From: Isosphaera sp.
Lineage (GTDB): Bacteria; Planctomycetota; Planctomycetia; Gemmatales; Gemmataceae
Direction of reading: 5' to 3'
Length of the DNA stretch: 45,238 bases
Assembly: GCA_013822345.1 (NCBI GenBank)
Contig: PNKH01000063.1
Location: forward strand, 1-45,238
In this document: positions 1-45,238 of the stretch, in pieces
Numbering within the stretch: the stretch's first letter is position 1
Layout of the letters: every line of letters begins with the position of its first letter
Notes under the pieces: model-generated
Told to the model about the DNA's origin: nothing
The model's database searches: none
The model's input: only the letters and a program-made list of their open reading frames with translations
Translations under genes and position numbers: made by a program

Positions 1-2156
1 CGGCGGCCGGGATCGCGGCCGGGAACGCCCTGGCCCCGGTCGCCGCCGTCGTCCTGCTCCGGCGGTTCGGGTTCGACCCGTCCTTCCCCACCCAGCGGGA
101 CCTGTTCGGGTTCATCGGGCTGGGCGGGCTGCTGGCGATGACGGTCAGCGCGGCCAACGGGGCGCTGTGGCTGTGGGCGGACGGGACGGTCCCGGCCGGG
201 GCGGTGCCGGACACCGCCCTGGTGTGGTGGCTCGGGGACGCGGCCGGGGTGTTCCTGGCCGGCCCGGGGCTGTTGGCCGTCCGGCTCCCGCTCCGGGACG
301 CCCCGCCCCGCCCGCTCCGGCCGGTGGTGTTCAGCCTGCTCGCCCTGTCGGCGGTGTGCGCCGCGGCGTTCACCCCGGTCGGGGCGATCGGCCAGCTCCG
401 CGGGGCGCTGGCGTACCTCCCGCTGCTGATGCTGGTGTGGGTCGGGCTGACGTTCCGGGTCGGGGCGGCGTCGGCCCACGTCCTCCTGTTCGCCGGGTTC
501 GCGGTCTGGGGGACGGCCGACGGGGTCGGCGGGTTCGCCCCGTTCGACCCGACCACCCGGCTGCTGGCGGTGTGGGCGGCGCTGACCACCGCGGCCCTCA
601 CCACCCTGCTGCTGGTCACCCTGACCGGACAGCGGCGGCGGGCGGCCGACGACTACCGGGCGCTGGTGGACGGGAACCCGGCCCTGATCTGCCGGTTCGC
701 CGCCGACGGGACGGTCCGGTACGCGAACGACACCCTGGAGCGGTTCCTCGGGGCCGGCCCCGGCGGGCTGGTCGGGCAGAGGCGGTTCGCCTTCCTCCGC
801 CCGGCCGCCGCCCCGCCCGGGGGCCCCGAACCGCCCCCGGTCGAGTACCCGCTCGCCGCCCCCGGCGGGGAGCGGCTGGTCCGGTGGGCGGTGCGGGCGG
901 TCCGGGCCGGCGGGGGGGAGGCCGAGTTCCACGCGGTCGGGCTGGACGTGACGGCCGAGCGGCGGGCGGAGGAGGAGCGGCGGGCGATGGAGCGGAAGCT
1001 GGTCGAGGGGCAGCGGCTGGAGGCCCTCGGGGTGCTGGCCGGGGGCGTGGCCCACGACTTCAACAACATCCTGGCCGGGATCCAGGGGCACGCCGAGCTG
1101 GCCGCCGGGCCGCTCCCCCCGGACCACCCGGCCCGCCCCCACCTGGCGACCGTGGCCGCCGGCACCGCCCGGGCCGCCGGGCTCACCCGCCAGCTCCTCG
1201 CCTACGCCGGGAAGGACCACGCCGCCCCGCGCCCGGTGTCGGTCAACGACTTGGTCCGGCAGACGGCCGACCTGATCCGGGTGACCGTCCCGCGGAAGGT
1301 GGACGTGCGGCTCGACCTCGCCCCGGAACTCCCCCCGGTCACCGCCGACGAGTCCCAGCTCCACCAGGTGGTGATGAACCTCGTGATCAACGCCGGGGAG
1401 GCGATCGGGGACGCCCCGGGGACGGTCACCGTCGCCACCGGGGCCCGGGAGGTGACCGCCGACGAGCTCCACTCCACCCCGCCCGGGAGCCCGGCCGGCC
1501 CCGGCCGGCACGTCGTCCTGACCGTCACCGACACCGGGTGCGGGATGACCCCGGAGGTGAGGGCCCGGCTGTTCGACCCGTTCTACACCACCAAGTTCGC
1601 CGGCCGCGGGCTCGGGCTGTCGGCGGTCCTCGGGATCGTCCGCGGGCACGGCGGGGCGATCCGGGTGGACACCCGGCCGCTGGTCGGGACCCGGTTCACC
1701 GTGCTGCTCCCGGCGGCCCCGGCCGGCACCCCGGCCGGGGCCCCGGCGGCCACCCCGCTCCCCGGACCCGCCCGCCCGCCGGCGCCCGGGAGCCGCGGCC
1801 TGGCCGTGGTGGCGGACGACGAGCCGGCGGTCCGGGCGGTCGGGGCGGCGATGCTCGAGCAGCTCGGGTTCCGGGTGGTCGAGGCCGGGGACGGGCGGGA
1901 GGCGGTGGAGGTGTTCGCCGCCCACGCGGGGGCGGTCCGGCTGGTGCTGCTCGACCTGACCATGCCGGTGATGGACGGCCCGGAGGCGCTGGCCCGGATC
2001 CGCCGCACCCACCCGACCGTGCCGGTGGTGCTGTGCAGCGGGTACGTCGAGGGGGCGCTCCCGGACGGGCCGGTCGACGCCCCGGCCACCGCCTTCCTCC
2101 GCAAGCCGTACCGCCGGTCCGAGCTGAGCCGGGCGGTCACCGCCGCCGGGGCGTGA
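1..2156 (+). CDS. MASE1-PAS hybrid histidine kinase, 5' partial
   Basis: A membrane sensor kinase that probably autophosphorylates on His and passes the phosphate to its own receiver domain. The frame is open from base 3 with no stop, so the gene begins before the window; the ATG at 138 is internal. Numbering from base 3, residues 1-210 are hydrophobic and fit a MASE1 sensor, including the WWLGD motif typical of that domain. A PAS-like domain follows near 220-320. The HisKA box AGGVAHDFNN has its His at about 351. The N box (VVMNLVINAGEA), the DTGCGM motif and the GRGLGLSAV motif form the ATPase. A C-terminal receiver has phospho-acceptor Asp at about 651 in LLDLTMPVMDG and Lys in LRKPY. The stimulus cannot be read from the sequence. 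The partner regulator, if any, lies outside the window. The stop at 2154 is followed 10 bases later by a palindromic repeat. Confidence 0.93.
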   Translation, partial: AAGIAAGNALAPVAAVVLLRRFGFDPSFPTQRDLFGFIGLGGLLAMTVSAANGALWLWADGTVPAGAVPDTALVWWLGDAAGVFLAGPGLLAVRLPLRDAPPRPLRPVVFSLLALSAVCAAAFTPVGAIGQLRGALAYLPLLMLVWVGLTFRVGAASAHVLLFAGFAVWGTADGVGGFAPFDPTTRLLAVWAALTTAALTTLLLVTLTGQRRRAADDYRALVDGNPALICRFAADGTVRYANDTLERFLGAGPGGLVGQRRFAFLRPAAAPPGGPEPPPVEYPLAAPGGERLVRWAVRAVRAGGGEAEFHAVGLDVTAERRAEEERRAMERKLVEGQRLEALGVLAGGVAHDFNNILAGIQGHAELAAGPLPPDHPARPHLATVAAGTARAAGLTRQLLAYAGKDHAAPRPVSVNDLVRQTADLIRVTVPRKVDVRLDLAPELPPVTADESQLHQVVMNLVINAGEAIGDAPGTVTVATGAREVTADELHSTPPGSPAGPGRHVVLTVTDTGCGMTPEVRARLFDPFYTTKFAGRGLGLSAVLGIVRGHGGAIRVDTRPLVGTRFTVLLPAAPAGTPAGAPAATPLPGPARPPAPGSRGLAVVADDEPAVRAVGAAMLEQLGFRVVEAGDGREAVEVFAAHAGAVRLVLLDLTMPVMDGPEALARIRRTHPTVPVVLCSGYVEGALPDGPVDAPATAFLRKPYRRSELSRAVTAAGA

Positions 2157-2166
2157 CCCGCGGCCG

Positions 2167-2211
2167 GCATTTCCTGGACCGCGGCCGGGACGGCCGCGGT
2201 CCAGGAAATGC
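2167..2211. repeat. Palindromic repeat, family a, copy 1
   Basis: Perfect inverted repeat with 20-base arms around the loop GGGAC. The arm core is CCTGGACCGCGGCC. It starts 10 bases after the kinase stop. The same core occurs in the arms at 14258-14366 and 18835-18943, so this is a repeated element and not just a private terminator. No T-run follows. Confidence 0.9.
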
Positions 2212-2272
2212 GGTGAGTCCCGCCCCCGGTCGGCGTCTACTCTCCGGACGCGCCGCCCCGAGGGGTTCACCG

Positions 2273-4765
2273 ATGACCCGTCCCGCCGCCCTGCTCGCGC
2301 TGGCCCTCGCCGCCGCCCCGGCCGCCGCCCAGACCGCCGAGGTCGAGGCCGAACTCCGCCTCCGGCTGCAGATGGAGCGGGCCAGGCTCGCCGCCCAGGC
2401 GAAGACGCAGCCGCCGGCGAAGCCGCGGCCGGTCCCGGTCCCCGGCCTCCCGGACGGGGCCGTCGCCCGGCTCGGCGACACCCGCCTGCGGCACGCCGCC
2501 CCGCCCCGGTGCGTCGCCTTCTCGGCCGACGGCAAGCTCCTGTTCAGCGGCGGCGACGACAACACCCTGCGGGTGTGGGACGCGGCCACCGGGGCCGCCG
2601 TCCGCGCCGTCCGGTTCCCGGAGGACGGCGTCCGCCGGGTCCGGGTCACCCACGGCGGGACCCGGCTCGCCGTCCAGGTCGCCGGCCGGGTCCGGTTCCT
2701 CGACCCCGACACCCTGCGCGAGGCCGACGACTTCTCCGCCCAGGTGGTCGACGACTTCGCCACCTCCGCCGACGGGCGGCTCATCGCCCACCCCGGGTCG
2801 GAAGCCCGGCTCGACATCCTGGCCGTCTCCGAACTCGCCTCCGGGCTGCCGAAGCTCGAGATCCCGATCGGCCTCGCCCCGGCCTTCCACCCGTGCGCCT
2901 TCCACCCGGACGGGAAGCGGCTCGCCGTCGCCGACGCCCGCGGCAAGGTGACCCTGTACCAGCTCGCCGGCGGCAAGCCGGTCGCCGCGTTCGACGCCGG
3001 CGGGTCGGTCACCGGTCTGGTGTTCCGCCCGGACGGGAAGCACCTGGCGACCGGGTCGGCGAGCAAGGACGCCCCGGCGGTGCGGGTGTGGGACGTGACC
3101 GCCGCCGCCCCGAAGCTGGTCGCCGAGATCCCCGGCGCCTCCCTCCCCGCGGCGTGGGTCGGGGGCGACCGCCTCGCCGCCGGGGACAAGACCTCCGCCG
3201 GGGTGTACGACCTGGCCGCGAAGAAGTGGGTCGGGCGGGTGACCGGGCTGGCCGGGGAGTGGGCGGTCTCCCCGGACGGGAAGACGGTCGCGGCCGCCGG
3301 CAGCGGCGGGCTCCGGGTCCGGGTGTTCGACCTCGCCACCGGCAAGCAGCTCCACGCCGAGAACGACACCTTCCCGGACGCCGCCCTCCTCCACCCCACC
3401 GCCGACGGCAAGGGCCTGTTCGTCCTGGCCGCCGACGCCGCGTTCCTGTGGCCGATCGACCAGGCGACCGCGGCCCCGGCCGGGACCCTTCCGGCGCGGG
3501 CCGTCCACGCCGCCGCCGGCGGCGGGCGGCTGGCCGTCGCCACCGCCGACGCGGTCCTCGTGTACGACGACTTCGACCCGGCGAAGCCGCTTCCGGCGAA
3601 GCCGGCCCGCACCCTCACCGAGCACGCCGCCGGCTGCCGGTCGGTCGCCGTCTCCGCGGACGGCAAGGCGGTCGCGTACTCCGGCGACGCCCGGCGGACG
3701 GTGGTCGCCGACGCGGCCACCGGGAAGACCCTCCGCGTCGTGCCGGCCGACACGGCCGGGATGGCCCTGGCGTTCGCCCCGGACGGGAAGACGGTGGCGG
3801 TCGTCGGCCGGGACGGGTGGCTGCGGCTGGCCCCGGCCGCCGACGGGGAGGAGCGGTGGAAGGTCCGGCTGCAGCGCGGGCCGCGCGGGGCGGTGGCGTT
3901 CAGCCCGGACGGCACCCTGATCGCCGCCGCGTCGTCCGGGACGTTCAAGGTGGTGCGGTCGGCCGACGGCGAGGAGGTGTTCTCGGCCGGCGGGCTGTTC
4001 GAGAACGGGCTGTTCGAGCGGCTCGCGTTCAGCCCGGACGGGCGGCTCGTGCTGGCCGCGTCGGAGGGGGAGACCGGCGGGGTGACGGCGTGGGAGGTGA
4101 CGACCCGGACGGTCGTCCGCCGGTTCGGGGTCGGGTCCGGGACGGCGACCCGGCTGGCCGTGTTCGCGGACGGTTCGAAGGTGGCGTCGACCGGGGCGGA
4201 CGAGGCGGTGTCGGTGTGGGACCTGGCCGGCCGGCACGGGAAGGCGGAGCCGACGGCTGGGGAGTTGCTCGTCGCGTGGTCGGCCCTCGACTCCCTCGAC
4301 GGGGCGGTCGGGTATCCGGCGGGGCGGGTGCTGGCCGCCGGCGGGGCGCGGGGGGTGCAGACGATCGGGCTCGGGGTCGACGCCCTCGGGGCCAACGCGG
4401 CGAAGCTGGCGAGGTGGGTGAAGGACCTGTCGGCCGACGACTTCGCCGACCGGGAGGTGGCGACGACGGCGCTGCGGGGGCTGGGGGTGCGGGCGCTGGC
4501 GGCCCTGCAGGACGTGGCGGCCAACGCCGACTCGCCGGAGGCCCGGCGGCGGGCGACGGGAATCCTGAACGGGTTCGCCGCGAAGGGGGTGAGGGTGCCG
4601 GATCACGGCCTGGCCGGGGACGCCCTGCAACTGGTCCGGGCGGTCGGGGTGTTGGAGTCGGTCGGCGGGGCGGAGGCGAAGGCGGTGCTGGCCCGGATCG
4701 TGAAGTTCGGCGGCCCGCCGGCCGACGCCGCGACCGCCGCCCTGCGGCGGATGGGCCGGGAGTGA
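2273..4765 (+). CDS. Secreted WD40-repeat protein
   Basis: An 830-residue protein that probably acts outside the cytoplasm as a beta-propeller scaffold; no catalytic motif is visible. The first 20 or so residues (hydrophobic, ending AAPAAAQ) are a signal peptide. A short charged helix rich in Arg and Gln follows. From about residue 75 to 650 come repeated WD40-like blades of the form FSADGK, SGGDDNTLRVWD, FRPDGKHLA, FSPDG and VWDLAG. The last 180 residues are helical (WSALDSLDGAVGYPAG, then LSADDFADREVATTALRGLG). That tail is common behind WD40 domains in planctomycetes. The ATG at 2273 is chosen because the signal peptide begins there; the same frame is open far upstream only as a shadow of the kinase gene. 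Its ligand is unknown. Confidence 0.9.
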   Translation: MTRPAALLALALAAAPAAAQTAEVEAELRLRLQMERARLAAQAKTQPPAKPRPVPVPGLPDGAVARLGDTRLRHAAPPRCVAFSADGKLLFSGGDDNTLRVWDAATGAAVRAVRFPEDGVRRVRVTHGGTRLAVQVAGRVRFLDPDTLREADDFSAQVVDDFATSADGRLIAHPGSEARLDILAVSELASGLPKLEIPIGLAPAFHPCAFHPDGKRLAVADARGKVTLYQLAGGKPVAAFDAGGSVTGLVFRPDGKHLATGSASKDAPAVRVWDVTAAAPKLVAEIPGASLPAAWVGGDRLAAGDKTSAGVYDLAAKKWVGRVTGLAGEWAVSPDGKTVAAAGSGGLRVRVFDLATGKQLHAENDTFPDAALLHPTADGKGLFVLAADAAFLWPIDQATAAPAGTLPARAVHAAAGGGRLAVATADAVLVYDDFDPAKPLPAKPARTLTEHAAGCRSVAVSADGKAVAYSGDARRTVVADAATGKTLRVVPADTAGMALAFAPDGKTVAVVGRDGWLRLAPAADGEERWKVRLQRGPRGAVAFSPDGTLIAAASSGTFKVVRSADGEEVFSAGGLFENGLFERLAFSPDGRLVLAASEGETGGVTAWEVTTRTVVRRFGVGSGTATRLAVFADGSKVASTGADEAVSVWDLAGRHGKAEPTAGELLVAWSALDSLDGAVGYPAGRVLAAGGARGVQTIGLGVDALGANAAKLARWVKDLSADDFADREVATTALRGLGVRALAALQDVAANADSPEARRRATGILNGFAAKGVRVPDHGLAGDALQLVRAVGVLESVGGAEAKAVLARIVKFGGPPADAATAALRRMGRE

Positions 4766-4790
4766 CGTGAGAGGGTGTTCGGATCCGGGG

Positions 4791-4845
4791 CGGGCTCGGG
4801 GCTTCCACCACTCCCCAACGGGGAGTGGTGGAAGCCCCGAGCCCG
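4791..4845. repeat. Palindromic repeat, family f, single copy here
   Basis: Perfect inverted repeat with 26-base arms and a 3-base loop (AAC). The arm includes GGCTTCCACCACTCCCC. It starts 25 bases after the WD40 stop. It could fold as a strong hairpin in RNA, but it is longer than a normal terminator and lacks a T-run. Confidence 0.85.
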
Positions 4846-5012
4846 AGGTTCCGGACACCTGTTGAGTGCGGGTTCGGGTTCCCGAAGGCAGCCTGCGCGC
4901 GGCCGCCGGACCGCCACGAAAGACGACCCCTACCAGCGGGTTGGTCGGGGCCGCCACGGAAGGCGGCCCGGCGACACCACTCGATCACCCTCTCGAGTGG
5001 CCCGATGAGAAG

Positions 5013-5062
5013 GGTTCGGGCTGGTGGCACAGGTTTCCTGACCTGTGCCACCAGCCCGAACC
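5013..5062. repeat. Palindromic repeat, family g, single copy here
   Basis: Perfect inverted repeat with 22-base arms and a 6-base loop (TTCCTG). The arm contains GCTGGTGGCACAGGT. It is the second long palindrome in the same spacer and shares no sequence with the one at 4791-4845. Confidence 0.85.
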
Positions 5063-5207
5063 GGATCGTACCGTGCTCGAAGTCATCTCGTTCGTGCCAA
5101 ACGGGAAAATCCGTCATACCGGAGACGAACTAATCCAAAAATCCTTACCACAGCCGACTTCTGTCACCCGATAAGACCGGATTAATCGTCGAAAGTCCAA
5201 GAATCGA

Positions 5208-5237
5208 TTGCGTCACGTCATCCCGGGGTTGTAATCT
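5208..5237 (+). promoter_or_regulatory. Possible sigma-70-like promoter of the PEP-CTERM gene
   Basis: TTGCGT at 5208-5213 and TAATCT at 5232-5237 are 18 bases apart, in the AT-rich part of the spacer. Transcription from here would give a leader of about 160 bases. The match is moderate. Confidence 0.3.
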
Positions 5238-5403
5238 TAACCCCGTGCCGAAGCCGCGACACGCCCTGTAACAACCTTCGGTCCGTGCGGCCCAGGTACG
5301 GCCCGGACGTTCCGGCGCCACGCTTCTCGATCGCCCCGTGGGACCAGGTCGAGGACGCGGAATCCGTTTTCTGTCCTCTCCGATCCACACCGAGGAGTCT
5401 GAC

Positions 5404-6066
5404 ATGACCCGGTTCAGCAAGTCCGTGGCGGTCGCGGCCCTCGCCGCGTTCGCCACCCCGGCCAGCGCGGCGTTCCACAACGAGATCGGCGACGCCGGCG
5501 AGGTGCTCGGCGGCGTCCAGGGGACGACGGGCGCCGCCCCGTTCCAGGGCATCATGGGGACGGTCGGCAACGGCACCGACGCCGACCTGTTCCTGATCTT
5601 CATCACCAACCCGGCCGCGTTCTCGGCCACCACCGCCGGCACCCCCGGCACCTTGGGCGACACCCAGCTGTTCCTGTTCACCACGACCGGCCTCGCGATC
5701 GTCGGCAACGACGACGAAGGCAGCGTCCGGTCGACGATCCCGGTGGGCACCGCGCAGGTGCTGGCGCTCACGCCGGGGTTGTACATCATCGGGATCAGCG
5801 GGTTCGACCGGGATCCGGTGAACGCGGGTGGGATGGAGCTGTTCACGGACAACTTCGGCGGGCTGGCGCTCCCGACCGGGGTCGGGCCGTTGGCCGGGTT
5901 CAATAGCGTGGGCGGCACCGGGACGTACCAGATCAACATCACCGGGGCCGACTTCTCCGCGAACTTCGCCGTCCCCGCCGTCCCGGAGCCGGCGAGCATG
6001 GCCCTGCTGGCGGCCGGCGGGCTCGGGCTGGCCGGGTACCGGCGGCTCCGCCGCAAGGCCGCCTGA
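5404..6066 (+). CDS. Secreted PEP-CTERM domain protein
   Basis: A 220-residue exported protein expected to be processed at its C terminus by an exosortase and held at, or released from, the cell surface. Residues 1-22 are a signal peptide ending in PASAAF. The body is Gly, Thr and Asp rich, with a DxDxF-type stretch (NGTDADLFLIF) and NDDEGS; this resembles the pre-peptidase-like or DVUA0089-type beta folds seen in PEP-CTERM proteins. The tail is the sorting signal: VPEPASMALL, a hydrophobic segment, then RRLRRKAA. The ATG at 5404 is chosen over an upstream in-frame one because GAGGAG lies 8 bases before it and the signal peptide starts there. No exosortase gene lies in the window. The cargo role is unknown. 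Confidence 0.92.
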   Translation: MTRFSKSVAVAALAAFATPASAAFHNEIGDAGEVLGGVQGTTGAAPFQGIMGTVGNGTDADLFLIFITNPAAFSATTAGTPGTLGDTQLFLFTTTGLAIVGNDDEGSVRSTIPVGTAQVLALTPGLYIIGISGFDRDPVNAGGMELFTDNFGGLALPTGVGPLAGFNSVGGTGTYQINITGADFSANFAVPAVPEPASMALLAAGGLGLAGYRRLRRKAA

Positions 6067-6090
6067 GTTCGCTCCGGCAGTCACCCCGCC

Positions 6091-6130
6091 CGTCGGGGCG
6101 GCCGACCCACGGAGGTCGGCCGCCCCGACG
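6091..6130 (+). terminator. Hairpin after the PEP-CTERM gene
   Basis: Perfect 17-base stem (from CGTCGGGGCGGCCGACC) with a 6-base loop, 25 bases after the stop. There is no T-run. In this GC-rich genome it is a plausible terminator or 3'-end stabiliser. Confidence 0.55.
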
Positions 6131-6187
6131 CTCGCCCGGCGACCCGCGGCGCGGTATCCTGGCAGCCTCCCCACCCCGGAGGCCGCC

Positions 6188-7519
6188 ATGCGCCCCCTTC
6201 TCGTCGCGCTGCCACTCGCTCTCGCCCTCGCCCCGGTCGCCCGCGCCGCCCCGCCGAACGTCGTCGTGATCGTCGGCGACGACATGGGGTACGCGGACGT
6301 CGGGTTCCACGGGTGCAAGGATATCCCCACCCCGAACCTCGACGCCCTCGCCAGGTCCGGCGTCCGCTGCACCAACGGGTACGTGTCCGGGCCGTACTGC
6401 TCCCCGACCCGCGCCGGGCTGATGACCGGCCGATACCAGCAGCGGTTCGGCCACGAGTTCAACCCCGGCGGCGGGCCGGAACTCGGCCTCCCGCTCACCG
6501 AGGCCACCCTCGCCGACCGGCTCAAGGCCGCCGGGTACGCCACCGGCCTCGTCGGCAAGTGGCACCTCGGCGGGGCGGACAAGTTCCAACCCCAGAAGCG
6601 CGGGTTCGACGAGTTCTTCGGATTCCTCGGCGGCGCCCACTCCTACTTCCCCGAGAAGAAGCAGGCCGACACGATCCTCCGCGGGACGAAGCCGGCCGGC
6701 GAGACCGAGTACCTGACCGACGCGTTCGGCCGAGAGGCGGTGGCGTTCGTCGACCGGCACAAGGCGAAGCCGTTCTTCCTGTACCTGGCGTTCAACGCGG
6801 TCCACACCCCGATGCACGCGACCGACGCCCGGCTGAAGAAGTTCGAGGGGATCAAGGACGAGCAGCGGCGGACCTACGCGGCGATGATGGCGGCGATGGA
6901 CGAGAATATCGGGAAGGTACTCGACAAGCTCCGGGCCGAGAAGCTGGACGGGAACACGCTGGTCACCTTCGTCAGCGACAACGGCGGCCCGACGATGAAG
7001 GGGACGACGACGAACGGGTCGGTGAACGCCCCGCTCCGCGGGTCGAAGCGGACGACGCTGGAGGGCGGCGTCCGGGTGCCGTTCCTCCTGTCGTGGCCGG
7101 GGACGCTCCCGGCCGGGAAGGTGTACGACCACCCGGTCATCCAGCTCGACCTGAACGCGACCGCGCTGGCCGCCGCCGGCGTCGCCGCCAAGCCCGAGTG
7201 GAAGCTCGACGGGGTGAACCTCGTGCCGTACCTCACGGGGAAGGAGGCCGGCCGGCCGCACGAGACGCTGTACTGGCGGTTCGGGCAGCAGATGGCGGTC
7301 CGGCACGGGGACTGGAAGCTGGTCCGGTACGACACCGCGGCCGACGGCGGGAACCCCGGGACCAGCCCGCAGAAGCTGTACAACCTGGCCGACGACATCG
7401 GGGAGAAGACCGACCTCGCGGCGAAGATGCCGGAGAAGGTGAAGGAGCTGGAGGCGGTGTGGAAGAAGTGGGACGCGGAACTGGCCGCGCCGCTGTGGGG
7501 CGGCGGGAAGAAGAAGTGA
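6188..7519 (+). CDS. Secreted sulfatase (formylglycine type), first of two
   Basis: A 443-residue sulfatase of the alkaline-phosphatase fold, expected to hydrolyse sulfate esters of polysaccharides or glycans outside the cytoplasm. Residues 1-20 are a signal peptide (cleavage near ARA-APP). The metal-binding start is VIVGDDMGYADVG with Asp31-Asp32. The modification motif is CSPTR with Cys71, the residue oxidised to formylglycine. GKWHLGG and SDNGGP add further active-site residues typical of the family. The length is normal. A second sulfatase follows 88 bases downstream, so the two are probably co-transcribed, although a palindrome sits between them. No FGE enzyme gene is in the window. The substrate is not predictable. 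TATCCT at 6155-6160 may be its -10 box. Confidence 0.95.
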   Translation: MRPLLVALPLALALAPVARAAPPNVVVIVGDDMGYADVGFHGCKDIPTPNLDALARSGVRCTNGYVSGPYCSPTRAGLMTGRYQQRFGHEFNPGGGPELGLPLTEATLADRLKAAGYATGLVGKWHLGGADKFQPQKRGFDEFFGFLGGAHSYFPEKKQADTILRGTKPAGETEYLTDAFGREAVAFVDRHKAKPFFLYLAFNAVHTPMHATDARLKKFEGIKDEQRRTYAAMMAAMDENIGKVLDKLRAEKLDGNTLVTFVSDNGGPTMKGTTTNGSVNAPLRGSKRTTLEGGVRVPFLLSWPGTLPAGKVYDHPVIQLDLNATALAAAGVAAKPEWKLDGVNLVPYLTGKEAGRPHETLYWRFGQQMAVRHGDWKLVRYDTAADGGNPGTSPQKLYNLADDIGEKTDLAAKMPEKVKELEAVWKKWDAELAAPLWGGGKKK

Positions 7520-7521
7520 AC

Positions 7522-7582
7522 GGTGGGGCGGGCATTCCTGCCTGCCCCTGTTGGCCGGGCAGGCAGGAATGCCCGCCCCACC
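7522..7582. repeat. Palindromic repeat, family b, copy 1
   Basis: Perfect inverted repeat with 26-base arms and a 9-base loop. The arm core is GGCATTCCTGCCTGCC. It starts 2 bases after the stop of the first sulfatase. It holds the ATG at 7551 that makes a false longer start for the second sulfatase. The second copy is at 23029-23080. Confidence 0.9.
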
Positions 7583-7607
7583 CCGGAAAGCCACAGGAGC
7601 GACGACC

Positions 7608-9005
7608 GTGCGATTCTGCCTCGTCCTCGCCGTAGCCGTCCTCTCGGCCACGGCTCAGGGGGCTGACGCCCCCCGCTCGGGTCCGCCGAACGTCGTGCTC
7701 ATCCTGGCCGACGACCTCGGGTACGGCGACCTCGGGTGCTACGGCCAGAAGAAGATCCAGACGCCCCACCTCGACCAGCTCGCGAAGGACGGGGTGCGGT
7801 TCACCCAGGCGTACGCCGGCAGCACCGTGTGCGCCCCGAGCCGGTGCGCCCTGATGACCGGGCTGCACACCGGCCACTGCCGGACCCGCGGCAACGGCGG
7901 CGGGGGCGGGCCGCGGAGCAACGTCCCACTCGCCCCGGACGACGTGTGCGTCGCGGAGCTGTTCAAGAAGGCCGGGTACGCCACCGGCCTGGTCGGGAAG
8001 TGGGGCCTCGGCGAGGACGGGAGCACCGGCGTCCCGACGAAGAAAGGCTTCGACCACTTCTTCGGCTACCTGAACCAGCACCACGCCCACAACTACTACC
8101 CCGACTTCCTGTGGCGCGGGGAGAAGAAGGAGCCGGTCGCCAACCCGCAGTCGAAGGTCGAGAACGTCGCCGCGACGCCGGCCGTCTACGCCCCGGACCT
8201 GTTCCTCGCCGACGCCCTCCGATTCGTCGAGGCGAACAAGGCGAAGCCGTTCTTCCTGTACTTCGCAGCCACCGCCCCGCACGCGAACAACGAGAAGACG
8301 CGGGCCACCGGCGAGGGGAACGAGGTGCCGTCCGACGAGCCGTACTCGAAGGAAGCGTGGCCGCAGGCCGAGAAGAACAAGGCGGCCAGCATCACCCGGC
8401 TCGACTCGGACGTCGGCAAGCTGCTGGCGAAGCTGAAGGAGCTGGGGCTGGAGAAGGACACGATGGTCGTCTTCAGCAGCGACAACGGGCCGCACCAGGA
8501 GGGCGGGAACAAGGTCGAGTTCTTCAACAGTTCCGGACCGCACCGCGGGTTCAAGCGGAGCATGACGGACGGCGGCATCCGCGTCCCGATGGTCGTCCGC
8601 TGGCCGGGGGTGGTGAAGCCCGGCACGATGTCGGACCACGTCTGGGCGTTCTGGGACTTCCTCCCGACCGCCTGCGACCTGGCCGGGGTGGAGGCCCCGA
8701 AGGGCCTCGACGGCATCTCGGTCGTGCCGACGCTCACCGGCAAGGGCGACCAGAAGCGGCACGAGTTCCTGTACTGGGAGTTCCACGAGGGCGGGACGAA
8801 GCAGGCGGTGCGGCACCGGGACTGGAAGGCGATCCGCCAGGCCCCGGGCCGGCCACTGGAGCTGTACGACGTGGTGAAGGACCCGGGCGAGAAGGCGGAC
8901 GTGGCGAAGGACCACCCGGCGGTGGTGGCGAAGGTCGAGGCGTACCTGAAGACCGCCCGGACCGACTCGAAGGAGTTCCCGGTCCGCGAGCCGAAGAAGA
9001 AGTGA
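7608..9005 (+). CDS. Secreted sulfatase (formylglycine type), second of two
   Basis: A 465-residue sulfatase parallel to its upstream neighbour and probably in the same operon. From a GTG at 7608 it has a clean signal peptide (RFCLVLAVAVLSATAQGA). LILADDLGYGDLG supplies the metal-binding Asp pair, and CAPSR with Cys75 is the formylglycine motif. GKWGLGE and SSDNGPHQEGG complete the family pattern. The GTG is preferred because AGGAG sits 8 bases before it. The in-frame ATG at 7551 lies inside a palindrome and would add 19 residues that spoil the signal peptide. The two sulfatases share motifs but differ in the substrate-side regions, so they probably act on different sulfated sugars. Confidence 0.93.
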   Translation: MRFCLVLAVAVLSATAQGADAPRSGPPNVVLILADDLGYGDLGCYGQKKIQTPHLDQLAKDGVRFTQAYAGSTVCAPSRCALMTGLHTGHCRTRGNGGGGGPRSNVPLAPDDVCVAELFKKAGYATGLVGKWGLGEDGSTGVPTKKGFDHFFGYLNQHHAHNYYPDFLWRGEKKEPVANPQSKVENVAATPAVYAPDLFLADALRFVEANKAKPFFLYFAATAPHANNEKTRATGEGNEVPSDEPYSKEAWPQAEKNKAASITRLDSDVGKLLAKLKELGLEKDTMVVFSSDNGPHQEGGNKVEFFNSSGPHRGFKRSMTDGGIRVPMVVRWPGVVKPGTMSDHVWAFWDFLPTACDLAGVEAPKGLDGISVVPTLTGKGDQKRHEFLYWEFHEGGTKQAVRHRDWKAIRQAPGRPLELYDVVKDPGEKADVAKDHPAVVAKVEAYLKTARTDSKEFPVREPKKK

Positions 9006-9008
9006 CGC

Positions 9009-9034
9009 GGCCGGGCCGCCACGACGGCCCGGCC
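9009..9034. terminator. Two-way terminator hairpin
   Basis: Perfect 10-base stem GGCCGGGCCG/CGGCCCGGCC with a 6-base loop, placed between two converging genes (stops at 9005 and 9048). Its position suits termination in both directions. Confidence 0.6.
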
Positions 9035-9047
9035 ACCGCCGTCTCGC

Positions 9048-9692
9048 TCACCTGCGGCCCGGCGGCGTCACCGTGATGTGGTACGTGGTAGTGAAGTCGC
9101 CGAAGAACTCCGACTGGACGGTGTTCACCAGGGTGTGCTGGCCCACCGAGAGCGGGTGGAACACCGCCCCGATCCCCTGGACGAACAGGGCCGCGACGGC
9201 GTTCCGGTCCCCGCGCGGCTGCGGGTCGGTGTAGACGATCGGCTCGGAGAAGAACGTCGGGCCGAACCCGAACGCGGCGAGGTCGGTGCCGCTCCCCTCC
9301 AGCACCACCCGGCCGTCCAGAACGGTCCGGATCTGGGCGGTCTCGAACAGCCCGAAGTCGACGATGTCCTGGACCCTGTCGTCGGGCCCGCTGTCGTACC
9401 GCTCGCCGAAGACGAAGAACGGCGTGAAGAAGAAGGGCGTCCCCGGGCGGAGCGTGATGTCGAACTCGACCGTCGTCCCGAAGTTGGCCGGCAGGAACTG
9501 CACGCGCCTCAGCTTGTCGGGCAGGTCGGTCCCCCCGCCCAGCTCGTCCTCGATCGCCCGCTGGGTGTAGACCGGCCCAAGCTCCTGGATCGTCGTGCCG
9601 AACGCGCTCGACTGCGGGGGCAGCACGGCCGAGGGCGTCAGCCGGTCCTCGATCGCCTCGAGCCGCGGGCGGCACCGGAGTTGGCTCTGCAT
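9048..9692 (-). CDS. Protein with N-terminal LEAIEDRLTPS motif, unknown function
   Basis: A 214-residue protein of unknown function. Its start (MQSQLRCRPRLEAIEDRLTPS) carries the L-E-x-L/I-E-x-R-x-x-P motif found near the N terminus of many planctomycete exported proteins. That motif may act in sorting, but no classical signal peptide is visible. The body is beta-rich with many aromatic and Asp residues and no catalytic motif I can name. The ATG at 9692 is chosen because the motif follows directly and AGGAGG lies just before it; the frame is open another 46 codons upstream, but that part looks non-coding. It is transcribed away from the gene at 9924-10370 with a 231-base gap and may have its own promoter. 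Confidence 0.75.
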   Translation of the reverse strand: MQSQLRCRPRLEAIEDRLTPSAVLPPQSSAFGTTIQELGPVYTQRAIEDELGGGTDLPDKLRRVQFLPANFGTTVEFDITLRPGTPFFFTPFFVFGERYDSGPDDRVQDIVDFGLFETAQIRTVLDGRVVLEGSGTDLAAFGFGPTFFSEPIVYTDPQPRGDRNAVAALFVQGIGAVFHPLSVGQHTLVNTVQSEFFGDFTTTYHITVTPPGRR

Positions 9693-9923
9693 GGGCTCCT
9701 CCTGTTGACGGACCGGTGGGGGAAACAGCATCGCGGTTCGGCCGACGGTTCGGATCGCCGGACCGGTCGTCAGATCGGCCGAACCCAATCGATGCGGGTG
9801 GAACCTACTCGTTCGGGAAGCCCCGAACAAGCAAAAAAATCGGGAGATGAATGGTACGGAAGTGAACGGAGCAAACCCGCCGGAGTCCGGTGGCGGGCGG
9901 CGGTCGCGAGCCGGGCGCCGGGT

Positions 9924-10370
9924 CTACTTCTTCGGCTCCGCCGGCCGGTAGTCCTTGAACAGCTTCTCTAACTTCGCGGCGACCGGAATCTTGTCCAGCT
10001 TGGGCACCGGCTTCGACGGGTCGGAGACTCGCAGGCCCGGGTGGGACATCGCCAGCCGGGACGGGACGTTCAGCGTGTACGCGAGGTTGATCGTCCGGAG
10101 GGTGTCCTCCATCTCCTTCTCGGTCGCGCCCGCCGGGAACGCCCGCAGGGAGACGATGACCTCGTACCCGTCCCCCTTCGGGTCGGTGACCACCCACCAG
10201 TTCCGCCCGTCGGCCTTGAGCCCGACGCCGTTCTTCCCGAGGTGGTCGACGAAGGCCTTGATCGCGGCGTCGTCGCCCCCGGGCGGCTTGTCGTCGCCCG
10301 CGGGGGCCCCGGTCGCCGCAAGGCCGCAGCACGCCGCGGCGGCCAGCAGTCCGGATCGGGTGGAGTACAT
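9924..10370 (-). CDS. Small secreted protein, unknown function
   Basis: A 148-residue protein of unknown function. Residues 1-24 form a signal peptide (MYSTRSGLLAAAACCGLAA, cut near APA-GDD). The mature part is a small domain with the pattern GRNWWVVTDPKGDGYEVIVSLRAFP, which looks like a compact alpha/beta fold, and ends in a Lys-rich tail. The ATG at 10370 is chosen because the signal peptide begins there. TATGCT about 40 bases upstream could be the -10 box. The nearest upstream gene on this strand is the acyltransferase, 112 bases away. No family name is assigned. Confidence 0.7.
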   Translation of the reverse strand: MYSTRSGLLAAAACCGLAATGAPAGDDKPPGGDDAAIKAFVDHLGKNGVGLKADGRNWWVVTDPKGDGYEVIVSLRAFPAGATEKEMEDTLRTINLAYTLNVPSRLAMSHPGLRVSDPSKPVPKLDKIPVAAKLEKLFKDYRPAEPKK

Positions 10371-10410
10371 CGCGTCACCCCGGCAGGTCGGATCGCCCCG
10401 TGATGCCGTC

Positions 10411-10416
10411 AGCATA
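10411..10416 (-). promoter_or_regulatory. Possible -10 box of the small secreted protein gene
   Basis: TATGCT on the minus strand, which would give a leader of about 35 bases. No clear -35 box is seen. Confidence 0.25.
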
Positions 10417-10482
10417 CCCGGGCGGGGTCGCGGCGGGGGTAACATTCGTGTCACGGCCCCGGAGGACGGCCCGGTCCGCCCG

Positions 10483-11151
10483 TCACTTCCGCCGCACCTT
10501 CTCCGCCGCCGTCACCTGGCGGACAATCTCCGCCCGCAGGTCCGCCAGCAGCGCCTCCCGGCCCATCCCCTGGTACCGGGCCGGGTCGATCGGCTCGCCC
10601 ATCGACACCCCGATCGTGCTGTCCACTGGCGGCAGGAACGGCGGCGAAAACCGCGGCCACTTCATGAACCGGTTCCACGCCGCGTACGCCCCGGCGATCC
10701 CGACCGGGACGATCGGGCACCGGACCCGCTGGAACAGGAGCGACACCCCGGCCTTCAGCGGCTGGACCTCGCCGGTGTGGGTCCGCTCGCCCTCCGGGAA
10801 CATGATCACCGCCCGCCCGCGGCCCAGGGCGTCCAGCACCAGCCGGATGCCGTCCTTCCCCATCCCGCGGTCGATCGGCACCGACCCGAGGCTCTTGATC
10901 GCCGGGCCGATGACCGGGATGCGGAACAGGTTGTCCCGGGCGAGGAACGTCGGGTACCGGGGGAGCGACAGGCCGACCAGCATCGGGTCGAACATCGACT
11001 GGTGGTTCGCCGCGATCAGCACCGGGCCGCGCTTCGGGACGTTCCCCCGGCCGGTCCCGCGGTAGCTGAACCCGAGGGTGAAGAACGTCCACATCGTCCA
11101 GTAGGCGGCGTCGTACCACAGGCGGGCGACGAGGCCCGGGCGGTCGTCCAT
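10483..11151 (-). CDS. plsC: 1-acyl-sn-glycerol-3-phosphate acyltransferase (PlsC family)
   Basis: A 222-residue acyltransferase expected to add the second acyl chain to lysophosphatidic acid, giving phosphatidic acid for membrane lipids. The catalytic HX4D motif is NHQSMFD with His50 and Asp55. The glycerol-phosphate-binding motif is FPEGER at 118-123. Hydrophobic segments near the N terminus would hold it at the inner membrane. Length and motif spacing are normal for the family. It lies 52 bases downstream of cytidylate kinase on the same strand. A cmk-plsC order is common in bacteria and links CDP-lipid supply with acylation, so one transcript is likely. The exact acyl acceptor is not proven by sequence. 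Confidence 0.9.
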   Translation of the reverse strand: MDDRPGLVARLWYDAAYWTMWTFFTLGFSYRGTGRGNVPKRGPVLIAANHQSMFDPMLVGLSLPRYPTFLARDNLFRIPVIGPAIKSLGSVPIDRGMGKDGIRLVLDALGRGRAVIMFPEGERTHTGEVQPLKAGVSLLFQRVRCPIVPVGIAGAYAAWNRFMKWPRFSPPFLPPVDSTIGVSMGEPIDPARYQGMGREALLADLRAEIVRQVTAAEKVRRK

Positions 11152-11203
11152 CGGCGGGTCGTCCCGGGTCGCGGCTAAACGGGGCCGGTCACCGGGGCCG
11201 CGG

Positions 11204-11857
11204 TCACCGCCCGACCAGGCCGCGGACCACCGCCTCCAGCTCGTCGACCACCTCCCCGGCGGTCCGGCCGGAGGTGTCGACCACGACCGCGTCGGGCGGC
11301 CGGCGGAGCGGGCCGTCGGCCCGCCCGCTGTCCCGCCGGTCGCGCTCGACCAACTCGGCGAGCTCCCGCTCGGGGGTCGTGTCCACCCCGCGGGCCCGCA
11401 GCTCCTGGCACCGCCGCTCGGCCCGGACCCGCACGTCGGCGGTGACGAAGAACTTCACCGGGGCGTCCGGGAACACCACCGTCCCCTGGTCCCGGCCCTC
11501 GCTCACCGTGTCCCGCTCCAGCCCGATCCGCCGCTGCTGCGGGACCAGGAACGCCCGCACCGCCGGGACGGCCGCCACCTGGCTCGCCCCCCGCGACACC
11601 GCCGGCGCCCGCACCGCCTCGGTCACGTCCTCACCGTTCAGCAGCACCCGGTCCGGCGGCATCTCGACGTGCACGTCCGGCAGGACGGCCTCGACCGCCG
11701 GGCCGTCGTCGCACGCCGCCCCGCGCCGCAGGGCGGCCAGGGCGACCGCCCGGTACATCGCCCCGGTGTCCAGGTAAGCGAACCCGAGCCGGGCCGCGAG
11801 GGCCCGGGCCACCGTCCCCTTCCCGGACGCGGCCGGGCCGTCGATGGTCACGATCAT
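11204..11857 (-). CDS. cmk: Cytidylate kinase
   Basis: A 217-residue cytoplasmic kinase that phosphorylates CMP and dCMP with ATP. It opens with the P-loop TIDGPAASGKGT and continues with LDTGAMYRAVAL, both diagnostic for this enzyme. The CMP-binding and lid regions show EGRDQGTVVFPDA (the usual form is GRDIGTVV, so one residue differs) and KFFVTADVRVRAERR. The ATG at 11857 is chosen because the P-loop must lie near the N terminus; the longer frame upstream overlaps the lipoprotein gene and is a shadow. The gene lies 23 bases after the lipoprotein stop and 52 bases before plsC, so all three may be co-transcribed. Confidence 0.95.
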   Translation of the reverse strand: MIVTIDGPAASGKGTVARALAARLGFAYLDTGAMYRAVALAALRRGAACDDGPAVEAVLPDVHVEMPPDRVLLNGEDVTEAVRAPAVSRGASQVAAVPAVRAFLVPQQRRIGLERDTVSEGRDQGTVVFPDAPVKFFVTADVRVRAERRCQELRARGVDTTPERELAELVERDRRDSGRADGPLRRPPDAVVVDTSGRTAGEVVDELEAVVRGLVGR

Positions 11858-11880
11858 GCGCGGCCGGGGGCCCGGGGCGG

Positions 11881-12267
11881 CTACTTGTTCGAGACCTTCA
11901 GGTCGACCTTGGTCTTCTTCTGCGCGTCCCGGACGACCACCCGGGCCGCGGTGTTCGCCGGCAGGTCGGCGGTGACCGTCCCGGTCTTCCCCTTCGCCTG
12001 CCCGAGCGCCTTCTTCGAGTCGGCGGTGATCAGGTCGTCCGCCGTCTTCGCGTCCGCCTCCTTGAACACCAGCACCGTCACGTCCGCGTCCGTCGAGGTG
12101 AACTCGACGGTCAGCTTCTGCGGGTTCTTCTGCGGGTCCAGGTCGACGCTCTTCGCCTCCCCGGCGTCCATGTCGTAGGACTTGCTCACGTTCAGCTTGG
12201 ACGCGCACCCGGGGAGGGCGACCAGGCCGGCGGCGACGACGGCGGCGGGCACGAGGCGGGCGAACAT
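11881..12267 (-). CDS. Small predicted lipoprotein
   Basis: A 128-residue protein with a lipoprotein signal: a hydrophobic stretch ending in the lipobox LPGC, with Cys21 as the lipidation site. The mature part is Lys, Asp and Val rich, with short beta-like segments (KLTVEFTSTDADVTVLVF, KTGTVTADLPANTAARVVV). It would sit on a membrane facing the periplasm. I cannot name a family. The frame is open far upstream only as a shadow of the 601-residue gene and the topoisomerase gene; the ATG at 12267 starts the signal peptide. A palindrome lies 39 bases upstream. Cytidylate kinase follows after 23 bases. Confidence 0.8.
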   Translation of the reverse strand: MFARLVPAAVVAAGLVALPGCASKLNVSKSYDMDAGEAKSVDLDPQKNPQKLTVEFTSTDADVTVLVFKEADAKTADDLITADSKKALGQAKGKTGTVTADLPANTAARVVVRDAQKKTKVDLKVSNK

Positions 12268-12306
12268 CGGCGGACTCTCCGGGAAGGGTAGGGGTTGCAT
12301 ACAGCG

Positions 12307-12369
12307 GTCCGAGCCGGACGCGTGAGCGACGGGCCTTGGTCTTCCGTCGCTCACGCGTCCGGCTCGGAC
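12307..12369. repeat. Palindromic repeat, family c, copy 1
   Basis: Perfect inverted repeat with 26-base arms and an 11-base loop. The arm includes GAGCCGGACGCGTGAGCG. It sits between the stop of the 601-residue gene (12378) and the lipoprotein start. The second copy at 27911-27975 differs by C to A in one arm and G to T at the paired position. Confidence 0.9.
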
Positions 12370-12377
12370 GAGGAACA

Positions 12378-14183
12378 TCACTCGACCTTCTTGAACAGCG
12401 ACTCGATCACCCGGTACCCGGTGGCCAGGGCCGGGGCCGGGACGTACGCGGCCAGGGTGGCCGTCTCGCCCTTCAGGGTCAGCGCCGCCCCGGCGTACGT
12501 CGGGACCCCGCCGGCCGGCTTCTTCGGGGCCCGGATCTCGGGGAACCCGGGGATCATCCCGGCCACCGTCTTCAGCTGGGCGGCCATCCCGGTCAGGGCC
12601 GACCCGACCTCCGCTACCAGCAGCACGTTCGCCTCCGCCGGGAGCTGCGACCGGACCGCCCGGAACCCGGCCGCCGAGCCGACCCCGGCCTTCTCGTCCA
12701 GGTACTGGTCGAGCAGCCGGGCGGCCGCCGCCCAGTCCTTCGCCGTCACCCGGACGACCACCTTCCCGTCCGACCCGATCCACTGGGCCGACTTCTCGGC
12801 GGTCGTCCGCTTCAGGATCTCCAGGGTCGGGCCGCGGGCCTCCTCCGGCAGGCCGGCCACGGTCGCGTCGAAGTCGTAGGTCAGGTTGACCGACGCGAAG
12901 GTGAACCCCTTGTACTTCTCGGCCTCGTCCCCGACCCGCGGGGCGGCCTTGAGGACCGCCCCGCCGACCCGCCCGCCGGCGGCCACCGCCTTGAACGCCT
13001 TCGCCAGCGCCTTGGCCGCCTTGTCCGCGTCCTTGTACGCGGTCACCGTCAGGGCCGCGTCCGGCGGCAGGGCGGCCGCGAACTCGGCCCCCGGCCCGGC
13101 CGCCTCCACGTCCTTCAGGTGCCCCTCGATCAGCTCCGCCCCGCGGGCGTCGTCGTCCGTCGTCACCAACTCCTGGCTCAGGTCGCGGACCACCCGCCCG
13201 ACCCCCTTCCCGAGGCGGACCGCGGTGTACGTCCCGAGCCCGGCCGGGAGCCGGGCCAGGTCGGCGAGCTGGCCCGGCGGCTCGGCCGCCAGCGTCTTGG
13301 CCGTCTCCGACCCGTCGGCGAACCGGGCCTGGACCTTCAGGAACAGCCCGTCGGGCCGGAACTCCGCCCCGGCGACCAGCCCGCGGCAGTCCTCGACCCC
13401 CTGGACCAGCCCCTTGAACATCACCTTCATGGCGTCGAGCTGCTTCTTGCTCATCCCCGGCAGGGCCCCCTGCTGCTGGGCCTGCTGCAGGGCGAAGTCG
13501 ATCAGCCCCTTCACCCCGCGGATCTCGTCCCCGAACTGCTGGTTGATCGCGTCCAGGTTGACGTACGCGGCGAGGTCCGATCTCAGGAACGTCTCGGCGA
13601 GGTCCGGCCCGAACTGCTCGGCGGTGGCCGCCGCGTACTTCCCGGCGTACCCCTCGGCCGTCCCCCGGTCGACCGAGACGGCGGCGTACTCCTTCAGGTC
13701 GACCAGGTGGACGGTGGCCTCCGCGCCGGCCACGGTCATTTTGACCGAGTCGACCCCGTCCCGCCCGCGCTCGACCCCCTTCGCCTCGTCCCGGGTCAGG
13801 AACGAGCCGAGGAAGTCCTTGTACCCGGTGACCGGGACCAGGACGGACACCGCCGGGGTCTCGTCGGTCAGCCCGGTCAGGTCGTTCAGGACGAGGAACA
13901 GCCGGGCGTCCTTCCGGACGGCGGTCAGCTTCCGGCCCTCGAACAGGGTGCCGAGTTGGTCGTCGAGGAGCTTGGCGACCCGGCCGGCCTCCTTCGGGAC
14001 GGCGGCGGTGAGGAGCTTGTCGAGGCGGGCGCGGGCGGTGTCGACCCCGTTCAGGACGACGACGACCGGGGCCTTGGCCGGGAACGGGAGGGGGACGTTC
14101 TTGCCGCCGTCCGCCGGGACCGGGGCGGCCGCGAGCGGGGCCGCCAGGGCGACGGACAGGGCCGCGAGGACCAGGCGGGACAT
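12378..14183 (-). CDS. Large secreted protein, unknown function
   Basis: A 601-residue protein with a signal peptide (cut near LAAAP-VPA) and no transmembrane segment beyond it. It has no catalytic motif I recognise. Its composition is mixed alpha/beta, with repeated Ala-Lys helices and segments such as VVVVLNGVDTARARLDKL, LVPVTGYKDFL and TAYKDADKAAKALAKAF. This layout resembles secreted planctomycete proteins of the DUF3352-like kind, but that is only an impression. The ATG at 14183 starts the signal peptide. It lies downstream of the topoisomerase B gene, separated from it by a 43-base-arm palindrome, so read-through may be limited. Confidence 0.75.
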   Translation of the reverse strand: MSRLVLAALSVALAAPLAAAPVPADGGKNVPLPFPAKAPVVVVLNGVDTARARLDKLLTAAVPKEAGRVAKLLDDQLGTLFEGRKLTAVRKDARLFLVLNDLTGLTDETPAVSVLVPVTGYKDFLGSFLTRDEAKGVERGRDGVDSVKMTVAGAEATVHLVDLKEYAAVSVDRGTAEGYAGKYAAATAEQFGPDLAETFLRSDLAAYVNLDAINQQFGDEIRGVKGLIDFALQQAQQQGALPGMSKKQLDAMKVMFKGLVQGVEDCRGLVAGAEFRPDGLFLKVQARFADGSETAKTLAAEPPGQLADLARLPAGLGTYTAVRLGKGVGRVVRDLSQELVTTDDDARGAELIEGHLKDVEAAGPGAEFAAALPPDAALTVTAYKDADKAAKALAKAFKAVAAGGRVGGAVLKAAPRVGDEAEKYKGFTFASVNLTYDFDATVAGLPEEARGPTLEILKRTTAEKSAQWIGSDGKVVVRVTAKDWAAAARLLDQYLDEKAGVGSAAGFRAVRSQLPAEANVLLVAEVGSALTGMAAQLKTVAGMIPGFPEIRAPKKPAGGVPTYAGAALTLKGETATLAAYVPAPALATGYRVIESLFKKVE

Positions 14184-14257
14184 GGCGACACCCGGGGACG
14201 TGGGTTGCCGGACGCAGGCATGATACCCGAACGCCGGCCGGTCGCCAGGGGTCGCGG

Positions 14258-14366
14258 TCCTGGACCGCGGCCGTCCCGGCCGCCGGTACCCATCTCGGGA
14301 CGCCCCGGAGTATCCCCGCAGCCTCCCGAGATGGGTACCGGCGGCCGGGACGGCCGCGGTCCAGGA
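14258..14366. repeat. Palindromic repeat, family a, copy 2 (longest arms)
   Basis: Perfect inverted repeat with 43-base arms and a 23-base loop, the longest in the window. The outer part of each arm is the family core (CCTGGACCGCGGCCGTCCC). The inner 18 or so bases (GGTACCCATCTCGGGA) are not found in the other two copies. It lies 3 bases past the stop of the topoisomerase B gene. Confidence 0.92.
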
Positions 14367-14369
14367 AGA

Positions 14370-16301
<1,932 letters not shown>

Positions 16302-16323
16302 CGTGATAAAGCCCTCAATACCA

Positions 16324-16410
16324 GCCACGGATGGACACGGATGAAGCACGGATCAGACAATAGAATTGGTCTTGTTCTTCATCCGTGTTTCATCCGTGTC
16401 CATCCGTGGC
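16324..16410. repeat. Palindromic repeat, family h, overlapping the topoisomerase A stop
   Basis: Inverted repeat with 30-base arms (29 of 30 paired) and a 27-base AT-rich loop. The arm is built of short repeated words (ATCCGTG). It is clearly less GC-rich than the genes around it. Its right arm contains the stop codon of the A subunit (16390-16392) and that gene's last seven codons. Confidence 0.9.
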
Positions 16411-18741
16411 CCCTGTCTTTCTGCCGTCGACCTCGTCCCAGTTCACCAGCGCGATCGGGTCCGGGGCGACGCGGGTGAACCGGGTGCGGACGAACGGCCT
16501 GTCGCCCTTCCCGCCGCGCCGCTGCGACTTCACCGCCCCCGGCCCGAACTCCCGCTGCCCGCCGGTCTCGGTCTCGACGAACAGCTTGTCGAACCGCCCG
16601 CCGACCAGCGTCCCGCCGACGCACACGTCGTCGTCGAGCTTGATGCCGATCACGCCCTTCCCGGCCCCGGACAGGACCGCCACCTCGTCCACCGGGAAGT
16701 GGATCAGGTGCCCGCCGGCGGACGCCAGCATCACCCCCGTCTCGTCCCCGACCAGGCGGGCCATCACCACCTTGTCGCCGGGGTCGAGCTTCACGAACCG
16801 CCGGCCGGCCTTCGTCGACTCGGCCCGGAAGCCGGCCAGCGGGATGCGGAGGACGTTCCCGGCGGTGGTCGCGACGAGGATGTAGGGGCCGCCCGGGGTG
16901 CCGCGCCGCTCCGGCTGGTCCGGCGGGGTGAACCGCGGGTCGGTGGTGACGGCCGCGACCACCCGCACCCCGTCGGCGAACTTGAAGTACTTGGTCACCG
17001 GCTCGCCGTACCCGGCGGTCGCCGGCACCTCGTTCGCCCGCATCGTGTACGCGGTCCCGTCGTCGGCGAAGAAGACGACGTGGTCGAGTGTGCTGGCCGG
17101 GACCACCGCCACCACCTCGTCGCCCTCCTTCACCCGCGTCGACTCGACCGACTGCAGCCGCCCGACCCGCTTCAGGTTCCCGTCCCGGGTGAGCACCACG
17201 TTGGTGTTCTCCCGGACGATGTACGCCTCGGCGTCGAACGTCAGCACGTCCTCGTCCGACGCCATCCGCGTCTTCCGCCGCTCCGGGAACTGCTCCGCGA
17301 GGGCTTCGAGTTCGCCGCGGACGACGCCCCACAGCTTCTTCTCCGACTTGAGCAGCCCCTCGATCCGCAGGGCCTCCGCCTTCTTCTCCGCCAGCTCGTC
17401 GAGGATCTTCCGGATCTCCATCTGGGCGATCTTGTACAGCTGGGCGTCGAGGATCGCGCCGACTTGGTCGTCGTCGAGCTTGAAGTTGGCCTTCAGCTTG
17501 TCGGCGGCGTCCGGCTTGCCGGTGCTCTCGCGGATCAGCTTGATGGCCTGGTCCAGGGCGTTGAAGACGACCGCGAACCCCTCCAGGATGTGGATCCGCT
17601 TGCGGAGCTGCCGCAGCTGGTACTCGAACCGCCGGCGGACGGTCGCCAGCCGGAAGTCGAGGAAGTGGCGGAGCAGATCCTTGAGGCTCAGCCCGTCGCG
17701 CGGGACGAGGTCCTTACCGCGCCCGGCCGGGACCAGGGCCGTCATGTTGTACGAGAACGTCTTCTGCAGGTCGGTGTGCTTGTAGAGGTACGCCATGACC
17801 AGGTTCGGGTCGGTCCCCGGCCTTACCTCCAGCACCAGCCGCAGCCCGTCCCGCTCGTTCGACTCGTTCGACTGGCCGGTCAGCTGCGGCAGCCGCCGCT
17901 CCTCGACGATCCGGCCGATCGCCTGTTCGAGTTCCCCCTTGTCAATGCCGTACGGGATGGACGTGATGACGATCTGGGTGCGGCCCTTGTCGAGCTTCTC
18001 TTCCTTCCACTCGCCCTGGATCTTGATGGTGCCCGTGCCGTCCTCGTAGATCTTGCGGAGCGTCGCCCGGTCGGTGACGATCTTCCCGCCGAGCGGGAAG
18101 TCCGGCCCCTTCACCTTCTCCATCAGCACGGCGACGGTCGCGTCCGGGTTGTCGATCAGCACGACGCACGCCCGGAGCACCTCGGCGAGGTTGTGCGGCG
18201 GCATGCTCGTCGCCATGCCGACGGCGATCCCGGAGGTGCCGTTCACCAGCAGGTTCGGGAACTGCGCCGGGAGGACGGCCGGCTGGCGGCGGGTGCCGTC
18301 GTAGTTCGGGACGAGGTCAACGGTTTCCTGGTCGAGTTCGCCGAGCAGCAGCTCGGCCTGGCGGGTGAGCTTCGCCTCGGTGTACCGGTACGCGGCCGGC
18401 GGGTCGCCGTCGACCGACCCGAAGTTCCCCTGGCCGTGGACGAGCGGGACCCGCAGCACCCACCCCTGGGCCATCCGCACCAGGGCGTCGTACAGGGCGG
18501 TGTCGCCGTGCGGGTGGTAGTTCCCCATCACGTCGCCGACGATCTTCGCACACTTCAGCGCCTTGCGGTCGAACGTCAGGTTCAGGTCCTGGTACATGGC
18601 GTACAGGATCCGCCGCTGGACCGGCTTCAGCCCGTCGCGGATATCCGGCAGGGCCCGGCTCTTGACCACCGACAGGGCGTAGGTGAGGAACCGGTCCCGG
18701 ACCTCGGCCGCGATCGACCGGACGGCAATCGTCTCCGCCAT
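16390..18741 (-). CDS. Type IIA DNA topoisomerase, subunit A (GyrA/ParC)
   Basis: A 783-residue breakage-reunion subunit, partner of the B subunit that follows 88 bases later in the same direction. The catalytic Tyr is Tyr120 in AAYRYTE. The quinolone-pocket region reads [10 protein letters not shown] at 76-85, with Thr where E. coli GyrA has Ser83. The coiled gate and beta-pinwheel tail follow. A GyrA-box (QRRGGKG) is present, but at 740-746 near the C terminus. The usual first-blade place (after [11 protein letters not shown]) has no box. The last residues GATDGHG and the stop come from a palindromic repeat. The ATG at 18741 gives the standard start ([18 protein letters not shown]); the longer frame upstream is repeat and spacer DNA. 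The box argues for gyrase activity, but its place is unusual. Confidence 0.94.
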
Positions 18742-18834
18742 TGAGGGAACCTCGACTCCGACCGGGGGCGTAGTGAACGGGTGGATAAGAAGGTTACCAG
18801 GTCCGCGGCCGGCGGTGAAGGTCGGTTCGTCCTC

Positions 18835-18943
18835 CTGGACCGCGGCCGTCCCGGCCGCTCCACCGGCCCGCCCCCGGGCGCCTCCGGGATGACCGTGTTG
18901 CTTCCCGACCGGGGCAGCAGCGGCCGGGACGGCCGCGGTCCAG
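18835..18943. repeat. Palindromic repeat, family a, copy 3
   Basis: Perfect 25-base arms (CTGGACCGCGGCCGTCCCGG core) separated by a 59-base unrelated spacer. It lies upstream of the topoisomerase A start and downstream of the PhnD-like gene. The differing spacers of copies 1 to 3 (5, 23 and 59 bases) show that the arms are the conserved part. Confidence 0.88.
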
Positions 18944-19006
18944 ACGGACACAACCCCCGCGCGGGCGGGGGTTGGTGGGGTGGTCCGCGGGTGCCGGCCG
19001 GGCCGC

Positions 19007-19894
19007 CTACTTCGGCGGCGGGTACGCCTTCACACTCCGCTCGACGAGGCCATTATACCCCGCGGTCACGTCCTCGAACCCCTTCAGTTGCCAGAACATG
19101 GCGAACGTCCGGCCGACCGGAGTGTTGACGCTGTCGACCAGGCCCTTCCGCAGCTTCTCCGCCTGCTGCGGGGTTAGCGCCCCGTTCCGGTACACGACGA
19201 CCGCCGGCGGGAGCGGCTCGGACTCGGCCAGCACCCGCAGCCGCTTGTGGCAGGCCGGGAGCTGGTTCCGCAGGGCGATCAGGGCGGAGATGTCGACGAC
19301 GGTCGCCTCGGCCCCGCCGTTGGCGACCTCGGCCAGGGCGTCCTGAGGGGTCGACCCGGCGACCGGCTTGGCCGCGGCGCAGCAGCCGTCCGGGAGCCCG
19401 GCCCGGAGGTGGTCGAGGAACATGTGGCAGTGGGCCTTCGACCCCTGCGGGAGGGCGACGCACGCCCCCTTCAGGTCCTTCGGCTCGGTCGCCTTCGAGG
19501 CGGCGTTCACGACCAGGCACGCCTGCACCTTGCCGCAGTTCGGGACGGTCGCCACCAGGGGGACGAGGCCGGGGGCGTCCTTCACCCAGGCGTACTCGAA
19601 CCCGTGGAACACCGCGATGTCGACCTTCCCGGCCTTCATCGCGGCGGCCAGGGCCTGGTAGTCGGGCAAAACCTCGACGACGCCGTTGACCCCGGCCTTG
19701 TCGCGGATCAGGCTCTGGAACGGCCGGGCCCCGGCCATGACCAGGGCGGTCGGCATGTCCTTGAACATCGGCTGGGGGAGGCCGATCTTCAGCTCGGCGG
19801 CCGGCGCCGGCCCCTGCCCCTTGGCCCCGGTGGCCGCGGGACCGGCCCCGAGCACCACCGCCATCACGGCGACCAGCACAGACGCGCGACCCAC
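19007..19894 (-). CDS. PhnD-like periplasmic substrate-binding protein
   Basis: A 295-residue exported protein of the phosphate/phosphonate-binding (PhnD, type 2 periplasmic) superfamily. It has a signal peptide of about 23 residues, then [10 protein letters not shown]. The pattern [28 protein letters not shown], followed by [24 protein letters not shown], fits the two-lobed fold. Near the end, [12 protein letters not shown] fits the usual last helix. Unusually for an exported protein there are eight or so Cys residues, including adjacent CC. Start: GTG at 19894, with AAAGGGG just upstream and no in-frame ATG nearby. No ABC permease or ATPase is next to it, so it may work as a sensor or an orphan binding protein. 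It lies 80 bases after the TolC-like gene on the same strand. The ligand is unknown. Confidence 0.8.
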
Positions 19895-19974
19895 GACCCA
19901 CCCCTTTGGTATGGCGTTGACTCCTTCCGAACCATTCCGGGCACGTCGGCCTCACGGCCCGACGCCCGCCCCGG

Positions 19975-21348
19975 TCACCGGCCCGGGAACGCCGGGCGGA
20001 TGCCGCCGGCGGTGATCCGCTCCAGGGCGGCGAGCTGCAGCAGGTGCTCGTACACCGCCCGGACGTAATCCGCCTGGGCCGCCGACACCAGCAACTCGGC
20101 CTGCACCAGGATGCTCTTGTCCTTCACGTTCCCGGCGTTCTCCCGGTTCGTCTTCTGCAGTTCCAGCGCCTTGGCCAGCCGGGCGTCGGCCACCCGCAGG
20201 CTGGCGGTGGCGGCGTCGAACTCGAGGAACCCGTTCTCGGCCTCGAGCTGGATCAGCCCGCGGGCGTTGTCGAACACCGCCTCGGCCCGCTGGGCCAGGG
20301 CCATCATCCGGGCCACCCGGTCCTGCTTGCTGCCGACCAGTTGGGGCGGGAGCTCCGGGAGCACCACCCCGGGCCGGTACTCGCTCCCGCGCATCGCCGG
20401 CGGGATCTCTTTGGCGTGGATGTCGGCGCCGGACGCGAGGGTCGGGACGACCCGCTTGAACGTCACCTTCCCCTGGGCATACACTTCCAGCCGGAAGGCA
20501 TCAACCCCGGCCGCCGCCAGCGCCAGCTCCGGCCGCCGGCACAGGGCGAGGTCGACCACCAGCCCCTTGGTCACCGGGTTGTCCTGCCGCATCAGCGGCA
20601 GCTCCGCGTCCTTCGGCCGGAACGTGCATTCCCGGCCGTCGACCCCCATCCGCTCCCGGAGGGCGGCCAGGGCCCGCTCCCGCCCGGTCCGGGCCTTCAC
20701 CAACTCCTGCCGGACCCGCCCGACCTCGGCCTCCATCGCCTGCACCTTCCCCAGGTTCAGCCCCCCGAGCTTGAGCGGGTCCGGCTCGTTCTTGAGGATG
20801 TCGTACGCGATCTTGATCTGCAGCTCGACGTACTCGATCACGTCCGTCGCGACCGCCTCCTGCTGCCTCGCGTAGACGGCCGAGTAGTACAGCCGGGTCA
20901 CGTCCTGGACCAGCTCGTTGTACGTCTTCTGGTACTCGGCCGAGGCGGCGATCAGCCCGCGCTTGGCCTGCTCCCGGCGGATCGACAGGTCCGGGCTGAG
21001 CAGCTCCCCGACCTTGCCGATGTTGTTCAGCGACGCGAACCCGGCGGCGGTCGCCGCCTCGCTCGCCCGCGCCGCCCTCAGGGCCGGCTGCCGCTCGACC
21101 GCGACCGCCAGGCAGTCGGCGAGCGAGAACTCCGGCTCCGCCCCGTCGGCCGGGGCGTCGGCCGGCTGGTCCGGGTCGGCCACCCTGGCCGGCCCGGGGA
21201 GGAGGTTCGGGAACCGGACCCCGGGCGGCGGGGACGGCGGCGGGACGGTCGGGGCGATCGGCGCGTCGCCGGCCGCGGCCTCCAGGGTGAGGGCGATGCC
21301 GGCCAGGAGGGCGGCGGAAAAGGCGATCCGAAGGGCGGGCTGGTGCAT
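19975..21348 (-). CDS. TolC-like outer membrane efflux family protein
   Basis: A 457-residue protein that fits the outer membrane efflux (TolC) family: a signal peptide, a Pro-rich linker, then long amphipathic helices. Motifs are FSLADCLAVAVERQPALRAAR, the typical first helix, and many heptad-like Ala, Glu, Gln and Arg stretches (QAMEAEVGRVRQELVKARTGRERALAAL). Such proteins form a trimeric channel spanning periplasm and outer membrane. No membrane-fusion or inner-membrane pump gene is beside it. The ATG at 21348 is preferred because it places the signal peptide at the N terminus; an alternative ATG at 21411 would add 21 basic residues. The PhnD-like gene follows after 80 bases and may be co-transcribed. 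The family call is by layout and is less certain than a motif hit. Confidence 0.72.
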   Translation of the reverse strand: MHQPALRIAFSAALLAGIALTLEAAAGDAPIAPTVPPPSPPPGVRFPNLLPGPARVADPDQPADAPADGAEPEFSLADCLAVAVERQPALRAARASEAATAAGFASLNNIGKVGELLSPDLSIRREQAKRGLIAASAEYQKTYNELVQDVTRLYYSAVYARQQEAVATDVIEYVELQIKIAYDILKNEPDPLKLGGLNLGKVQAMEAEVGRVRQELVKARTGRERALAALRERMGVDGRECTFRPKDAELPLMRQDNPVTKGLVVDLALCRRPELALAAAGVDAFRLEVYAQGKVTFKRVVPTLASGADIHAKEIPPAMRGSEYRPGVVLPELPPQLVGSKQDRVARMMALAQRAEAVFDNARGLIQLEAENGFLEFDAATASLRVADARLAKALELQKTNRENAGNVKDKSILVQAELLVSAAQADYVRAVYEHLLQLAALERITAGGIRPAFPGR

Positions 21349-21456
21349 CGGCCGGTCCCCGTGCCGCCGCCCGCTGGGGCGGGGCTGCTTCCGTGCGTGT
21401 GCCGTCTTCATCGACCCCGCCCCCGGCCCACTCGACGGCCGGCCGCCCGGGCCCGG

Positions 21457-21462
21457 TACAAT
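21457..21462 (+). promoter_or_regulatory. Possible -10 box of the thiamine gene
   Basis: TACAAT in the spacer between two divergent genes, which would give a leader of about 55 bases. No good -35 box lies at the usual distance. Confidence 0.35.
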
Positions 21463-21521
21463 CTGGGAGTCAGGGGTGTCGGAGAGTCCGGCTGTGACGG
21501 TGGTCCGGCGGGGGTTGGACG

Positions 21522-23021
21522 ATGCACCGGATGAGCCCGGGGGTGGAGCGGGCGGCGGCGGCGGCCCGCGGGTGGGCCGACCGGCAGGGGTCCGGGCCGG
21601 TCCGGCTCGCGCACCTCGCCCTGGCCCTGCTGGACGACGACGAGGGCCGGCCGGCGGTGTTGGTCGGGCGGGTCGGGCGGTCGGTGCCGGAGGTGCGGGC
21701 GGGCCTGGCCGGACTGCCCGAGTCGCCGCCCGCCCCGCCGGACGCCGTCCTGTTCGCCGCCGCCCGGGACTGGTCGCTCGCCCACCGCCACGACCCCGAG
21801 TTCCTCACCGACGCCTTCCTCCTCGCCGTCCTCCGCGCCGACCCGGCGTTCGAGCGGTCGTGCGCCGCCCTCGGCCTCGACGCCGACCGCCTCGAAGCCG
21901 CCTTGACTGGTGAAACGACCCCCGCCGACCCGCCGGACCTCGGGCACCCGCTGGCGGTGTTCGCCGGCCCGGACCCGACCGCCGAGGTCGACGCCGCCCG
22001 GGTGCTGGACGCGAACCTGAACCGGGCCCGGGAGGCCGCCCGGGTGCTGGAGGACTACTGCCGGTTCGCCCGGGACGACCGGGTCCTGACGGCCGAGGTG
22101 AAGGCGCTGCGGCACGGCCTGGCGGCGGCCGCGGCCCGCCTCCCGGCCGGCCTGCTGCTCGCCGCCCGGGACACCGTCGGGGACGTGGGGACCGGGGTGA
22201 CCGCCGCCGGCGAGTACGACCGCGGGACCCCGGCGGCGGTCGCGGCGGCGAACCTGAAGCGGCTGCAGGAGTCGCTGCGGAGCCTGGAGGAGTTCGGCAA
22301 GGTGTTCGGCCCGGACCTCGGCCGGGAGTTCGAGGCCCTGCGGTACGCCGCGTACACCCTGGAGCGGGCGGTGGCGGCCGGCGGGCAGGGACTCACCCGG
22401 CTCTCCCGGGCCCGGCTGTACGTCCTCCTCACCGGGGTGCAGTGCCGGGCGTCCCTCGACTGGACGATCGAGCGGGCGGCGGCCGGCGGGGCGGATGTCG
22501 TCCAGTTGCGGGAAAAGGACCTGTCGGACCGCGAGCTGGTGGCCCGGGCGCGGGACGTGCGGGCGTGGACCCGGCGGGCGGGGGTGCTGTTCGTGGTCAA
22601 CGACCGGCCGGACATCGCCCGGCTGGTCGAGGCGGACGGCGTGCATCTCGGGCAGGACGACCTGTCGGTGCGGGACGCCCGGCGGGTGGTCGGCCCGGAC
22701 GCGCTGGTCGGGGTGAGCACCCACACCCTCGACCAGGTGCGGCGGGCGGTGCTCGACGGGGCGGACTACCTCGGGGTCGGGCCGGTGTTCCCGTCGCGGA
22801 CGAAGGCGTTCGACGACTTCCCGGGGCTCGACTTCGTACGGGCGGCGGCGCAGGAAACGGCGCTGCCGGCGTTCGCCCTCGGGGGCATCGCCCCGGACAA
22901 CGTCGGGCGGGTAGCGGCGGCGGGGGCGCGGCGGGTGGCGGTGGGGGCGGCGGTGGCGTCGGCCGACGACCCGGAAGCGGCTGCCCGAGCGGTGCGGGCG
23001 GGGTTGCCGGGCACCGGTTAA
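21522..23021 (+). CDS. thiE: Thiamine-phosphate synthase with ThiD2 and Clp-N-like domains
   Basis: A 499-residue three-part protein. Residues 300-495 are ThiE, which joins hydroxymethylpyrimidine pyrophosphate to the thiazole phosphate to form thiamine phosphate. VQLREKDLSDREL, FVVNDRPDIARLV, GVHLGQDDL, GVGPVFPSRTK and ALGGI carry the substrate and phosphate sites. Residues 155-290 match the ThiD2-type helical domain found before ThiE in several bacteria (RVLDANLNRAREAARVLEDY, ANLKRLQESLRSLEEF). Residues 8-130 form two helical repeats (LAHLALALLDDDEG, LTDAFLLAVLRADP) that look like a double Clp-N motif, as in ClpA/ClpB N-domains. The ATG at 21522 has GGGGG upstream; a second ATG three codons later is possible. 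No other thiamine gene is nearby. The ThiE call is firm; the Clp-N call is by pattern. Confidence 0.9.
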   Translation: MHRMSPGVERAAAAARGWADRQGSGPVRLAHLALALLDDDEGRPAVLVGRVGRSVPEVRAGLAGLPESPPAPPDAVLFAAARDWSLAHRHDPEFLTDAFLLAVLRADPAFERSCAALGLDADRLEAALTGETTPADPPDLGHPLAVFAGPDPTAEVDAARVLDANLNRAREAARVLEDYCRFARDDRVLTAEVKALRHGLAAAAARLPAGLLLAARDTVGDVGTGVTAAGEYDRGTPAAVAAANLKRLQESLRSLEEFGKVFGPDLGREFEALRYAAYTLERAVAAGGQGLTRLSRARLYVLLTGVQCRASLDWTIERAAAGGADVVQLREKDLSDRELVARARDVRAWTRRAGVLFVVNDRPDIARLVEADGVHLGQDDLSVRDARRVVGPDALVGVSTHTLDQVRRAVLDGADYLGVGPVFPSRTKAFDDFPGLDFVRAAAQETALPAFALGGIAPDNVGRVAAAGARRVAVGAAVASADDPEAAARAVRAGLPGTG

Positions 23022-23028
23022 CCACCGC

Positions 23029-23080
23029 GGTGGGGCAGGCATTCCTGCCTGCCGGGGCAGACAAGAATGTCTGCCCCACC
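23029..23080. repeat. Palindromic repeat, family b, copy 2
   Basis: Inverted repeat beginning 7 bases after the thiE stop. The left arm matches copy 1 at 7522-7582 closely (GGCATTCCTGCCTGCC). The right arm carries three transitions, so the arms pair at about 22 of 25 positions. This copy looks partly decayed or recombined. Confidence 0.82.
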
Positions 23081-23158
23081 CGTCACCACCCCTCGCGCGA
23101 GGTTTCGGCTGATGGGTTGGCCGTGTGGCGGACGAAAACAGGATGCGGAGTGGTCGGT

Positions 23159-23187
23159 TTGGAGTAAACTCGGGCTGTCGGTAAGAT
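23159..23187 (+). promoter_or_regulatory. Possible sigma-70-like promoter
   Basis: TTGGAG at 23159-23164 and TAAGAT at 23182-23187 with exactly 17 bases between, about 85 bases before the ATG at 23273. Confidence 0.4.
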
Positions 23188-23272
23188 GGGCGAAGTGGAT
23201 ACGACTCGGAGGCCCGCGGCGGCCGTCGGGACGGGAGGCGTGGCGGCGGAACACGGGGCGCGGAGTCACGGG

Positions 23273-23719
23273 ATGGACGGGATCCGCGAGCTCCTCACGG
23301 CCGCCCGCGACGCCGGCCTGGTCGCCGGCCACTTCCGCGGCCTGCTCCACGTCGCCATCGGCCGGACGGTGACCCGCCCCGACGGCGCCGCCGTGTCGGT
23401 CGGGGTGACGTGGCGGGAGCTGGCGGCCGAGTTGAAGGGGCTGCGGTTCGACCAGGAACTGGTGCGGGAGTTCGGGTCCGACCCGGACGCCCTGGCGGCC
23501 CGCGACCGGGAGCGGTTCTGGTACGCCGCGATCGCCGCCGCCCGGGTCGACTCGGCCGAGGCGGTGGCGGAGGCGGACCGGCTCGCCCCGCGGCTGCGGC
23601 CGCTCGGGTTCGTGGTCGGCCCGGCCCCCGGCGCCCCGCCCGCCCCGAAGCCGCCGAAGCCGGCCGCCACCAAACCCAAGGACAAGGGCGACGCCGGCGG
23701 TAAGAAGAAGAAGAAGTGA
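23273..23719 (+). CDS. Small protein with Lys-rich tail, unknown function
   Basis: A 148-residue protein, probably cytoplasmic (no signal peptide or membrane segment). Residues 1-105 look like a compact helical domain (GIRELLTAARDAGLVAGHFRG, VTWRELAAELKGLRF, WYAAIAAARVDSAEAVAEAD). Then comes a Pro-Ala linker and a basic end (KPKDKGDAGGKKKKK), which could touch nucleic acid or a membrane surface. The ATG at 23273 has GGAG 8 bases upstream. An earlier in-frame ATG at 23186 would add 29 residues with no clear structure, and it overlaps a likely -10 box. I do not recognise the family. Confidence 0.65.
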   Translation: MDGIRELLTAARDAGLVAGHFRGLLHVAIGRTVTRPDGAAVSVGVTWRELAAELKGLRFDQELVREFGSDPDALAARDRERFWYAAIAAARVDSAEAVAEADRLAPRLRPLGFVVGPAPGAPPAPKPPKPAATKPKDKGDAGGKKKKK

Positions 23720-23752
23720 CCCGTCCGTCCGCCCCCTCCGGCTGCTCGCTCC

Positions 23753-23823
23753 GGGCGAACCGCGACCGTCGGGGAGCGGGTGTCGGGGCGCGACACCCGC
23801 TCCCTGACGGTCGCGGTTCGCCC
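23753..23823. repeat. Palindromic repeat, family d, copy 1
   Basis: Inverted repeat with about 32-base arms (one G-T type mismatch) and a short loop. The arm includes GCGAACCGCGACCGTC and GGAGCGGGTGTC. It lies between the stop at 23719 and the flavin reductase start at 23852. It contains a false in-frame start (23780) for that gene. Other copies are at 35234-35308 and 40305-40372. Confidence 0.92.
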
Positions 23824-23851
23824 GGCGGCCCCTGTCCGGAAGGTCAACCCC

Positions 23852-24457
23852 ATGCAGATCGACCCGTCCGCGACGCCCGTCCCGGAGGTGTACCAGTACC
23901 TCGTCGGGGTGGTCACCCCGCGGCCGATCGCCTGGGTAACGACGCTCTCGCCCGACGGGCTGGTGAACCTGGCCCCGTTCAGCTTCTTCAACGCGTTCGG
24001 GGCGAACCCGCCGGTGGTGGTGTTCTCCCCGACGCTCCGCCGGGACGGGACGAAGAAGGACACGCTGTTGAACCTGGAGCGGCTCGGGGAGTTCGTCGTC
24101 CACGCGGCCGTCGCCCCGCTCGCGGAGGTGGTGAACCTGACATCGAAGGAAGTGGCGGCGGAGGTGAGCGAGGTCGACCTGGCCGGACTGACGACGGTGC
24201 CGAGCGTGAAGGTCCGGCCGCCGCGGGTGAAGGACGCGCCGGTGGCGATGGAATGTGTGGTGCGGCAAATCGTCTCATGTGGGACGGGGCCGATCGCGGC
24301 GAACCTGGTGATCGGCGAAGTCGTGATGCTGCACGTCGCGGACGAGGTGTTGGACGGCAAGGGCGGGGTGGACCCGCGGAAGCTGCGGACGGTCGCCCGC
24401 CTCGGCGGGGCGTTCTGGTGCCACACCTCCGACCTGTTCGAGCTGAAGCGGCCGTGA
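23852..24457 (+). CDS. Flavin reductase-like (FMN-binding split barrel) protein
   Basis: A 201-residue cytoplasmic protein of the flavin reductase-like domain family, which binds FMN and often reduces it with NAD(P)H for a partner enzyme. The N-terminal pattern VTPRPIAWVTTLSPDGLVNLAPFSFFNAF is characteristic; the Pro-Arg-Pro and the Asn-Leu-Ala-Pro-Phe-Ser segments line the FMN site. DTLLNLERLGEFVVHAA and GEVVMLHVADEV follow as in the family. The length is normal. The ATG at 23852 is preferred because GGAAGG precedes it and the domain starts there; the longer frame upstream lies in a palindrome. No partner oxygenase is next to it, so the physiological acceptor is unknown. Confidence 0.88.
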   Translation: MQIDPSATPVPEVYQYLVGVVTPRPIAWVTTLSPDGLVNLAPFSFFNAFGANPPVVVFSPTLRRDGTKKDTLLNLERLGEFVVHAAVAPLAEVVNLTSKEVAAEVSEVDLAGLTTVPSVKVRPPRVKDAPVAMECVVRQIVSCGTGPIAANLVIGEVVMLHVADEVLDGKGGVDPRKLRTVARLGGAFWCHTSDLFELKRP

Positions 24458-24492
24458 CGCCCCGCGGCCCCGTACCCAACCGGAGCCGCCCC

Positions 24493-25728
24493 ATGTCCCG
24501 GACCGCCCGACCCGCGTTCACGCTCATCGAACTGGTGGTCGTCATCTTCGTGATGGCCGTGCTGATCGGCCTCCTGCTCCCGGCCGTCCAGAAGGTGCGC
24601 GACAAGGCGCAGCGGGTGAAGCTGGAGCCGGCCGGGGGCGGGCCGGCCGGCCCCGCCCCGGCCGCGCCGGCCGCCCCGCGGCCCAAGGCCCGGGTGCAGT
24701 CGTTCACCGCCGACATCGTCCTCCGGCCGCAGCTCAGCGTCGGCACCGCCACCCCGGAGTCGATCTACGAGGCCCGGTTCCGCGGCCAGGTCCGGGCCGC
24801 CCGGCCGTTCCCGGACGCGGCCGACTGCGAACTCGAACTCCCCCTCCCGCCGCAGACCATCTCCCTGTCCGACCTCTCCGTCACGGTCGCCGACCGGCCG
24901 AGCGAGGCGGTCGGGCTGCGGGACGGGAAGCTCGTCTGGCGGGGCGACCTGCCAGCCGAGCCGGCCGCGGTCACGATCACCTACACCGCCGTCGGGAAGG
25001 GGCTGTACGAGCTGTCCGTCCCGCCGGGCCGCATCCTCGACGAGTTCGCCATCCGGCTCACCGCCGAGGGGTCGGACGTGCGGCTGCTCGAGCTCTCCCT
25101 CCAGCCGACCGGGCTGGACCGGGCCGGCGGGGCGACGCTCTACACCTGGGACTACAAGCGGCTCTTGTTCGGCCAGCCGGTCCGGCTGGACGTCCTGGGG
25201 ATCGCCCCGATCGACCGGCTCGGGGAGCTGACCTGGCTGGGGCCGCTGAGCGTCGTGGTGTTCGGCCTGCTGGTCGGGCTGGTCGCCTACACGGCCGACG
25301 TGCCGCGGTTCGACCGGTGGATGCTGCTGCTCACCGTCGGGGCGTTCACCGGGGCGTACCCGCTGATGTACTTCGCCCAGGAGTACATGCCGCTCGGGGC
25401 CGCGGTCGCGGCGTCCGCCGGGCTGGCGGTGCTGATCATCGGGGCCCGGGCCGTGACCCTGATGGGGTGGACGGTGGGGCTGGGCGGGATCGTCCTCCCG
25501 GCGGTGGTCATCCTCGGGCTGACGATGGCCGCCACGATCGTGCCGCGGGTCCAGGGGATCGTCCTGTCGGCCGGGGCGCTCGCGCTGTTCGTCGTGCTGA
25601 TGATGCTGATCCCGAAGTTGCGGCTCTCGCTGGCCGACGTGATCGGTGGACCGCCGGCGGTGCCGGCCCCGGCCGTGTCAGAACCCGCCCGCCCCGACGA
25701 CACGACCGATGCCCCGCCGCCGGCCTGA
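24493..25728 (+). CDS. Polytopic membrane protein with a type IV pilin-like leader
   Basis: A 411-residue protein with an odd architecture. Residues 1-35 carry a prepilin/pseudopilin leader: short basic start, then FTLIELVVVIFVMAVLIGLL with the conserved Glu at +5, followed by LLPAVQKVRDKA as in planctomycete pilin-like proteins. A Pro-Ala linker runs to about 65. Residues 70-250 are a beta-rich extracytoplasmic domain (ADIVLRPQLSVGT, LPAEPAAVTITYTAVG). The last 150 residues hold about six membrane segments (LGPLSVVVFGLLVGLVAYTA, MLLLTVGAFTGAYPLMYFA and others) and a Pro-rich tail. The distal part loosely recalls CreD-type inner-membrane proteins. It starts 35 bases after the flavin reductase gene. 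The function is unknown; the leader motif is clear. Confidence 0.78.
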   Translation: MSRTARPAFTLIELVVVIFVMAVLIGLLLPAVQKVRDKAQRVKLEPAGGGPAGPAPAAPAAPRPKARVQSFTADIVLRPQLSVGTATPESIYEARFRGQVRAARPFPDAADCELELPLPPQTISLSDLSVTVADRPSEAVGLRDGKLVWRGDLPAEPAAVTITYTAVGKGLYELSVPPGRILDEFAIRLTAEGSDVRLLELSLQPTGLDRAGGATLYTWDYKRLLFGQPVRLDVLGIAPIDRLGELTWLGPLSVVVFGLLVGLVAYTADVPRFDRWMLLLTVGAFTGAYPLMYFAQEYMPLGAAVAASAGLAVLIIGARAVTLMGWTVGLGGIVLPAVVILGLTMAATIVPRVQGIVLSAGALALFVVLMMLIPKLRLSLADVIGGPPAVPAPAVSEPARPDDTTDAPPPA

Positions 25729-25790
25729 CCTCCGGCGCGGCGGCCCGGTTCGGCTTCCCGCGGCCCCCGGTTTCCGCTTGAATGGGGCCG

Positions 25791-26273
25791 ATGCTCCGCC
25801 CCGTCACCCCCGCCGACACCGACGCCCTCGTCGCCCTGGCCGCCGGCACCGGGTTCTTCCGGCCGGCCGAGACGGACGCCCTCCGCGAGGTGCTCGACGA
25901 CTACCACGCGGCGAACGCCGACCTCGGCCACCGGGCGTTCGCGTGGCCGGACGGCGGCGGCCCCGCCGGGTTCGTCTACCACGCCCCGGCGGCGATGACC
26001 GACCGCACCTGGTACGTCTACTGGATCGCGGTCGAGAAGGGCCGGCAGGGCCGCGGGCTGGGGGCGCAGCTGCTCGCGTTCGCGGAGCAGGACGCCCGCG
26101 CGCAGGGCGGCCGGCTGGTGCTGATCGAGACGTCCACCACCCCGCTGTACGACCCGACCCGCCGGTTCTACCTGAAGAACGGGTACTCCCTCGCCGCTAT
26201 AATCCCGGACTTCTACGCCGACGGCGACGGCATGGCAGTCTTCTCGAAGCGGGTATCCCCGGTTGCATCGTAA
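25791..26273 (+). CDS. GNAT-family N-acetyltransferase
   Basis: A 160-residue acetyltransferase of the GNAT fold that would move an acetyl group from acetyl-CoA to an amine; the acceptor is not predictable. It begins MLRPVTPADTDAL as many GNAT proteins do. The acetyl-CoA pyrophosphate loop is GRQGRGLGAQLL after the beta-strand WYVYWIAVEK. The C-terminal part ends FYLKNGYSLAAIIPDFY, the usual last helix and strand. An ATG three codons upstream (25782) is an alternative start; neither has a strong ribosome site. A small gene follows 16 bases after its stop, so the two may be co-transcribed. Confidence 0.88.
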   Translation: MLRPVTPADTDALVALAAGTGFFRPAETDALREVLDDYHAANADLGHRAFAWPDGGGPAGFVYHAPAAMTDRTWYVYWIAVEKGRQGRGLGAQLLAFAEQDARAQGGRLVLIETSTTPLYDPTRRFYLKNGYSLAAIIPDFYADGDGMAVFSKRVSPVAS

Positions 26274-26289
26274 CCCCGAGGAGTTCCAG

Positions 26290-26736
26290 ATGCGTCCCGC
26301 CCTTGCGTGCTCGCTGACCGCGGTTGGTCTGTTCATCCTGGTACTCGGTATTGGCGTTAAGATCGAACAACGAATGGCCGCACCCGATCCGAGACCGGCA
26401 ACGGAAGGTTTGACGGAAACGATGATCACCGTCGTCGGCGGTCGAGAGCGGATAGAAGCCCGCATCCAAGAAGAGTTGACCGAGACCCGTTCGATCATCC
26501 TGTCGGCCACCGTCGGGTTTGCCGCCCCGCTCGCACTACAGTCCCCGGTCCTGCCCGCCACCTACATCTTGTTTTGGGACGACCAACTCCGGACCTTGTT
26601 TGAAGCGTGGAAGACCGAAGTCGAGTCCAACAGCGACTGGGTCATGAAGCATCTCCTGGTGGTCTTAGCACCGCTGAAGAGAAAACACCTGTCGGCCGCC
26701 GTCCTCTTCAGCCCGGGCGCGGGTTCACGACCCTGA
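26290..26736 (+). CDS. Small single-pass membrane protein, unknown function
   Basis: A 148-residue protein of unknown function. Residues 4-22 are a membrane anchor or uncut signal (ALACSLTAVGLFILVLGIG). The rest is soluble with Glu-rich helices (RERIEARIQEELTETRSI) and a more hydrophobic middle (ATVGFAAPLAL, ATYILFW). The ATG at 26290 has GAGGAG 6 bases upstream, a good site that decides the start over the ATG at 26263 inside the GNAT gene. Codon use is clearly less GC-biased than in the neighbours, with many A and T third positions, so it may be a recent arrival or a fast-changing gene. The coding call rests on the ribosome site and frame length only. Confidence 0.55.
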   Translation: MRPALACSLTAVGLFILVLGIGVKIEQRMAAPDPRPATEGLTETMITVVGGRERIEARIQEELTETRSIILSATVGFAAPLALQSPVLPATYILFWDDQLRTLFEAWKTEVESNSDWVMKHLLVVLAPLKRKHLSAAVLFSPGAGSRP

Positions 26737-27325
26737 AACGTCTGCCGCGCTCGCTGCCGTCTGCCCCTTGTCCGGCTGCGTAGGATGGGTCGCGGGGCGG
26801 ACAACCGGCCCAACCGGCCCGACCCGCCCCCCTGCCACGGAAGGCACGTCGCGGCGAAGAGTTCACACCCAAGTCACACCTCCAGCCGGAACGATCACTG
26901 GGACTGACAGCGTGGACGCCCCGGGCCGGCGGTCGGCCCCGCGGGGCGGTGCGCGGCGCCCCGGCGCCGCCCCCCGACCCACCCCAGTGCCCCAGACCCC
27001 GCCGGGTCACGCGGCCTTAACCAGTCGCCCGACTTTCGCGAGTTCTCCAAAGTCGGGCGGCCGGGGCGGTCGAAACAGTTGGCGTCGGAGCCGCCGCCCG
27101 CGGACCGCGGACACCCCCGCGGTCCCCCCGGCCCGCCTGGCCCCCCCAGGCCGGCCCGCGCACGACGGCACCCGCACCCGGCCGACGGCCCAGGGCTCCC
27201 GCTGAAGGTCCCCAACCCCCGGGACGGGTCCGGCCGCCGCCGGCCGGTCCCGCCGCCCGCCACGGATGGCCGCCGACCGACCGGCCCGGCGCGGGGTCGA
27301 GCGAGAACAAACGGAGTGCCTCGCG
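26737..27325. other. 589-base spacer without a recognised gene
   Basis: No protein-like frame with a start signal is seen; the open frames here are shadows of high GC. A perfect 11-base hairpin lies at 27026-27059 (CGCCCGACTTT/AAAGTCGGGCG, 12-base loop). It is the one clear structure and could end transcripts or act in RNA. The rest is Pro- and Arg-codon-like GC-rich DNA with no repeat family of the kind seen elsewhere. ACGGAG at 27311-27316 is the ribosome site of the next gene. Confidence 0.5.
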
Positions 27326-27901
27326 ATGAAAAAGGTGTTCACCACCGGACAGGTCGCCAAGATCTGCAAGGTCGCCCCCCGGACGGTGTCGAAGTGGTTC
27401 GACTCCGGCCGGCTCAAGGGGTACCGCATCCCCGGCAGCCAGGACCGCCGCATCCCCCGCGAACAGCTCCTCCGGTTCCTGAAGGAGCACGGGATGCCGC
27501 TCGGCGAGCTGGAGGAGGAGGAGTGGCACAAGGTGCTCTTGATCGGCACCGAGCGGCTGTTCAACGACCGGCTGAAGGAGCTGCTGCCGGAGGACGAGGA
27601 CTACAAGTTCGAGACCGCCAGTAGCGGGTTCGAGGCCGGCATCCTGGCCGGCAGCTTCCACCCGGACACGATCATCATCGACCTCGGGCTGGGCCGGGCC
27701 GAGTCGGTCCAGATCACCGCCAACCTGCGGAAGGACGAGGCCTACGCCTCGACCCTGATCGTCGGGCTGGCGAGCGAGGACGAGGCGGCCCCGGAGCAGC
27801 TCGCCCAGTACGGGTTCAACGACATCTTCAAGAAGCCGTTCGACCTGGCCCTGCTCGGGACCAAGATCAAGACCATCGCCGACGCCAAGCGCGAGGACTG
27901 A
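27326..27901 (+). CDS. Excisionase-type HTH protein with receiver-like domain
   Basis: A 191-residue likely DNA-binding regulator. Residues 4-55 are a helix-turn-helix of the MerR/excisionase (HTH_17) type: FTTGQVAKICKVAPRTVSKWFDSGRLKGYRIPGSQDRRI, with the KGYRIP wing. Residues 68-185 fold like a receiver domain: KVLLIGTE, then IIIDLGLG with Asp119 at the phospho-acceptor place, LIVGLAS and FKKPFD with Lys169/170. The first strand lacks the acidic pair (Asp-Asp) that binds Mg in normal receivers, and a Gly follows Leu after Asp119. So phosphorylation is doubtful and the domain may only dimerise. The ATG at 27326 has ACGGAG upstream; the earlier in-frame start (27266) precedes that site. The DNA target is unknown. 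Confidence 0.82.
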   Translation: MKKVFTTGQVAKICKVAPRTVSKWFDSGRLKGYRIPGSQDRRIPREQLLRFLKEHGMPLGELEEEEWHKVLLIGTERLFNDRLKELLPEDEDYKFETASSGFEAGILAGSFHPDTIIIDLGLGRAESVQITANLRKDEAYASTLIVGLASEDEAAPEQLAQYGFNDIFKKPFDLALLGTKIKTIADAKRED

Positions 27902-27910
27902 CCCTCGCCC

Positions 27911-27975
27911 CGTCCGAGCCGGAAGCGTGAGCGACGGGTCTTGCCCGACCGTCGCTCACGCTTCCGGCTCGGACG
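27911..27975. repeat. Palindromic repeat, family c, copy 2
   Basis: Perfect inverted repeat with 27-base arms and an 11-base loop, starting 9 bases after the regulator stop. It is the same family as 12307-12369, with GGAAGCGTG in place of GGACGCGTG and the matching change in the other arm. Confidence 0.92.
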
Positions 27976-27994
27976 GAACAAATCCCTGGTCCGC

Positions 27995-28987
27995 TCACTC
28001 CAGGCCCGCGAACGGGTTGTCCGGGTCTTCCTTCCGCGGCGCCCCGCCCTTCCGCCTGCCGTCGTCCCGCCCGCCGCGCTCCCTCGGCTCGTCACGGTCC
28101 CGCCGCGGACGCTCCTCCTCCCGGTCCCGCCGCCGCGGCCGGTCGTCGTCATCCCGGTCGCGGCGGCGCGGCCGGTCGTCCTCGTCGTCCCGCGCCCGAC
28201 CCCGCTGCGGCCGGTCGTCGTCGTCCCGGCCGCGGCGGCGCGGCCGGTCGTCCTCGTCGTCGTCCAGCGGGAGCGGTTCGGCCTCGTCGTCCTCGTCGGC
28301 GTACCGCCGCCGCTTCTTGCCCCGCTTCGGCGGGGCCCCGCCGCCGAGCATCGCCGCCCCGGCCGCCCCGAGCAGGAGCAGGAGTGAGAGGTACAGCGGG
28401 ATCTGCCACCTCACCTTGACAAGGTCGGACATCTTCGGGTCCTTCGCGTCGCCCGGGGCGAACTTGTTCATCTCGTCCGTCTTCTTCCTCACCTCGACTT
28501 GCAGCGGGAACCCGACCGCCCCGTAGACCCCGGCGACCCCGACGGCCCCGGCACAGCAACCGAGGACGAGGAGCTGGCGGACGAGGCTCGTCCACGGGAC
28601 GAGCGCGAGAACGATGGCCGCGATGAGAAGGATCGGGTACAGGAAGAGGAGCGGGGCGTTCTTCTTGTCGCCGTCCTTCGTCAAGAGGTCTTGGTCCGGC
28701 CCGAACATGCCGCGGCCGCGCCCCCCGCCGGCCCTCATCTTCTCCTCGATCTTCTTGCTGTCCGAGGCGACGGAGAATTCGGCGGTGGCGATCTGGAGCC
28801 CGCTCTGGTCGATGATCCCGATCGGCCCGGTCAGGTCGATCCCCATCTCCTTCCTCGCCTTCTCGACTGCGGCCTTGTCCTTGGCCACTTCCGGCGGGGG
28901 CGTGACGCTCAACTGGATCCACGGGAGGAAAAACAGGATCAGGCAGACGACCGCCATGCCGGGGGTGATGAAGCGGAGCGGGCTCAT
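27995..28987 (-). CDS. Membrane protein with long Asp/Arg-rich repetitive tail
   Basis: A 330-residue protein of unknown function. It has four likely membrane segments: about 5-27 (PGMAVVCLILFFLPWI), 125-145 (LLFLYPILLIAAIVLALV), 150-175 (LLVLGCCAGAVGVAGVYGAV) and 213-233 (LYLSLLLLLGAAGAAML). A soluble loop of some 95 residues lies between the first and second. From about 240 to the end comes a low-complexity cytoplasmic or periplasmic tail of short units such as DDDDRPRRRDR and DDEDDRPRRRDR. The tail ends in DPDNPFAGLE. Such mixed-charge tails often form condensates or bind RNA or polyanions, but this is inference. The ATG at 28987 begins the first membrane segment. It is divergent from the FAD oxidoreductase gene. 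Confidence 0.75.
   Translation of the reverse strand: MSPLRFITPGMAVVCLILFFLPWIQLSVTPPPEVAKDKAAVEKARKEMGIDLTGPIGIIDQSGLQIATAEFSVASDSKKIEEKMRAGGGRGRGMFGPDQDLLTKDGDKKNAPLLFLYPILLIAAIVLALVPWTSLVRQLLVLGCCAGAVGVAGVYGAVGFPLQVEVRKKTDEMNKFAPGDAKDPKMSDLVKVRWQIPLYLSLLLLLGAAGAAMLGGGAPPKRGKKRRRYADEDDEAEPLPLDDDEDDRPRRRGRDDDDRPQRGRARDDEDDRPRRRDRDDDDRPRRRDREEERPRRDRDEPRERGGRDDGRRKGGAPRKEDPDNPFAGLE
28070..28275. repeat. Imperfect tandem repeats coding the Asp/Arg tail
   Basis: The DNA of the tail shows several imperfect copies of a unit of about 33-36 bases containing CGGCGGCGCGGCCGGTCGTC. It is coding, and is likely to vary in copy number by slippage. Confidence 0.7.
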
Positions 28988-29126
28988 ACGGCCTCCGGGA
29001 GGGGTCGGGCGGGCGGACCGGCCCGTGGGGTGAAAGGTAACAGCCCGACCCACACGGGGCGACTGTTTTCCGCGCCGCCGCCGCGTAACCTGAGCCGCAC
29101 GCCCGACCGACCGTCCGAGGGCCCCG

Positions 29127-30839
29127 ATGAACCGCCGCGCCTTCCTCTCCCTGTCGGCCGTGTCCCCCCTCGCCCCCCTCCTCCCGGCGTTCGCCCGGCA
29201 GCCGCCGAAGGCCCGCGAACTCGCCGCGGACCTGGTTGTCGTCGGGGGCGGGGTCGGCGGGGTGGCCGCCGCCCTCGCCGCCGCCCGCAGCGGCCTCAAG
29301 GTCGTCCTCACCGAGCAGTACGACTGGGTCGGCGGGCAGCTCACCTCCCAGGCCGTCCCGCCGGACGAGCACCCGTGGATCGAGGACCGCGGCAGCACCA
29401 AGACGTACCGCCTGTTCCGCCAGAAGGTCCGCGACTTCTACGCCCGCAACTACCCGCTCACCGACGCGGCCCGCAAGAACCCGCGGCTGAACCCCGGCAA
29501 CGGCAGCGTGTCGCGGCTCTGTCACGAGCCGCGGGTCGCGCTGGCGGTGCTGCTCGAGATGCTCGCCCCGCACGTCTCCGCCGGTCGGGTCCGGATGCTC
29601 CAGGGGGTGCCGGTGCGGGCCGAGACCGACGGCGACCGGGTCGCCGCCGTCACCCTCGCCGGCCGGGACGACCTCCGCACGGTGCTGACCGCCCCGTACT
29701 TCGTGGACGCGACCGAGGACGCGGCGGTGGTGACCCTATCGCGGACGGAGTCGGTGACCGGGGCCGAGTCGCGGCGCGACACGAAGGAGCCGCACGCCCC
29801 GGCGGACGCCGCCCCGGACAACGTCCAGGCGTTCACCGCCTGCTTCGCGATCGACTACGACCCGGACGCCGACCACACCATCCCGAAGCCGCCCGGGTAC
29901 GACTTCTGGCGGCGGTACGAGCCGAAGCTCACCCCGCCGTGGCCCGGCCGGCTCCTCGCCTGGGAGTACTCGGACCCGGTCACCCTGAAGCCGCGGGCCC
30001 CCGGGTTCGACCCGGACGGGCCGGTGAAGGGGGTGAACCTGTGGACGTACCGCCGCATCCTCGACCGGCGGAACTTCGCCGGCGGCTGGTTCGTGTCGAA
30101 CCCGTTCACCGACGTGTGCCTGGTGAACTGGCCGCAGAACGACTACCTGCCCGGGGTGTTGCCGTCCGGCCCGGCCCCGGCCGGCGGCCCGGACCACGCC
30201 GCCCGGGCGAAGGACCTGAGCCTGTCGCTGCTGTACTGGATGCAGACCGAGGCCCCGCGCGGCGGGAACCGGAAGGACGGGTGGCGCGGGCTCCGGCTCC
30301 GGCCGGACGTGGTCGGGACCGACGACGGGCTGGCGATGGCCCCGTACGTCCGGGAGTCGCGGCGGATCGCGGCGGTGTTCACCGTGACCGAGAACCACGT
30401 CGGGGTGGAGGCGCGGGCGAGGCTGCTGAAGAAGAAGCCGGGCGAGTTCGCGGCGGAGAAGTTCCCGGACACGGTCGGCACCGGGAGCTACCGGATCGAC
30501 CTCCACCCGTCGACCGGCGGGGACAACTACGTCGACGTGAGCTCGCTGCCGTTCCAGGTGCCGCTCGGGGCGCTGATCCCGGTTCGCGTCGAGAACCTGT
30601 TGCCGGCGTGCAAGAACATCGGCACCACGCACGTCACCAACGGGTGCTACCGGCTCCACCCGGTGGAGTGGGGCGTCGGCGAGGCGGTCGGGGAGTTGGT
30701 GGCGTTCTGCCGGGCGCGGAAGCGGGTGCCGCGGCAGGTGCGGAAGGACGCGAAGCTGCTGGCCGAGTTCCAGGACCGGCTGGCGGCCGCCGGGGTGGAC
30801 CTGGACTGGCCGGACGACATCGCGAAGACGGTGCGGTGA
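29127..30839 (+). CDS. FAD-dependent oxidoreductase, exported
   Basis: A 570-residue flavoprotein. The first 25 residues (MNRRAFLSLSAVSPLAPLLPA) look like a Tat-like leader with paired Arg. Then DLVVVGGGVGGVAAALAAARSGLKVVLTE is the FAD-binding Rossmann motif (GxGxxG). WVGGQLTSQAVP and DEHPWIE are typical of the FAD_oxidored family common in planctomycetes. Near the end, NLLPACKNIGTTHVTNGCYRLHP is the second FAD contact region. Its substrate is unknown; related proteins are often found with polysaccharide or sugar-acid breakdown genes, which I do not see here. The ATG at 29127 starts the leader. A palindrome follows about 20 bases after the stop. Confidence 0.88.
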   Translation: MNRRAFLSLSAVSPLAPLLPAFARQPPKARELAADLVVVGGGVGGVAAALAAARSGLKVVLTEQYDWVGGQLTSQAVPPDEHPWIEDRGSTKTYRLFRQKVRDFYARNYPLTDAARKNPRLNPGNGSVSRLCHEPRVALAVLLEMLAPHVSAGRVRMLQGVPVRAETDGDRVAAVTLAGRDDLRTVLTAPYFVDATEDAAVVTLSRTESVTGAESRRDTKEPHAPADAAPDNVQAFTACFAIDYDPDADHTIPKPPGYDFWRRYEPKLTPPWPGRLLAWEYSDPVTLKPRAPGFDPDGPVKGVNLWTYRRILDRRNFAGGWFVSNPFTDVCLVNWPQNDYLPGVLPSGPAPAGGPDHAARAKDLSLSLLYWMQTEAPRGGNRKDGWRGLRLRPDVVGTDDGLAMAPYVRESRRIAAVFTVTENHVGVEARARLLKKKPGEFAAEKFPDTVGTGSYRIDLHPSTGGDNYVDVSSLPFQVPLGALIPVRVENLLPACKNIGTTHVTNGCYRLHPVEWGVGEAVGELVAFCRARKRVPRQVRKDAKLLAEFQDRLAAAGVDLDWPDDIAKTVR

Positions 30840-30858
30840 CGCCCCACACCGCGTCGGG

Positions 30859-30907
30859 TCGCCGCTTGCGGCGCTGCGGGTCCCGCCCGCAACGCCGCAA
30901 GCGGCGA
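30859..30907. repeat. Palindromic repeat, family e, copy 1
   Basis: Inverted repeat with 15 fully paired outer bases (TCGCCGCTTGCGGCG) and a further inner stem TGCGGG/CCCGCA. It lies between the stops of two converging genes (30839 and 30914). The outer arms recur at 37119-37161; the inner part differs. Confidence 0.85.
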
Positions 30908-30913
30908 AGCCGT

Positions 30914-32155
30914 TCACTTCTGCGGGGCCGCCTTCGCGTCGAGGCGGTTCGCCGCCGCCCGCTGGGCTTCGGCGGCGAACCGGCCGAGCCTCGCCAGCTC
31001 CGCCCGGGCCGCGTTCAGCTCGGCCTCGGCCGCCCGGACTCGGGCCACAGTCGCGTCCGCGCTCGCCTCCTGCTCCGGGGTCAGGAAGTCGTGCCGGCCG
31101 ACCAGCACCCGGACCAATTCCGCCGGCTTCGGGTCGATCGTCAGCGGGAGCAACTCGTCCGTCTTGGACCGCGGCACCAGGTACAGCAGCCGCGTCCCCT
31201 CCTCGCCGAACCACGCCGCGTCCCACGACTTCACCATCGCCCTCGCCTCGTCGGCGTACAGCCCGGCGGCGGTCAACTCCTTCACCAGGAAGGCCGCGAG
31301 CTCGGCCCGCGTGCCGCCGGCGGCCGGCAGGTCGGCGGCCACCTCCGCGCCGGCGTCCAGGTCGCCGACCGGGCGGAACCCGAGCGTGCCGCCGCGGACC
31401 GCGACCAGCACCGCCCCGGTCACCCGCCCGCCGGAGTTGTTCACCACCCGGACCTTGTCGCCGCCGAGCGCCCGGACCGTGACCGGCGGCGGGAACGCCC
31501 CGACCCCGCGGTAGAACAGGAACTTCTCGCGCTGCACCACGGTCCCGCCGCGCAACTCGGGGTTGCCGCCGTTCTCGTCGGGCTCGCCGACCTCGACCTG
31601 GAGCGGCGCCGCGGCGGTCTCGCGGGCGTGGTAGTAGTGGTTGTCGCGGTCGTTCCGGTCGCGCGGGAACGCGGCCGACTCGCCGGGGGTGAGCTTCAGG
31701 TCCCAGCGGATGCTCTGCCCGGCCGGCTTGGCGAGCTGCCCCGCCCCCGGGGGGCCGGCCGCGAACGGGTACCACTCGGTGATCCAACCCCTCGGGAAGT
31801 CCACCTTCACCGACGCCCTCGTCTCCTTGTCGGCGTAGAAGTAGATGACCGGCGTCTCCATGCTGACCAGGCCGTCGACGCGGAGCCGGTTGACCTTCGA
31901 GAGCTGGTTCTCCTGGAAGTAGACGAACTGCGGCAGGTCGGTGTTGTTCGGGGAGAACCCGACCGCGACACCGTCGGCCCCGGAGAAGCTGGTGAACGTG
32001 CCCCACTCGTGGGCGACCAGCCGCGGCGGCGCCGCGGGCGGCGGGACCGGGGCGGGCGCGACGGCCTCGCCGGGGCCGCCGGCCGCCCCGCGGGTGAGGA
32101 GGTGGGCACCGGCGCCCGCGCCGCACACGACCGCCGCGACCAGGAAGGTTCGCAT
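30914..32155 (-). CDS. Secreted protein with HEWGTFTSFSG motif, unknown function
   Basis: A 413-residue exported protein. Residues 1-22 are a signal or anchor (RTFLVAAVVCGAGAGAHLL) followed by a Pro-Ala linker. The mature part opens with LVAHEWGTFTSFSGADG, a motif I associate with a family of uncharacterised bacterial exported proteins. METPVIYFYAD and WITEWYPFA follow, rich in aromatic residues, and the C-terminal 60 residues are a coiled, Ala-Glu-Arg-rich helix. No catalytic residues are known to me. The ATG at 32155 starts the signal. Its 3' end faces the FAD gene, with a palindrome between. The upstream side carries another palindrome (32274-32361). Confidence 0.78.
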   Translation of the reverse strand: MRTFLVAAVVCGAGAGAHLLTRGAAGGPGEAVAPAPVPPPAAPPRLVAHEWGTFTSFSGADGVAVGFSPNNTDLPQFVYFQENQLSKVNRLRVDGLVSMETPVIYFYADKETRASVKVDFPRGWITEWYPFAAGPPGAGQLAKPAGQSIRWDLKLTPGESAAFPRDRNDRDNHYYHARETAAAPLQVEVGEPDENGGNPELRGGTVVQREKFLFYRGVGAFPPPVTVRALGGDKVRVVNNSGGRVTGAVLVAVRGGTLGFRPVGDLDAGAEVAADLPAAGGTRAELAAFLVKELTAAGLYADEARAMVKSWDAAWFGEEGTRLLYLVPRSKTDELLPLTIDPKPAELVRVLVGRHDFLTPEQEASADATVARVRAAEAELNAARAELARLGRFAAEAQRAAANRLDAKAAPQK

Positions 32156-32273
32156 CGGGAATCCCCGCGAGGTGTGACACCGGGCCGCCCCGCGGCGGCC
32201 CCACCCACACTACGCCCGCCGGCCGGCGGCGGGTTCCCGCGGTTACCAACTCGTTACCCCGGCGCGTGCGGCT

Positions 32274-32361
32274 CCGGACCGGTGTCCGGGAGGGCGAGGC
32301 TCCTGCCGAGCCGCCGGCGCCCGGCTCGGCAGGAGCCTCGCCCTCCCGGACACCGGTCCGG
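32274..32361. repeat. Palindromic repeat, family i, single copy here
   Basis: Perfect inverted repeat with 39-base arms and a 10-base loop. The arm includes GGGCGAGGCTCCTGCCGAGC. It lies 4 bases past the stop of the small secreted protein at 32366. It is symmetric throughout, with no T-run. Confidence 0.92.
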
Positions 32362-32365
32362 CGGC

Positions 32366-32848
32366 TCACTTCCCCGGCTTGTCGAGCGGCACCTTGGCCG
32401 CGGCGAGCACGCCGTCGAGCGCCTTCTGGGCCGACGGGGAGACGGTGAGGGAGGTGAGCTTGTCGCCGTCGTAGACCTGGACGCGGGCGCACTCGAAGCA
32501 GATCACCAGGGCGACGGTCTTCCCGTCGTGGGTCGCTTCCAGCCCGTGCCGCGGGATGAAGCACCGGGCCGGCTGGCCGCCCTCGGCGACCGCCTTCGCG
32601 GCCGCCGCCACGACCGCCTTCCGCTGGTCGTCCTTCACCGCCGTCTTGCCGAGCACCTTGGCCCCGCGCCACGCCGCGTCGGCCCCCTTCTCGGCCTCGC
32701 CGGCCAGCGAGTACACGGTCACCTCGCCCGCCTTCTCCAGCACCGCCACCACCGACTCGGGCAGCGCCTTCCCCGGCTTGTCCTCGCCCGCCGCCGCGCC
32801 GCCGAACCCGACCGCGGCGACCGCCGCGCACCACCGGACCACGCTCAT
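32366..32848 (-). CDS. Small secreted protein, unknown function
   Basis: A 160-residue exported protein of unknown function. The first 21 residues form a signal peptide (VVRWCAAVAAVGFGGAAAG). The mature part has a small alpha/beta core (ESVVAVLEKAGEVTVYSL, GKTVALVICFECARVQVYDGD) with Cys residues in ICFEC and one more in ARCFIP, which could form a disulfide or bind metal. It ends in KVPLDKPGK. The ATG at 32848 starts the signal. The gene diverges from aspS, and TACAAT on its strand at 32882-32887 is a good -10 match. Confidence 0.72.
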   Translation of the reverse strand: MSVVRWCAAVAAVGFGGAAAGEDKPGKALPESVVAVLEKAGEVTVYSLAGEAEKGADAAWRGAKVLGKTAVKDDQRKAVVAAAAKAVAEGGQPARCFIPRHGLEATHDGKTVALVICFECARVQVYDGDKLTSLTVSPSAQKALDGVLAAAKVPLDKPGK

Positions 32849-32881
32849 GGCAGACCTCCCGGGTGTTACCGAACCGGGGTG

Positions 32882-32887
32882 ATTGTA
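32882..32887 (-). promoter_or_regulatory. Possible -10 box, divergent side
   Basis: TACAAT on the minus strand, about 34 bases before the ATG at 32848. There is no clear -35 box. Confidence 0.4.
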
Positions 32888-32926
32888 CCCGCCCGGCCGC
32901 GAACCGCCCGGCCCGGGGGCCGTCCG

Positions 32927-32932
32927 TATAAT
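32927..32932 (+). promoter_or_regulatory. Consensus -10 box of aspS
   Basis: TATAAT, a perfect -10 sequence in very GC-rich DNA, 37 bases before the aspS ATG. No good -35 box is found at 16-18 bases. Confidence 0.5.
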
Positions 32933-32969
32933 GGCCCTTCCCCAACGCCCGTTTCCCCGGGAGACCCCG

Positions 32970-34856
32970 ATGGCCGAGTGGCAGCGGACCCACACCTGCG
33001 GACAGCTCCGCGAGGAGCACGTCGGACGCACCGTCACCCTGAACGGCTGGGTGCTCATCACCCGCACCTACGGGAACCAGGTGTTCGCCGATGTCCGCGA
33101 CCGCTACGGCCTCACCCAGGTCGTGTTCGAGGCCGACGCCGCCGACCTGTTCGGGCAGGGGAAGGAACTCGGCCGGGAGTGGGTGGTGTCGGTCACCGGG
33201 ACGGTGCGGAAGCGGCTCCCCGGGGCCGAGCGGACCGACATCCCGACGGGGGCCGTCGAGGTCGAGGCGAAGGAGTTGCGGGTGCTGAACCCGTGCCCGC
33301 CGCTGCCGTTCTCGGTCACCGAGTTCCCGGACGAGGAGGTGCCCAACGAGGACCTCCGCCTCCAGTACCGCTACCTCGACCTGCGGCGGCGGTCGCTCCA
33401 GCGGGTGCTGGGGCTGCGGCACCGGCTCTGCAAGACGATCCGCGACCACATGGACGCGAACGACTTCCTCGAAGTCGAGACCCCGCTGCTCGGGAAGAGC
33501 ACGCCGGAAGGCGCCCGCGACTACCTCGTCCCGAGCCGCGTCTTCAACGGCGAGTTCTTCGCCCTCCCGCAGTCCCCGCAGCTGTACAAGCAGCTGCTCA
33601 TGGTGTCCGGGTACGACCGGTACTTCCAGATCGCAAAGTGCCTCCGCGACGAGGACCTGCGGGCCGACCGGCAGCCGGAGTTCACCCAACTCGACGTGGA
33701 GATGTCGTTCGTCGAGCAGGACGACGTGCTGGCCCTGTTGGAGGGCCTGGCGCTCAGGATCTTCCGGGAGTGCGTGGGGGTCGAGGTGCCGACGCCGTTC
33801 CCGCGGTACAGCTACGCCGAGGTGATGGCGAAGTACGGCTCGGACAAGCCGGACCTCCGGTTCGGGCTGGAGATCGTCGACGTGTCGGACCTGGCGAAGG
33901 AGTCGTCGTTCGCCGTGTTCGCCGACGCGGTCGCCGGCGGCGGGGTGGTGCGGGCGGTCAACGTGAAGGGCGCCGCGGCGAAGTTCAGTAACACGGCGCT
34001 GAAGCCCGGCGGGGAGCTGCCGAAGGTCGCCGAGACGTACAAGGCGAAAGGCCTCGCGTGGATGAAGGCTGAGGCCGGGAAGCTGACCGGCAGCATCGAG
34101 AAGTTCTTCCCGGACGAGCTGAAGGCCCGGCTGAAGGAGCGGCTCGGCGTCGCCGACGGCGACCTCCTCCTGTTCGTCGCGGACCAGGAGGCGGTGGTGT
34201 CCGCCGCCCTCGGCGGCCTCCGCACCCACCTCGCCCAGAGCCTGAAACTGTACCGCAACTGGTGGGACGAGAAGGCCGAGCACGACGAGGGCGAGAAGAA
34301 GAAGGCGGACGCGGCCAAGAAGCGGAAGGAGGCGTACACCCCGGTGCCGTTCCGGGTGCGGCCGGAACACTTCAACTTCCTGTGGGTGGTCGACTTCCCG
34401 ATGTTCGGGTGGGACGACGAGGAGAAGCGGTGGGCGGCGATCCACCACCCGTTCACCGCGCCGCGGGACGAGGACCTGCCGCACCTGGAGTCGGACGCCG
34501 GGAAGGTCCGGGCGAAGGCGTACGACCTGGTGCTGAACGGGTACGAGGTCGCCGGCGGGAGCATCCGGATCCACCGGCAGGAGGTGCAGAGCCGGGTGTT
34601 CGCGCTGCTCGGGATGTCGGCCGAGGACGCGAAGGCCCGGTTCGGGTTCCTGCTCGACGCCCTGAAGAGCGGGGCGCCGCCACACGGCGGGATCGCGCTC
34701 GGCCTGGACCGGTGGTGCATGCTGCTGGCCGGGACGACGAACATCCGGGACGTGATCGCGTTCCCGAAGAACCAGCGGGCCCGCGACCTGATGACCGGCG
34801 CCCCCGCCCCGGTCGAGGGGAGGCAGTTGAAGGAGCTCGGGGTAAAGTTGAGTTAA
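32970..34856 (+). CDS. aspS: Aspartyl-tRNA synthetase
   Basis: A 628-residue class IIb synthetase that charges tRNA(Asp). It has the N-terminal OB anticodon-binding fold (1-110), class II motif 2 (MVSGYDRYFQIAKCLRDEDLR, then DRQPEFTQLDVEMSF) and motif 3 (GIALGLDRWCMLLAG), plus the bacterial GAD insertion between. Motif 1 is in LRHRLCKTIRDHMDANDFLEVETP. Two oddities are visible. The OB loop reads GWVLITRTYGNQVFADVRDR, where most bacterial enzymes have RRRDHGGxxFxDLRDR. A Lys/Glu-rich insertion of about 40 residues (around 430-468, DEGEKKKADAAKKRKEA) sits before LWVVDFPMF. Whether it also charges tRNA(Asn) cannot be told. GGGAG lies 8 bases before the ATG. A strong hairpin follows the stop by 70 bases. 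Confidence 0.97.
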   Translation: MAEWQRTHTCGQLREEHVGRTVTLNGWVLITRTYGNQVFADVRDRYGLTQVVFEADAADLFGQGKELGREWVVSVTGTVRKRLPGAERTDIPTGAVEVEAKELRVLNPCPPLPFSVTEFPDEEVPNEDLRLQYRYLDLRRRSLQRVLGLRHRLCKTIRDHMDANDFLEVETPLLGKSTPEGARDYLVPSRVFNGEFFALPQSPQLYKQLLMVSGYDRYFQIAKCLRDEDLRADRQPEFTQLDVEMSFVEQDDVLALLEGLALRIFRECVGVEVPTPFPRYSYAEVMAKYGSDKPDLRFGLEIVDVSDLAKESSFAVFADAVAGGGVVRAVNVKGAAAKFSNTALKPGGELPKVAETYKAKGLAWMKAEAGKLTGSIEKFFPDELKARLKERLGVADGDLLLFVADQEAVVSAALGGLRTHLAQSLKLYRNWWDEKAEHDEGEKKKADAAKKRKEAYTPVPFRVRPEHFNFLWVVDFPMFGWDDEEKRWAAIHHPFTAPRDEDLPHLESDAGKVRAKAYDLVLNGYEVAGGSIRIHRQEVQSRVFALLGMSAEDAKARFGFLLDALKSGAPPHGGIALGLDRWCMLLAGTTNIRDVIAFPKNQRARDLMTGAPAPVEGRQLKELGVKLS

Positions 34857-34925
34857 TCCCGCGCAAGTCCGCCGGCCGGCCGCGTCCGGCGGGTGCCACA
34901 GGCATCAACTCTTCCCCGAGTTGAA

Positions 34926-34952
34926 GACCCCCCGGGGCGTTCCCGGGGGGTC
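34926..34952 (+). terminator. Terminator hairpin of aspS
   Basis: Perfect 11-base stem GACCCCCCGGG/CCCGGGGGGTC with a 5-base loop, followed by GTTCC. It is 70 bases after the aspS stop. Confidence 0.7.
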
Positions 34953-35013
34953 GTTCCGCGCGCGGGCGCGCTGTGTCGCGCAGCGACGTGCCGACGGGTG
35001 GGAAGCGGGGGTG

Positions 35014-35130
35014 TCAGGCGGCGATGAGCGTCCCGCCCTCCGGGCCCGGCCACCACCAGCCCCTGGTAAGCAGCAGGACCACAGCGACGGCCGCGGGGAG
35101 CCCGAATTGCAGCAGGTCGGTGGTGTCCAT
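35014..35130 (-). CDS. Possible 38-residue membrane peptide
   Basis: An ATG frame of 38 residues with one membrane segment (LLQFGLPAAVAVVLLLT), then RGWWWPGPEGG. Third codon positions are mostly G or C, as in real genes here. No strong ribosome site is visible. It could be a small membrane peptide such as an accessory subunit, or chance. Confidence 0.35.
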   Translation of the reverse strand: MDTTDLLQFGLPAAVAVVLLLTRGWWWPGPEGGTLIAA

Positions 35131-35197
35131 GGCGCGGCGTCCCGGGGCTGACCGAGTCGGGTTGCAAACCCCGGACCCGAACCCCTGAAACGGAGAA

Positions 35198-35219
35198 GCC
35201 CTCGGACTCTTCCGAGGGC
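35198..35219. terminator. Small hairpin, possible terminator
   Basis: Perfect 9-base stem GCCCTCGGA/TCCGAGGGC with a 4-base loop CTCT. No T-run on either side. Confidence 0.4.
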
Positions 35220-35233
35220 CCACGTATCGGCTA

Positions 35234-35308
35234 CCGGGCGAACCGCGACCGTCAGGGAGCGGGTGTCGGCGGGCGGCACCCGCTCCCTGACGGTCGCGGT
35301 TCGCCCGG
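35234..35308. repeat. Palindromic repeat, family d, copy 2
   Basis: Inverted repeat with about 32-base arms. The arm core is GCGAACCGCGACCGTCAGG. It lies between the cytochrome stop (35333) and aspS. An 18-base piece of its right end (GTCGCGGTTCGCCCGGCC) is repeated directly at 35311-35328. Confidence 0.92.
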
Positions 35309-35310
35309 CC

Positions 35311-35328
35311 GTCGCGGTTCGCCCGGCC
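35311..35328. repeat. 18-base direct duplication of a palindrome end
   Basis: GTCGCGGTTCGCCCGGCC occurs at 35293-35310 and again, head to tail, at 35311-35328. This is a partial tandem copy of the family d right end, perhaps the trace of a slipped or second insertion. Confidence 0.85.
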
Positions 35329-35332
35329 CGCG

Positions 35333-37099
35333 TCACTTCTTCGGGACGGCGTGGTCCACCTTCGGCCAGTAGGTGAAGATGTCGAAGTGCGGGTCGTTCT
35401 CGGCGTCGTGGCACCTCGCGCACATCGCCGACACCGCGTTGATCACCCGCTGCTCCTCCGGCTTCAGCGCCACCCTCCCCCGCTCGAACGCCGGCAGGGC
35501 CGCGATCTCCTTCATCTTCCCGACCGGCGGCAGCCGGTCCCCCGGCTTCGCCTTCCACGGCGACTGCAGGGCCAGCAGGTTCGCCGCCCGCGGGTCGGCG
35601 GCGTGCCCGCTCCCCGGCCCGTGGCAGCTCTCGCACCCGACGTGGGCCAGGTGCGGGGTCGTCTTCTGGTCCTCGTACCCGGTCCGGTAGTTCAGCCCGA
35701 CGACGTGGCACCGGACGCACTCCCCGTCGAAGTTCCGCAGGGTCGGCCGCTTGGCCACCTTCTCCAGGGCGTCCAGGGCGTGCGAGTGCGCCGTCCCCTT
35801 CCACCTGGCGTGCTCGCCGGCGTGGCACCCCTGGCACCGCTCCGACCCGACGTAGGAGATGTTCAGCTTGTCCTCCTGCAGCTGCGACGGGTGCGGCTCC
35901 TTCACCACCTTCCCGAGGAAGTTCCGGTCCCGGACGGCGGCCGCGTAGGCGTCGAACAGCGGCAGCACCGGGTTCGCCTTCCGGGCCGCCTCCTCGGGCC
36001 CGGCGGTGACGTACTCCTCCCCGAGCGGCACCAGCTGGTACCTCAGGTCGAACCCGCCGTCCGGCTTCGCGAACGCCCCGACCACCCCGACGTACCGCCC
36101 CTTGTGCCCGACCTGCACCACCAGCGTCTTCCGCCCGCCCGGGCCGTCGACCGCCTGCGGGAACTGCGGCGGCTCCGGGTCCTCGGCCTGGCACAGGACG
36201 ACCGCGAACTGCGGCCAGTCGGCCGCCACCTTCTTCGCCTCGTCCGCCGTCCCCTGGAACAGCAGGACGTTCAGCCGCGGCTTCTTCGGGTGGGCGTCCA
36301 GCGCCGCGACCGCCTTCTTCAGCACCTCCCGGTTGTCGTCGAACGTGACGCTCGGGTCGACCTTCTTGATGTCCTCCGTCGTCGACTTGCCGATGACCCC
36401 GACGACGCCGACCGGGGTGCCGCCGGCGTCGGCGACCTCCGCCAGCCCGACCATCGGGCGGGCCGCCCCGGGCGGCTTCGGGAACCGGTCCTCGCGGGCC
36501 TGCGGCTGCCCGCCGGCGACCCCGAGCAGGTTGCCGGCCAGCAGGAACGGCGGCTGCTCCTTCTGCAGGGCGTACTCCCCGAGCACCTGGTCGATCCCGC
36601 CCGGGACCGGGAACTCGGCCTTCCCCACCCCGACCGCGACGTACCCCATCTCCCGCAGGGCGTCCATCGCCAGCCTGTACTTCAGCTTCCCCTGCTCCTC
36701 GACCGCCGACTTCGGCGGGTACACGTCGCCGAGGTCGGCGCCGACGACCGGCCAGCCCTTGTCGCGGAGCGACTTCACGAACACCGCCCGCCGCTCCAGC
36801 CCGCCCATCTGCGGGCGGCTGCACCCGCACGGCTGGACGTACCCGAACGTCTGCCCGGACAGCACCACCACGGCCGCCGGCTTCGCGTCCTTCGGCCACC
36901 CGTGGAACAGCGGCAGCCCGCCGACGACGGGGTCCTTCGGCTGTTCGGGGGGGCCGGGCTCGGGGGACGGGGCGCCGCGGTTCCACCCGCACGCCCCGAG
37001 GGTGGCGAGGCCGAGGACGAGGACGGCGAGGCCGATCACCCCGCCGGCCCGGAGGGCGGCGGCCCGGCGGGACGGGGGGGGGGAGGTCGGTGCGGTCAT
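35333..37099 (-). CDS. Four-heme cytochrome c554-type lipoprotein with 5'-nucleotidase-like domain
   Basis: A 588-residue fusion. It starts with a membrane helix ending in a lipobox-like LGAC (Cys37), so it is probably lipid-anchored facing the periplasm. Residues 75-380 resemble the metallophosphatase/5'-nucleotidase fold as found in related cytochrome fusions: QPCGCSRPQMGGLERRA, GADLGD, then GVVGVIGK and LNVLLFQG. Several of the usual metal-binding His are not evident, so it may be inactive. Residues 415-570 hold four heme motifs, CQGCH (422-426), CVRCH (461-465), CESCH (489-493) and CARCH (560-564), in the order of the cytochrome c554 family (YVGSERCQGCH, GCESCHGPGSGHA). It would carry electrons in the periplasm. 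The ATG at 37099 has GGAGG upstream; the longer frame runs into a palindrome. The gene upstream on the same strand is a membrane protein at 37279. Confidence 0.9.
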   Translation of the reverse strand: MTAPTSPPPSRRAAALRAGGVIGLAVLVLGLATLGACGWNRGAPSPEPGPPEQPKDPVVGGLPLFHGWPKDAKPAAVVVLSGQTFGYVQPCGCSRPQMGGLERRAVFVKSLRDKGWPVVGADLGDVYPPKSAVEEQGKLKYRLAMDALREMGYVAVGVGKAEFPVPGGIDQVLGEYALQKEQPPFLLAGNLLGVAGGQPQAREDRFPKPPGAARPMVGLAEVADAGGTPVGVVGVIGKSTTEDIKKVDPSVTFDDNREVLKKAVAALDAHPKKPRLNVLLFQGTADEAKKVAADWPQFAVVLCQAEDPEPPQFPQAVDGPGGRKTLVVQVGHKGRYVGVVGAFAKPDGGFDLRYQLVPLGEEYVTAGPEEAARKANPVLPLFDAYAAAVRDRNFLGKVVKEPHPSQLQEDKLNISYVGSERCQGCHAGEHARWKGTAHSHALDALEKVAKRPTLRNFDGECVRCHVVGLNYRTGYEDQKTTPHLAHVGCESCHGPGSGHAADPRAANLLALQSPWKAKPGDRLPPVGKMKEIAALPAFERGRVALKPEEQRVINAVSAMCARCHDAENDPHFDIFTYWPKVDHAVPKK

Positions 37100-37118
37100 C
37101 GGGTTCGTCCTCCGGGTT

Positions 37119-37161
37119 CGCCGCTTGCGGCGTCGCGCCTCCCGCGACGCCGCAAGCGGCG
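37119..37161. repeat. Palindromic repeat, family e, copy 2
   Basis: Perfect 19-base arms (CGCCGCTTGCGGCGTCGCG) with a 5-base loop, 19 bases upstream of the cytochrome start. It shares the outer CGCCGCTTGCGGCG with 30859-30907. The in-frame ATG of a longer cytochrome reading lies just outside it. Confidence 0.88.
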
Positions 37162-37278
37162 GCGCGACACCCGTCACCCTTCGTCACCCGGGCGGGGGGC
37201 GGTCCAGCCGCGACCCGGTCGGGCCCGGGCGGGCGGCGGGGCCGGTGCCGGGCGTGCCGGCCGTGCCGGTCGGGCGGG

Positions 37279-38841
37279 TCACTGGGTGGTACCGTTCCCT
37301 TTTACCGGGATCCGGATCCGCTGCGGCTTCGCCCCCTTCACCTCCAGCACCACGAACCCGGCCCACGGCCCGGACTTGCGGTTCGCGGGGACGGTGACGA
37401 GGAGCTTGTACGACCCGCGGTCGGCGGCCGCCGGCAGCTTCTGCAGGGCGAGTTGCAGGAAGTCGGGGGTGGCCGGGTCGGGGACGACGGAGAGGGTTGC
37501 GGCCGGGTCGTCGGTGTGGACCGTGTACTCCGTGGCGACCTCGGCGGCAAAATTGTAGTTGCCGACGTTGATCTCCTTCGAGGCGTTGTCCAGCCACACC
37601 CCGCCGCGGACCGACCCGCGCACCCGCACCCCCTTCCCGAGGGTCGGGTACGACACGAACACGTCCCGCTCCAGCGGCCCGAGGTCGGCCCTCCGCCCGC
37701 CGACGGTCGGGGCGACGGTGACGGTGAACCGGTACGCGGACAGGACCCGGACCGGCCGCTTCAGCTGGGCGGAGACGGCGGCCGCGACGGCCGGCAGGTC
37801 GGCGTCCGGGACCCGGACCGGGGCCGGCTTCTCCTCCGGCCCGCCCTTCGGGAACACGTCCACGAACGGCCCCGGCACGCCGATCCCGCCGGCGGCCATC
37901 TGGACGAGCACCTTCGGCGGGTCGAGGTCGCCGGCGGCCGCGCCCGGCCCGCGGGTCGAGGAGTAGACCAGCACGTCGAACTCGCGCGGCTTCGCGTCCT
38001 CGGCCAGCTCGCCGACGTCGATCAGCTCGCGGGACAGGTTGAACGGGTCGACCCCCTCGTAGCTGAGCTGGAAGGCGGCCGGGACGGCCTGGCCGGAGCC
38101 CTCCACGGTGGTGAGGAACTCGGCCCCGAGGGTCTTCTGGGTGTCGCCCCCGCCGACCGAGAACCGGAGCTCGAGCACCCCCCACTGCGGGGTCCACCCG
38201 GTCGGGTTGTCGGCGGCCGGGACGGCGTACTCGGCCTTCGGGTTGTCCTTGAACGCGTACCCCTGCCACTCGAGCCCGTACCCGCGCCGCTCCGGGGTCG
38301 CGTCGGCGAGGCCGGCGGCCGGGCCGGCGAGGCCGAGCGGGAGGCCGGAGAACAGCCCGCCCGGGAGGGCCGAGACGGCGGTCATCTGGAGGATGTCGCG
38401 GGTGACGGCCGGCGGGATCGGGGCGAGGCGGGCCCCGCTGCACGCGCTGCAACTCACCCCCTTGACCTGCATCCGGACCGGCTTCGGGTTGCGGTTCTCG
38501 AACCAGAATGCGGCCCCGTTCGGGGTCCCGGCGGCGCTCGCCTGGCGCTCGTAGAACCCCGGGAAGGCGCGCTCCTGGAGGCTGCCGTCCGGGTCCCAGT
38601 GCCGCTCGGCGGAGAAGAACCGCAGCGGCGGCTCGTTCCCCCGCACGGGGTCGTCGCCCTCCTTGGGGTCCGTCGGGCTGTACTGGGAGAAGAACGCGAA
38701 CCCGAAGATCACGGCCATCCCCACGACGACCGGTATGGCGATCTTGAGCGTCCGCCCCAGCCCGCCCGGGGCGGGCGCGGCCGGGGGCGCCGGGCGAGCG
38801 GGCGGGACGTTCGCCGGGGTCTGGTCGGCTGGCAGGCTCAT
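37279..38841 (-). CDS. Single-pass membrane protein, partner of the cytochrome, unknown function
   Basis: A 520-residue protein with a short Pro-Ala-rich cytoplasmic start, one membrane helix at about 33-52 (LKIAIPVVVGMAVIFGFAFF) and a large periplasmic part. The latter is mainly beta: FWFENRNPKPVRMQVKGVSC, then SCSACSG, whose two Cys pairs could bind metal or form disulfides. It ends in repeated immunoglobulin-like strands (GSYKLLVTVPANRKSGPWAGFVVLEVKG). No enzyme motif is visible. It precedes the four-heme lipoprotein gene on the same strand by 179 bases with a palindrome between, which suggests that the two act together in the periplasm. The ATG at 38841 is the only suitable start. Confidence 0.75.
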   Translation of the reverse strand: MSLPADQTPANVPPARPAPPAAPAPGGLGRTLKIAIPVVVGMAVIFGFAFFSQYSPTDPKEGDDPVRGNEPPLRFFSAERHWDPDGSLQERAFPGFYERQASAAGTPNGAAFWFENRNPKPVRMQVKGVSCSACSGARLAPIPPAVTRDILQMTAVSALPGGLFSGLPLGLAGPAAGLADATPERRGYGLEWQGYAFKDNPKAEYAVPAADNPTGWTPQWGVLELRFSVGGGDTQKTLGAEFLTTVEGSGQAVPAAFQLSYEGVDPFNLSRELIDVGELAEDAKPREFDVLVYSSTRGPGAAAGDLDPPKVLVQMAAGGIGVPGPFVDVFPKGGPEEKPAPVRVPDADLPAVAAAVSAQLKRPVRVLSAYRFTVTVAPTVGGRRADLGPLERDVFVSYPTLGKGVRVRGSVRGGVWLDNASKEINVGNYNFAAEVATEYTVHTDDPAATLSVVPDPATPDFLQLALQKLPAAADRGSYKLLVTVPANRKSGPWAGFVVLEVKGAKPQRIRIPVKGNGTTQ

Positions 38842-38910
38842 GCCGCGGCTCCGGGGGTTGCCGGTCGTCGGTCATTCTACGTCGGCCGCGGGGGCGGGGT
38901 TCTGGCGTTT

Positions 38911-39003
38911 GTAGGGTGGGCCGAGCCGGCGCCTCGCCGGCGAGTCCCACCGCGCCTGAGGAGGTGGGACTCGCCGGCGAGGCGCCGGCTCGGCCCACCC
39001 TAC
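38911..39003. repeat. Palindromic repeat, family j, overlapping the M16 stop
   Basis: Perfect inverted repeat with 41-base arms and an 11-base loop. The arm begins GTAGGGTGGGCCGAGCCGG. Read on the minus strand its first bases form the last base of the final Lys codon and the TAG stop of the M16 protease gene (39000-39002). Confidence 0.93.
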
Positions 39004-41780
39004 TTCTTCGGCTTCAGCGGCTTGCCGTCCGGCCCGATCGGGCCGACCGCCACCACCGTCAGCGTCTTCGGGTCGAGGTACTTCTTCGCCACCGCCTGCA
39101 CGTCCGCCGGGGTGACCGCCGCCACCTCCGTCTTGAACTTCTCCAGGAAGTCGAACCCCAGCCCGTACCGCTCCGCCGCGAGCAGCTGCCCGGCCACCGC
39201 CGACGTGGTGGTGAACCGGAACGGCAGCCCGCCGAGCAGGTACTGCTTCGCGTCCTCCACCTCCTCCTTCGTCGGCGGCTCGTCCCGGATCTTCTCGAAC
39301 TCCCGCAGGAACCCGTGCCGGACGTCCAGGAACTTGTCCGGGAAGGTGCCGATGTACCCGGTGAACGTGCCCGGCTGCTTCCCGGCCGAGGTGGTGATCG
39401 TCGCCCGGACGGTGTACGCCAGGCCCTGCCGGTCGCGGAGCGTCGCCGACAGCCGGTCGGTGAACCCCGGGCCGGTCCCGAGGACGTTGTCCAGCACCAG
39501 CAGCTTGTGGTAGTCCGGGTTGTCGCGGGTGATGCCGAGCTGGCCGATGTAGACGTGGACCTGGGCCGCGGTCGGGTCGCTGACCAGCTTCTCGGTCACC
39601 GCCGTCGCCTTCGGCGGGGCCGGCACCTCCGGCCTCGGGGCGTCCGACTTCTTCCAGTCCCTGGTCAGCGCCTCGATCTTCTTCGCCATCTCGTCCGCCT
39701 TGAAGTCCCCGACCACGACGACGGTGGTGAAGTTCGGGGCGAACGCCAGGCCGTGGAACGCCTTGCAGTCGGCCGGGGTCAACTTCTCGACCGTCGCCCG
39801 GGTGCCGAGACTCGACCGGCCGAACGGGTGCTTCCCGTACACCAGGGCGTTGAACGTGTCGGACGCCTTCGTCTGCGGCTGCGTCGCCGCGTCGTCGATG
39901 GCGGCGAGCTGCTGCTCCTTCTTCCGGGCGAACTCGTCGGCCGGGAACGTCGGCCGGGTGAGGCACTCGAACAGCAGCCCGAGGCCGAGGTCGACGTCCG
40001 GGGTGAGGACCTTCAGCGACCCGCCGCCGGACGACAGGTTCAGGCTCCCGCCGGTGTCCTCGATCAGCGCCGCGATCTGCTTGCCGGTGTGCTTGTCCGT
40101 CCCCTCTTCCAGGAGACTACCGGTCAGCGTCGCAACCCCCGCCTTGTCGACCGGCTCCCGCAGGCGCGTGTCGGCCACGTCCACCGCGGCGACGACGACC
40201 GGGAGGCGGTGGTCTTCGAGGAGGATCAGGGTCAGCCCGTTCGGCAGGACGGTGCGCTTGGCGTTGGTGAGGGTGAAGCCCTGGGCTCCGGCGTCCTGCC
40301 GGTCGGCGAACCGCGACCGTGAGGGAGCGGGTGTGAGGCTCGACACCCGCTCCCTCACGGTCGCGGTTCGCCCAGCGCCCCCGCCCTTCTTCTCCTCCGG
40401 CTCCTTGGCGTCCTCCTTCGGGACGCTCCAGACGACGCACGCCTGCCTGCGAGCCAGGCACTGCTTGGCGGCCCGCTGCACGTCCGCCTTCGACACCGCG
40501 GTCAGCCGGGTGAGGTAGTCGGCGAAGAACTTCGCCACGTCGTCCCCGCCGGGGTAGGTGCTGGTCCGGGCGACCGCGTCGGCGAGGCTGTGGACGCTCT
40601 CCCGGGAGAACACGAACCGGGCCAGGAGCTTCTTCCGGGCGCGGGCCAGCTCCTCGTCCGACACCGGCTCGGCGGCCAGCTTCTCCAGTTCCGCGAACAC
40701 CATCTCCTCGGCCTTCTTCCGGTCCTTCCCCTTCAGCAGGTCGAGGCTGACCGCGAACCACCCGGGATACCGGCCGGCGTAGTTCCCGGCGTCCACCTCC
40801 GACGCGACGCGCTCGTCCTCGACCAGCTTGCGGTACAGCCGCGACGTCTTCCCGTCGGCCAGGACGTACTGGACCACGTCCAGGACCGGGTCGTCCGGGG
40901 TGCCGACGGCGACGGTGTTGAACCCCATCAGCATCCGCGGCTGGTCGAACTTCGACGGGAACTCGGTCCGGGTCGGCCCGGCCCGGTCCTTGAAGTAGGT
41001 GGGGACCTTGCGGGCCGGGAGATCGCCCTTGGGGATCGGGCCGAACAGCGTCTTGATCTTCGCGACGGCGGCGTCCGGGTCGAACCCGCCGGCGACGACG
41101 ATCGCGGCGTTGTTCGGGTAGTACCACTTGTCGTAGTACCGCTTGATGACCTCGGCGGTCGCCCCGCGGACGTGCTCCCGCTGGCCGATCACCGGGTGGG
41201 AGTACGGCGAGTCCTTCGGCCAGAGGAGCGCGAGGACGGCCTTGTACTCCAGGTCCCCGGGCCGGTCCTCGCCGCCGTCCAGCTCGGCGATGACCGCCCC
41301 CTTCTCCTGCTCGAACTCGTGCTTCGCGTCGATCCGGATGTTCCGCATCCGGTCGGCCTCGATGTCGAGCGCCTGCTGCCACCGGTCGGCGGCGAAGTCG
41401 AAGTGGTAGACGGTCATGTCCTCGGTGGTGTAGGCGTTGTTCGCCCCGCCGTTCCGCTGGGTGGCCCGGTCGATGTCCCCGGGGAACAGCTTGTCGGTCC
41501 CCTTGAACATCAGGTGCTCGAGGTAGTGGGACAGCCCGGTCTGGTCCTTCTCCTCGTCCGCCGACCCGACCTTGTAGGCGACCATCACCGACACCACCGG
41601 CGACCCCTTGACCGGCAGCAGGTACACCCGCAGCCCGTTGTCCAGGGTGGCGGTGCGGAGATCCTTGAACACCGCCTGGGCGGTCGTCACCAGCCCGGCC
41701 TCGGCGGCCGGGTCGGCGGCGCGGGCGGGCGGGGGGGCGAGGAGCGCGGCGAGTGCGAGCGGGAGTGCGACCCGAGACAT
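39000..41780 (-). CDS. Two-domain M16 family zinc protease, with an in-frame palindromic repeat
   Basis: A 926-residue exported insulinase-type protease. A signal peptide (RVALPLALAALLAPPPARA) is followed by an active M16 half. Its zinc motif HYLEH is at 85-89, and the third ligand is probably Glu166 in GAVIAELDGG. The second half (from about 500) has the same fold, but TGSLLEEGTDKH replaces the zinc motif, so it is structural, as in two-domain M16 proteins. Between the halves, residues about 470-492 (RTATVRERVSSLTPAPSRSR) are coded by a family d palindrome lying in the open frame. The stop codon lies in another palindrome. The ATG at 41780 has AGGAAAGGA upstream; the longer frame to 41951 has no such site. 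It probably degrades peptides in the periplasm. Confidence 0.95.
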   Translation of the reverse strand: MSRVALPLALAALLAPPPARAADPAAEAGLVTTAQAVFKDLRTATLDNGLRVYLLPVKGSPVVSVMVAYKVGSADEEKDQTGLSHYLEHLMFKGTDKLFPGDIDRATQRNGGANNAYTTEDMTVYHFDFAADRWQQALDIEADRMRNIRIDAKHEFEQEKGAVIAELDGGEDRPGDLEYKAVLALLWPKDSPYSHPVIGQREHVRGATAEVIKRYYDKWYYPNNAAIVVAGGFDPDAAVAKIKTLFGPIPKGDLPARKVPTYFKDRAGPTRTEFPSKFDQPRMLMGFNTVAVGTPDDPVLDVVQYVLADGKTSRLYRKLVEDERVASEVDAGNYAGRYPGWFAVSLDLLKGKDRKKAEEMVFAELEKLAAEPVSDEELARARKKLLARFVFSRESVHSLADAVARTSTYPGGDDVAKFFADYLTRLTAVSKADVQRAAKQCLARRQACVVWSVPKEDAKEPEEKKGGGAGRTATVRERVSSLTPAPSRSRFADRQDAGAQGFTLTNAKRTVLPNGLTLILLEDHRLPVVVAAVDVADTRLREPVDKAGVATLTGSLLEEGTDKHTGKQIAALIEDTGGSLNLSSGGGSLKVLTPDVDLGLGLLFECLTRPTFPADEFARKKEQQLAAIDDAATQPQTKASDTFNALVYGKHPFGRSSLGTRATVEKLTPADCKAFHGLAFAPNFTTVVVVGDFKADEMAKKIEALTRDWKKSDAPRPEVPAPPKATAVTEKLVSDPTAAQVHVYIGQLGITRDNPDYHKLLVLDNVLGTGPGFTDRLSATLRDRQGLAYTVRATITTSAGKQPGTFTGYIGTFPDKFLDVRHGFLREFEKIRDEPPTKEEVEDAKQYLLGGLPFRFTTTSAVAGQLLAAERYGLGFDFLEKFKTEVAAVTPADVQAVAKKYLDPKTLTVVAVGPIGPDGKPLKPKK
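40305..40372. repeat. Palindromic repeat, family d, copy 3, inside the M16 coding region
   Basis: Perfect inverted repeat with 30-base arms and an 8-base loop, wholly inside the M16 gene and read without a stop. Compared with copies 1 and 2, both arms changed together (CCGTGAGGG with CCCTCACGG, instead of CCGTCAGGG with CCCTGACGG). Confidence 0.95.
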
Positions 41781-41818
41781 GGCGGTCCTTTCCTGACCAG
41801 GCGAGGAGTCACGGGGGT

Positions 41819-41824
41819 AGTTTA
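41819..41824 (-). promoter_or_regulatory. Possible -10 box of the M16 gene
   Basis: TAAACT on the minus strand, about 39 bases before the ATG at 41780. No clear -35 box. Confidence 0.3.
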
Positions 41825-42067
41825 TCGCGCCCGGGGCGGCCCACCACCGCGCCCCGCCCCCGGTGCGGTGCGGTGCGGCAGGAAAAGACAAACCCCGCGA
41901 GGAAGCTCGGGCGGAAACGAACAACCCTGACACGGCGCGCGAAACCCGCACTAGAGTTCGGCTGACTCGTGAGGCCGGGTTCGGAACGGGTTGCGGCCGG
42001 CCGCGCCGACGGGGCGCGTGCCCGAGCGCGCCGCTCCGTCCCGACCCCGCACCGAAGGGGCGTGCCC

Positions 42068-42502
42068 ATGTCGTCGAAGTGGTGCTGCTGGGCCGGGCTG
42101 GGACTGTACGCCGGGCTGAGCGTGGCCGACTGGGCGCTGACGTTCGCCCTGCTGAAGACGAACCCGCTGGCGTTCGAGTCGAACCCGCTGGCGGCGGCCT
42201 GCCTGGAGGAGCACGGGTGGGGCGGGCTGGCGGTGTTCAAGGCGGCCGGGGTGGCGGTGTTCGCCGGGGCGGTGGTGCTGCTGGCCCGGCGGCGGCCGCC
42301 GGTGGCGGCCGGGGTGGTGGCGGTCGGGTGCGCGGTGCTCCTGGCGGTGACCGGGTACAGCCACCGGCTGCTCGCCCAGTCGGACCCGGAACCGCGGTGC
42401 CCGGTGGTGGAGTGCCAGGCGGCGCCGGAGGTCCTCGACGGGATCGACGCGGGCCGGGGGGTGGTGGCGGCGTTCGAGTCGAGCGAGTGCCGGGTGGAGT
42501 GA
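42068..42502 (+). CDS. Small polytopic membrane protein (DUF5658-like)
   Basis: A 144-residue protein with about three membrane segments: 8-28 (CCWAGLGLYAGLSVADWALTF), 58-80 (VFKAAGVAVFAGAVVLLA) and 86-105 (VAAGVVAVGCAVLLAVTG). The pattern ADWALTFALLK, then ESNPLAA and a Lys at the start of the second helix resembles the small DUF5658 membrane family (D-x-x-x-T, E-x-NP). The C-terminal 35 residues are soluble with three Cys. The ATG at 42068 has AAGGGG upstream; the earlier in-frame ATG at 41969 adds an Arg-rich stretch with no such site. The function is unknown. Confidence 0.72.
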   Translation: MSSKWCCWAGLGLYAGLSVADWALTFALLKTNPLAFESNPLAAACLEEHGWGGLAVFKAAGVAVFAGAVVLLARRRPPVAAGVVAVGCAVLLAVTGYSHRLLAQSDPEPRCPVVECQAAPEVLDGIDAGRGVVAAFESSECRVE

Positions 42503-42514
42503 CGGACCGCCGGG

Positions 42515-43015
42515 TCAGAGCGTCTCGTACGGGCGCGGCAGGCCGATGCGGCTGAACGTGTCGGCGAAGTGCTTGGCGAGGTGCTCGCGGTAGAGCGGTT
42601 GGACGCGGCCGGGCCGCTTCCCGGCCACGCAGAGCGACCGCAGCAGGTCGAGCTTGACGGTGTGGAGGCGGCGGAAGTCGACGATCATCTCGGGCAGACC
42701 GAGGGCTGGGTCGGCCGGGAGGAAGTAGAGGCCCCAGATCCGTCCCGACCGGAGCGACCCCTTGATGTCGGCGGGTTTCAGGATGCCCGTCTCGACGAAG
42801 AACTGGGCATCCTGAACCTCGGCCACGTTCACGACGGCGGTCTTGTCGTTGGCGAGGTCGCAGGTCTGGGTGAGCACGACGATCCGCCGCGTGTCGAAGT
42901 CGACCGGGACGCCGGTCGGCCCCGGCACGAGCGACCGGACCAGCACGACGACGAAATCCTCGACCAGATCGCCCTGGTCGATCGGGGCGTCCGGCACGAC
43001 GGGCGAGTAGATCAC
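42515..43015 (-). CDS. Second gene of a coupled pair, protein with LTQTCDL motif
   Basis: A 166-residue soluble protein of unknown function. Near the start is PIDQGDLVEDFVVVLV, then RRIVVLTQTCDLANDKTAVVNVAEV, a hydrophobic strand leading into TQTCDL, which looks like the conserved core. LYFLPADPALGLPEMIVDFRRLHTV and a basic C terminus follow. The start is a GTG at 43015, four bases overlapping the stop of the upstream gene (GTGA), so translation is coupled. The ATG further upstream at 43120 would lie inside that gene and is rejected. Pairs of this build are often toxin-antitoxin-like or phage-linked, but I cannot name one. Its 3' end meets the membrane protein gene tail to tail, 12 bases apart. 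Confidence 0.7.
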   Translation of the reverse strand: MIYSPVVPDAPIDQGDLVEDFVVVLVRSLVPGPTGVPVDFDTRRIVVLTQTCDLANDKTAVVNVAEVQDAQFFVETGILKPADIKGSLRSGRIWGLYFLPADPALGLPEMIVDFRRLHTVKLDLLRSLCVAGKRPGRVQPLYREHLAKHFADTFSRIGLPRPYETL

Positions 43016-43269
43016 GGCTGTTCCTCGTCGTCGCGCGGGACGATCACCGGGTCGGGCGGCGGTAGCTTTCCGGGCTGTGCCACCAGGGTACCCGCGGATG
43101 GGTCCGGGGAGTCGAACCACGGCAGCAGCATGACCTGGCCCGAGTAGGCCGACGGCTCGTCGGGCGGCGGCTTGCGGATCTCCAACAGGTCTCCTTCCAC
43201 CTGGACGGTGACCGTCTGGCCCGGCTTCAGGTTCAGTTGGCGGAGCGCCTCGACCAGTTGGGTGTTCAC
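43012..43269 (-). CDS. First gene of a coupled pair, small AbrB/antitoxin-like protein
   Basis: An 85-residue protein starting at a GTG (43269) with GGAGG 6 bases upstream. The first 32 residues (NTQLVEALRQLNLKPG, then QTVTVQVEGDLLEIRK) resemble the swapped-hairpin start of AbrB/MazE-type antitoxins. The rest is a Pro- and Asp-rich tail (LLPWFDSP, QPGKLPPPDP, PRDDEEQP) without regular structure, as in antitoxins that wrap a partner. Its stop overlaps the start of the next gene. No similar gene is elsewhere in the window. TATGAT at 43302-43297 may be its -10 box. The antitoxin idea is inference from shape and coupling. Confidence 0.65.
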   Translation of the reverse strand: MNTQLVEALRQLNLKPGQTVTVQVEGDLLEIRKPPPDEPSAYSGQVMLLPWFDSPDPSAGTLVAQPGKLPPPDPVIVPRDDEEQP

Positions 43270-43296
43270 GTTCGTCCTCCGATGGCTCACGTCTCC

Positions 43297-43302
43297 ATCA
43301 TA
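43297..43302 (-). promoter_or_regulatory. Possible -10 box of the coupled pair
   Basis: TATGAT on the minus strand, 28 bases before the GTG at 43269, in the 59-base gap after ilvD. It suggests that the pair has its own promoter and does not depend on ilvD. Confidence 0.35.
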
Positions 43303-43328
43303 CCCCGCCCTACCGCCGGCCGCGACCG

Positions 43329-45011
43329 TCAGCCCGTGACGGCCCCCTCCGACGCCGACCGCACCAGCCTCGCGTACTTCGCCAACACCCCCCGCTCGAC
43401 CCGCGCCGCCGGCGCCCGCCACCGCCCCTTCCGCGCCTCCACCTCCGCCGCCGGCACGTCCAGCGACAGCACCTTCCGGTCCGCGTCGATCGTCACCGGG
43501 TCGCCGTCCTGTACCAGCGCCAGCGGCCCGCCCACCCACGCCTCCGGCGACACGTGCCCGACCACCAGCCCGTGCGTCCCGCCGCTGAACCGGCCGTCGG
43601 TCACCAGGCCGACGCTCTCCCCCAGCCCCTGCCCCATCAGCGCCCCGGTGATGCTCAGCATCTCCCGCATCCCCGGCCCGCCGACCGGCCCCTCGCCGCG
43701 GATCACCACCACGTCCCCCGCCACGATCTTCCGCCCCTGGATCGCCGCGAAGCACGCCTCCTCCCCGTCGAACACCTTCGCCGGCCCGGTGATCGACCGC
43801 TGCTTCAGCCCGGCCACCTTCGCCACCGCCCCGTCCGGCGCCAGGTTCCCGCGCAGCACCACGATGATGCCGTGGTCGTACATCGGCTCGTCGAACGGCA
43901 ACACCACCCGCTGCGGCTTCGCGTACACGCTCGCCACGTCCGCCAGGTTCTCGGCCAGCGTCCGCCCGGTCACCGTCGAACAGTCGCCGTGCAGGTAGCC
44001 CTTCTCCAGAAGCGCCTTCATCACCGCCGGGGTGCCGCCGACCCGGTACAGGTCGAACATCACGTGCTTCCCGCCCGGCTTCAGGTCCGCCAGGTGCGGC
44101 ACCTTCGCCCCGATCCGGTCGAAGTCGTCGAGCGTCCAGTCGACCCCCGCCTCGCGGGCGATCGCCATCAGGTGGAGCACCGCGTTCGTGCTCCCGCCGA
44201 GGGCCAGCACGAACGTGTACGCGTTCTCCAGGCTCCTGCGGGTGATCAGGTCGCGCGGGCGGACGTTCCTCGCGACCAGGTCCACCACCGCCCGGCCGGC
44301 CAGGAACGCCTCCCGCTCCTTCGCCGCCGCCACCGCCGGGTTCGACGCCCCGTACGGCAGCATCAGCCCCATCGCCTCGATCGCCGACGCCATCGTGTTC
44401 GCGGTGTACATCCCGCCGCACGACCCGTGCCCCGGGCAGCTCTCGCACTCCACCTTGTGGAGCGTCCTGGCGTCGATCGACCCGGCCTGGTACTTCCCCA
44501 CCGCCTCGAAGATGCTGACGATGTCCACGTCCTCGCCGCCCGGCCCGACCCCGGGGAGGATGCTGCCGCCGTACACGAACACGCTCGGGACGTTCAGCCG
44601 GGCCATCGCCATCACGCAGCCCGGCATGTTCTTGTCGCACCCGCCGAACGCCAGCAGCCCGTCGTGGTTCATCGCCCCGGCGACGGTCTCGATGCTGTCC
44701 GCGATCACCTCCCGGCTGACCAGCGAGTACCGCATCCCGGGGTGGCCCATGCTGATCCCGTCGGACACGGTCGGGGCGCCGAACGTCTGCGGCACCCCGC
44801 CGGCGGCGCGGACGCCCTCCCGGCCCTTCAGGGCGAGGCGGTCGAGGTGGGCGTTGCACGGGGTGATGTCGCTGAACAGGGACGCGACCCCGACCACCGG
44901 GGCGTCGAAGTCGGCGTCGGTGAACCCGACGCCGCGGAGCATCGCCCGGTTCGGGGCGCGGCCGGGGCCGCCGGTGGTGGTCAGGCTCTTGCGCGGCAGG
45001 GGGTCGGGCAT
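43329..45011 (-). CDS. ilvD: Dihydroxy-acid dehydratase
   Basis: A 560-residue Fe-S enzyme of branched-chain amino acid synthesis. It removes water from 2,3-dihydroxy-isovalerate and 2,3-dihydroxy-3-methylvalerate to give the 2-keto acids used for valine, leucine and isoleucine. The cluster Cys are Cys52 (SDITPCNAH), Cys125 ([11 protein letters not shown]) and Cys198 ([14 protein letters not shown]), the three-Cys set of the family. [15 protein letters not shown] and [22 protein letters not shown] are further conserved segments. Length is normal. The ATG at 45011 has GAGGAG upstream; a longer in-frame start at 45041 lacks one. No other ilv gene is in the window. Confidence 0.97.
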
Positions 45012-45115
45012 CGCGGGCTCCTCGGGGGCGGTGCCGCGCATCTTACGGGCGGCCCCGGTTGTCCGGAAATCCGCGACCGGAAACCCGACACCGGCCGAAA
45101 ACGGGGCCGTTCGGT

Positions 45116-45144
45116 TTGCACCGGTCCGGCGGGCGACCTACAGA
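45116..45144 (+). promoter_or_regulatory. Possible sigma-70-like promoter of the gene at the right edge
   Basis: TTGCAC at 45116-45121 and TACAGA at 45139-45144 with exactly 17 bases between. A leader of about 75 bases would lead to the ATG at 45228. Confidence 0.4.
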
Positions 45145-45227
45145 CGTGGTGTCGGTGCCCCGCCCCTCACGGCGCGGGGCGGCCTGCCGGCGGGTGCCGC
45201 CGGGGACTTCGTCTGGGGGATCGGATC

Positions 45228-45238
45228 ATGCGCAGCAT
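45228..45238 (+). CDS. Start of a gene cut by the window edge
   Basis: ATG CGC AGC at the last bases, with GGGGGA just upstream and a possible promoter at 45116-45144. Only the first codons are visible, so no product can be named. Confidence 0.35.

Follow-up and report, generated by a model that had tools for sequence, protein, structure and literature searches.

A dispersed palindrome lying in frame within the linker of a planctomycete M16 protease gene, and differing palindrome families at the same protein loops in related species

The stretch of DNA analysed here, referred to as the window, comprises 45,238 nucleotides of contig PNKH01000063.1 from an Isosphaera sp. draft genome (7.47 Mb in 226 contigs, 95.2% complete). 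On its minus strand at 39000-41780 lies an M16 protease gene of 926 codons plus a stop, the product of which is matched in two stretches each by Peptidase_M16 and Peptidase_M16_C. Within the gene, at 40305-40372, is a palindrome whose left arm (40305-40334) and right arm (40343-40372) pair at 30/30 positions around an 8-nt loop (40335-40342). We obtained an inverted-repeat score of 30 for this element, compared with shuffle maxima of 11.5 (100 shuffles) and 13.5 (60 shuffles), which bears out the perfect 30-base arms of the original prediction, and a score of 13 was reached by 0/518 control windows taken from other parts of the M16 genes of 18 same-genus genomes. The coding-sense RNA from 40300 to 40377 folds with an energy of -72.6 kcal/mol (z -11.5), and 0/200 shuffles were as stable.

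The reading frame of the M16 gene is open across the whole element, and the proposed in-frame read-through as about 23 residues agrees with this open frame in the DNA, from which translation as residues 470-492, a peptide rich in Arg, is inferred. The two Peptidase_M16 and two Peptidase_M16_C stretches flank these residues, placing the insertion between the M16 halves as had been suggested. In an AlphaFold model (22 sequences) with a mean pLDDT of 85.2 both halves are confident, and residues 457-501 fall under 50 and are predicted to be disordered. A linker is present in 34/34 M16 orthologues scored and is variable; it measures 31-77 aa across 18 same-genus genomes and 48 aa in the window's genome, 8 aa more than the 40 aa of the nearest palindrome-free orthologues. 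Because the shorter linker is native, the element was either added to the linker or replaced part of it. The nearest M16 orthologue is 81% identical, and there was neither an exact nor a near-identical empty M16 site among the genomes searched; the copy flanks and aligned sites inspected did not establish a target-site duplication. The end of the same gene meets another palindromic repeat (38911-39003), which has 41-nt arms and a GTAG end and supplies the M16 stop codon TAG (39000-39002, minus strand); repeat-supplied stop codons have been described for GTAG REPs (PMC3733652).

The M16 element belongs to a repeat family, here called family d, with an element size of about 68-74 bp and a unit of 29 nt. 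We found 238 matches to the family d arm pattern in the window's genome (122 and 116 on the two strands), and a reversed control pattern gave 0 matches. The same pattern occurred eight times in total in 18 other same-genus genomes (six in G015, two in G003, otherwise 0), and the family d sequence is nearly confined to the window's genome. When an exact 14-base pattern was applied to the window and 51 stretches around copies, we counted 61 hairpin pairs, 52 of them head to head and nine tail to tail, together with nine single arms. All three copies in the window end in GGCGAACC/GGTTCGCC, as do, with small variation, the inspected copies elsewhere in the genome. The other two window copies, at 23754-23822 and 35237-35305, are in spacers and neither scored within one coding frame. 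The expectation that the other copies are in spacers is thus accurate for the window but not genome-wide, where 14 other loci were taken as lying in genes. Tail-to-tail pairs (L091, L109, L124, L134) lie in a larger inverted repeat, GGGCCGTT..AACGGCCC, which is exact on both sides in 4/9 tail-to-tail loci; by codon-usage scoring, none of the tail-to-tail loci was flagged as in-gene.

In-gene copies were called with a codon-usage score trained on the stretches fetched around copies. One coding frame on both sides was flagged at 15/69 loci, with the element open in 15/15; skipping or excising the element at the mRNA level would not need such open frames. Three loci were dropped from the in-gene set as N-terminal or tiny ORFs (L111, L123 and L139 at 2467), and copies in PurN, a sortilin-like protein and GltB were added, giving 15 with M16 counted. 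Loci on contigs C1-C26 were taken in hit-list order, and 11/56 of them were in-gene, three of these 11 by coding signal alone; L104, L131 and L135 have a coding signal and no Pfam match. A single family model spans the element above cut-off in HisF (TIGR00735), PurN (TIGR00639), HrpB (TIGR01970) and the TIGR03936 protein, and the best models, below cut-off, span it in a RarA-like ATPase (NF009881) and a carboxyltransferase (TIGR01117). Pfam PALP spans the element in threonine synthase, as does Glu_syn_central in GltB. Of two further copies, one lies between domain matches of a single PKS ORF and the other ahead of the second ABC domain of an ABC protein. Comparison with solved structures puts the HisF insert in a gap separating two well-matched stretches, and PurN shows a 13-residue gap at the insert against 3auf. 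The HisF copy (L101, 3452-3555) contains three family d arms, the extra one in tandem, which gives HisF about 36 additional residues. Five loci were flagged as having the same strand and a different frame on the two sides; in each, the start or end of one of the two ORFs is no more than about 30 nt from the element, the layout of two adjacent genes, and therefore none of the five was counted as a broken gene. Two of them (L102, L118), where the other ORF crosses the element, are less clear. An Rfam search of seven sources at gathering scores returned no matches beyond two in L101, a tRNA and an Acido-Lenti-1 RNA.

The family has a form that suits the M16 reading frame. In the frame used, the codon at 40320-40322 (minus strand) is TCA, where the commoner family form would give the stop codon TGA, and this change is matched on the opposite arm at 40356. 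The common arm form yields TGA in one of the three frames of the second-read arm. Rarer forms lack this TGA and are changed on both arms, with G in 16/238 arms and A in one. Two in-gene copies, those of M16 and PurN, are read in the TGA frame, and each is of the rarer G form, though the numbers are small. One left-arm frame is used by 11/15 in-gene copies (p 0.0018 against one third, again on small numbers); this frame was picked after the fact, so the p value is to be tripled.

We scored six host loops for inverted repeats in same-genus orthologues, calling a loop positive when it scored 13 or more and exceeded all of 60 shuffles; other windows of the same six genes, at a score of 13 or more, served as the control. 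Because the loops were chosen from the window's own genome, counts are given with and without it. Strong palindromes were present in 34/103 orthologous loops with the window's genome and 28/97 without, and 4/1575 control windows reached the threshold, all four in the carboxyltransferase set. By loop, the counts with and without the own genome were 11/18 and 10/17 for M16, 10/14 and 9/13 for RarA, 5/15 and 4/14 for threonine synthase, 5/19 and 4/18 for carboxyltransferase, 2/19 and 1/18 for HisF, and 1/18 and 0/17 for PurN. These counts make M16 and RarA strong shared sites and threonine synthase and carboxyltransferase moderate ones; HisF and PurN are not shared beyond the own genome, so that only some of the host loops are shared sites. 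Loops that were not measurable were left out (PurN of G003, threonine synthase of G004, RarA of G018 and G006), threonine synthase was not found at the E-value used in G018, G007 and G015, nor was RarA in G011, G012 and G017, and G007 contributes only a fragment of the M16 orthologue. The M16 score of G016, 13.5, was counted and is borderline, as it equals the comparison maximum of the 100-shuffle run and exceeds that of the 60-shuffle run. In a wider set of 34 M16 orthologues, 11 clearly exceed shuffles, one of them (L150) outside the 18.

The M16 linkers hold about six palindrome families, told apart by eye: family d in the window's genome (G000), CCCCTCCCCTAAGAAGGGAGGGG in G001 and G015, the GGARYGCGGA type in G003, G013, G010 and the borderline G016, the GGGGGGGTAGGT type in G011 and G008, the GGCGGAAGG type in G005 and the CGCTCGCGGC type in G004. 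Three of the families other than d were searched, and each is dispersed in its own genomes. Arm matches numbered 185 in G001, 49 in G015 and 79 in G004 for CCCCTCCCCTAAGAAGGGAGGGG; 76 in G003, 22 in G013 and 14 in G010 for GGARYGCGGA (overlapping matches included); and 17 in G011, 10 in G006 and nine in G008 for GGGGGGGTAGGT. The original prediction held that the segment would be a native linker if all close orthologues carried it with diverged, non-palindromic DNA; 10/17 other same-genus linkers instead hold palindromes of different sequence and 7/18 linkers have no significant palindrome, and the insertion reading survives.

The reading frame is kept in 33/34 palindrome-bearing loops, the exception being RarA of G010. 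The frameshifted G010 loop (L254) is 172 nt and that of its sister G008 (L250), which is in frame, is 174 nt; the frameshift is possibly a natural gene loss via an in-gene palindrome, or a sequencing error. The RarA loop of G015 is in frame, with one TGA elsewhere in the gene, and the G013 RarA loop (L255) is an in-frame segment of 84 residues (252 nt) that looks like two nested palindrome families.

A protein tree of M16 built without the linker places G010 and G008 as close sisters (branches 0.011 and 0.012, support 0.99), and these carry the GGARYGCGGA and GGGGGGGTAGGT types, respectively. The M16 linker palindromes also differ between G001 and G004, and G011 has a palindrome where G018 has none; in all three pairs the 300-nt flanks share 83-92% identity. 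The sister exchange replaces most of the linker. Near-sister species thus hold different families at the M16 linker, and linkers and loops of core enzymes carry different palindrome families in different species of the genus. At the threonine synthase site, the distance between anchors is 24-27 nt in 7/15 genomes (G008, G010, G013, G012, G006, G017, G001), 39-45 nt and palindrome-free in three others, and 81-99 nt in the five palindrome carriers, with every length divisible by three. The HisF loop is seven residues in 9/19 genomes. None of these short threonine synthase and HisF sites is an exact empty site. The proposed comparison of M16 relatives did not deliver an exact empty site in M16 itself, and short element-free sites came instead from threonine synthase and HisF.

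Palindromes that start with GGCGAACC like family d and have a different stem occur in threonine synthase of G014, G003 and G011 and in the carboxyltransferase of G014. In an alignment of six GGCGAACC copies, two of them family d, 13/29 pairs show changes at both positions, with pairing kept in 98.9% of cells; since the copies were chosen as palindromes, it is their shared ends that are informative and not the pairing. Five Y1_Tnp matches are present in the window's genome, and by eye there are like palindromes on both sides at four of these loci and on one side at one. The palindromes flanking the L068 Y1 gene resemble the family at window positions 14258-14366, the L069 palindromes are like the family found at 7522-7582 and 23029-23080, and L071 has palindromes with the same stem as the GGCGAACC-ended palindrome of G014. 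A family d pair stands beside a Y1 gene at 0/5 Y1 loci of this 95.2% complete genome, and L068 has one weak single family d match with two mismatches in 15. Family d is probably mobilised by a RAYT-like Y1 (HUH) transposase that acts in trans; as the Y1 genes adjoin palindromes of sibling families and none adjoins family d, this mover is one that we infer.

Protein-coding palindromes are known from Rickettsia and Wolbachia, with Rickettsia palindromic elements (RPEs) of 105-146 bp, or about 100-150 bp, and a given gene region can hold different RPE groups from one species to another (PMC2229807, PMC3767692). Like these elements, family d consists of many dispersed palindromic copies that lie in spacers and, in frame, within genes for conserved proteins, so the predicted likeness to Rickettsia palindromic elements holds for behaviour. 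Family d differs from RPEs in its planctomycete host, near-perfect arms, clear element-free orthologous sites and length (about 68 bp here, 68-74 bp in the family), which is below the RPE range. REPs with GTAG or CGTC tags have been described inside the genes of several species, among them Opitutus terrae from the PVC superphylum; in some species REPs lie entirely within ORFs, dimers code for 20-30 residues, and recB of two Xanthomonas species has different REPs at about the same site (PMC3733652). Family d resembles REPs, whose units measure 20-40 bp and mostly come as oppositely oriented pairs, in its 29-nt unit, its predominance of pairs over single arms and its presence in ORFs, but it carries GGCGAACC/GGTTCGCC at its ends rather than a GTAG or CGTC tag, and Gemmata has many more families per site and genus. 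The Y1 genes with like palindromes alongside recall RAYT/REP systems, in which a REP family flanks the Y1 gene that mobilises it, with the difference that none of the five is flanked by family d. Planctomycete TnpA-Y1 classes are mentioned in PMC6006769. Bacterial MITEs such as ERIC and Correia are small non-autonomous repeats that have open frames and fuse with genes (PMC2229807); compared with these, family d is nearly all one hairpin, with a target duplication not established. Searches of open-licence PubMed Central papers turned up no description of palindromes inside Gemmata genes. The kind of element is known; new here are the family itself, its host group, how many families share a site and the differences between near-sisters.

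We consider it highly likely that 40305-40372 is a REP/RPE-like selfish palindrome that entered the M16 linker in frame, as part of a wider process across loops. A small selfish palindromic element of about 68-74 bp would have spread in a Gemmata-type lineage, and one copy would have entered the flexible linker, where, judging from the DNA frame, it would be read through to give about 23 residues of predicted disorder. This copy may persist because the linker tolerates almost any sequence, because the net change keeps the frame, and because it belongs to a subtype in which a base change on both arms does away with the TGA of its reading frame. An ordinary M16 linker that owes its palindromic DNA to chance or base composition would account for the variable, predicted disordered linker found in all 34 scored orthologues, but the exact sequence is repeated more than 200 times as arms in the window's genome, and the 238 arm matches, the differing linkers of orthologues that lack the sequence, and a score of 30 against shuffle maxima of 11.5-13.5 together rule this reading out for practical purposes. 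We regard an assembly or binning artefact as equally improbable: the genome is a draft of 226 contigs, yet the copy is mid-contig with both gene halves continuing in one frame, and the same kind of insert occurs in M16 and RarA of the single-contig genome G008.

Two other readings deserve more weight, though both are unlikely. Each loop could have received one ancient insertion that later diverged or was overwritten by conversion from dispersed copies. For Rickettsia the choice between hotspots and diverged remains of one old insertion is left open, and for RPE-4/6/7 an ancient insertion later diverged or overwritten is preferred (both PMC3767692). Consistent with such a history, 18/18 same-genus M16 linkers are at least 31 aa, those free of palindromes may hold decayed elements, and the sister exchange takes in most of the linker; however, the families within one loop look unrelated in sequence, and the 24-27 nt threonine synthase sites and seven-residue HisF loops mean that no old insert is needed at those loops. 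Slightly less probable still is that the element is useful, either as an mRNA hairpin slowing ribosomes at a domain boundary or as a favoured peptide. The stability of the hairpin (-72.6 kcal/mol), the position of several copies at domain boundaries (M16, ABC, PKS) and the left-arm frame shared by 11/15 in-gene copies (p 0.0018, to be tripled) would fit, but the HisF, PurN, threonine synthase and carboxyltransferase copies are within single domains, many orthologues have no palindrome, and the families differ in sequence. Under the reading that we prefer, repeated insertion of selfish palindromes, elements would survive in permissive loops when they are in frame and free of stops, the different families at the same loops would have arrived by repeated insertion, with a RAYT-like Y1 (HUH) transposase moving them in trans, and exchange at a site would reflect new insertion rather than overwriting.

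A bolder proposal, which we advance tentatively and would not bet on, is that the M16, RarA, threonine synthase and carboxyltransferase loops are standing acceptor sites at which many selfish families arrive and replace each other fast. If true, parts of core proteins would consist of mobile DNA and keep being rewritten by it, and each in-gene copy would add a very stable mRNA hairpin at a domain boundary or loop. One genus that has several such loops, several families, element-free sites and differing near-sisters makes the question of hotspots against old insertions testable by strain comparison. The finding also warns that annotated proteins of the Gemmata group can carry element-derived residues, and it points to a route by which selfish DNA may supply new loops to core enzymes.
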